A DNA stretch of 41,625 nt from Prochlorococcus sp. AG-673-M19 (GTDB taxonomy: Bacteria > Cyanobacteriota > Cyanobacteriia > PCC-6307 > Cyanobiaceae). This document shows positions 1 through 41,625 of this stretch, piece after piece. Position 1 is the first letter of the stretch; every line of letters begins with the position of its first letter. The stretch covers positions 1-41,625 of the forward strand of contig QCTP01000011.1 in assembly GCA_003211115.1 (NCBI GenBank), given 5' to 3'. Position numbers and translations under genes: made by a program. The notes under the pieces are model-generated. The model did not search any database. It worked only from the letters and a program-made list of their open reading frames with translations, and was not told where the DNA came from.

Positions 1-1371
1 ATAACCTCTTCTAGGAATCAAAACTATTGCTTGTTCCTGATTCTCTTTAAGCTGAGAAATCAACTCTAATAATTCGCTACAAAAGATTTTTGTATTTCCC
101 TTTTTAAATTCACAACGCATATCAACAACCTTAATTTCCGGTATTTCAGTACGAGATATTCTTTCTTTCATTCTCTGCATCTTTAACTTTTTTTCAAAAA
201 CAACTCTTTTCCAAGTCCTCATTGAAGGAGTTGCACTTCCGAAAATTAGCTTTGCTGGATTTCTTTTTACTCTTTGAAGAGATACATCTCTCGCATCGTA
301 ACAAGGCATTGGGCTATCTTGTTTGTATGAGGCATCATGTTCTTCGTCAATTATTATTAAGCCTAAATTCTGAATAGGAAGAAATACTGCTGACCTTGTC
401 CCAATAACGATAATAGGTTCATCTTCATCTATTATCTTCTTCCATACTAAAGTTCTATGCCGCGAAGAACAATTACTATGATACTCATAGACTTCACTTT
501 GGAATCTTTTAGTGAATCTATCAATAAGTTGAGGAATTAGGCCAATTTCTGGAGCAAGTATTAAACAACTCTTTTTATTTAGTAATTGATCTTCAGCCAT
601 TCTCATATAAACTTCTGTTTTACCAGAACCTGTTTCTCCCCATAGCAACATGACATCTCCAGGTTTCATCTCTTGCATTTCCTCATATACTCTTTTTTGC
701 TCCTGAGTAAGCTGTGGTTTATTTAATTCAGTAAAATCATTTTTGTAAGAACTAAGTTTGGTATTAAATATTTTTTTTCTTTTACTCTTGATTAATAAGT
801 TTTTACTAACCATTGAATTTATAAAAGTTGAATTAAAGCCAAACTTAAGTAATTCGCTTTGCCAGTTCCCTTTCTGACGCAAAATACGTATTAAATAAAT
901 TTCTCTTTTAGTTAATTCATCATTACTAAATTCTAAATCTGTTTGAGATTCAATCCATATTTGATATTTAAAGCTTTGAGAAATTTTTTTATGTTTTCCA
1001 ATCCATCCTGGAGGGAAAGCTGTTTTAAACATTTTTAAGCTGCTTACTCGATAAAATAAAGCTAAAGCCTCCATCCATTCTCTCCACCAGTCTTGAATTA
1101 CTTTTTTTTGGACAATATCCTCTATAAACAAATATTCAAAATTAGATTTCTCAAAAGAATCTTTTGTATTTTTATCTATTTTTAAAAAAGGATTTTTTGC
1201 AATCGCTAGTCCATTTAATAACCTTCCTTTAAGTTTTACTGAAACAATATCTCCAACCTCTACGCCAAGATTATTGCCATCTAAATAAGAAAAACTATTG
1301 CTATGACTACCTATATCAAGCAATACTTCAAACTTAAAAGAGGTATTTGATAAATTATTACTTGCCGGCAT
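1..1371 (-). CDS. priA: Primosomal protein N' (PriA helicase), amino-terminal part
   Basis: This is the superfamily 2 DNA helicase that restarts stalled replication forks by recognising branched DNA and loading the replicative helicase. The open frame runs leftwards from an ATG at 1371 to the window edge, giving 457 residues with no stop. Walker A (GETGSGKT) lies near residue 244, the DEEHD Walker B box near residue 340 and the GSATPS motif III shortly after it. The frame leaves the window at the IPRRGY segment, just before the zinc-binding cysteine cluster expected for PriA. The family is usually about 730-750 residues, so roughly 60% is present. It is divergent from the sigma factor gene. 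Identification is secure; the missing end is due to the window edge. Confidence 0.93.
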   Translation of the reverse strand, partial: MPASNNLSNTSFKFEVLLDIGSHSNSFSYLDGNNLGVEVGDIVSVKLKGRLLNGLAIAKNPFLKIDKNTKDSFEKSNFEYLFIEDIVQKKVIQDWWREWMEALALFYRVSSLKMFKTAFPPGWIGKHKKISQSFKYQIWIESQTDLEFSNDELTKREIYLIRILRQKGNWQSELLKFGFNSTFINSMVSKNLLIKSKRKKIFNTKLSSYKNDFTELNKPQLTQEQKRVYEEMQEMKPGDVMLLWGETGSGKTEVYMRMAEDQLLNKKSCLILAPEIGLIPQLIDRFTKRFQSEVYEYHSNCSSRHRTLVWKKIIDEDEPIIVIGTRSAVFLPIQNLGLIIIDEEHDASYKQDSPMPCYDARDVSLQRVKRNPAKLIFGSATPSMRTWKRVVFEKKLKMQRMKERISRTEIPEIKVVDMRCEFKKGNTKIFCSELLELISQLKENQEQAIVLIPRRGY

Positions 1372-1456
1372 CAAAACTTTTTCTTAGTATTGGATTGTTG
1401 AACATTCCACAAAGTGTTTTTGCACATTGTAAGTATCCTGTTCTTAAGGGAGACAT
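1358..1456 (-). CDS. Possible small ORF just upstream of and overlapping priA
   Basis: A 32-codon ORF starts at ATG 1456 and ends with TAA at 1358-1360, overlapping the priA start by 14 bases. The same frame stays open about 30 codons further upstream, to a TAG near 1546, but contains no other NTG start. The peptide is cysteine-containing and looks less AT-biased than the surrounding spacer. There is no obvious Shine-Dalgarno sequence. It could be a leader peptide, the remnant of a longer gene, or chance. I do not recognise it and assign no function. Confidence 0.2.
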   Translation of the reverse strand: MSPLRTGYLQCAKTLCGMFNNPILRKSFDAGK

Positions 1457-1702
1457 GAAGCTTTGATCATTGGGTGAAAATTCAAAAATTGATCTGCCAG
1501 TCTGAGAAATCCCAAGACTTTTTACTTTAGGTAATCTATAACACTATTTAAATTTTTCAACAATTAAAAAAAAACTTTATCTAATCACAATTTTTGTGAG
1601 TTAGTTGTTCTAATCCTTAAGGCAAATTTTTACTACTAAATGTATAAAATCGCCCTAATTAAAATTTTACTTAGTTAAATTCACCGTAGAAAGGAGTCCA
1701 TT
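1372..1702. promoter_or_regulatory. Divergent priA / sigma factor intergenic region
   Basis: This is the only gap over 300 bases in the window. Besides the doubtful small ORF at its left end it holds an imperfect inverted repeat at 1581-1604 (CTAATCACAA, 3-base loop, TTGTGAGTTAG with one bulged base). A likely -10 box TATAAA lies at 1643-1648. A strong ribosome binding site, AAAGGAG, lies just before the sigma factor ATG at 1703. No good -35 box is seen at the usual spacing, which is common in cyanobacteria. The inverted repeat sits upstream of the -10 and could be an operator; this is inference. Confidence 0.4.
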
Positions 1703-2884
1703 ATGTGCCCAGTAGCAGCAGAATCAAAAAATTCAAATCCTAGTTCTAAGAAAAAAATTAATAAAGAAATTGATTCAAATTTAGAAAGCGATAAAAAAGA
1801 AGAAAAAATTAAAAAGAATCAAGATCCTATTCAAAACTCTTTTAATGAGAAAGGAAGTATCGAAAATAATGAAGAGTTTAATGTTTCAGATGAAGAGGCT
1901 AAAGGTCTAGGGAATATAAAGCTTGGACCAAAGGGAATTTATACAGAAGATTCAATTAGAGTTTATCTTCAGGAAATTGGAAGAATTAGATTATTAAGAC
2001 CTGATGAAGAAATTGAACTTGCTAGAAAAATAGCCGATTTACTTCAACTTGAGGAATTAGCTACTCAATATGAGTCTGAGAAGGGGCATTTCCCTTCAGT
2101 TAGGGAATGGGCAGAATTAATAGATATGCCTCTTTCTAAATTCAGAAGAAGACTTCTCTTAGGTAGAAGAGCTAAAGAGAAAATGGTTCAATCTAATTTA
2201 AGGTTAGTTGTTTCTATTGCCAAGAAATATATGAATAGAGGGCTCTCTTTTCAAGATTTAATACAAGAAGGAAGCTTAGGGTTAATAAGGGCTGCTGAAA
2301 AATTTGATCATGAAAAAGGTTATAAGTTTTCTACTTACGCTACTTGGTGGATTCGTCAAGCGATAACAAGAGCGATAGCAGATCAAAGTAGAACTATCAG
2401 ATTACCTGTTCACTTATATGAGACAATTTCTAGAATTAAAAAAACAACAAAAGTTCTTAGTCAAGAATTTGGAAGAAAGCCTAGTGAAGAAGAAATAGCT
2501 GAAAGTATGGAAATGACAATTGAAAAATTAAGATTTATAGCTAAAAGTGCTCAGCTTCCAATTTCGCTCGAGACACCTATTGGTAAAGAAGAGGATTCAA
2601 GGCTTGGAGACTTTATTGAGGCTGATATTGAGAACCCAGAACAAGATGTATCTAAAACTTTATTGAGAGAAGATTTAGAAGGGGTTTTAGCGACCCTAAG
2701 CCCAAGAGAGAGGGATGTTCTAAGACTGAGATATGGAATAGATGATGGAAGAATGAAAACTCTTGAAGAGATAGGTCAAATTTTTGATGTCACAAGAGAA
2801 AGAATTAGACAAATAGAAGCAAAAGCTCTTAGAAAGCTTAGACATCCAAACAGAAATGGTGTTTTAAAAGAATATATTAAATAA
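1703..2884 (+). CDS. sigA: Principal RNA polymerase sigma factor (SigA/RpoD family)
   Basis: This group 1 sigma-70 factor directs RNA polymerase to housekeeping promoters. A Lys/Glu-rich, poorly conserved leader covers residues 1-70. Region 1.2 follows (about 80-110), then region 2 (about 160-235) with the invariant [10 protein letters not shown] stretch at 212-221 and RTIRLPVH at 230-237. Region 3 spans about 240-320 and region 4 about 330-382, with the helix-turn-helix ending in [18 protein letters not shown]. The 393-residue length and complete region 1.2 fit the essential factor, though cyanobacteria carry group 2 paralogues of similar sequence. The start is an ATG with a strong AAAGGAG site 6-7 bases upstream. 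hemC follows in the same direction after about 95 bases. Confidence 0.93.
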
Positions 2885-2979
2885 AAAAGTTAAACATAAT
2901 TTTTTAGCTTTGTAATGTTGGCAAATATTGTCTTAAAATGTATGCGACTTTCTCTTAAACCTAATTAAACCTATATTTA

Positions 2980-3930
2980 ATGACTAAATCAAAATTAAAG
3001 ATAGCTAGTAGAAGAAGTAAATTAGCAATGGTTCAAACATTATGGGTTAAAGAGCAATTAGAAAAAAATATTCCTACCTTAGAAGTATCTATAGAGGCTA
3101 TGGCTACTCAAGGTGACAAAATTCTCGACGTAGCTTTAGCCAAAATAGGAGATAAAGGACTTTTTACAAAAGAACTTGAAGCTCAAATGCTCATAGGTCA
3201 TGCAGATATTGCGGTACATTCCTTAAAAGATTTACCGACTAATTTACCTAATGGACTTACATTAGGATGTATAACAAAAAGAGAAGATCCTTCGGATGCT
3301 TTAGTAGTTAACAAAAAAAATAAAATTTATCAATTAGAAAGTTTACCTCCAGGTTCAATCGTTGGAACAAGTTCCCTAAGAAGACTTGCTCAATTAAGAT
3401 ATAAATTTCCTCATCTTATTTTCAAAGATATTAGAGGAAACGTTATTACAAGAATAGAAAAACTAGACTCAGAAGAATTTGACTGCATTATTCTGGCTGC
3501 AGCTGGTTTAAAAAGATTAGGATTTGAATCAAGAATTCACCAAAATATTCCTAATGAGATTTCCCTTCATGCAGTTGGACAAGGTGCTTTAGGAATAGAA
3601 TGTAAATCTGATGATAAAGAAGTTCTTAAAATTATAAAGGTCCTAGAAGATAAGGTATCGAGTCAAAGATGTTTAGCTGAAAGATCTTTCTTAAGAGAAC
3701 TTGAAGGGGGATGTCAAGTTCCTATAGGGGTTAATAGTAGTATTCAAAATGATGAAATAGTCCTAATAGGAATGGTCGCATCTATTGATGGGAAAAGACT
3801 TATCAAAGATAAATCGATAGGAAATATTAAAAATCCAGAGGAAGTTGGTAAGAAATTAGCTGAAAAGCTAAAACTTCAGGGGGCTGATAAAATTCTTTCG
3901 GAAATATTTGAACAATTTAGAGAGAAATAA
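2980..3930 (+). CDS. hemC: Hydroxymethylbilane synthase (porphobilinogen deaminase)
   Basis: The enzyme joins four porphobilinogen molecules into hydroxymethylbilane, the linear tetrapyrrole that leads to chlorophyll, heme and B12. The 316-residue protein matches the family length. The amino-terminal [13 protein letters not shown] block, the HSLKDLPT segment with the catalytic Asp near residue 84, the TSSLRR substrate-binding stretch near 130-135, and the [11 protein letters not shown] loop are all present. Cys245 in that loop is the expected attachment site of the dipyrromethane cofactor. The gene follows sigA in the same direction and converges on ppa, with only 8 bases between the stop codons. 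Start is an ATG at the first family-conserved position. Confidence 0.97.
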
Positions 3931-3938
3931 TTTTTTTA

Positions 3939-4526
3939 TTAATCAACTAATTTAGGTTCAATTTCTTTTTGGTATCTAGATTCACAATCTTGAATTACTT
4001 TTACAGCTTCTTCAATTCCATAAAAGCCATTAACAGTACATGTCCCAGGTTTTTTTAGATCTTTATAATGTTCCCAATAATACTTGGTCTCATTAAGCCA
4101 ATGATCACCAAGATCCTCAAAAGTATTAATATGATCCATTCTCTTATCATCTGCTAGAACAGCAATTACTTTGTCATCCACTTCTCCTCCATCATCAAAT
4201 TTCATCACTCCAATTATCCTTGACTCTACAATTGAACCTGGCACAAGTGGTTCTGTAACTCCAACTATTTCAATATCAAGAGGATCACCATCTTCATCCC
4301 AAGTTCTTGGAATACATCCGTAAGCAAAAGGGTATGCAAGTGATGAGTAACCAACTCTATCAAGTTTCAAATGTCCAGTTTCAGTAATTAACTCATACTT
4401 ATTTATAGTATTAGAATTTAACTCAACAATTGTATTAACGACTGATTTTGTATTGTCTGTAAAAGCATCTAAAATATGCAATAAATTTGGAGTAACTCTA
4501 CTTGGAGGTTGATTAAGGTTTGCCAT
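3939..4526 (-). CDS. ppa: Soluble inorganic pyrophosphatase (family I)
   Basis: The enzyme hydrolyses pyrophosphate to phosphate, pulling biosynthetic reactions forward. Family I signatures are clear: NKYEL with the active-site lysine, the YPFAYGCIPRTWDEDGDPLDIE block carrying the metal-binding aspartates, DDKVIAVLADD, and the HYKDLKKPG segment near the carboxyl end. The ATG at 4526 gives 195 residues. A TTG one codon upstream would add a single residue but has no merit over the ATG. It is transcribed leftwards in the same direction as the M32 carboxypeptidase gene about 60 bases upstream, and it converges with hemC. Confidence 0.96.
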   Translation of the reverse strand: MANLNQPPSRVTPNLLHILDAFTDNTKSVVNTIVELNSNTINKYELITETGHLKLDRVGYSSLAYPFAYGCIPRTWDEDGDPLDIEIVGVTEPLVPGSIVESRIIGVMKFDDGGEVDDKVIAVLADDKRMDHINTFEDLGDHWLNETKYYWEHYKDLKKPGTCTVNGFYGIEEAVKVIQDCESRYQKEIEPKLVD

Positions 4527-4588
4527 CAAAAAATTATTTTTATTTATCTTACATCCTTACACTCAATCAAATTCTAAAAATTAATTTT

Positions 4589-6094
4589 TTAGCAGAAATC
4601 TTTTATTTTCGATCTCAAATGATTAACAAAGTACTTTGATGTTAATTCTTCTCCTGTGACATTTCTCACTAAATTCATAGAGTTAACAGCTCTTCCATAT
4701 TTGTGAATATTATTTTTCAACCATAAAATTATTTTTTCATATTCTCCATCTTCAACTAAATTATCAATTAGTCCTATTTCTTTTTCCATTTGTGAAGAAA
4801 TTTGTGCACTTATAAGATGACCTAACAAATATGAAGGGAAATACCCAAAAGCTCCTTCACTCCAATGAACATCTTGCAAACAACCTTCTGCATCATTCGA
4901 TGGTCTAATACCTAATAGTTCCTCATATCTTTTATTCCATTCTGAAGGAATATCTTTTGCTTCTAAATCCCCTTCAATTAAATCTATTTCAAGTTCAGTT
5001 CTAATTAAAATATGCAACCCATAACTTAATTCATCTGCCTCAACTCTATTTAAGCCTGCTTGCAAATGATTAATAGATCTCCAAAGTTCAGAATAATTAT
5101 TTAAAGAACACCCTTCAGAAACAAAATGCTTGAAAAACCTTTTTGAAAAAGATTTTGATTTAACTATCCTATTTTCCCAAAACAAAGATTGGCTTTCATG
5201 AACACCCATAGATGTTGCTTGTCCTAAAGGCCATGCAAACCATTGATGACTTACAGAAGGTAACCCCTGCTCATAAATTGAATGCCCCCACTCATGAGCA
5301 GTAGCTAGAAAACTTGAGAATGGTTCACCTTCAACAATTCTAGTAGTAATCCTATAATCCCCTGGACCTAAGGTAATAGAGAAAGGGTGGGGAGATTTAG
5401 CGACTACTACAAGATCTTCATCTCTACCAAACTCATCAAGTAATTTAGAACACAAATTTTGCTGAGATTTTGGACTTAAATCCCACCGATATTTTTCTGA
5501 TTTGTTGAGATCACCTAATAAAGAAGGGATAATTTCTTTGAGTGGTAAGAAAATATTATTTAACCACTTCAGGGTTAAGTCAGGTTCAAATGGTTGAGCT
5601 AAAGTTTCCCAAGGTGTAAATTTATCTGAGATTTGGTTTGCTTCTTCAATACGTAATTTGATCAACTCTTCAAAAAATGGCAAGAAAATTTTAAAATCTG
5701 ATTTTTTCTTAGCTTCTTGCCAACTTTCATAACCTTTTGATTTAGCCTTAGCAAGAGATTCAACTAATTTAGGATCTAGATTATTCTGTCTATTAAATTC
5801 TTTGGTTAATAATTCAATATTTCTTTTTTTACTTTGAATAACTTCTTGACTCGATGATGTTTCTAGGCAACGAAAGTATTCATCTTGAGCCCCTTTTATT
5901 AAATCTAAAAACTCTTCTGAGGAATTTCTTTTATGGAGTATCTTGGCGAGGTAAGTTAGTTGTTCAGATCTCCAAGACGCTCCCTTCTTAGGCATACCAG
6001 TATTTTGATCCCAATATAATGTACTCTGTATTGAGCCTAATATTTGAGTTTCTTTTAGATAAGCACCTAGCTTATTCCATTCAGTTTCAGCCAA
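4589..6094 (-). CDS. Metallocarboxypeptidase, family M32 (thermostable carboxypeptidase 1 type)
   Basis: M32 enzymes remove carboxy-terminal residues from peptides in the cytoplasm. The protein has 501 residues, the usual family length. The zinc site HEWGH is at residues 267-271 and the downstream HES motif with the third ligand Glu is near 299-301. The carboxy-terminal segments GIRPSNDAEGCLQDVHWSEGAFGYFPSY (in parts) are typical for the family. The start appears to be TTG at 6094: the frame has a stop just upstream, and the next Met (residue 34) would remove the conserved LYWDQNTGMP region. It is divergent from the yjbQ gene. Confidence 0.92.
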   Translation of the reverse strand: MAETEWNKLGAYLKETQILGSIQSTLYWDQNTGMPKKGASWRSEQLTYLAKILHKRNSSEEFLDLIKGAQDEYFRCLETSSSQEVIQSKKRNIELLTKEFNRQNNLDPKLVESLAKAKSKGYESWQEAKKKSDFKIFLPFFEELIKLRIEEANQISDKFTPWETLAQPFEPDLTLKWLNNIFLPLKEIIPSLLGDLNKSEKYRWDLSPKSQQNLCSKLLDEFGRDEDLVVVAKSPHPFSITLGPGDYRITTRIVEGEPFSSFLATAHEWGHSIYEQGLPSVSHQWFAWPLGQATSMGVHESQSLFWENRIVKSKSFSKRFFKHFVSEGCSLNNYSELWRSINHLQAGLNRVEADELSYGLHILIRTELEIDLIEGDLEAKDIPSEWNKRYEELLGIRPSNDAEGCLQDVHWSEGAFGYFPSYLLGHLISAQISSQMEKEIGLIDNLVEDGEYEKIILWLKNNIHKYGRAVNSMNLVRNVTGEELTSKYFVNHLRSKIKDFC

Positions 6095-6205
6095 AAATAT
6101 TTATATTAATTATTAAATATTTTAAAACAAAAATTTTGAAGTAAGTATAAAAATCCTCAAACTATATGCATAATAGAATATTGATAATTAGAAAATTAAA
6201 TATTT

Positions 6206-6682
6206 ATGGAACAATTTTTTTCAAACTTAAACTTTAGAACAAACGGAGATGGCTTCACAGATATTACTGATGATTTAAATTTATTTATACAAAAAAGTAA
6301 TTATAATTCAGGCATTTTAAATTTAACTTCATTACATACCAGTTGTAGTTTGACTATAAATGAGAATGCAGATCCAAATGTTTTAAAGGACTTAAGAAAG
6401 TTCATGAAATCCATAGTCCCATACAACTGCTATACCTCTTTATCGAAAAATAGACAGGAAATCTACTATGAACATTTTCAAGAAGGAGAGGACGATATGC
6501 CAGCGCATATTAAAACAGCTTTAACGAATACTAATTTATCTTTAAGTTTTAAAGAGGGCGAAATAATTCTAGGCACCTGGCAAGCAATTTATTTATGGGA
6601 ACATAGATTTACCCCAAAAGAAAGAATTATAAGTGTTCATATTATTGGTGAAAAAAATTCAAATATCTATAATGATAGATAG
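6206..6682 (+). CDS. YjbQ-family protein (UPF0047; secondary thiamine-phosphate synthase-like)
   Basis: The 158-residue protein matches the YjbQ/UPF0047 family, single-domain proteins found in all domains of life. It has the family motifs LHTSCSLTINENADPNV, then HFQEGEDDMPAHIK with conserved His and acidic residues, and LGTWQAIYLWEHR. Some members have weak thiamine-phosphate synthase activity and the E. coli member affects thiamine metabolism, but the true role is not established. The gene is immediately upstream of the pterin dehydratase gene (15-base gap), so co-transcription is likely. Start is ATG at 6206, with an AT-rich divergent promoter region upstream. Confidence 0.88.
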   Translation: MEQFFSNLNFRTNGDGFTDITDDLNLFIQKSNYNSGILNLTSLHTSCSLTINENADPNVLKDLRKFMKSIVPYNCYTSLSKNRQEIYYEHFQEGEDDMPAHIKTALTNTNLSLSFKEGEIILGTWQAIYLWEHRFTPKERIISVHIIGEKNSNIYNDR

Positions 6683-6697
6683 AAATATAAAACATTA

Positions 6698-6988
6698 ATG
6701 AAACCATACCTTTTACAAAATGAGGAATTAAAAGAACTAGTTGCAAAAATACCAGGATGGCAAATTGTCTCAAATCATGTTGAAAGAGAATTTAATTTTA
6801 GAAATTTTATAGAAGCCTTTTCCTTCATGACAAAGATTGCTTTAATTTGCGAAAAACATAACCATCATCCGAATTGGGAAAATGTCTATTCGAAAGTAAT
6901 AATTAAACTAAGTACTCATGATTTAGGAGGTATTACAAATTTAGATCAAACAATTGCTTCAGAAATTAACGAAATTTTCGAAAAATAA
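6698..6988 (+). CDS. Pterin-4a-carbinolamine dehydratase
   Basis: The enzyme dehydrates 4a-hydroxytetrahydropterin in tetrahydrobiopterin recycling. The 96-residue protein carries the full catalytic signature: EKHNHHPNWENVY near residues 51-63, then LSTHDLGGITNLD. It should be told apart from the pterin-dehydratase-like RuBisCO assembly factor (acRAF) encoded with alpha-carboxysome genes. No carboxysome genes lie nearby and the intact EKHNHHP motif favours a true dehydratase. It sits between a yjbQ gene and a COG0523 GTPase gene, all rightwards with gaps of 15 and 43 bases, suggesting one operon. No aromatic amino acid hydroxylase is present in the window. Confidence 0.9.
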   Translation: MKPYLLQNEELKELVAKIPGWQIVSNHVEREFNFRNFIEAFSFMTKIALICEKHNHHPNWENVYSKVIIKLSTHDLGGITNLDQTIASEINEIFEK

Positions 6989-7031
6989 TTTAATATACAG
7001 TCACCCAATTCTTTAAAAGATAACAACCAAA

Positions 7032-8063
7032 ATGCGGGAAAAATTACTACCTGTCACAATTATTAGTGGATTCCTGGGTTCAGGTAAAACTACACTTCTT
7101 AATCATATTTTAAAGAATCAAGTTGATATTAAAACAGCTGTTTTAGTTAATGAATTCGGAGAGATAGGGATTGATAATGAATTAATTATTGAAACTGCTG
7201 AAGATATGATCGAATTAAATAATGGATGCATTTGTTGCACAATAAACGGAGAATTATTAAACACTGTTTCAAAAATATTAGATAGGCCTGAAAAAATAGA
7301 TTATTTAATTGTTGAGACTACTGGTCTTGCAGATCCACTACCCGTAGCAATGACTTTTGCAGGGGGTGACCTAAGAGAAAAAGTAAGACTAGATTCGATC
7401 ATTACTTTGATTGACGCAGATAACTATGATTTTGATTTAAAAAATTCTAGTGTTGCTTACTCTCAAATTTTATATGGCGATATTTTACTCCTGAATAAGT
7501 GTGATTTAGTAACTGAAGAACAGTTAAAAAAAATAGAAAATCATATTAATGGGATAAAAAGAGAACCAAGGATTTTGAGGTCGATAAATAGTGAAGTTGG
7601 ATTGCAAACAATTATGAGTGTAGGAATTTTTGAAACTGATACCTTTCAATTTGAAGATAAGGTGAAGAAAAAAGAAGATTCTCATGATCACTCTTCCCAT
7701 TCTCATGATCACTCTTCCCATTCTCATGATCACTCTTCCCATTCTCATGATTTGATTAATAATATAGAAGGATTTACTTCAGTTTCTTTTGAGACGAGTG
7801 AACCATTTTCTCTAAGAAAGTTTCAAAATTTTTTAGATAATGAGATCTCACAAAATGTATTTAGAGCTAAAGGAATTTTATGGTTTTTAGAAAGTGAACG
7901 AAAACATATTTTTCATTTATCAGGTAAACGTTTTTCTCTTGATGATTATGAATGGGAAAATGAAAAATCAAATAAAATAGTTCTAATAGGAAAAGATTTA
8001 GATCATCAAACTATTAAGAATCAACTTAATTATTGTAGATTTAATTCTAAAGAAGAATCATAA
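7032..8063 (+). CDS. CobW/COG0523-family metal-handling GTPase with His-rich repeat
   Basis: COG0523 proteins are G3E GTPases that insert or traffic metals, commonly zinc (ZNG1/YciC/YeiR type) or cobalt (CobW). Visible motifs are Walker A GFLGSGKTT at residues 13-21, the CxCC metal site at Cys66, Cys68 and Cys69, VETTGLADP (Walker B/switch), and NKCD near residue 155. A His-rich stretch at about 217-240, built from three copies of SHDHSSH plus SHD, probably binds metal; it precedes the carboxy-terminal CobW_C domain. Length is 343 residues. It lies 18 bases upstream of the iron permease gene, so a metal-related operon is plausible. Which metal is served cannot be read from sequence. Confidence 0.9.
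   Translation: MREKLLPVTIISGFLGSGKTTLLNHILKNQVDIKTAVLVNEFGEIGIDNELIIETAEDMIELNNGCICCTINGELLNTVSKILDRPEKIDYLIVETTGLADPLPVAMTFAGGDLREKVRLDSIITLIDADNYDFDLKNSSVAYSQILYGDILLLNKCDLVTEEQLKKIENHINGIKREPRILRSINSEVGLQTIMSVGIFETDTFQFEDKVKKKEDSHDHSSHSHDHSSHSHDHSSHSHDLINNIEGFTSVSFETSEPFSLRKFQNFLDNEISQNVFRAKGILWFLESERKHIFHLSGKRFSLDDYEWENEKSNKIVLIGKDLDHQTIKNQLNYCRFNSKEES
7680..7751 (+). repeat. 21-bp in-frame tandem repeat in the GTPase gene
   Basis: Three perfect copies of a 21-base unit lie at 7680-7700, 7701-7721 and 7722-7742, followed by a 9-base partial copy ending at 7751. The unit is aligned with the reading frame and encodes Ser-His-Asp-His-Ser-Ser-His. Because the unit is a multiple of three, copy-number changes would lengthen or shorten the metal-binding loop without breaking the frame. 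Identity at silent positions points to recent duplication. Confidence 0.97.
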
Positions 8064-8081
8064 TAAAGTTTTATTTAATTT

Positions 8082-9620
8082 TTGAAAATTTTTATTAAAA
8101 AAACAAAGAAATTATTAACCGATTTGACGACTTTAGATGTTGCTTCTTTAATAGTTGCAATTTTAGTGATAATTCCAATTTTTAATTTCTTAATTGAAGG
8201 AATTGCTTTTGTTTTAGGAGGAAATTTTTCTCTAGGTATTGCAGGTAGACAAGAAATATTTGGAACATTAAAACTTTTAATCCTGACAAGTTTATTTGGA
8301 GGTGGATTAGGGACCCTAAATGCTTGGTTATTGTCAAATTGCGAATTTCGATTAAGGAAAAATCTTCGTATTATTCAACTAATTCCTCTCGCAACTCCAG
8401 CATATTTGATAACTGCGGTTTTACAAGATTTAGGAAGTATTTTGGGCTATCAAATAACTGGTTTGTGGTGGGGAGTTCTTATACTTTCAATTACTACATA
8501 TCCTTATGTTTTCATACTTGCTAATGAAAGTTTTAATAAATTTGGAGTTAATCAAATTAATGCGAGTAGAGGTTTGGGAATTGGACCATGGGGAAGCTTT
8601 TTTAAAATTGCCTTACCAATGGCATTCCCAGCATTGATTACAGGAATTAGCCTGATGTGTATGGAGGTTTTGAATGAATTAGGAACAGTTGAGTTATTAA
8701 ATATTCCAAGTATTTCTAAAGGTATAACTGAGAATTGGATTATTGAAGGAGATCCCAAGAGCGCGATTGGATTATCATTAGTTGCTTTAATAATAGTTTT
8801 TACTTTGATTTTATTTGAAAAATGGTCAAGAAATAAAACAAAACGTTGGAGTGAAAATCCGGCATCATTAGATTCTCTGGGATGGGTTTTAAAAGGATAT
8901 AGATCTTCTTTAGCGGTATTAATTACTTTATTTCCTCCATTGTTTTCAATTGGAATTCCATTCTTATGGTTTCTATTAAATATTGATCAGTTAAAAAAAG
9001 GATTTACGATAGAATTACTATCTCTAACATTTAGAACTGTTTCCCTCGGAATAATTACTGCATTATTAACATTAATTTTTTCTTTAATATTAACGCTAGC
9101 TTATCGTCAGAATAAGATTTTACTAATGAAATTCATAACATTCCCATCAGGGATCGGATATGCAATACCAGGCACTGTATTAGCGATATCATTAATAACA
9201 ATTTCTAATTCAAAATTCCATTTCATAGCTATATGCCTTCTGATCTGGGGTTATATAGTTAGATTTTTGACCATTTCAAAAGGTACTCTTGATTCTGGTT
9301 TTGAAAGAATATCTCCTAGCCTTGATGAAGCGGCAAATAGCCTTGGCTCTAATTGGCTTGATGTTACCAAAAAGATACATCTACCCTTATTAAAGGGACC
9401 AATATTCGTTGGATCACTTCTAGTATTCGTAGACACAATTAAGGAATTACCGATTACATTTATTCTCAGGCCATTTGATTTCGATACATTATCTGTAAGG
9501 ATATATCAATATGCTGGAGATGAGCGAATGGCAGAAGCTCTATTACCTGCACTCTTTATAACAGTATTAGGGCTAATTGCATCAAGTACATTAATTCCAA
9601 GCTTAGAAAAAAAGAATTAA
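8082..9620 (+). CDS. futB: Iron(III) ABC transporter, fused double permease (FutB/FbpB type)
   Basis: This is the membrane subunit of a ferric iron importer that moves iron across the inner membrane. The 512-residue protein consists of two BPD-type permease halves, each with about six hydrophobic segments. EAA-loop motifs are seen near residue 160 (ASRGLGIGPWGSFFKIALP) and near 412 (DEAANSLGSNWLDVTKKIHLP), where the ATPase docks. The fused arrangement and the spacer between halves match FutB/FbpB/SfuB. The partner binding protein and ATPase genes are not in this window. Start is TTG at 8082, since no ATG lies near the conserved amino terminus. Substrate assignment rests on family resemblance; a thiamine-type ThiP permease is the main alternative. 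Its stop shares TTAA with the next gene. Confidence 0.82.
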   Translation: MKIFIKKTKKLLTDLTTLDVASLIVAILVIIPIFNFLIEGIAFVLGGNFSLGIAGRQEIFGTLKLLILTSLFGGGLGTLNAWLLSNCEFRLRKNLRIIQLIPLATPAYLITAVLQDLGSILGYQITGLWWGVLILSITTYPYVFILANESFNKFGVNQINASRGLGIGPWGSFFKIALPMAFPALITGISLMCMEVLNELGTVELLNIPSISKGITENWIIEGDPKSAIGLSLVALIIVFTLILFEKWSRNKTKRWSENPASLDSLGWVLKGYRSSLAVLITLFPPLFSIGIPFLWFLLNIDQLKKGFTIELLSLTFRTVSLGIITALLTLIFSLILTLAYRQNKILLMKFITFPSGIGYAIPGTVLAISLITISNSKFHFIAICLLIWGYIVRFLTISKGTLDSGFERISPSLDEAANSLGSNWLDVTKKIHLPLLKGPIFVGSLLVFVDTIKELPITFILRPFDFDTLSVRIYQYAGDERMAEALLPALFITVLGLIASSTLIPSLEKKN

Positions 9621-10561
9621 ATTTTGCTCAAAAGTTTTTTTAATAAGAAAGGGAGGCCTAATAATAAATCTGCAGAGGTAGATATCAATCTAAAATAGAT
9701 CAAACTTACAAAAATTATATTTTGTGGAATATTTTTTCCAACAAAAAAAAGGAAACAAGCTTCAAAAACACCTACACCTCCTGGGGCCGTTGGGACTACT
9801 AAACCCATAGCCCAGGACAAGCAAAAAATTACCAACAAATAAAAAATATTATATTTTTCATCAAAATTAACTATATGAAGGCAAATAACAAATCCAATAA
9901 ATTTTGATAATATAAAAAGGATTTCAATCACAAAGGCTTTCAAAGGGAAAAAAGAAATTATTTTTATTCTTTCATTGAATTTATACTCTGCATTTTTTAT
10001 TTTCAAAGCTCCAATTGTTTTACTTTTCAAGCTTTCTAGACTTCGTAAGATGAGGTAAATTAATTTTCTATTCAGAAATATTAATGGTATGACTAATAAA
10101 AAATAAAATGGGGAGAACATTATTCCGACTGAAGCTAATAAAAAAGAAGAACACAGCATAAAATAAGGCTCAATGAGTGTCGAATAAAAAGCTAATTGAG
10201 GATTACTGATATCTTTTAAAAAGTTATATCTTTCGAAGAAATGCCATATTCCTCCTGGAACATATTTAAGAATATTCGTAAGTACATAAAAGGAAATTAA
10301 ATTATTTTTAGACTTAGTTTTACCAAACCAAAAAACTATATTTTTCCAAGCTAAGGCATTAAAAAAAATACTTAATATACAAAACAAAAATGCCAATAAT
10401 ATATAGTTAGCATTTATAGAAAGATCTATATTGAATGAAATTTGATCAAAATTTTTTAAAAAATAAAAAAAGAAATAAGATAAGCTTGAAAAAAAAAATA
10501 GATTCTTCAGGATTCCAAAGTTAATATTCTTTAGAAGCTTAATAAAAAATACTTTTTGCAT
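9617..10561 (-). CDS. UPF0104-type integral membrane protein (LPG synthase membrane-domain-like)
   Basis: A hydrophobic protein of 314 residues with about seven to eight membrane-spanning segments. YVPGGIWHFFERY and PTAPGGVGVFEACFLFF match the conserved signatures of the YbhN/UPF0104 family, related to the flippase-like membrane domain of lysylphosphatidylglycerol synthase (MprF). It has no attached aminoacyl-transferase domain, so a lipid transport or glycosyltransferase-accessory role is possible but unproven. ATG 10561 is chosen. A TTG at 10579 would overlap the end of larC by 10 bases and add six residues. It lies directly behind larC in the same direction and is probably co-transcribed. 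Confidence 0.8.
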   Translation of the reverse strand: MQKVFFIKLLKNINFGILKNLFFFSSLSYFFFYFLKNFDQISFNIDLSINANYILLAFLFCILSIFFNALAWKNIVFWFGKTKSKNNLISFYVLTNILKYVPGGIWHFFERYNFLKDISNPQLAFYSTLIEPYFMLCSSFLLASVGIMFSPFYFLLVIPLIFLNRKLIYLILRSLESLKSKTIGALKIKNAEYKFNERIKIISFFPLKAFVIEILFILSKFIGFVICLHIVNFDEKYNIFYLLVIFCLSWAMGLVVPTAPGGVGVFEACFLFFVGKNIPQNIIFVSLIYFRLISTSADLLLGLPFLLKKLLSKI

Positions 10562-10569
10562 GTTAAATC

Positions 10570-11793
10570 TTATTTCCAATCTTCAAAAGCTTTAAATTCT
10601 CTACATGATTCTTTAATGATATTTCTTACTTCCTGAGCTGTTTTATTATTCTCAATCTGCAATCTTAGTATTTCATCATTTTCTGGTTTCATGGAAATAG
10701 TACCATTAGGTTGCATCGTTTGTTTAAACTTAATAATTCCAAAATTTGTTAAACACTCACCTCTTCTCCTAAGTAAAACCCACCTAAATTGTTTTCTTTC
10801 TCTCAATCCTATTGTGTTGGAATATTGGAACCATAATTCCCTGAAATATTCTTGCTTATCAATAGGTAAGATAACTTGAATAGAGAAACCTATTCTATTT
10901 TTTTTCATATTAATTGTTTGACAAGAAACATCATAAGCTCCTTTTGCTCTAAATATCTCTAAAAAATTTGCTATTTCTTCAGATGTTTGATCATCAATCA
11001 ATGCCTCTTGAATAGAAATCTCTTCATATCTTGGGCTAATTTTTTTATCTATTAAATTTTCATTACTAGTATTAATTCTTAAAACTCTTACCAAATTTGG
11101 ACAAGGAAGGTCTAAGTTTCCAATACCTACTCCATAAGAATTAATAGAATATTTATTAGGAATTTGGAAAGATTCAACCAAATTACTAAGTAAAGCTATT
11201 CCAGTTGGAGTTGACAATTCCCCCTCTATTAAATCAATACTTGAGATCACTTTAATATCTTTTTTTCTTAATAACTCGATTACTGCAGGCGATGGTATTG
11301 ATAGTTTGCCATGCTCAGATTGAACAAAACCTCTCCCTAAAGTTGGTTCATTACAAAAAACTTTTTTTGGCTTTAAATATTCAATTGATGCGCAAACGCC
11401 TATTATATCTACCAAGGAATCGATTGCTCCAACCTCATGAAAATGAACTTCTTCAGGATCAATACCATGAACTTTCCCTTCCGCTAGAGCTAAAGACTCA
11501 AAAACTTCGTAAATTCTTTTTTGTAATTTTTTTTCTAATCGAGCCTTCAATATTAAATCTTTGATGCTACTCCAGTCTCTTTTAGTACTTTGATCGATTT
11601 TATCTATGTCAACTTTGATTCCTCTAATAGAACAACTTTGAGATTCTCTAAAATACAAATTATATAAATTTTCTAATCCTATACATGCAAGTGGTTTTTC
11701 AATTATTTTTTTTGGTACTCCCAAGTCATGAAATGCTCCCAGTAACATATCACCAGAAACACCAGGGGAGCATTCAATTAATATTTCATCCAT
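10570..11793 (-). CDS. larC: LarC: nickel chelatase for the NPN pincer cofactor (DUF111)
   Basis: LarC inserts nickel into the pyridinium dithiocarboxylate mononucleotide, the last step of the nickel-pincer cofactor of lactate racemase. The protein has 407 residues and the family landmarks: the amino-terminal ECSPGVSGDMLLGAFHDLG, the EVHFHEVGAIDSLVDIIG histidine/acid cluster, and ELSTPTGIALL. In some lactobacilli larC is read through a programmed frameshift; here it is one uninterrupted frame. No larA, larB or larE is in the window, so the partner genes are missing from the neighbourhood. ATG 11793 is the start. The downstream membrane protein gene follows after 8 bases. Confidence 0.88.
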   Translation of the reverse strand: MDEILIECSPGVSGDMLLGAFHDLGVPKKIIEKPLACIGLENLYNLYFRESQSCSIRGIKVDIDKIDQSTKRDWSSIKDLILKARLEKKLQKRIYEVFESLALAEGKVHGIDPEEVHFHEVGAIDSLVDIIGVCASIEYLKPKKVFCNEPTLGRGFVQSEHGKLSIPSPAVIELLRKKDIKVISSIDLIEGELSTPTGIALLSNLVESFQIPNKYSINSYGVGIGNLDLPCPNLVRVLRINTSNENLIDKKISPRYEEISIQEALIDDQTSEEIANFLEIFRAKGAYDVSCQTINMKKNRIGFSIQVILPIDKQEYFRELWFQYSNTIGLRERKQFRWVLLRRRGECLTNFGIIKFKQTMQPNGTISMKPENDEILRLQIENNKTAQEVRNIIKESCREFKAFEDWK

Positions 11794-11857
11794 AAACCTA
11801 TATAGATTTTTAAAAATAAAAATTCAAAAGTTAAAAACTTCTTAATCATATTCAATA

Positions 11858-12457
11858 TTAGGATTTTTCAGATTTAATTTTTTCAATAATCTCACATTTA
11901 ATCATTCGCAATATATTTCCATCCCTAATCACATCAAGACTTACAAAATTATTCAAAAACTTAAGAGAGATCTCTCCTTCAACAATAATTTTAAAAATTG
12001 AATTTTTTAATCTTTTTGAAGTTGGAGAAGAACAAATCTTTATAACAACCTCTTTCTTTTGAGTATTTACATAAATTAATTCCCCTCTTATGGAAAAATA
12101 ATTATTGTTTAAATTTAATTCCTCTAATATTTCATCAGGATCCTTTTCCGAATTATTTTTATCAACTTGATTTAATTTATAAGGGTCCCAAATTCCAGCT
12201 ACCTGTAAATGTAAATCTTTAGTATTTTTATTTCTTGGATAAACTATCCAAAAATAATTATTCTCTAGATTAATATATTTTTTTATTAGCGATAAAGCTT
12301 TCCCAAGAATTACTGCATCAATTATTTTTCCTTCTTTATCAGTTAATGTGCCTCGATTAAATTGCTCTATATTATATGGCTTATAAATACCTTTAACTAT
12401 ACCTATTGCCCTGTACTGGAGTTTATTTGTAACTTCTTGAATAGGATTTTTAATCAT
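11858..12457 (-). CDS. Conserved cyanobacterial hypothetical protein
   Basis: A soluble 199-residue protein with no signal peptide or membrane segment. Its segments YRAIGIVKGIYKP, FNRGTLTDKEG, FWIVYPRNKNTKDLHLQVAGIW and YFSIRGELIY look like a conserved cyanobacterial family I have seen annotated only as hypothetical, but I cannot name a function. The amino-terminal part is better conserved in character (mixed beta strands), while residues about 105-120 are a charged, Asn-rich linker. It is transcribed leftwards between a small secreted protein gene and larC. Confidence 0.7.
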   Translation of the reverse strand: MIKNPIQEVTNKLQYRAIGIVKGIYKPYNIEQFNRGTLTDKEGKIIDAVILGKALSLIKKYINLENNYFWIVYPRNKNTKDLHLQVAGIWDPYKLNQVDKNNSEKDPDEILEELNLNNNYFSIRGELIYVNTQKKEVVIKICSSPTSKRLKNSIFKIIVEGEISLKFLNNFVSLDVIRDGNILRMIKCEIIEKIKSEKS

Positions 12458-12500
12458 CTTTAACTGTATTTGAAAAATTTTTTAATAAGTTTGTTTTGAA

Positions 12501-12797
12501 TTAAAGATTTTCTTTTTCTTCAATCTTATTAAATGATTTTAAAGCATCATCAATAGCATCAGAGGGCTCAGTAGCATCGTTCATACTATTTGCTCTTCTT
12601 AACATCTCTACTATTTCAAAAGGATTGGTAGGCAAATCAGAAGTATTCGTTTCTAATTTTGTAGAACTATTAATTTCAATTTCATTTAAAAATGTATCTT
12701 CTGCAATTAAAAAAGTTGAATCAAAATTCAGAAATGAAATAAATAAAATAAACATTCTAGCTGATTTTGATAAATGTAAATTTAATTTGAATTTCAT
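12501..12797 (-). CDS. Small predicted exported protein, unknown function
   Basis: A 98-residue ORF from ATG 12797 (a TTG at 12812 is an alternative). The first 33 or so residues have a basic start and a hydrophobic core (ARMFILFISFLNF) ending near an Ala-Glu-Asp junction, as in a signal peptide. The rest is acidic, with ELRR-like and ALKSF helical segments (EIVEMLRRANSMNDA, DAIDDALKSFNKIEE). It is not recognised. Divergent from xth with about 70 bases between, and upstream of the 199-residue hypothetical gene with a 43-base gap. Confidence 0.6.
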   Translation of the reverse strand: MKFKLNLHLSKSARMFILFISFLNFDSTFLIAEDTFLNEIEINSSTKLETNTSDLPTNPFEIVEMLRRANSMNDATEPSDAIDDALKSFNKIEEKENL

Positions 12798-12869
12798 TTT
12801 GATTAATTTCAAAATAATTAAACGTAAAAAATTATTTGCTATTTTAATTTTACATAATTTGGTAATAAA

Positions 12870-13715
12870 TTGTTAATCGCAACTTGGAATGTAAACTCTG
12901 TAAGAACAAGGCTTTCTCAAATTACTAAATGGATTAATAATGTAAATCCAGATATCCTTTGTCTTCAAGAAACCAAAGTTATAGATGATTTCTTCCCTAT
13001 GACACCTTTTGAAGAATTAGGTTATGAGGTTATTAAATATGGCCAAAAATCGTACAATGGCGTCGCAATAATAAGTAAATTAAAAATAGAAAATTTTGAT
13101 AAAGGATTTACTCACGAGTGTAAAGAAAAAAATATTTCTATAGAATTTCATAATCAAAAAAGATTAATTTCTGCAAATATCAATGGGTTAAAAATAATAA
13201 ATGTTTACGTACCAAATGGATCGTCAATAAATTCTGATAAATTTGATTATAAAATTGAATGGTTAAATCATCTATCGTCATTCTTGGATGAAAAGATTAG
13301 AGAAGATGATTTAGTTTGTCTTGTTGGGGATTTTAATATTGCTCCATGCGAAGTAGATATTCATTCTCCTCAAAAATATGAAGGAGGAATAATGGCTTCA
13401 AAGACGGAAAGAGAAGCACTTAATAATGTTCTTAAAGGAAGATTTATTGATTCTTTTCGGATTTTTGAGAAGAATACTGGTCATTGGAGTTGGTGGGATT
13501 ACCGTAATAATGCATATGAACTAAATAAAGGTTGGAGAATAGACCATATTTATATCAGTAAAAACCTTTCATCAAAACTCAAAAGCTGTGTGATAGAGAG
13601 GAATCAAAGGGAAAATTTACAACCTAGTGATCATGCTCCAGTATTGATTAATTTAGAGATCGATAATCAAAATGAAGATTACTTTGATTATGATGACGAC
13701 CTTTTCGAAATATAA
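12870..13715 (+). CDS. xth: Exodeoxyribonuclease III (AP endonuclease)
   Basis: This base-excision-repair enzyme cuts at abasic sites and has 3'-5' exonuclease activity. The 281-residue protein shows the family motifs: ATWNVNSVRTRL at the start, LCLQETKV with the metal-binding Glu, NVYVPNGS, LVGDFNIAP with catalytic Asp/Asn, WRIDHIYIS, and SDHAPVL with the catalytic His. A Phe/Asp-rich acidic tail follows. The start is TTG at 12870, because the family's conserved amino terminus begins two residues later and no ATG precedes it. It is divergent from the small exported protein gene. Confidence 0.95.
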   Translation: MLIATWNVNSVRTRLSQITKWINNVNPDILCLQETKVIDDFFPMTPFEELGYEVIKYGQKSYNGVAIISKLKIENFDKGFTHECKEKNISIEFHNQKRLISANINGLKIINVYVPNGSSINSDKFDYKIEWLNHLSSFLDEKIREDDLVCLVGDFNIAPCEVDIHSPQKYEGGIMASKTEREALNNVLKGRFIDSFRIFEKNTGHWSWWDYRNNAYELNKGWRIDHIYISKNLSSKLKSCVIERNQRENLQPSDHAPVLINLEIDNQNEDYFDYDDDLFEI

Positions 13716-13871
13716 TTAAAAAGATATCAATTTTTTATAAATCCTCAAAACGCCTAATATTAAAGAAAAATTTAGAAATAAATTAGTTTTTTATCAAATT
13801 TTCTTCAAAATTAATTATTTACATTCCAAAATATCGCAATAAAAATATCATAATGTAGAATTTCAATCTGA

Positions 13872-13900
13872 TTGACAAAATTTTTACTTATTTCTAATTT
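13872..13900 (+). promoter_or_regulatory. Likely sigma-70 promoter of hemL
   Basis: A perfect -35 box TTGACA lies at 13872-13877 and a -10-like TAATTT at 13895-13900, with a 17-base spacer. The expected transcript start near 13907 would leave a leader of about 37 bases before the hemL TTG start. It is one of the few promoters in this AT-rich window with a canonical -35 box. The rest of the xth-hemL spacer (13716-13943) holds nothing else I recognise. Confidence 0.55.
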
Positions 13901-13943
13901 AGAACATGATGAAATTTTCCTCAAAACTCAATTTATTTAAATT

Positions 13944-15245
13944 TTGACTGACATATTAAATATCACTCATTCTGAAGAAGTCTTCTCATCAGCATTGGAA
14001 TTAATGCCCGGGGGAGTTAGCTCCCCGGTTAGAGCATTTAAATCTGTTGGTGGGCAACCGATTGTTTTTGATAGAGTTAAAGGCCCTTTTGCCTGGGACA
14101 TTGACGGAAATAGATATATTGATTACATAGGTAGTTGGGGACCCGCCATTTGTGGACATGCTCACCCCGAAGTGATTACAGCATTACAAGAAGCAATTGA
14201 AAAAGGTACAAGCTTTGGAGCACCTTGTGTATTAGAGAATAAACTTGCTGAGATGGTAATAGATGCGGTTCCATCAGTAGAGATGGTAAGGTTCGTAAAC
14301 AGCGGAACTGAGGCGTGTATGGCAGTTTTGAGGTTAATGAGGGCTTATACAGGAAGAGATAAGGTAATAAAATTTGATGGGTGTTATCACGGACATGCCG
14401 ATATGTTTTTGGTAAAAGCAGGTTCTGGGGTAGCTACTTTAGGTTTACCAGATTCGCCAGGAGTTCCAAGAACTACAACAGCAAATACTTTAACTGCTCC
14501 CTATAACGATCTTGAGGCTGTAAAAAAATTATTTTCAGAGAATCCTGATGCGATATCAGGAGTAATTCTTGAGCCTATAGTAGGAAACGCAGGTTTTATT
14601 ACTCCTGAACCTGGTTTCCTTGAAGGATTAAGAGAGCTTACAACTGAAAATGGATCTCTATTAGTTTTTGATGAGGTTATGACTGGTTTCAGAATTAGCT
14701 ATGGAGGTGCACAAGAAAAATTTGGGGTTACACCTGATTTAACAACTCTCGGCAAAGTAATTGGTGGAGGATTACCTGTTGGAGCTTACGGAGGAAGAAA
14801 AGAAATAATGTCTATGGTTGCCCCCTCTGGTCCTGTTTATCAAGCCGGTACTTTAAGTGGCAATCCACTAGCTATGACAGCAGGTATAAAAACTCTTGAG
14901 TTGCTTAAGCAAGAAGGAACTTATGAGAAGCTAGAATTAACAACTACTAGATTGATTGAGGGAATAATGCAATCCGCCGAAAATAATAGTATTGCAATAA
15001 ACGGTGGCAGCGTTAGTGCAATGTTCGGATTTTTTCTATGTGAGGGTCCGGTAAGAAATTTTGAGGAAGCTAAAACAAATGATTCAGAACTGTTTGGGAA
15101 ACTTCATAGAGAAATGCTAAAAAGGGGAATTTACTTAGCTCCAAGTCCATTTGAAGCTGGCTTTACTTCCTTAGCTCATAGCGAAGAAGATATTGATCGA
15201 ACGATAGAAGCATTCGATCAATCATTTAGTGCTCTAAAAAATTAA
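13944..15245 (+). CDS. hemL: Glutamate-1-semialdehyde 2,1-aminomutase
   Basis: This PLP enzyme converts glutamate-1-semialdehyde to 5-aminolevulinate, the committed precursor of all tetrapyrroles. The 433 residues match the family length. Motifs include [13 protein letters not shown] (cofactor phosphate site), [21 protein letters not shown] with Asp243, and [17 protein letters not shown] with the Schiff-base Lys271. The start is TTG at 13944. Base composition is slightly less AT-rich than the neighbours, as expected for a highly expressed gene. It converges on the prohibitin-like gene with only two bases between the stop codons. Confidence 0.97.
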
Positions 15246-15247
15246 TT

Positions 15248-16054
15248 CTATCTATTTTTTCCTCCAACAATCACAGGTGGCATTCCGCCACTAGTTCCTG
15301 GCAAGCCTGGTACTACTTGAGTACTGCCGTCCCATTTGTCTAAGAATAGTTTAAAAAGAACTTGATCATTTAAACCTTTATTTAGTGTTTCGTACCTTAA
15401 TGCTTCCTGTTCTGCGATTTCAACTTCTGTTTTAGCTCTTAAAAGTAGCTGTCCCGCAATTTGTTTCTGTTCAATAGCCGCTCTATATTCCTCAGCAATT
15501 TCTAGTCCAGTTAGATCTAAACTCTTTACATCCACGTAATCAAATGAATTCAATTCATCGGCTACAGTAGTAGCGACTTTTTCAGAAATAACATTAAATT
15601 CAGTTGCTATTGTTTCTAATTCATACTGTGAGAAAACAGATTTTAGAGCTTTAAGTAAAGAAGGCTGAACTATTTTTTGGTAAACATCACTGTTTCTGCT
15701 AGCAATTGTGGCAAAAATTCTTCCTGCTTCGCTTGGCTTAACAGAGTATTTAACAGTAGCCGTTGCTCTTATAACTTGAAGATCTTTTGTTAAGGTTTCA
15801 AATTTCTCAGGTTGAACTTGAGTTTTAACATCAAAGGGAAATACGGACTGAACGAAAGGGACTTTAAAATTCAATCCTGGTCTTCTTGAACCTCCACTTA
15901 CCTTACCAAGAGTAGTTACTACAGCCACTTGTCCTGAAGGTACTACAAATAAAGATTGCGTAAGTAAAAGAAATCCAGTAAAAGATAAAACAATTAGTAG
16001 AGTAGCTGTCCCTCCGGGACCAGTTGGGGTGACATTTTTGAAAGATGTTGACAT
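15248..16054 (-). CDS. Prohibitin/SPFH (band 7) membrane protein
   Basis: A 268-residue SPFH-domain protein. A single membrane segment (about residues 18-38) follows a Gly/Thr/Pro-rich start. The SPFH core runs from about 40 to 200, with VPSGQVAVVTTLGKV and the GLNFKVPFVQSVFPFDVKTQ pattern. A helical stretch rich in Ala/Glu (EQKQIAGQLLLRAKTEVEIAEQEALRYE in parts) follows, then a Gly/Pro tail. Prohibitin homologues form ring assemblies in membranes and associate with FtsH proteases and thylakoid quality control; that role is inferred from the family. ATG at 16054. Confidence 0.9.
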   Translation of the reverse strand: MSTSFKNVTPTGPGGTATLLIVLSFTGFLLLTQSLFVVPSGQVAVVTTLGKVSGGSRRPGLNFKVPFVQSVFPFDVKTQVQPEKFETLTKDLQVIRATATVKYSVKPSEAGRIFATIASRNSDVYQKIVQPSLLKALKSVFSQYELETIATEFNVISEKVATTVADELNSFDYVDVKSLDLTGLEIAEEYRAAIEQKQIAGQLLLRAKTEVEIAEQEALRYETLNKGLNDQVLFKLFLDKWDGSTQVVPGLPGTSGGMPPVIVGGKNR

Positions 16055-16164
16055 TTAAATTTGCTTTTAATTAATCATATTTAAAGAAATTAATTAATGC
16101 ATTACTAAGGAGTTTAATTAAAATATTTTTTTAATAATTGTTTTACCTAATTAACAAATAAATT

Positions 16165-16374
16165 TCATGAGTTGTTTGTTTTAAATTTCTGCAATAATTG
16201 TGAGTAAAGATTCTCATCTATTTCCCTTATGTCGTATTCAGAAGGTAAAACTCCATGCTTATGCTCATGGGCAGCCATCCAACAAAATTTCTCAATTTCT
16301 CGCAATGAAAAACGTGGATAATCTTTTATTTTTAGGCACAATTTTTCAAGCAGAGATTTTGAATAATCTGTCAT
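16165..16374 (-). CDS. Small conserved hypothetical protein
   Basis: A 69-residue soluble protein with a Cys/Trp/His-bearing centre (REIEKFCWMAAHEHKHGVLP) and an acidic carboxyl half. The His-x-His-Lys-His cluster near residues 36-40 could bind metal, but this is only suggested by composition. It is transcribed leftwards 24 bases downstream of the YajQ gene and is probably co-transcribed with it. I do not recognise the family. ATG 16374. Confidence 0.6.
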   Translation of the reverse strand: MTDYSKSLLEKLCLKIKDYPRFSLREIEKFCWMAAHEHKHGVLPSEYDIREIDENLYSQLLQKFKTNNS

Positions 16375-16398
16375 TTTAAATTATTAATTATCAACATT

Positions 16399-16896
16399 TT
16401 ATCGATAATTATTAGCTTGGAGAGGAATTTTATATTTCTCCTCCAAATTATCAAGTAATTTAATTGTCGATTGAAGATCATTCTTACTTTTGCTTGTTAC
16501 TCTCAAGGTCTCACCATTGATGCTTACATTGACCTTTTTAAATTCATCTCTTATATTTTTGCTAATCTTTTTCGCAATTTCCTGATTTAGTCCTTTTTTT
16601 AAAGTAATAGTTTGCTTTACTTTATTTCCGCTTACAACTTCAATACTGTTGTAATCAAATATTTTTAAAGAGAGTTTTCTTTTTATTGCCTTTTGTCTAA
16701 TAATATCAATCACAGAATTTAGAGTTAATTCGCTATTAGTAATTATAAAAATATTGTCTTTTTCCAAGTCCAAGGAAGTTTCTGTTCCTTTAAGATCATA
16801 TCTTTGAGAAATCTCTCTTTTAACTTGATCCAAAGCATTTACTAATTCTTGTCTATCGAAATCGGAAACCACATCAAATGAAAAATTTTCTGCCAT
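16399..16896 (-). CDS. yajQ: YajQ-family nucleotide-binding protein (UPF0234)
   Basis: The 165-residue protein aligns with YajQ along its whole length: FSFDVVSDFDRQELVNALDQVKREISQRYDLKG at the start (in parts), the lysine-rich centre with ITLKKGLNQEIAKKI, and VSINGETLRVTSKSKNDLQ followed by PLQANNYR at the end. Some YajQ proteins bind cyclic di-GMP and act as effectors; others bind nucleotides or RNA. The role here is unknown. ATG 16896, with a small gene downstream in the same direction. Confidence 0.93.
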   Translation of the reverse strand: MAENFSFDVVSDFDRQELVNALDQVKREISQRYDLKGTETSLDLEKDNIFIITNSELTLNSVIDIIRQKAIKRKLSLKIFDYNSIEVVSGNKVKQTITLKKGLNQEIAKKISKNIRDEFKKVNVSINGETLRVTSKSKNDLQSTIKLLDNLEEKYKIPLQANNYR

Positions 16897-16960
16897 TACT
16901 TAAAATTAAAATTAATTTAATTATTACCCTAAATAAACTTAAAAAAAAAAGAGAGTTTAT

Positions 16961-17473
16961 TTAATCAAAAAATAACAAACTGACTACCTTGCCCATTTCT
17001 TCAGCACATCTACAACTATTTAATAAGGTTTCACTATCGTGAAAAGCGAAACAAATTAATTGATCACATCTATTAATAATTTCTTGATTACAAAGACTAC
17101 TTGCCATTGGTAAAGGTAATTCATCATTCTCACTCTTCTCAACCAAATGCATAACGCTCTCAAGTTGATCTTTAATTTCAGGTAATTGTTTATCTAAGCT
17201 CTGCGGCAAAAGTACAGTTAGCAAAGAAGGATTAATCTCTAAAACAGCTCTTATAACTGCTGCATTTACCCCCTGAGATCCTGACGTAAGGATAGTATGT
17301 CCCTCTTCCGCTAATGACCTCGCGATTAGTTCGATTAAGTGAATATCAACAACAGGTACGTGTCTGCTTCCCAAAAAAGCAATCCTTCTTTTCCCATTAT
17401 CCTGAAGTTTTGCAAGTTCCTGAGCTAAGGTGTCAACACCTTGAGTGGAAGGTAGGTCTAAAGAACGACTCAA
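16961..17473 (-). CDS. DprA/LOG-like Rossmann protein (DNA recombination-mediator A-like)
   Basis: A 170-residue protein with a single Rossmann-like domain: RIAFLGSRHVPVVD at the first strand and nucleotide loop, EEGHTILTSGSQGVNAAVIRAVLE (in parts) at the second, and RCDQLICFAFHDSETLLNSCRCAEEMGK at the end. This resembles the core of DprA and LOG-type proteins but lacks their flanking SAM and winged-helix domains. It starts at TTG 17473, with no ATG nearby. It lies 25 bases downstream of the DRTGG protein gene in the same direction. Function unknown; true DNA-uptake activity should not be assumed. Confidence 0.72.
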   Translation of the reverse strand: MSRSLDLPSTQGVDTLAQELAKLQDNGKRRIAFLGSRHVPVVDIHLIELIARSLAEEGHTILTSGSQGVNAAVIRAVLEINPSLLTVLLPQSLDKQLPEIKDQLESVMHLVEKSENDELPLPMASSLCNQEIINRCDQLICFAFHDSETLLNSCRCAEEMGKVVSLLFFD

Positions 17474-17498
17474 AATAAAATGGTTACTATATTTGAAA

Positions 17499-18608
17499 TT
17501 AGCATTTATCTGAAAAATTGCAGGAGAAATCTATTGTATCAAGAATATTTTTTAGATTTACATGCTCTTGAACTAATTGGACAGCATATGATGCCTTTAT
17601 TGACTCATGTATCCTTACATGACCAAAAGCTTGTTCAATAATTTCAACTGAAGCAAGAGTATCTAACTCTACTTTTAAAATTGGCACTTCTAACTCTTCT
17701 GCTCTATGGATCAATTGTGATAGAGGTTCACCCAAACCAGTAAGAATTAAACATTGGGTAGAAGCTTCCAAAGCTGCAAGTTGAATATCAGTTCTATCAG
17801 CTCCAGTTACGACAGCCATATTTCTTCTTCTTCTAAAAAATTCCATTGCGGAATTAACCCCCATCGCACCAATACTTAATGTTTCAACTAGTAATTGTTC
17901 TTTTTCAGGACAGCAAATTATTTGAGCATTTAATCTTCTTACAAGTTCCCCTACAGTTACACTTCTTAGTAATGGGGATTTAGGCATCACCCCAAATATT
18001 TTTATGTTCATCTCTTGGAGAGAGGGTATTATTTCATTCTTTATTTTTTCTACTTGTTCAGGAACAACAGCATTCAAAACAGCACCGGCAAAACGATCAC
18101 CTAATTGTTTTTTTGCGTCAAGTAATGCATCTACACTTTTACTATCCTCCCAAAGATTAACGATAAGGACTTTTGCATTCAAACTAGTTGCAAGTTCTGG
18201 AAGACTTAAACCATAAATCATTCCTTCATGAAGGCTACCAGCAGCTTCAAGAATATTTAACCCCTCAAAATCATCATTTACTAATGCCTTAATTTGTTCA
18301 AAACCTTTACCTGGAATTAAATCTTTATTAGCAATTCTTTTCTCAGCTGATATATTATCCAACAATCCTACTGAAGGGATTAAGTTTTTTTCTGCAATAT
18401 TTAATGTAGAACCAATAAATTTAACATCATCATCTATTAGCCCTTCGTAAGACATTGAAGGAAGATTAGTAAGTTCGATACAAGTTGCCAATGGCTTTCC
18501 AATACGGACTTTTTTTCCTTGCTCTAAAAGTTTTTTTGATATCCCCAGTACTAAAGCTGACTTACCACTAAATGGTTCACATGAACCAATTAACAATACC
18601 TGACTCAT
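17499..18608 (-). CDS. Phosphotransacetylase-family protein (BioD-like P-loop plus DRTGG domain)
   Basis: The 369-residue protein has an amino-terminal dethiobiotin-synthetase-like ATPase domain with the P-loop GSCEPFSGKSALVLG at residues 7-21. A DRTGG domain follows (about 205-320, with VTVGELVRR and TGADRTDIQLAALE). This is the amino-terminal arrangement of long phosphate acetyltransferases, but the catalytic acetyltransferase domain is absent. It is therefore unlikely to make acetyl phosphate itself and may be regulatory. It forms a two-gene unit with the DprA-like gene. ATG 18608, divergent from the SDR gene. Confidence 0.8.
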   Translation of the reverse strand: MSQVLLIGSCEPFSGKSALVLGISKKLLEQGKKVRIGKPLATCIELTNLPSMSYEGLIDDDVKFIGSTLNIAEKNLIPSVGLLDNISAEKRIANKDLIPGKGFEQIKALVNDDFEGLNILEAAGSLHEGMIYGLSLPELATSLNAKVLIVNLWEDSKSVDALLDAKKQLGDRFAGAVLNAVVPEQVEKIKNEIIPSLQEMNIKIFGVMPKSPLLRSVTVGELVRRLNAQIICCPEKEQLLVETLSIGAMGVNSAMEFFRRRRNMAVVTGADRTDIQLAALEASTQCLILTGLGEPLSQLIHRAEELEVPILKVELDTLASVEIIEQAFGHVRIHESIKASYAVQLVQEHVNLKNILDTIDFSCNFSDKC

Positions 18609-18777
18609 AATCTATTAATTAATTAATTTATCCATAGATTCAAGATAATATTTTTTTAAGAACTATACAATTAAATATTTATGTCTTTTAATCAAAAAAA
18701 TTGAAAAACAAAAATAAATTAAATTAATTTATAGGTTTTGATCTATCATCAGTATTAAACAAAATCAAATTTATATA

Positions 18778-19491
18778 ATGCATGATGAAAAAACTATTGG
18801 TATTACTGGCGCTTCAGGGGCATTAGGGAAAGAATTAACAAAATTATTTAGGGAGAAAGGATTCAAAGTTATCGGATTTACTCATAGTAAAAACAATCAT
18901 GAAATTAACAATAATTCCCCAAATGAATGGATTGAATGGCAATGCGGGAAAGAATTCTTATTGCGAGAGCACCTAAAAAAAATTGATATCTTAATTCTGA
19001 ACCATGGAATCTATGATGTGAGTAAAAAACATTCAAGTTATGAAAATTCAATAGAAATAAATGCTTTAAGCAAATTTAAATTCCTAAATTTATTTGAATC
19101 ACTTGCTATAAAAAACAACTCACTAATAGCAAAAGAAATTTGGATCAATACCTCCGAAGCAGAAATATTGCCAGCTTTAAATCCATCCTACGAAATCAGT
19201 AAATCGCTTATTGGCCAATTAGTCTCCTTTAAAAAAAATCTTCTCGATAAAAACACTAAGAAAAAACTAAAAATAAAAAAAATCATCTTGGGTCCTTTCA
19301 AATCAGAATTAAACCCTATAGGAATTATGAATCCAAAATTTGTATCTAATAAAATTTACAATTTTGCTAGTTTAAATATTTTTTTGATTATTATTAGCCC
19401 TAATCCTCTTTCCTATATACTTTTCCCAATTAAGGAATTATATTATTTTCTATATTGCAAATTTTTAATTATATCGAAATTTAATAATTAA
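18778..19491 (+). CDS. Short-chain dehydrogenase/reductase-like protein with hydrophobic tail
   Basis: A 237-residue SDR protein. TGASGALG (residues 10-17) is the nucleotide-binding loop, NHGIYD replaces the usual NNAG, and YEISK carries the catalytic Tyr and Lys. [13 protein letters not shown] resembles the SDR half of the cyanobacterial proteins annotated as sterol desaturase/short-chain dehydrogenase fusions, but here no desaturase half is attached. The last 55 or so residues are strongly hydrophobic ([21 protein letters not shown]) and probably bind membrane. Substrate unknown. It shares its TTAA stop palindrome with map. Confidence 0.78.
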
Positions 19492-20327
19492 AAATCTCTA
19501 TCAGTCAAAATTTCGATACCATCACTCATTACAACAATTGTATGCTCCCATTGAGCTGATAATTTGCCATCTTTTGTTATTACTGTCCATTTGTCATTTA
19601 AAGTTTTACAAAACTTACTACCTTGATTAACAATAGGTTCTACAGCTAACGTCATACCTTCTCGAAGAACAACATTCGGTAATTCATTAGTTCGAAAATT
19701 AAAAACGGATGGTTCTTCATGAAGGTTTCGTCCAACTCCATGACCGGTATAGTCCTCAACGACACTAAAACCATTAACTTTAACAACATCTTCAATTGCA
19801 CCAGCAACATCAAGAAGCGTATTACCTGATTTTATTTTAGAAAGTCCAGCAAACAAAGCTTGAAAGGCTACTTCACTAAGTTTTTTTGCTTGCTCACTTA
19901 CTTCACCTACACAAATAGAGATACAACTATCCCCGTGAAAACCATCCAGATAAGCTCCAGTATCAATTTTTACAAGATCTCCATCTTTTATTATTTTATT
20001 TTTATTTGGTATACCATGCACAACCTCATTATTAATGCTAGAGCAGATACTAGATGGAAAGCCATGATAACCCTTAAAACTTGGCACAGCTCCCATTTCT
20101 CTTATCCTCTTTTCTGCAAAATCATCCAAATCTTTAGTACTCATTCCAGGTTTTATAAGGTCATTAATTTCTCTCAAAACACTCCCAACAATCCTGCTAG
20201 ATTTCTTCATTAATTTTATTTCCCTGGAAGATTTTATTTCGATTCCTCTTCTCCTTTGTATAAATGGAACTTGATCATTAGATTTAGAATTATTTTTATT
20301 TAATAAAAGATCTGCAAAATGTTTCAT
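19488..20327 (-). CDS. map: Methionine aminopeptidase, type I
   Basis: The enzyme removes the initiator methionine from nascent proteins. The 279-residue protein has the type I core: [21 protein letters not shown] at the start (in parts), [26 protein letters not shown] in parts with the substrate-binding His, [20 protein letters not shown] with two metal-ligand Asp residues, [14 protein letters not shown] with the ligand His, AVEPIV and WEHT with the two ligand Glu residues. About 25 extra residues precede the core. ATG 20327. Cyanobacteria often carry more than one map copy. Confidence 0.96.
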
Positions 20328-20415
20328 TGGAATAAATAATAGTAGAAGGTAAATATCATCTAATTAGCCATAATCTATAGGGCTATAGTAAATCTACCAG
20401 GAATAAAAACAGAAA

Positions 20416-20724
20416 ATGAAATTCATTATTAATTCTAGGCAATTTCATAAGTCATTGGCACCTTGGGTTTTCCTCCCATTATTCATTTCAGCTACCACGG
20501 GATTATTCTATAGGATTTCTAAAGATTTATTGGGCTACTCAAGAGAAGAAGTACACTGGTTAATGTCTTTACACGAAGGGGAATGGCTTGGAGATAATGG
20601 AGAACTAATCTACGTAATTCTCAATTCTTTAGGACTTCTTTGGATGCTAATAACTGGGGTCCAAATGTTTTCAAAAAAACTTTCATTTGCAAAAAAGGTT
20701 ACTAAAGGCGAGTCTAAAGGTTAA
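20416..20724 (+). CDS. Small PepSY-like membrane protein
   Basis: A 102-residue protein with two hydrophobic segments (residues about 15-35 and 63-85) separated by a polar loop containing SREEVHWLMSLHEGEWLGD. The RQFHKSLAPW start and the internal LHEGEWLG resemble PepSY-associated membrane proteins, where the histidines sit near the membrane. Function unknown. It is divergent from map and lies 32 bases upstream of rplS in the same direction. ATG 20416 is the only sensible start. Confidence 0.68.
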   Translation: MKFIINSRQFHKSLAPWVFLPLFISATTGLFYRISKDLLGYSREEVHWLMSLHEGEWLGDNGELIYVILNSLGLLWMLITGVQMFSKKLSFAKKVTKGESKG

Positions 20725-20756
20725 AATAATAGTCTTGTAGAATTATTGAGCATAAA

Positions 20757-21227
20757 ATGGCTAAAGAGAAACAAGAAACTGAGTCAGGAATCATTAATGA
20801 AACTGACACTACTACAGAAGTAACTGTCGAGAATAAAGGTAAAGAACTAATTTCCCAAACAAAGCAAATTTTAAGTTCATCAAATTTAATAAAAGAATTT
20901 GAAAGAGAACAATTAAAAAAACAATTACCTGAAATATATGTTGGAGATACGGTTAAAGTTGGAGTAAAAATTACAGAAGGTAACAAAGAAAGAGTACAAC
21001 CTTATGAAGGGGTTGTTATTGCTAAAAGACATGGTGGACTTAACCAGACAATAACAGTAAGAAGGATTTTTCAAGGAATTGGGGTTGAAAGAGTATTTAT
21101 GCTACATAGTCCACAAGTCGCCTCTCTAAAAGTTGAACGTAGAGGTAAAGTAAGGAGAGCAAAATTATTCTATCTTAGGGATAGAGTAGGAAAAGCTACT
21201 CGCGTAAAACAACGCTTTGATCGATAA
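20757..21227 (+). CDS. rplS: Ribosomal protein bL19
   Basis: A large-subunit protein at the 30S-50S interface. The family core starts near residue 48 ([33 protein letters not shown] in parts) and includes [20 protein letters not shown] and the basic end [25 protein letters not shown] in parts. The 156 residues exceed the usual 115-120 because of a charged, Thr/Glu-rich amino-terminal extension of about 35-40 residues. ATG 20757. It is followed by tRNA-Trp. Confidence 0.96.
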
Positions 21228-21267
21228 GGTTGTAAAGTAATTTCAGCCTAATGGTCATAAAGGCGCT

Positions 21268-21273
21268 TATAAT
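21268..21273 (+). promoter_or_regulatory. Consensus -10 box before tRNA-Trp
   Basis: A perfect TATAAT lies at 21268-21273, about 10 bases before the mature tRNA-Trp 5' end at 21283. Transcription would therefore begin nearly at the tRNA itself. No TTGACA-like -35 box is seen at normal spacing. Confidence 0.5.
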
Positions 21274-21282
21274 CTTTTTAAT

Positions 21283-21355
21283 GCGTCGTTAGTTCAGTTG
21301 GTAGAACGCAGGTCTCCAAAACCTGATGTCGGGGGTTCAAGTCCTCCACGGCGCG
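21283..21355 (+). tRNA. trnW: tRNA-Trp (CCA anticodon)
   Basis: A 73-base cloverleaf. The acceptor stem GCGTCGT pairs with ACGGCGC (one G-T pair), followed by discriminator G at 21355. The D-arm contains AGTTCAGTTGGTAGA, the anticodon loop CTCCAAA shows CCA for tryptophan, and the T-arm contains GGGTTCAAGTCC. The 3' CCA end is not encoded. Confidence 0.97.
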
Positions 21356-21392
21356 TTTGGATCAACATTTTATAAATTATTTTTTCATTGAG

Positions 21393-21581
21393 ATGGAGTT
21401 AGATCTTCAACCTGGGGATGTGGTTAAAGTCCTCGAATCAGCAGCTTTAGGATGGGTTCGCGCAAGGGTAATCAGAGTAAAATCTGGAGGAAGAGTTGTT
21501 GTTCAAAGCGATCAAGGCAGGGAATTTACAGCTCGTGGTAACCAAGTTCGTTTAATTGAGCCTGCAGGATTTAGACCTTAA
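21393..21581 (+). CDS. Small conserved SH3/KOW-like protein
   Basis: A 62-residue protein starting at ATG 21393. An upstream in-frame TTG at 21357 is rejected because it abuts the tRNA-Trp 3' end. The pattern DLQPGDVVKVLESAALGWVRARVIRVKSG (in parts), then VVVQSDQGREFTARGNQVRL, suggests a short all-beta barrel resembling SH3/KOW RNA- or protein-binding domains. The sequence is well formed and unlike spacer DNA, so the gene is probably real. I cannot name its function. It sits between two tRNA genes and may share the tRNA-Trp transcript. Confidence 0.75.
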   Translation: MELDLQPGDVVKVLESAALGWVRARVIRVKSGGRVVVQSDQGREFTARGNQVRLIEPAGFRP

Positions 21582-21688
21582 AGAAAATCAATTATTTTCC
21601 TTCTTTAAAATAGAGAAATGAAATATTTCTTAAATCCTCAAATTTATGAACGTTTTTTAATACGAGAACATCTATGGAGTATTATTAT

Positions 21689-21718
21689 TTGATAATTTTA
21701 ATGTCAGTTATCTAATTT
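21689..21718 (+). promoter_or_regulatory. Possible promoter of tRNA-Asp
   Basis: A -35-like TTGATA at 21689-21694 and a -10-like TAATTT at 21713-21718 are separated by 18 bases. Initiation near 21725 would give a leader of about ten bases before the tRNA at 21736. Matches are good but not perfect, and AT-rich spacers give many chance hits. Confidence 0.4.
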
Positions 21719-21735
21719 AATTAGAACAAAATTTT

Positions 21736-21809
21736 GGGACCGTAGTTCAACTGGTTAGAGCACCGCCCTGTCACGGCGGAAGTTGCGGGTTCGAATCCCG
21801 TCGGTCCCG
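21736..21809 (+). tRNA. trnD: tRNA-Asp (GTC anticodon)
   Basis: A 74-base cloverleaf. The acceptor GGGACCG pairs with CGGTCCC, and discriminator G is at 21809. The anticodon stem CCGCC/GGCGG encloses a loop with GTC for aspartate, and the T-arm reads GCGGGTTCGAATCCCGT. The 3' CCA is not encoded. gltX starts only 17 bases downstream. Confidence 0.97.
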
Positions 21810-21826
21810 TTCTTTTCTAAAAGAAA

Positions 21827-23263
21827 TTGGAAAAACGTTTAAGGTTAGCACCAAGTCCAACTGGATTACTACATATAGGTACAGCTCGAACAGCACTATT
21901 TAATTGGTTATATGCGAAAAAGACCAATGGTAAGTTTCTCATTCGGATAGAAGATACTGACATTCTCCGTTCTAAATCTGAGTATACTTGCAATATATTG
22001 GAAGGCTTGAAGTGGTTAGGACTGAATTGGGATGAGGAGCCAATTCAACAAAGCAAACGCATTTCAATTCACAAAAATTATATTAAAAGACTTTTAGAAA
22101 ATGGAGCTGCATATAGATGTTTTACTTCAGAAAGTGAAATTCTTGAACTTAGAGAAAAACAAAAAATAAGAGGTTTACCACCAAAACACGATAATAGGCA
22201 TAGAAATCTTACAAGTAAAGAAATTGAAAAATTTATATCTCAAGGAAGGTCTTCTGTAATAAGGTTTAAAATTGATGAGAAAACAGAAATAAAATGGAAA
22301 GATCACATTAGAGGCGAAATAAAATGGCAAGGTAAAGATCTTGGAGGAGATTTAGTATTATCAAGAAGAGCTTTAGGTTATGAAATAGGAAATCCTCTAT
22401 ATAATCTTGCTGTTGTGGTAGATGACAATTTTATGAATATTACGCATGTTATAAGAGGTGAAGATCATATATCAAATACTGCAAAACAAATATTAATTTA
22501 TAGAGCTTTAGGCTTTAAATTACCAATTTTTTCTCATACTCCCCTTATTTTGAATAATGAAGGGAAAAAACTGTCTAAACGTGATTCTGTAACTTCAATA
22601 GATGAATTCAGAGAGATGGGCTATTTACCAGAGGCATTAGCAAACTATATGTCATTTTTAGGGTGGTCAATAAAAACTCCTGAAAGTGAAATACTATCCT
22701 TATCAGAGATATCAAAAATATTTAATTTGTCTGATGTAAATAAGGCCGGAGCAAAATTTAGTTGGGAAAAACTTAATTGGATTAATTCCCAATACATCAA
22801 GAAAATGGAATTGACCAAATTAAGCGGATTTATTAAAAAGTATTGGATAGATAAAGGTTGGGAATCTCCCTCTAAGGAATGGGACTTAAAGTTAACAGCT
22901 TTAATTAAAGACTCAATGATCTTATTAAAGGATGCAATAGATCAATCAAAGCCTTTTTTTTCTATGTCTCAAATCCAGAGAGATGGTAAAGAATTTCTTG
23001 AAAATATAAAGGACGCTAAAGAATCATTAAAATATATTCTTATTTATTTAAAAGAAGAAAATATATCCAAAATTAATGACAATAATGCTAAAGAAATAAT
23101 TACCAAAATTTCCGTTAATCATTCTATAAAAAAAGGGATTGTAATGAAATCATTAAGAATAGCTTTTTTTGGATGTCTTAGCGGACCAGATTTAATTCAA
23201 AGTTGGGAATTATTGTCTGAAAACAAAAGAGATATAACTTTAATTAAGAGATGTCTTATCTAA
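21827..23263 (+). CDS. gltX: Glutamyl-tRNA synthetase
   Basis: The enzyme charges tRNA-Glu, which supplies both translation and, in cyanobacteria, tetrapyrrole synthesis through glutamyl-tRNA reductase. Class I signatures are [14 protein letters not shown] (HIGT at residues 17-20) and KKLSKRD (the KMSKS equivalent) near residue 247. Length is 478 residues. The start is TTG at 21827, required to include the conserved amino terminus, and it lies just after tRNA-Asp. The gene converges on the antiporter gene with no bases between the two stop codons. Confidence 0.96.
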
Positions 23264-24463
23264 CTATATTTTCTTTTCAATTAAATCCAGAAAATTTGCA
23301 AGAGGTCTTGCGGTAAGACCTTGAATCCCTACAGTCATAAGTATGGTAAGAAATACCAAGCCTTGGAGACGTCCCGCACCAAGTACACCAGCCTGCTCAA
23401 GTCTTATTGAAAAAAGAGATGCTACAGCAGCAGTGACTATTCCTCTTGGGGCTAACCACGCTAAAAATACTCTTTGCTTAATATCTAATTCTCTTCCCAT
23501 AGTTGCTAAAGATATAGAAATTGGACGAACAATTAACATCAACATTAATACGCAAATAATACCTCCCCAACCTAATGGACTTAATTCACCCCAAGAAACA
23601 TCAGATGCCAGAAGAGGGAAAAGCACTGTTATTGCTAATTGGGCTAATTCTCCAATCAAATTATCTAATCTTTCTTTATCAATAATTTCTCTTTTACCTA
23701 CGATAAACCCTGCAGCAACAGAAGCAGGTAAACCTGATTCAGGCAAAATGTATTCACAAATTCCATAGACAAGGAAAATAAACCCTAATGTAACTTGGAG
23801 CTCAATTCCAAATGATGCTTCATTTTTTATTTTTTTTAAAATTTCAGATAACAACCAACCAGAACTAACACCTATCAAAACTCCTCCACCTAATCTCTGC
23901 ATTAAAGCAATAAATACCTCCTTGATTCCATGGAGATCTCCCAATATCAACTCTAAGAGTAATAAAGCAAGAACTGCTCCGATAGGCTCAAGGACTAATC
24001 CTTCAGCTTTAAGGACCTCAGAAAGTGGGGAGACTAATTTTATTTGATCTACTAAAGGGGAAACTACAGTCGGTCCAGTAGCAAGTACTATCGCACTATA
24101 TACTCCAGCCACTGGCCATGATAGTCCTGCTAACCAATGAGCTATAAATATTCCTGCTGATAATGAAATAAATAATCTTATTAAAGAAATTTTTAAAACA
24201 GTATTTCTAATATTTCCTTCAGGTAGTTTTAAATTTAACCCGCCTTCAAATAAAACCAAACAAACTAAAAGTCCAACTATAGTTTCAAGTCCTTGTCCAA
24301 GATCAAGTGGCTCAACAAGACCCAAACCAGAACGGCCAATGAATAATCCAGAAAGTAATAAAATTACGACACTTGGGAATCCAGATATAGAAGATGTCAG
24401 TCGAGCACATGCTCCTGCAAATACAGTTATACCCCAAAGTAATCCAAGCCTCTCAGGCGTCAT
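23264..24463 (-). CDS. Cation/proton antiporter (CPA1, NhaP-type)
   Basis: A 399-residue membrane protein with about 12 hydrophobic segments, typical of Na+/H+ exchangers that set pH and sodium balance. LVCLVLFEGGLNL, VLATGPTVVSPLV and AEGLVLEPIGAVLALLLLE correspond to conserved membrane segments of the CPA1/CPA2 superfamily. The second has the ATG/TP pattern and the third an acidic residue in the ion pathway. WLAPRGIVTAAVASL is a further family signature. The protein has no long cytoplasmic regulatory tail. ATG 24463. The 152-base spacer on its upstream side (24464-24615) is AT-rich and holds nothing recognisable. Confidence 0.9.
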   Translation of the reverse strand: MTPERLGLLWGITVFAGACARLTSSISGFPSVVILLLSGLFIGRSGLGLVEPLDLGQGLETIVGLLVCLVLFEGGLNLKLPEGNIRNTVLKISLIRLFISLSAGIFIAHWLAGLSWPVAGVYSAIVLATGPTVVSPLVDQIKLVSPLSEVLKAEGLVLEPIGAVLALLLLELILGDLHGIKEVFIALMQRLGGGVLIGVSSGWLLSEILKKIKNEASFGIELQVTLGFIFLVYGICEYILPESGLPASVAAGFIVGKREIIDKERLDNLIGELAQLAITVLFPLLASDVSWGELSPLGWGGIICVLMLMLIVRPISISLATMGRELDIKQRVFLAWLAPRGIVTAAVASLFSIRLEQAGVLGAGRLQGLVFLTILMTVGIQGLTARPLANFLDLIEKKI

Positions 24464-24615
24464 ATAAGTTTCTTTTAATAAAAATATTAATTAATTTGAT
24501 TAAATCAATAATCTCATTTCAAGTCCACTAAATACTATATTTATTAATTAAAAACAAATTAACAATGAAAATATTAAAAATTTTTTAAAGTATAAATATT
24601 TAACCCTGAAAGAAT

Positions 24616-24798
24616 TTAAATAGTAGAAAATTTACTAATCAAAGCAAAAATAATAAATATTATTCCTATACCTATAGTCGCCATTCTTCCATTCCAAATT
24701 TCTGCTTGAGGAGTAAAACCTCTTTTCCATAAATTAAGTTCTTGCTTATCAACAGATTTGAATGTTTCGGTAGGCCTTACTTTGGATTGTTTTTTCAT
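24616..24798 (-). CDS. hli: High-light-inducible protein (single-helix chlorophyll-binding type)
   Basis: A 60-residue Hlip. ELNLWKRGFTPQAEIWNGRMA (split) contains the light-harvesting superfamily signature AEIWNGRMA at residues 32-40, where Glu33 and Asn36 are the expected chlorophyll ligands. One membrane helix follows (IGIIFIIFALI region). Hlips bind chlorophyll and carotenoid, protecting photosystems and supporting chlorophyll reuse under light stress. It lies only 6 bases downstream of tsaD, so it could share that transcript or have an internal promoter. Single core copies of this type are typical of Prochlorococcus. Confidence 0.94.
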   Translation of the reverse strand: MKKQSKVRPTETFKSVDKQELNLWKRGFTPQAEIWNGRMATIGIGIIFIIFALISKFSTI

Positions 24799-24804
24799 TG
24801 TTAA

Positions 24805-25876
24805 TTAGAAGGGAGGGTTTTTTTCATAAAGAGAGTTTGCTTGGTCAATAGGAAGTCTTCCTGAAATTCCCAATTCAAGAGAACTTTCATGTTGCCTAAA
24901 TTTGAGTCTAAATAAGGCTGCGGCTCCAATCATCGCCGCATTATCTGTGCAAAGATTTAAAGGGGCTAAATGAACTTTAATAGATTTTTTCCATGCTTCT
25001 TCAATCATCATTTTTCTTAATGTATCGTTAGCCGCAACACCACCGACAACAACGATATTATCCAGACTATTATCAATTGCGCATTTAATTGTCCTTTCTA
25101 CCAAAACTTCTGCTACAACTCTCTCAAAACTTGCTGCAATATCTGGGATTGGTATCTCATCTCCATTTTTGTTAAATTTTTCGACCAATCTCAATACCGC
25201 TGTTTTTAAACCACTGAAAGAGAAATCATATTTCAAAAAACCTCCCTTCTTATCAGAAATCTTACATTTAGGTAAATTAAATTTTGATGCGTTACCTTTT
25301 TTGGCAATTTTTGCAATTGCAGGTCCTCCAGGGTAACTTAATCCCAATAATCTTCCTACCTTATCAAAAGCCTCGCCCGCGGCATCATCATAACTTCTTC
25401 CAAGTCTTTGCATTTCTCTTCTATCACTAACTTTAATTAATTCAGTATGTCCGCCACTAACAAGTAAAGTTAAGAAAGGAGATTTGGGATAGTTTTTTGA
25501 AAATAATATTGATGAAAGATGTCCCTCTAAGTGATGAATACCTAAAAAAGGTTTTGAGTATAAAGTACAAAGTGATCTTGCAGTAATAGAACCAACTCTT
25601 AAGCAACCAACTAATCCAGGAGTAACCGTTGAAGCAATAACATCAATTTCTTCAATCCTAATTTTTGATTCTTCTAAAGCTTGTTCAAGGACAAAAGGAA
25701 TTAACTCTAAATGTTTTCTCGCTGCGAGTTCAGGTACTACCCCCCCCCCACTTAGAGTGATCTTCAATTTGTGAAGCAACAATATTTGAATGTATTTTAT
25801 AAATGTCATCACTATTAGAAACAATAGAGACGGACGTCTCATCACAACTTGTTTCAATAGCTAGAACTTTGAGCAT
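24805..25876 (-). CDS. tsaD: tRNA N6-adenosine threonylcarbamoyltransferase TsaD, apparent +1 frameshift
   Basis: TsaD transfers threonylcarbamoyl to A37 of ANN-decoding tRNAs and is essential in most bacteria. The start ATG at 25876 gives a proper amino terminus ([17 protein letters not shown]) up to residue 43, KW. Then a run of ten G on the minus strand (25740-25749) throws the reading off: this frame stops five codons later with TGA. With nine G the sequence would continue as [13 protein letters not shown], giving 356 residues, the expected length. The downstream frame is intact to 24805, including HHLEGH (metal ligands) and VVGGVAAND. An ATG at 25857 in the downstream frame yields a spurious amino end. 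A sequencing error, a mutation or slippage are all possible. Confidence 0.88.
25740..25749 (-). repeat. Ten-G homopolymer inside tsaD
   Basis: Ten consecutive C on the plus strand (G on the coding strand) lie in the conserved WGGVVPE codons of tsaD. Such a run is very rare in DNA this AT-rich. It is the exact point where the two tsaD reading frames meet. Confidence 0.97.
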
Positions 25877-25951
25877 ATTTGATAAGATACTGTTCTATTT
25901 TAATAATAATTTCTTAATTTAAACATCAAAAGGAATTAAAGATTGCAACTT

Positions 25952-26506
25952 ATGAAATTCTTTTTTTCAATCATAACTTCGGTTTTTCTCTTTCTAGGAA
26001 TAACCCCAATTGCTTTAGCTGCTAATGGTCCTGCATTAAATGCAGATAGAGCAAGTACAGAATTTACTGCTTCAGCTCTCACAACATGTTCAGAAAATCC
26101 TAAATTTATTGAAAGAGCGAGTTCTGCTACAAGCCAAAAAGATATCGCAAGATTTGAAAGATATGGCAAAGCAGCTTGTGGTGATGATGGACTGCCTCAC
26201 TTAATAATAGGACCACCTCTTGAACCATGGGGAGCTCTATTAAATAGAGGTCATGAAGGAGACTTACTTATTCCTGGTGTATTATTTATCTATATTGCAG
26301 GAATTATAGGATGGTCTGGGAGAGAATATTTAATTGAATCCAAAAAAACTAAGAACCCTGCTGATCTAGAAATTATTATTGATTTAGACTTGGCTAGAAA
26401 ATGCCTTATTAAAGGTGCTCAATGGCCTTTATTAGCTAATAAGCAAGGAAGAAATGGTGATTTAAGAGAAAAAGATAATAACATTACACTTAACGGCCCT
26501 AGATAA
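25952..26506 (+). CDS. psaF: Photosystem I subunit III (PsaF)
   Basis: PsaF is a lumen-exposed membrane subunit of photosystem I near the plastocyanin/cytochrome docking side. A signal peptide (hydrophobic core, ALAA-type cleavage near residue 24 from the ATG) precedes the mature start. CGDDGLPHLIIGPPLEPWGA and the membrane segment LIPGVLFIYIAGIIGWSGREYL match the family. ATG 25952 gives 184 residues. A TTG at 25943 has a better-placed AGGA site 8 bases upstream and would add three residues, so the start is uncertain. The carboxyl end is longer and more charged than in many cyanobacteria. psaJ follows after 30 bases. Confidence 0.95.
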   Translation: MKFFFSIITSVFLFLGITPIALAANGPALNADRASTEFTASALTTCSENPKFIERASSATSQKDIARFERYGKAACGDDGLPHLIIGPPLEPWGALLNRGHEGDLLIPGVLFIYIAGIIGWSGREYLIESKKTKNPADLEIIIDLDLARKCLIKGAQWPLLANKQGRNGDLREKDNNITLNGPR

Positions 26507-26536
26507 AACAACTTTCCACACAAATCTAAAAATCAA

Positions 26537-26671
26537 ATGTTCAAAATCTTAAACACAAAATTTATAAGGTCAGCTCCAGTTGTTGCTGCAGTTTGGTTAA
26601 GCATTACTGCTGGAATAATTATTGAATTCAATAGATTTTTCCCTGATTTATTATTTCATCCAATGAGCTGA
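26537..26671 (+). CDS. psaJ: Photosystem I subunit IX (PsaJ)
   Basis: A 44-residue one-helix protein beginning [20 protein letters not shown], followed by the helix [21 protein letters not shown]. This matches PsaJ, which sits beside PsaF and helps hold it in photosystem I. The conserved order psaF-psaJ supports the call. ATG 26537, TGA ending at 26671. gmk converges on it. Confidence 0.95.
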
Positions 26672-26688
26672 GATTTTAAAAAGATTTT

Positions 26689-27243
26689 TTAAGACTTAAT
26701 TATCTTGAAAACTCCTTTTACTGTTTCATTAACATCATGATTGGTTAAAACAAAATCAAATTTATCTGAGGATGCAATTTCAAAGTTAGCTCTGCTTAGT
26801 CTTTTATTTATTGCATCCTCTTTTTCAGTAGCTCTATTTCTTATTCTTTTTTCTAATTCCTCCTTGCTAGGAGGAAGAAGAAATATTGATAATGCTTCTG
26901 GGAACTTTTCTTTTATTTGTTTTGCACCTTCAACTTCAATTTCAAGTAAGACAATAAATCCCATTTCAATCTGTTCATTCACAGTAGATAATGGTGTTCC
27001 ATAATAATTTCCTGCGAATTGGGCCCATTCGAGAAACTCTTTTTTATCGATCATTTCTTTAAACTTTTTATCACTTATGAAGAAATAATTCTCGCCATTT
27101 TTCTCACCCTTTCTTGGGCTTCTTGTTGTTGCAGATACAGACAGCCAAATATCTTTATCTTTGTCTAAAAGTTCTTTAATAACAGTGCCTTTTCCAACTC
27201 CACTAGGACCTGTGATAATTATTAGTTTTTTTAAATTTTTCAT
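26689..27243 (-). CDS. gmk: Guanylate kinase
   Basis: The enzyme phosphorylates GMP to GDP. The 184-residue protein has the P-loop GPSGVGKGT at residues 12-20, the GMP-binding block SVSATTRSPRKGEKNGENYFF (split) with Ser, Arg and Tyr contacts, and the LLEIEVEGAKQIK segment. RIRNRATEKEDAINKRL forms the lid region. ATG 27243. It is divergent from the NFACT gene and converges with psaJ, 17 bases away. Confidence 0.96.
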   Translation of the reverse strand: MKNLKKLIIITGPSGVGKGTVIKELLDKDKDIWLSVSATTRSPRKGEKNGENYFFISDKKFKEMIDKKEFLEWAQFAGNYYGTPLSTVNEQIEMGFIVLLEIEVEGAKQIKEKFPEALSIFLLPPSKEELEKRIRNRATEKEDAINKRLSRANFEIASSDKFDFVLTNHDVNETVKGVFKIIKS

Positions 27244-27292
27244 ATTAAAATTTTTACAGTAAAATAAGTGCTGGTAACGATAATTAGAAATA

Positions 27293-29017
27293 ATGCAAAA
27301 GGGAGTCCCTCAGATAATGGATATTACATCTATTAAATCTGTATTGCATGATTTATCAGAAGAAGTTTTACCGTCAAGGTTTGAAACTGCTCAACAACCC
27401 GAGCCTAATATAATCCAATTCTGTTTAAGAGGAATAAATAGCCAAACCTGGATAGAGGTATCTTGGGATAGTGATTCTGCACGAATACTAAAAATAAATC
27501 GGCCTGAAAAAACCGGAGCAGAAAGTACCCTTTCTAAACAATTAAGATATGGATTGAAATATATGGCTCTAGTTAAAATAGAACAAGATAAATTTGAAAG
27601 AGTTATTAAATTTGGATTTGCAAAAAAGCCTGGAGATAAAATAAGTAAATACTTAATTTTCGAATTAATGGGTAAACATAGTAATATTTTTTACTTAGAT
27701 AATAATCAAAAAATAATTGCTGTTGGCAAACAAATAAACCCTAATCAATCTAGCTTTCGTATCGTTTCAACTGGCGCTATCTATTCAGAACCTCCCCAAA
27801 ATTTGAAAAAGGTACCTATTGCAAACGAATCTTATGAATCATGGAAAGAATCTATTTCAGCAGTTCCTGAATCGCTTAGATACTGCCTAATTAATACTTA
27901 TCAAGGCGTAAGTCCTATATTAACTAAGCAGCTCGAGACTTTTAGTAATCTGAGCAGTTTAGAAATAATGAATAAAAATATTGATATTATCAGCGAAACT
28001 AACTTAAAAAAGATATACCAAAGTTGGAAAATATGGATTAATAGGTTTAATAATAACAACTTTAATTTCTCAATTTTTGACAGTTTTTATTATTCAGTTT
28101 GGTTTTTAAAGAATGAAATAAATAATAAAAATAATATTGATCAAGTTAATGGATTAGAAAACTATTACAGCTTTTACTTAAAACAAAGAAAAATTGACGC
28201 CTTAATCAAAAAAATTGATGGCATAATTTTTAAACAAACAAATCTTGAGAAAAAGAATTTTAATTTGCAATCTGATCTTTTAATTAACTCCGAAAATTAT
28301 CAAAAATATAAAGAAAAGGCTGACAAAATATTTATGACTCATGAGATACAAAAACAAGATATTATCGAAGGCCAAAAGCTTTATAAAAAGTCAAAAAAGC
28401 TAAAAAGAGCACAAAATTTAATTAAAGAAAGAATTGATGTATATAAAAAAAAACTTGATAGATTAGAAGAATTTAGTGCTCTATTGGATAACCTGAATTC
28501 TTTAAAAAATGAAAATCCAATAATCAGAATAAATTTACTGGAAGAAATTAAAGCTGAAATTTGTAGAGAGTTTAATGTAAGAATCAAAAATATAAGAGAG
28601 CAAAAAAGAGACTCATCTGGATTGGAATCATCTCCAATAGAAATAAACACTCCCAAAGGCCTAAAAGTGCAAATAGGTCGAAATATGAGGCAAAATGATC
28701 TAATAAGTTTTAAGTTTTCAAAGAAAGGGGATCTTTGGTTTCATGCACAAGAATCGCCTGGAAGTCATGTTGTTTTAAAGTCTTCATCTCAAAAACCATC
28801 AGATGAAGACATTCAAATATCAGCAGATTTAGCAGCTTTATTTAGTAAAGCAAAAATGAATATTAAAGTACCAATTAGTCTTGTAAATATAAAAGACCTC
28901 CAAAAAATTACAAAAGGAGGTCCTGGTTGCGTTTCATTTAATAACGTAGAAATTCTTTGGGGTAATCCTACAAGAGGAAAAGATTACATTAAAAAAAATC
29001 TTAAAACAGCAATTTAG
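27293..29017 (+). CDS. rqcH: NFACT-family protein (RqcH/Rqc2 homologue, formerly fibronectin-binding-like)
   Basis: Bacterial RqcH binds stalled 50S subunits with peptidyl-tRNA and adds carboxy-terminal alanine tails that mark the peptide for degradation. The 574-residue protein has the NFACT-N domain (about 10-230), a long charged coiled-coil middle (about 290-430), and the NFACT-R domain at the end. That end domain includes GRNMRQNDLISFKFSKKGD (split), DLWFHAQESPGSHVVLKS and VSFNN. ATG 27293 gives eight extra residues over ATG 27317; an AAGGGAG sequence at about 27299 could serve the second ATG. The function is inferred from the family. Confidence 0.88.
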   Translation: MQKGVPQIMDITSIKSVLHDLSEEVLPSRFETAQQPEPNIIQFCLRGINSQTWIEVSWDSDSARILKINRPEKTGAESTLSKQLRYGLKYMALVKIEQDKFERVIKFGFAKKPGDKISKYLIFELMGKHSNIFYLDNNQKIIAVGKQINPNQSSFRIVSTGAIYSEPPQNLKKVPIANESYESWKESISAVPESLRYCLINTYQGVSPILTKQLETFSNLSSLEIMNKNIDIISETNLKKIYQSWKIWINRFNNNNFNFSIFDSFYYSVWFLKNEINNKNNIDQVNGLENYYSFYLKQRKIDALIKKIDGIIFKQTNLEKKNFNLQSDLLINSENYQKYKEKADKIFMTHEIQKQDIIEGQKLYKKSKKLKRAQNLIKERIDVYKKKLDRLEEFSALLDNLNSLKNENPIIRINLLEEIKAEICREFNVRIKNIREQKRDSSGLESSPIEINTPKGLKVQIGRNMRQNDLISFKFSKKGDLWFHAQESPGSHVVLKSSSQKPSDEDIQISADLAALFSKAKMNIKVPISLVNIKDLQKITKGGPGCVSFNNVEILWGNPTRGKDYIKKNLKTAI

Positions 29018-29045
29018 CTTATAATTAAATAAATAATTTTGTTAA

Positions 29046-29306
29046 ATGTTAGATTTCTTACTTGGAACTCACGAATTTTTAGGTAATCATAGTTTCCCGG
29101 AATTTATTGTAGGCTACCTATTTGGAGCAGCTTTAATCATTGGAGCTCCAACTGTATTTCTATTACTTGCATTCGTAAGTGCATTGATGAAAACAAATGG
29201 GAAGATGGGTGGTTATAGGGAATATGAAACCTATGGAGAATCTTCTTTAAATGATGCTCCTCCATTTTTATTACCTGATCCGACCAATCCAAAATTAAGT
29301 AAATAA
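29046..29306 (+). CDS. Small membrane protein of unknown function
   Basis: An 86-residue protein with a hydrophobic, Gly/Ala-containing stretch (FIVGYLFGAALIIGAPTVFLLLAFVSALM, residues about 20-48) that could form one helix or a hairpin. A polar tail rich in Tyr, Gly and Pro follows (YREYETYGESS, then APPFLLPDPTNPKLSK). I do not recognise the family. It lies 28 bases after rqcH and 87 bases before tatC, in the same direction. ATG 29046. Confidence 0.68.
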   Translation: MLDFLLGTHEFLGNHSFPEFIVGYLFGAALIIGAPTVFLLLAFVSALMKTNGKMGGYREYETYGESSLNDAPPFLLPDPTNPKLSK

Positions 29307-29393
29307 TTATCAGATACCAAAAATTAAAAAAAATTACCCTTTGAGAAATGATTTAGATGTTTATTTTTTTCAAACTTTAAAATAAGTCCAATA

Positions 29394-30152
29394 ATGAAGA
29401 GTATAGAAGAAAGTAACACTAATGTACCTAAATCGATGAGTTTTACTGATCATTTAGAAGAGCTTAGGCAAAGAGTATTAAATTCTATTTATTCGATATT
29501 AATTTCTATTTTTTTTAGTTTTTTAATTATTAAACCATTAATTTCTTTTTTAGAAATTCCTGCTAGCGATATACATTTATTACAACTTGCTCCTGGAGAA
29601 TTTTTATTTGTTGCAATCAAAGTAGCAGGTTATAGCGGAATAATCGTTTCAATTCCATATATTTTTTATCAAGTAATATTGTTTATTTCTCCAGGATTAA
29701 CCCAAAAAGAAAAAAACCTAATTTTACCCGCTGTCATTGGATCTGGTTTCCTATTTTTTCTTGGCTTGCTTTTTTCCTGGTGGATATTAGTTCCTGCAGC
29801 AATAAATTTCTTTATAAATTTTGGAGCTGATATAGTTGAGCCCACATGGTCAATTGAAAGATATTTTGATTTTGTTTTATTGTTAATGTCAAGTACTGCA
29901 ATAGCATTTCAATTGCCGGTTTTGCAATTTATTCTCGGTTCTCTTGGAATTATCACTACAGCAAAAATGATCTCAAATTGGAAAATAGTAGTAATTTCCT
30001 CTGCAATATTATCCGCAATAATTACACCTTCAACAGATCCTTTAACTATGTCATTGCTTTCAATTTCGATAATTTTGTTATTTTTTATAGGGGCTGGGTT
30101 AACTTATATATCTGAAAATCTTAAATCAAAAACTCTTTCGTCCTCTCATTAA
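29394..30152 (+). CDS. tatC: Sec-independent translocase subunit TatC
   Basis: TatC recognises twin-arginine signal peptides and exports folded proteins across the plasma or thylakoid membrane. The 252-residue protein has six hydrophobic segments. The amino-terminal MSFTDHLEELRQRV matches the signal-recognition site with the conserved Glu, and the downstream SPGLTQKEKN loop and ISSAILSAIITPSTDPLTM are typical. The last 32 bases overlap the convergent DUF3067-like gene. The nearby petC encodes a twin-arginine substrate. Confidence 0.95.
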   Translation: MKSIEESNTNVPKSMSFTDHLEELRQRVLNSIYSILISIFFSFLIIKPLISFLEIPASDIHLLQLAPGEFLFVAIKVAGYSGIIVSIPYIFYQVILFISPGLTQKEKNLILPAVIGSGFLFFLGLLFSWWILVPAAINFFINFGADIVEPTWSIERYFDFVLLLMSSTAIAFQLPVLQFILGSLGIITTAKMISNWKIVVISSAILSAIITPSTDPLTMSLLSISIILLFFIGAGLTYISENLKSKTLSSSH

Positions 30153-30438
30153 TATTGAGTTGAAGGCTTACAGCTCTCCCTAATCTTGGCCTTGAATTTA
30201 CTTTTTTAAGCCATTCCCTTACTTCATCTGAATAACCACATCTATTTAATATTTCAATTTTATCTGCAATTGATTTTTTATATTCCATTTCAGTTAATGG
30301 GAAAGATTCTTGTCCTAAAAAGCCCCACATCATTTGAAAATATAAATATTTACCTCTCTTGAAAAGTCTAAAGTCATATTTTTTTCCCCATCGATGAATC
30401 AAGTAATGAATAATCTCATCTACTACCAAAGGTTTCAT
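30121..30438 (-). CDS. DUF3067-like cyanobacterial protein
   Basis: A soluble 105-residue protein. The HRWGKKYDFRLFKRGKYLYFQMMWGFLGQESFPLTE pattern (split) and the basic carboxyl half match, as I recall, the cyanobacterial DUF3067 family of unknown function. It is leftward, divergent from petC, and its last 32 bases overlap the tatC coding end on the other strand. Placement between tatC and petC hints at a link with cytochrome b6f or Tat export, but this is only context. ATG 30438. Confidence 0.72.
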   Translation of the reverse strand: MKPLVVDEIIHYLIHRWGKKYDFRLFKRGKYLYFQMMWGFLGQESFPLTEMEYKKSIADKIEILNRCGYSDEVREWLKKVNSRPRLGRAVSLQLNINERTKEFLI

Positions 30439-30561
30439 AATTTAATAATAATCAATCTCGTCAAAGCCAATACTTTAAATTATTAAAAGTCCTATCTATT
30501 TGCAACAGAAACCGTGCAATTTGATTCATAATAACTAATAAATAACAGCCTCAAGTATCGA

Positions 30562-31098
30562 ATGACTCAATTAAGTTCCAATGACGTCCCGTCCATGGGT
30601 CGAAGGCAATTTATGAATCTTCTTACATTCGGAACAGCAACTGGTGTCGCATTAGGAGCTCTTTATCCCGTAGCTAATTATTTTATGCCCCTAAGGGCTG
30701 GTGGCGGTGGTGGCGGAACCTCTGCTAAAGATGAATTAGGTAATCCCGTAACAAAGACTGGTTGGCTAGCAAGTCACCAAGCTGGGGATAGAAGTTTAGT
30801 TCAGGGTCTTAAAGGAGATCCAACTTACTTAATTGTTAATAGTGAAGGCGAAATAGGAGAATTTGGACTAAATGCTATCTGTACCCATTTAGGATGCGTA
30901 GTTCCCTGGGATAGCGGTGCCAATAAATTCATATGTCCTTGTCATGGAAGTCAATATGATACTAATGGGAAAGTAGTTAGAGGACCTGCCCCTTTATCTT
31001 TGGCCCTAGCGCATGTTGATGTAGATGAAGATGCCGTACTTGTTAAACAGTGGTCAGAGACAGATTTTAGAACTAATGAAAATCCATGGTGGGCGTAA
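30562..31098 (+). CDS. petC: Cytochrome b6f Rieske iron-sulfur protein
   Basis: The Rieske subunit carries the 2Fe-2S cluster that takes electrons from plastoquinol. The 178-residue protein starts with a twin-arginine-like signal-anchor (Arg14-Arg15 in GRRQFMNLL) and a membrane helix to about residue 40. A Gly-rich flexible hinge (residues 47-53) precedes the soluble domain. Cluster ligands are Cys107/His109 in CTHLGC and Cys125/His128 in CPCHGS, with Cys112 and Cys127 forming the expected disulfide. petA follows 4 bases downstream. Confidence 0.97.
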
Positions 31099-31102
31099 GT
31101 AA

Positions 31103-32056
31103 ATGATTAATTTTAAAAAACAAATAATGAATAAAACAACTTTCTTTCTCTGCACGCTGTTTTTAATTTCCAGTATTGTAATTTTTCCAAAATCCTCTTT
31201 TGCTTATCCTTTTTGGGCTCAGCAAAATTATGAATCCCCCAGAGAAGCTACAGGAAAAATAGTTTGTGCAAATTGTCACTTAGCACAAATGCCAACTATT
31301 GCAGAGGTACCTCAAGCTGTTGGAGCTGATAGTGTTTTCAAGGCTGTGGTTAAAATACCTTATAAAAATGATTTAAAAGAAATAGGTGCTGACGGTTCAG
31401 AAGTTCCTTTACAAGTAGGGGCAGTTGTTATGCTTCCAGATGGCTTTAAATTAGCTCCTCAGGAAAGATGGACTGATGAAATAAAAGAAGAAACTGAAGG
31501 TGTATATTTCACTAACTACAGCGAAGAAAAAGACAATATAATTATTGTTGGACCATTACCTGGTGACACTAATAAAGAAATTGTTTTTCCAGTTCTTTCA
31601 CCTAATCCAGCTGCTAATAAAGAATATCACTACGGAAAATATTCATTGCACATAGGAGGGAATAGAGGCAGAGGTCAAGTTTACCCTACTGGTGATAAAA
31701 GCAACAATGTAATATTTACTTCTTCTTCTGCAGGTACTATAAATTCAATAGAAACTATTGAAGATGGAAGTTATCAAATTAATATTGAAAATGAGAATGG
31801 AGAAATAATAACTGAGGCTGTCCCAGTTGGTCCTGAGCTAATTGTAAAAGAACAAGACCAAATAAATGCGGGAGATCCTCTTACCAATGATCCTAACGTA
31901 GGAGGTTTCGGACAACTAGATGCAGAAGTAGTACTACAAAGCCCTTATAGAATAATAGGTTTAATTGCGTTTTTTATTGGCGTAGGCTTAACGCAAATAC
32001 TTTTAGTACTTAAGAAGAAACAGGTTGAAAAGGTGCAAGCAGCTGAGGGTATTTAA
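31103..32056 (+). CDS. petA: Cytochrome f
   Basis: This c-type cytochrome of the b6f complex passes electrons to plastocyanin or cytochrome c6. It has a Sec signal ending at Ala34, so mature protein starts YPFWAQQNY with Tyr35 as axial heme ligand. CANCH (Cys55, Cys58, His59) binds heme covalently. A single carboxy-terminal membrane helix ([20 protein letters not shown]) ends in the basic KKKQVEKVQ. Length is 317 residues. ATG 31103 is used; ATG 31127 is a shorter alternative within the signal peptide. Confidence 0.97.
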
Positions 32057-32067
32057 TTAGCCTTTAA

Positions 32068-32961
32068 ATGCTTATATATCAAGCTTTTATTCAATCTCCT
32101 GGAGATACATTCTTAAATTTAGGTTTTCTAACTATTAGATGGTACGGTCTACTAATTTCCTTTTCTGTATTCATAGGAATTTTTATTTCAAAGAATCTTG
32201 CAAAATCGAGAAATATTAATCCTAAATATATAAGCGATATTTTACCTTCTTTAATATTATCTTCAGTCATTGGAGCAAGAGCTTACTATGTAATTTTTGA
32301 ATGGAGGCAATATAGTGGTGATAAATTTTTTACTTCTTTTGACCTATTTAATAATGCAATTCAAATACCCTCTTTTCTTGCGATTTGGGAAGGAGGCATA
32401 GCAATTCATGGAGGATTAATTGGAGGATTCTTATCTATTTTATTTTTTTGTAAATCTAAAAACATACATATAAAGACCTTTATAGATGTATTAATTCCGT
32501 CCATTATACTTGGGCAATCAATTGGGAGATGGGGAAATTTCTTTAATAACGAAGCTTTTGGGATACCTACAGATTTACCTTGGAAGTTATTTATTCCTAT
32601 ACAAAATAGACCATTTGAATTTATAAATTACCAGTTTTTTCATCCAACATTTATTTATGAATCATTATGGAATTTTTTTATTTTTCTATTATTAATTACT
32701 ATTTTTTATAAACAGAACAAAAATAACTCAGTCAGGCCAGGCTTTATTAGTTGTCTTTATTTGATTGGCTATAGTTTTGGAAGATTCTGGATTGAAGGTT
32801 TAAGAATTGATCCTTTATGTATTGGAGGCCTTCCCCCATTCTGTGATGGAGGCTTAAGAATGGCTCAATTTATTAGTATTTTTTTGTTTTCTTCTGGATT
32901 AATTGGAATATTTTTTTTAAGATTAAGATCATATAAAGGTAAAACAAAATCGAATGGATAG
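32068..32961 (+). CDS. lgt: Prolipoprotein diacylglyceryl transferase
   Basis: The enzyme adds diacylglycerol to the lipobox cysteine of prolipoproteins at the membrane. The 297-residue protein has seven hydrophobic segments. Family motifs are IRWYGLLI, the [12 protein letters not shown] segment, [17 protein letters not shown] with catalytic-region Arg, and [22 protein letters not shown] (split). It lies 11 bases after petA, and its last 8 bases overlap cobM. Confidence 0.95.
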
Positions 32962-33709
32962 AAAGATATCATTTATTGGAGTTGGTCCTGGCGATCCTGA
33001 TTTATTAACAATTAAAGCATTAAAAAAAATAGAGTCTGCTGACGTTATATTTTGGGCTGATTCTTTGATTCCTAAAAAAATTATAAATTTTTCATCTGAA
33101 GGTTCTGAGAAAATAAAAACAAGCGGACTTACCCTTGAGAGAATCACTTCAATAATGATAGAGAGATTCAATGAAGGTAAAATTGTTATTAGATTGCATG
33201 ATGGGGATCCGTGCCTTTATGGTGCAGTTAAAGAACAAATAGAAATATTAAATCAAGACAATATTGAAACTGAAGTTATACCAGGAGTTAGTGCTTTTCA
33301 AGTCGCAGCGGCATATCATCAAGCCGAGCTTACAATTCCAGAAATTACTCAAACTATAATTCTGTCCAGAGCATCAGGCAGAACTGGCATGCCTAAAAAA
33401 GAATCTCTTGAAGATCTTGCAAAACACAAATCTTCTTTATGTCTTTATTTAAGTGCAAGGCACATAAAAAGTTCTCAAAAAACCTTATTGAAATTTTACC
33501 CTCCAGAAACTAAAGTGATTGTAGGTTATAGAGTATCTTGGGATGATGGTTGGACAGCGATAATTGAATTGAAAGATATGGAAAAATTCACTCTTGAAAA
33601 GGAGCTTATTAGAACCACTATCTATATTGTTAGTCCCGCTATAAATTCCATTACAAATAGATCTAATCTTTATAGTCCATCTTACAAACATTTATTTAGA
33701 AATAAATAA
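32954..33709 (+). CDS. cobM: Precorrin-4 C11-methyltransferase
   Basis: The enzyme methylates C11 of the corrin precursor in cobalamin synthesis. The 251-residue protein is of the uroporphyrin/precorrin methyltransferase fold. [20 protein letters not shown] at the start binds S-adenosylmethionine, [16 protein letters not shown] is the signature, and [23 protein letters not shown] (split) is typical of CobM/CbiF. It starts at ATG 32954 inside the end of lgt, suggesting translational coupling, which is odd for unrelated functions. Whether the protein acts on the cobalt-early or cobalt-late route cannot be told from sequence. Confidence 0.92.
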
Positions 33710-33749
33710 TCTAATAAAGTTGATAGATAAAAATAACTTACTATAATTA

Positions 33750-34256
33750 GTGAAAACTATTACTTTGGAAGAATTAAAATCTAATAAATCAGAAAATATT
33801 CCCTACAATAGATCGTCTTTAAAAAGTATTGGCAATTTTATTAAAGAAGCAAGAATAAGTAGAAATCAATCAATTGAAGAATTAGCTTCTAATTTAAAAA
33901 TTGGAGCTCATCAACTTCAGGCTATAGAAGAAGGTAATGAAGATCTTTTACCTGAAAAAGTTTTTATAAAGGCAATGGTTCGTAGGATATCAGAAAAACT
34001 TAAAATTGATACAGATTTCATAATGAGCGAATTCAAAACCGAAAGAAAAGAAGTAAAAATTGAAGATATTGTTCAAGAAGTCTCAGTTAAAGCTCAAAAG
34101 AAAAGAAAAGTTAAGGATAAGAATTCTGTTGAAGTTTTAATATTTATTTTAATTTCAGGAATATTAGGCCTCTTAGCCTCATCTCTAATTTTTAATATTT
34201 TTTCAGAGTCCTTTGATGAGAAAATGCCAAAAAAAGAATTTATAAATAAAAATTAA
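33750..34256 (+). CDS. RodZ-like helix-turn-helix membrane protein, short form
   Basis: A 168-residue protein with an HTH_25/Xre-like domain (about residues 26-90, with IKEARISRNQSIEELASNLKI and LQAIEEGNEDLLPEKVFIK, split). A Lys-rich linker (RKRKVKD) and one membrane segment (about 128-148) follow. RodZ links the MreB cytoskeleton to the envelope in other bacteria, but the usual periplasmic domain is missing: only about 20 residues remain after the helix. The start is GTG 33750. Its TAA shares the TTAA palindrome with ppx. A regulatory or cell-shape role is inference. Confidence 0.78.
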   Translation: MKTITLEELKSNKSENIPYNRSSLKSIGNFIKEARISRNQSIEELASNLKIGAHQLQAIEEGNEDLLPEKVFIKAMVRRISEKLKIDTDFIMSEFKTERKEVKIEDIVQEVSVKAQKKRKVKDKNSVEVLIFILISGILGLLASSLIFNIFSESFDEKMPKKEFINKN

Positions 34257-35848
34257 ACTATATTTAACTCTAAATTTTTTAATTCTTTTACCACATTCCG
34301 ACATGACTCTAAGCTCCATTTCTCAAGAAGAAGTTCTTGAGTTGAATTAAAAGGGATTAGTTCAATTGAAAGTACATTTTTTAGTAATTCAATTTTTATT
34401 GAAGATATTATATCCTCAGGTCTTTGATCAATAGAGGCCGCTAATCTTAAAATTAGAGACATTTCCAGTACTAATGTTTTATCTTCTTTTGACATTAAAC
34501 TTTGCCAAGATTCATGTCTTTTTTTAGGTAAAGTCTTTCTATGATATCGAGCAACTGAAGCAATAATATTTGTTTCGGATTGAGAATAACCCAATAATTC
34601 GCAATGTTTGATTAAATACCAAGAATGCTTATGGTAAGAACCTATATTTACATATTTACCGCAACTATAGAGATGGCAAGCTGCCCAAAGAAGTTCTTTT
34701 GCTTTTGAATCACTATTGCTATGAAAGATATTTTTAGTTTGATCGTAAATTTGAAATGCGATTTTAGTAACTTTCTCAGATCTTGCTTCATCAACACCAA
34801 ATTTTTTAGCCTGATGAACTATTGTCGTTTTTCTAATATTACTTTGAATATTAAATTCGTTATTTATTATTCCTTGACGAAGCATCCAATCAACCACTAA
34901 TCCTTCCCTTAGAGCCCTTTCACTTATTGTTAATTCATTAAGATCCAACATTTCCATCGAGGCATTAAGAATTAATGCTCCTGGAATTATTATTTCTGCT
35001 CTTCTTTCACTTAGTGAAGGGATTTTCTTTATTTCATGACTTGGCATTTTAATTAATTTTTCCAAGAGAATCTCTAAACTATCTTTTTTAAATTTATAAC
35101 CATGCATCTTTTGTTTTGGTTGTCCAAGATCAGACAAAATTAAATTCCCTAGAGAAATTGCTGTACCACTTGTAGCAATCATCGAAACCCCTTTTTCTTT
35201 TTGCAATCTCCTTTTTATTTTTCCAACAGATGGTTCTAAAGATCCTTGAATAAAAGTTCTCAAAAACTTAGATCTTTCTATATTAATAGGTTCCTCATTA
35301 AGAAAATCATTTTTTAGCCTAACTGCTCCAATCCTTGTGCTTGTAAGAGCTATTGCATCTTTTTTATCTGCAAGTATTAATTCTGTAGAGCCCCCTCCAA
35401 TATCAACAATTATGTAGGACTCATCATCCAAGGCCATTCCAGACAACACTCCAAGATAAATTAATCGAGCTTCTTCAGATCCGCTTATAAGTTCTATTTG
35501 AATACCTAGCTCACTCTGCACTCTATTTAAAAATTCTTGTCCATTTGGAGACTCCCTGACAGCACTTGTTGCTGCAGTTACTATTTGATTAACACCATTA
35601 CTTTTACAATATTCTTTAAATCGCTTTAAGGTATCCAAAACCCTTTGAATTGATTCTTCAGTAAGGTTTCCCTCTTCATCTCTCTCCCCTAAACGAGTTG
35701 TAGATTTATCAGTGAATTTTATTGAAAAAGATTTAAGATCTAAATTTATCTCTGCAATCAAAAGGTGAGTAGAATTTGTTCCAATATCAATTGATGCGAC
35801 AAAAATATCTTTTTTTTGCAGATTACTTAATTCTTTTTTCTTGATCAT
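34253..35848 (-). CDS. ppx: Exopolyphosphatase / GppA-type phosphatase
   Basis: The enzyme degrades polyphosphate or hydrolyses pppGpp. The 531 residues have the actin-fold ATPase motifs: ASIDIGTNSTHLLIAE (first phosphate loop) near residue 18 and YIIVDIGGGSTELILAD (second loop) near 140. The HD-like domain follows (about 330-531), with CHLYSCGKYVNIGSYHKHSWYLI (split). The Lys-rich first 12 residues are not conserved. ATG 35848. Two-domain length is normal for cyanobacterial Ppx. It is divergent from the UbiA-type gene. Confidence 0.93.
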   Translation of the reverse strand: MIKKKELSNLQKKDIFVASIDIGTNSTHLLIAEINLDLKSFSIKFTDKSTTRLGERDEEGNLTEESIQRVLDTLKRFKEYCKSNGVNQIVTAATSAVRESPNGQEFLNRVQSELGIQIELISGSEEARLIYLGVLSGMALDDESYIIVDIGGGSTELILADKKDAIALTSTRIGAVRLKNDFLNEEPINIERSKFLRTFIQGSLEPSVGKIKRRLQKEKGVSMIATSGTAISLGNLILSDLGQPKQKMHGYKFKKDSLEILLEKLIKMPSHEIKKIPSLSERRAEIIIPGALILNASMEMLDLNELTISERALREGLVVDWMLRQGIINNEFNIQSNIRKTTIVHQAKKFGVDEARSEKVTKIAFQIYDQTKNIFHSNSDSKAKELLWAACHLYSCGKYVNIGSYHKHSWYLIKHCELLGYSQSETNIIASVARYHRKTLPKKRHESWQSLMSKEDKTLVLEMSLILRLAASIDQRPEDIISSIKIELLKNVLSIELIPFNSTQELLLEKWSLESCRNVVKELKNLELNIV

Positions 35849-35969
35849 TTTTATTCTCTAAAAAATAGAGATTTTAAATTCCGTAATTAATATACTTAAG
35901 AATGATTATTAAATTACAGAATTGACTAATTACTAGTTAGATTATTTAAAGTTATGAAATATAGATCTT

Positions 35970-36857
35970 TTGATAATTAAACACTTGAAATTTAAAATTA
36001 ATATTATTTTTGAATTACTAAGGTGGAATAAACCTACTGGCAGACTAATTTTACTTATTCCTGCTGGATGGAGTTTATATCTTACTCCCGAATCAAATCC
36101 TAGTTTTTACATGTTGTTAAAAATAATAATTGGAGGGGTATTAGTTAGTGGTTTAGGCTGTGTTGCTAATGATATTTGGGATAAAAAAATAGATCAAAAA
36201 GTCTTAAGAACCAAAAATAGACCTCTTGCCGCAAATAAAATCGGCACCAAATCAGCTTACTTAATTCTTATATTTTTAATTATATGTAGTTTCTTTTTAA
36301 CTTTGTCACTACCAGACAATGGGAGACTACTTTCAATTTCACTCGCTTTTTTGGCTTTACCACTAATTTTAATTTATCCTTCGGCAAAAAGATGGTTCAA
36401 ATATCCTCAAGTTATCTTATCCTTATGTTGGGGTTTCGCAGTTTTGATACCTTGGGCCGCTAGCGAAGGAAATATGAAAAGTATAGTTTTATTATTTTGC
36501 TGGCTTGCTACAATTTTTTGGACTTTTGGTTTTGATACTGTATATGCTTTGGCTGATAAAAAATATGATCTTGAAATAGGAGTAAATAGTTCTGCTGTTA
36601 ACCTTGCATCCAATACAAAAATAACTATACAAATTTGTTATTTTATAACTTCTGCTTTTCTAGCAATTTGCGCTTTAATCAATCAACTAAATCTGATTTT
36701 TTGGCCAATTTGGTTGATAACAGGATTTTTGATGCAAAAAGATATTTTAAAAATATTTCCTGAAACTAAACAAACAAGTAAAAGTATTGGTATTCATTTT
36801 AAAAACCAATCCATATATGGAGCGTTAATTTTATTGGGATTCATAGTTGCCTCATAA
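35970..36857 (+). CDS. ubiA: UbiA-type 4-hydroxybenzoate polyprenyltransferase
   Basis: The enzyme prenylates an aromatic ring, in cyanobacteria most likely for plastoquinone. The 295-residue protein has about eight to nine hydrophobic segments. The two Asp-rich diphosphate sites are NDIWDKKIDQKVLRTKNRPLA (split), near residues 67-87, and DTVYALADKKYDLEIGVNS. TGRLILLIPAGWSL near residue 23 is also typical. The start is TTG 35970 (a second TTG lies five codons on). The LD-carboxypeptidase gene begins 3 bases after its stop, so they probably share a transcript. Confidence 0.92.
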   Translation: MIIKHLKFKINIIFELLRWNKPTGRLILLIPAGWSLYLTPESNPSFYMLLKIIIGGVLVSGLGCVANDIWDKKIDQKVLRTKNRPLAANKIGTKSAYLILIFLIICSFFLTLSLPDNGRLLSISLAFLALPLILIYPSAKRWFKYPQVILSLCWGFAVLIPWAASEGNMKSIVLLFCWLATIFWTFGFDTVYALADKKYDLEIGVNSSAVNLASNTKITIQICYFITSAFLAICALINQLNLIFWPIWLITGFLMQKDILKIFPETKQTSKSIGIHFKNQSIYGALILLGFIVAS

Positions 36858-36860
36858 TTG

Positions 36861-37739
36861 ATGAATAGAACGCTGACAAAATTAAAAGAAGGAGATGAAA
36901 TTAATATTTTAGCTCCTAGCTCTTTTATAGATAAAGAAGATGATTTTATAAAGGGCATAGATATATTAAAAACTTGGGGTTTAAAAATTATTAGCAATAA
37001 TATCCTCTCAAAAAAATATGGATATTTTGCTGGAGATGATCTAAGCAGATTTGAAGAACTCGAAAAAGCGAAAAATAGTAAGCTCATCATTTTTGCTAAA
37101 GGTGGATGGGGTGCAGCAAGACTATTAGAAAAAAATCCAAATTGGGGAAATGGCTTGATGATTGGATTCTCTGATACATCTTCACTATTGTTATCAAAAT
37201 ATTCAAAAGGATATTTTGGCTCGATTCATGGACCTATGGTTACAACTCTTTTTAAAGAGCCTGAGTGGAGTTTATGGAGACTAAGAAATTTACTTTTTGA
37301 AGGATATGTTGATGACATTAGGGGTTTACCTTTAAAAAAAGGCATTGCCAAAGGAGAGATTATTGTTTCTAATCTAACTATTGCATGTTTTCTTATAGGG
37401 ACAAATCATTTTCCCCAATTAAAAGGCAAAATAATAATCTTTGAAGATATTAATGAAGATATTTATAAAATTGATCGAATGTTGACATATTTAAGAATGA
37501 CAAACAAATTTAATGAAATTGTAGGTATTGGATTCGGAAGTTTTGCAGATGACCTATGTACTCCTGAATGGAAAGTCTTACTCAAAAAATTAATAATAGA
37601 AAGACTAGAAGAGTATGATATTCCTATTCTTTTTGACCTCCCAATTGGACATTTATCCGGTAATGCATGCATCCCCTTGGGTTGTGAAGCAATATTAAAT
37701 GGAAATGATGGAAACCTTAGTATTCATATCCCTTGTTAA
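36861..37739 (+). CDS. LD-carboxypeptidase, peptidase family S66 (LdcA/MccF type)
   Basis: S66 enzymes trim murein tetrapeptides during peptidoglycan recycling, and relatives inactivate microcin C. The 292-residue protein has the ILAPSSFI start and the nucleophile region GFSDTSSLLLSKYSKG with the catalytic Ser. EDINEDIYKIDRML carries the Glu and LPIGHLSGNACIPLG the His of the triad. ATG 36861 is used; a TTG directly before it is a chance extension. It lies directly behind ubiA and shares its TTAA stop palindrome with ispD. Confidence 0.92.
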   Translation: MNRTLTKLKEGDEINILAPSSFIDKEDDFIKGIDILKTWGLKIISNNILSKKYGYFAGDDLSRFEELEKAKNSKLIIFAKGGWGAARLLEKNPNWGNGLMIGFSDTSSLLLSKYSKGYFGSIHGPMVTTLFKEPEWSLWRLRNLLFEGYVDDIRGLPLKKGIAKGEIIVSNLTIACFLIGTNHFPQLKGKIIIFEDINEDIYKIDRMLTYLRMTNKFNEIVGIGFGSFADDLCTPEWKVLLKKLIIERLEEYDIPILFDLPIGHLSGNACIPLGCEAILNGNDGNLSIHIPC

Positions 37740-38410
37740 TGAAAATTTTTTAAAAATAGTTTTGCTATTTTTAGATCTAGTGGAGATGTAATTTTTATAT
37801 TTGAAGAATTTCCTTCAATAATTTTGACTTCCCAATTTAAAAATTCAAACAGTGAGGCATCATCAGTAACTTTCCAATTATTTTCAATTGCCATGATATG
37901 AGCTTGTCTTAGACTCTTTACTAAAAAACCCTGCGGGGTTTGTGCTGCCCACAAATTTTTTCTATCGGGAGTTTCTTTGATATAACCTTTATCATCAACA
38001 ATCTTTATTGTATCGGTAACTTTGGTAGCTAAAATGACTGCATCATTTTCTTCTAATTCCAAAGCACATTTATTTATCAAGATTGGATCTATTAAGCATC
38101 TAGCGCCATCATGAATGAGAACTTTTTCAGCATTAGAGGGTAGAGAATTTAAACCATTAAAGACAGACTCTTGCCTAGTTTTACCACCCATAATCCATTT
38201 AACTTTAGAGGAAAAACCTTTAACTGAATTTAATAATTCATGTTTATCATTCGGTTGCCCAATTATTCCTACCCAACTTACTAAACTTGAGGAAAATACA
38301 GATTTTAAAGTCCAATAAATAAGAGATTCACCTTCTAATTCAATAAGTAATTTATTTTTCCCAGCTTTCATTCTGCTACCGCTTCCTGCAGCAGGTATTA
38401 ATACATGCAC
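37736..38410 (-). CDS. ispD: 2-C-methyl-D-erythritol 4-phosphate cytidylyltransferase
   Basis: The enzyme makes CDP-methylerythritol in the MEP isoprenoid pathway, which supplies chlorophyll, carotenoid and quinone side chains. The 224-residue protein has LIPAAGSGSRMKAGKNKLLIEL (split), the CTP-binding Gly-rich loop with Arg and Lys, then VLIHDGARCLI, ATKVTDTIK and the AAQTPQGFLVK motif. The start is GTG 38410 (GTG CAT GTA), with no in-frame ATG nearby. It is divergent from fabG. Confidence 0.95.
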   Translation of the reverse strand: MHVLIPAAGSGSRMKAGKNKLLIELEGESLIYWTLKSVFSSSLVSWVGIIGQPNDKHELLNSVKGFSSKVKWIMGGKTRQESVFNGLNSLPSNAEKVLIHDGARCLIDPILINKCALELEENDAVILATKVTDTIKIVDDKGYIKETPDRKNLWAAQTPQGFLVKSLRQAHIMAIENNWKVTDDASLFEFLNWEVKIIEGNSSNIKITSPLDLKIAKLFLKNFH

Positions 38411-38505
38411 AATAATTTGGCTTAATGTTTTCTAGATAATTATAAATAAACGCATTATGTTTGCACAAATAGTACTACGATTTTAAAATTATAAAATTTT
38501 TTACA

Positions 38506-39255
38506 ATGTCAAAGACAGAATCTTTAACAGGGAAAGTAGCTTTAATTACAGGAGCAAGTAGAGGGATAGGAAAGGAGATAGCCTTAGAACTTAGTAATTT
38601 AGGAGCAGAGGTAATTATCAATTATTCATCTTCTGATGAAAAAGCGGAAGAAGTTGTAAATTTAATCAAAAAGTCTGGAGGTAAAGTTCATAAATTAAAA
38701 TTTGACGTCTCAAAAGAGGAATCTGTGAGTGCCGCTTTTGAAGAAATTATAAAAATCAATGGAACCATAGATATCCTCGTGAATAACGCTGGGATAACAA
38801 GGGATGGTCTCTTAATGCGAATGAAATCAGAGCAATGGGATGACGTTCTAAATACCAATTTAAAAGGGGTTTTTCTTTGTACTAAATATGCTTCTAAATT
38901 TATGCTTAAAAAAAGAAGCGGCAAGATAATAAATATCTCATCTATTGTTGGAATAATTGGAAATCCTGGGCAAGCAAATTATTCTGCTGCAAAAGCAGGT
39001 GTTATTGGCTTCACAAAAACTTGTGCAAAAGAATTTGCTTCTAGAGGGATAAATGTAAATGCTATAGCCCCTGGTTTTATAGAAACAGAAATGACTGAAA
39101 ATCTAAATAATGAAGAAATAATCAAGGCTATACCTCTAGCTAAACTTGGTAGTTGCTCACAAATAGCGCAATTAGTTTCATTTTTAGTTTCGAGTAATGC
39201 AGGAAGTTATATTACAGGACAGACAATCAGTATTGATGGGGGAATGAGTATTTAA
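38506..39255 (+). CDS. fabG: 3-oxoacyl-[acyl-carrier-protein] reductase
   Basis: This NADPH-dependent reductase acts in fatty acid elongation. The 249-residue SDR protein has TGASRGIGKE (cofactor loop), NNAGITRDGLLMRM, the catalytic ISSIVGIIGNPGQANYSAAKAG (split) with Ser, Tyr and Lys, and NVNAIAPGFIETEMTE. The carboxyl end ITGQTISIDGGMSI is typical of FabG. ATG 38506. The stop codon directly abuts that of the small membrane protein gene on the other strand. Confidence 0.95.
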   Translation: MSKTESLTGKVALITGASRGIGKEIALELSNLGAEVIINYSSSDEKAEEVVNLIKKSGGKVHKLKFDVSKEESVSAAFEEIIKINGTIDILVNNAGITRDGLLMRMKSEQWDDVLNTNLKGVFLCTKYASKFMLKKRSGKIINISSIVGIIGNPGQANYSAAKAGVIGFTKTCAKEFASRGINVNAIAPGFIETEMTENLNNEEIIKAIPLAKLGSCSQIAQLVSFLVSSNAGSYITGQTISIDGGMSI

Positions 39256-39435
39256 TCAAGTACTTTCATATGGTTGACCTAACTCATCCCTTAATCTTCT
39301 AATTTTTTGCAATAGTTTTAGTCTTCGACTTCTAGCAGTTAAAGTCAAGAAAAATCTTAGAGGGAAATATATAAGAGTCATTGCAACTGCTAAGGTCGCA
39401 GTTAAAGTAAAAATAAGATTTCCAGTTTTATCCAT
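39256..39435 (-). CDS. Small conserved membrane protein (59 aa)
   Basis: A 59-residue protein that is easy to miss. It starts at ATG 39435 and ends with TGA at 39256-39258. The sequence begins MDKTGNLIFTLTATLAVAMT, has one membrane helix continuing to LIYFPLRFFLTL, and then a very basic amphipathic segment (TARSRRLKLLQKIRRLRDEL) and GQPYEST. Coding-like composition, an ATG start and exact abutment with the fabG stop support a real gene. Function unknown. Confidence 0.68.
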   Translation of the reverse strand: MDKTGNLIFTLTATLAVAMTLIYFPLRFFLTLTARSRRLKLLQKIRRLRDELGQPYEST

Positions 39436-39499
39436 AACTACAAGATACTCATTTTTTAATTAATGTGGATAGCTGTTTAAGAGAAATTCGGCTTTCCCC

Positions 39500-39520
39500 A
39501 CTTAATTAAGTATCACTTAA
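39500..39520 (+). promoter_or_regulatory. Overlapping palindromes upstream of groEL
   Basis: ACTTAATTAAGT at 39500-39511 is a perfect palindrome, and its right half (TTAAGT) forms a second inverted repeat with ACTTAA at 39515-39520 across a 3-base spacer. A possible -10 (AAATATAAAT) overlaps the right end. No CIRCE element (TTAGCACTC-N9-GAGTGCTAA) is visible in 39436-39568. An operator role is inference. Confidence 0.35.
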
Positions 39521-39568
39521 ATATAAATCCATGGGAGATTAGAATAATAATATAAAAATTAAATAAAC

Positions 39569-41284
39569 ATGCCAAAACAATTAAGCTTTTCGAACGAATC
39601 ACGAGAAGCAATCGAAAAAGGTGTAAATACTGTAGCTGATGCGGTTAAAGTAACTATTGGTCCCAAGGCAAAGAATGTTGTTATAGAGAGAAAATTCGGT
39701 TCCCCCGATGTAGTTAGAGATGGATCTACGGTTGCTAAAGAAATCAACCTTGAAAACCCTATTTCTAATTTAGGTGCAAAATTAATAGAACAAGTAGCAA
39801 CTAAAACTAAAGAAAGTGCTGGAGATGGAACAACCACAGCAACAATCTTGACTCAAATAATGGTTCAAGAAGGATTAAAAAATATAGCTGCCGGTGCTAG
39901 TCCTATTGAGCTAAAAAAAGGAATGGAAAAGGGATTAGTTTTCGTTTTAGAGAAATTAAAATCAAAAAGTATTAAAATTAATGGATCTGATATTAAAAAA
40001 GTTGCCACAGTAAGTGCTGGGGGAGATGAGGAGATAGGTTCAATAATTTCCAAGGCAATGGATATTGTAACTTCAGATGGGGTAATCACTGTAGAAGAAT
40101 CTCAATCACTTGAAACAGATTTAGACATAACAGAGGGTATGTCTTTTGATAGAGGATATAGCTCACCTTATTTTATAACGGATCAAGAAAGACAAATTTG
40201 CGAACTTGAAAATCCTAAGATATTGATTACTGATCAAAAGATTTCTACATTAACAAATCTAGTTCCAATCCTCGAAGAAATTCAGAAATCTGCTTCTCCA
40301 TTTTTAGTCCTTGCTGAAGATATTGAGGGCGAAGCTTTAACAACACTAGTTTTAAATAAAAACAGTGGTGTATTAAATGTTTCAGCTGTTCGAGCTCCAT
40401 CATTTGGCGAAAGAAGAAAGGCTGCTTTAGAGGATATTGCGATTCTTACTGGAGCTAATTTAATTAGCGAAGACAAATCAATGAAATTAGAAGAAGTAAC
40501 TATCAATGATCTTGGTAAAGCAAAAAAAATAACAATCTCAAAGGATAAAACAACTATTGTAGCTTTCGAAGATACCAAAGACTTAGTCCAAGAAAGAGTT
40601 GAGAAATTAAAAAGGGAAGTTGAAATAACGGAATCAGAATACGATAAGGATAAAATTAATGAAAGGATAGCAAAACTTGCTGGAGGAGTGGCTCTAATTA
40701 AAGTTGGCGCTGCGACAGAAACAGAGATGAAGTATAAAAAATTAAGAATAGAAGATTCACTCAATGCAACAAAAGCGGCTATTGAAGAAGGAGTTGTATC
40801 AGGGGGCGGACAAACATTAATTGAGATTTCAGAAGAACTCTCTAATTTACGTAAACAGACATCAGATGATTTAACTACAGGAATAGATATTATTATAAAT
40901 GCACTTTTAGAACCTACTAAGCAAATTGCAAAAAATGCTGGGTTTAATGGAGATGTAGTTGTTGCTGATATAAAAAGACTTAATAAGGGATTTAACGTTA
41001 ATACTGGAGAATATGAGAATTTAAACGCATCAGGGATACTAGATCCTACTAAAGTAATTCGATTAGCTCTTCAAGATTCAGTATCAATAGCAGCAATGCT
41101 TCTCACTACAGAAGTTGCAGTAGCTGATATTCCAGAGCCTGAGACAGCCGCACCTGGAGGACCAGGAGCAGATCCAATGGGTGGAATGGGTGGAATGGGT
41201 GGTATGGGTGGTATGGGTATGCCAGGAATGGGTGGTATGGGTATGCCAGGAATGGGTGGTATGGGTATGCCAGGAATGATGTAA
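39569..41284 (+). CDS. groEL2: Chaperonin GroEL, second cyanobacterial type without adjacent groES
   Basis: A 60-kDa chaperonin subunit of 571 residues. [27 protein letters not shown] (split) resembles the GroEL2-type amino end, and GDGTTTAT (about 86-93) is the ATP site. The [13 protein letters not shown] segment and [10 protein letters not shown]-like [21 protein letters not shown] (split) are conserved. The tail is a long Gly-Met repeat. No groES lies next to it, so this is probably the monocistronic paralogue that cyanobacteria carry beside groESL. ATG 39569. Confidence 0.95.
41207..41278 (+). repeat. 24-bp in-frame tandem repeat in the groEL tail
   Basis: Three perfect 24-base units lie at 41207-41230, 41231-41254 and 41255-41278, each encoding Gly-Gly-Met-Gly-Met-Pro-Gly-Met. 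Degenerate GGM codons precede them. The Gly-Met tail is normal for GroEL, projecting into the folding cavity, but the proline-bearing octad is unusual. Confidence 0.95.
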
Positions 41285-41288
41285 AAAT

Positions 41289-41625
41289 CTAACTGGCTTT
41301 TTTCTCGTTTTTAATCCATTTTCTTAAATTATTTATATTTGGCAATGGCAATTCTTCTTTCTCAATTTGTTTATAGTCATACTTATAAGACTCATTAATA
41401 TTTTTATTTACGATTTCAGTATTATCAGTTATTTTTTCTTCTTTAGATTGAAAGTCTATTTCTTTTTGATGTTGAACATTTTCCAATAATGCCAAATTAA
41501 TTTGACCTTGATTTTCTTCTTCTTGATCTTTTTCTATTAAATTAATTTGATCTTGATTTTCATCTTCTTGATCTTTTTCTATTAAATAAATTTGATCTTG
41601 ATCTTCATCTTCTTGATCTTCATCT
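41289..41625 (-). CDS. Acidic repeat protein, carboxy-terminal part (5' end outside window)
   Basis: The frame is open from the right edge of the window to TAG at 41289-41291, giving 112 full codons. An apparent start at 41495 is a TTG inside the frame and is not the true start. The upstream part is made of 15-residue acidic units of the form DQEDENQDQINLIEK, rich in Asp, Glu and Gln. The end is LPLPNINNLRKWIKNEKKAS, which is basic. No family is recognised. It converges on groEL with 4 bases between the stops. Confidence 0.65.
   Translation of the reverse strand, partial: DEDQEDEDQDQIYLIEKDQEDENQDQINLIEKDQEEENQGQINLALLENVQHQKEIDFQSKEEKITDNTEIVNKNINESYKYDYKQIEKEELPLPNINNLRKWIKNEKKAS
41494..41625 (-). 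repeat. 45-bp tandem repeat in the acidic protein gene
   Basis: Units of 45 bases lie at 41494-41538, 41539-41583 and from 41584 to the window edge (42 bases seen, more diverged). Each encodes a 15-residue Asp/Glu/Gln-rich block. The first two differ at only a few positions. The array may continue beyond the window. Confidence 0.92.

Follow-up and report, generated by a model that had tools for sequence, protein, structure and literature searches.

The tsaD gene in the window (the whole stretch of DNA analysed, 41,625 nucleotides) is divided between two reading frames of the minus strand, which meet at a run of ten G at positions 25740-25749. This run is most likely a homopolymer length error with one surplus G. 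A length error was regarded as the most likely explanation because runs of at least ten G also break other indispensable genes in similar drafts.

Frame break in tsaD

The amino-end frame (25730-25876, minus strand) starts at the ATG at 25876, encodes the conserved amino end of TsaD, reads through 48 residues and across the G run and then ends at a stop at 25732-25730. The body frame (24805-25752, minus strand) is open from 25752, after which 18 residues were read in translation, to its stop at 24805; it is also open upstream to a TTG at 25857, and as read from this TTG it is without the conserved amino end. When the tsaD frame of a one-contig genome (G033, 356 residues) was aligned to the window, residues 1-45 (95.6%) and 44-356 (92.7%) were matched in different frames, with the junction at the G run. 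The body alone was matched by the TsaD model TIGR03723 with 353.3 bits, above the cut-off of 296.1. A single intact tsaD reading frame was not found in the window, and, apart from the G run, both halves are intact and conserved. The joining of the two frames at ten G, as proposed in the original prediction, was confirmed by the coding-strand sequence, the two translations and the alignment to the frame of G033.

The run was also said to be striking in this DNA, and this held in part. Within the window it is the sole run of at least seven G, and overlapping G7 matches as numerous as those of the window were obtained in 3 of 100 dinucleotide shuffles; a run of exactly ten G occurs at least once in 69 of the 266 genus genomes, so that such runs are uncommon and not singular. 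As for the spelling of the conserved glycines as GGG GGG, the claim of an unusual codon choice had to be softened: in the long ORFs of the training set, glycine was encoded by GGA (44.3%), GGT (30.8%), GGG (13.8%) and GGC (11.1%), and GGG is thus in the minority without being rare.

The genome to which the window belongs, as contig 11, comprises 1,080,278 bases in 55 contigs and is 66.7% complete. A second intact tsaD, which would have removed the argument from essentiality, was searched for in this 66.7%-complete genome and none was found, a single match being obtained. As an in-window control, 103 reference ORFs of G033 were compared, of which 69 matched the window and three did so in two frames. 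Two of these three double-frame matches (8082-9620 and 27293-29017) sit opposite real genes, and therefore no broken gene other than tsaD was detected in the window. A phage source was considered and dropped, no match being obtained by blastn against a phage collection. The 60-residue frame directly after tsaD (24616-24798, minus strand) was without a match in NCBIfam, and we take it to resemble a high-light-inducible protein.

Selection on tsaD and its essentiality

For the body of tsaD, dN was 0.036-0.051 and dS was 0.468-0.659 against seven relatives; for the amino end, dN was 0.020-0.047 and dS was 0.266-0.419, also against seven relatives, six of which were shared with the set used for the body. 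From these substitution rates, tsaD is judged to have been under selection until very recently, and the low dN/dS fits an error and a fresh mutation alike. A decayed tsaD pseudogene was ruled out by the low dN/dS in both halves. The essentiality of tsaD, on which the original prediction had relied, is backed by one passage of a review (PMC9654439), a table row preceding the archaeal row, where depletion of tsaC and tsaD is given as leading to cell death; that passage holds no essentiality test in a cyanobacterium.

The tsaD site in relatives

A tsaD match was obtained in 220 of the 266 genus genomes, and close inspection was applied to the fetched loci and 12 odd cases. The Gly pair is in frame in the 38 other fetched loci (some genomes being represented more than once) and contains an interrupting base in 37 of them. 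It is spelled GGA GGA in 15, GGA GGC in seven, GGA GGT in five, GGT GGT in four, GGA GGG in three, GGT GGC in two, and GGG GGG and GGC GGA in one each. The comparison of tract length in related strains, which had been suggested as a check, gave nine G (GGG GGG) with an open frame in G135, ten in the window and mostly no long run elsewhere, and variation of run length among strains at this place was limited to these two, the sole long ones observed. Among all 125 runs of at least ten G in the 266 genomes, each of which was checked, the one in the window alone sits at a tsaD-like site, and a conserved slippery site in tsaD was rejected on this absence of conservation among relatives. In another draft (G059), the break in tsaD is elsewhere, at a run of seven G within the conserved SGGHTE residues (L311, about 1790-1800).

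Another broken gene in the window's genome

Six runs of at least eight G are present in the genome of the window, namely three of eight, one of nine, the ten in tsaD and one of 11 in cbiB. The three runs of eight and the single run of nine are within open frames. The run of 11 G (contig 29, 7524-7534; L040, L056) splits cbiB into two frames, and the partial body of cbiB was matched in NCBIfam with 159.3 bits, below the cut-off of 165.9. The cbiB frames of 19 fetched relatives (L280-L298) are open, with 341-352 codons and without inner stops.

Audit of long G runs in the genus

All 125 runs of at least ten G in the 266 genus genomes (81 of exactly ten and 44 longer) were audited, together with 30 of the 79 runs of nine G among the matches listed from 101 genomes. 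The frame was assessed by a codon-score test over 120 bases on either side of the run. Among the runs of at least ten G, 23 were shifted, 11 were in frame and 91 were noncoding or unresolved; among the runs of nine G, the corresponding numbers were two, nine and 19. Shifted and in-frame runs were distributed differently between the two classes (Fisher P 0.006). Not every long run is miscounted, because 11 coding runs of at least ten G are in frame. The shift was +1 in 19 of the 23 and +2 in four, and the +1 shifts look like one surplus G. Six further runs (L136, L108, L080, L144, L158 and L168) appeared shifted by open-frame length or by eye and were kept outside the 23; for L136, a shift was suggested when it was set against the copy of the gene in the window.

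Twenty-one of the 23 shifted genes were compared with NCBIfam (L096 and L072 being left out), and 19 were matched, several of them partially or below the cut-off, L095 and L111 being without a match. The shifted genes include FtsH, ATP synthase subunit A (AtpB), CP43, DAHP synthase, PBP2, TypA and TrmD, as well as RadA, CobQ, Mfd, CbiE/T and phosphoglycerate kinase (for which the best match was a bifunctional PGK/TIM model). Phosphoglycerate kinase, CP43, ATP synthase a, FtsH, TrmD and DAHP synthase are proteins that a phototroph cannot lack. Breaks similar to that in tsaD are thus found at long G runs both in the same genome, as in cbiB, and in other drafts. A G-rich Gly-Gly site is common to the DAHP synthase loci L315 and L333-L336; there the window's genome carries nine G and stays in frame, but the frame is broken in the drafts G084 and G069.

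None of the 23 shifted runs fell in the 28 genomes of at most ten contigs (46.9 of 354.4 Mb), a borderline result (P 0.038, or P 0.051 without the two runs of the window's genome) for which genomes without a printed contig count were taken as drafts and sizes were rounded. The few coding runs of at least ten G in these near-finished genomes comprise L082, in frame by codon score, and L045 and L087, whose in-frame state is suggested by the open reading frame only. Runs of at least eight G were denser in drafts, with 106 in 20 genomes (26.5 Mb, 4.0 per Mb), than in the near-finished genomes, with 121 in the 28 (46.9 Mb, 2.6 per Mb; P 0.001). This contrast in density fits draft error and was given no weight, because the drafts were from the clade of the window, so that clade and assembly type are confounded.

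Some other features of the long runs were recorded during the audit. Of the 158 audited runs, 54 fall in the gap that precedes rpoA, where they form a poly-C run of 9-16 bases as read on the coding strand, near-finished genomes included; examples are L076 (G002), just before 1514, and L049 (G033), with 16 C. The rpoA of L076 was confirmed by NCBIfam, and the gene upstream of this gap is presumably rpsK. The length of the poly-C run differs between genomes, so it could tune the expression of rpoA; no such run was seen in the window. In each of two near-finished genomes, a pair of runs of at least eight G is found with a spacing of 24 bases (G003 contig 1, 279546 and 279570; G043 contig 1, 304884 and 304908). 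L153, on a short contig of the draft G230 (contig 36), reads to us like an animal protein, and this contig is probably a contamination.

Explanations of the frame break

Among the three options named in the original prediction, a homopolymer error was the best supported, a deliberately slippery site was contradicted by the lack of conservation and a strain-specific mutation was considered unlikely. The genome of the window is probably a single-cell assembly, as suggested by its small, fragmented and partial state. The surplus G would then have arisen at one of the steps toward the single-cell draft, be it whole-genome amplification, library preparation, sequencing or assembly, and tsaD would most likely be ordinary and intact in the living cell. 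The conserved Gly-Gly, being spelled GGG GGG after TGG, would produce a long G run that may easily be miscounted. In the workflow behind one large Prochlorococcus set, MDA or WGA-X is used to amplify the cells and single-cell SPAdes for the assembly (PMC6122165), and the NextSeq 500 is named in the method paper (PMC5519541). The single-cell workflow gave 3.0 indels per 100 kbp as an average over three benchmark cultures (PMC6122165), and the one indel in the 41.6 kb window is about what this published rate predicts (1.2). Prochlorococcus single cells tended toward the fewest indels among the benchmark cultures, according to the method paper (PMC5519541), which speaks somewhat against an error. 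None of the literature titles found dealt with a frameshift in tsaD or with errors at poly-G runs in single-cell genomes of Prochlorococcus.

A real mutation by replication slippage in the sampled cell or lineage, with the cell failing or living on residual TsaD or another copy, is an unlikely account of the break. Such a mutation could only be very recent, because dN/dS is low in both halves of the gene, and the low ratio suits a fresh mutation as well as it suits an error; a real homopolymer change is described for MED4, where an A run upstream of mutT has lost 1 bp (PMC2955971). Single mutations would nevertheless leave unexplained why 23 of the 34 long runs whose frame was resolved are shifted, many of them in indispensable genes, and a fresh mutation in tsaD would leave the broken cbiB of the same genome unexplained. 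Somewhat less probable still is a run that is real and tolerated, where slippage of RNA polymerase or of the ribosome on the G run would yield enough full-length TsaD. The position of the run exactly at the frame junction and the similar breakage of indispensable genes in several genomes would agree with such tolerance, and homopolymer slippage is a known phenomenon of bacteria (compare the title of PMC1088944); tolerance is opposed by the absence of out-of-frame runs from the 28 near-finished genomes (0 of 23, P 0.04-0.05) and by the runs of nine G, which are mostly in frame (nine versus two shifted). A programmed frameshift or a phase-variable switch controlling tsaD is very improbable. Poly-C and poly-G runs do serve phase variation in some genes (PMC3711429), but at the tsaD site at least ten G are found in the window's genome alone, the Gly pair elsewhere is in frame and nearly always interrupted, as described above, and tsaD is a housekeeping gene and not a surface gene.

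The preferred reading, a length error, implies that, in draft genomes that are probably from single cells, long G runs make core genes (tsaD, pgk, psbC, atpB) look falsely like pseudogenes, and that conclusions on gene content and essentiality can be led astray in this way. The competing view, that runs of at least ten G in indispensable genes are real throughout Prochlorococcus and that slippage supplies the full-length protein, would account for the high proportion of out-of-frame runs among those resolved, and is improbable in our estimation. If the runs were real, it would be surprising to find such a tolerance of frame in a phototroph so abundant in the ocean. We know of no slippage rate on G runs for Prochlorococcus.

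Comparison with known systems

The break in tsaD resembles the indel errors of single-cell assemblies (PMC6122165; PMC5519541) in that the window has about one per 40 kb and belongs to a fragmented, partial genome; the indel-error passages of these papers are silent on G runs, and the place of the window's genome in that data set is our inference. It also resembles the singleton frameshifts that are read as sequencing errors or indels in the GeneTack survey (PMC3711429), as a conserved gene is affected and the break is unshared by relatives, whereas the breaks in this genus, unlike those singletons, collect at runs of at least ten G. With programmed transcriptional slippage and ribosomal frameshifting (compare the titles of PMC5009743 and PMC1088944), tsaD shares a homopolymer that joins two frames, but its site is without conservation. 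With the phase-variable poly-G genes mentioned in PMC3711429, it shares a long G run within a reading frame; unlike them, tsaD is a housekeeping gene and has no length variation at a conserved run.
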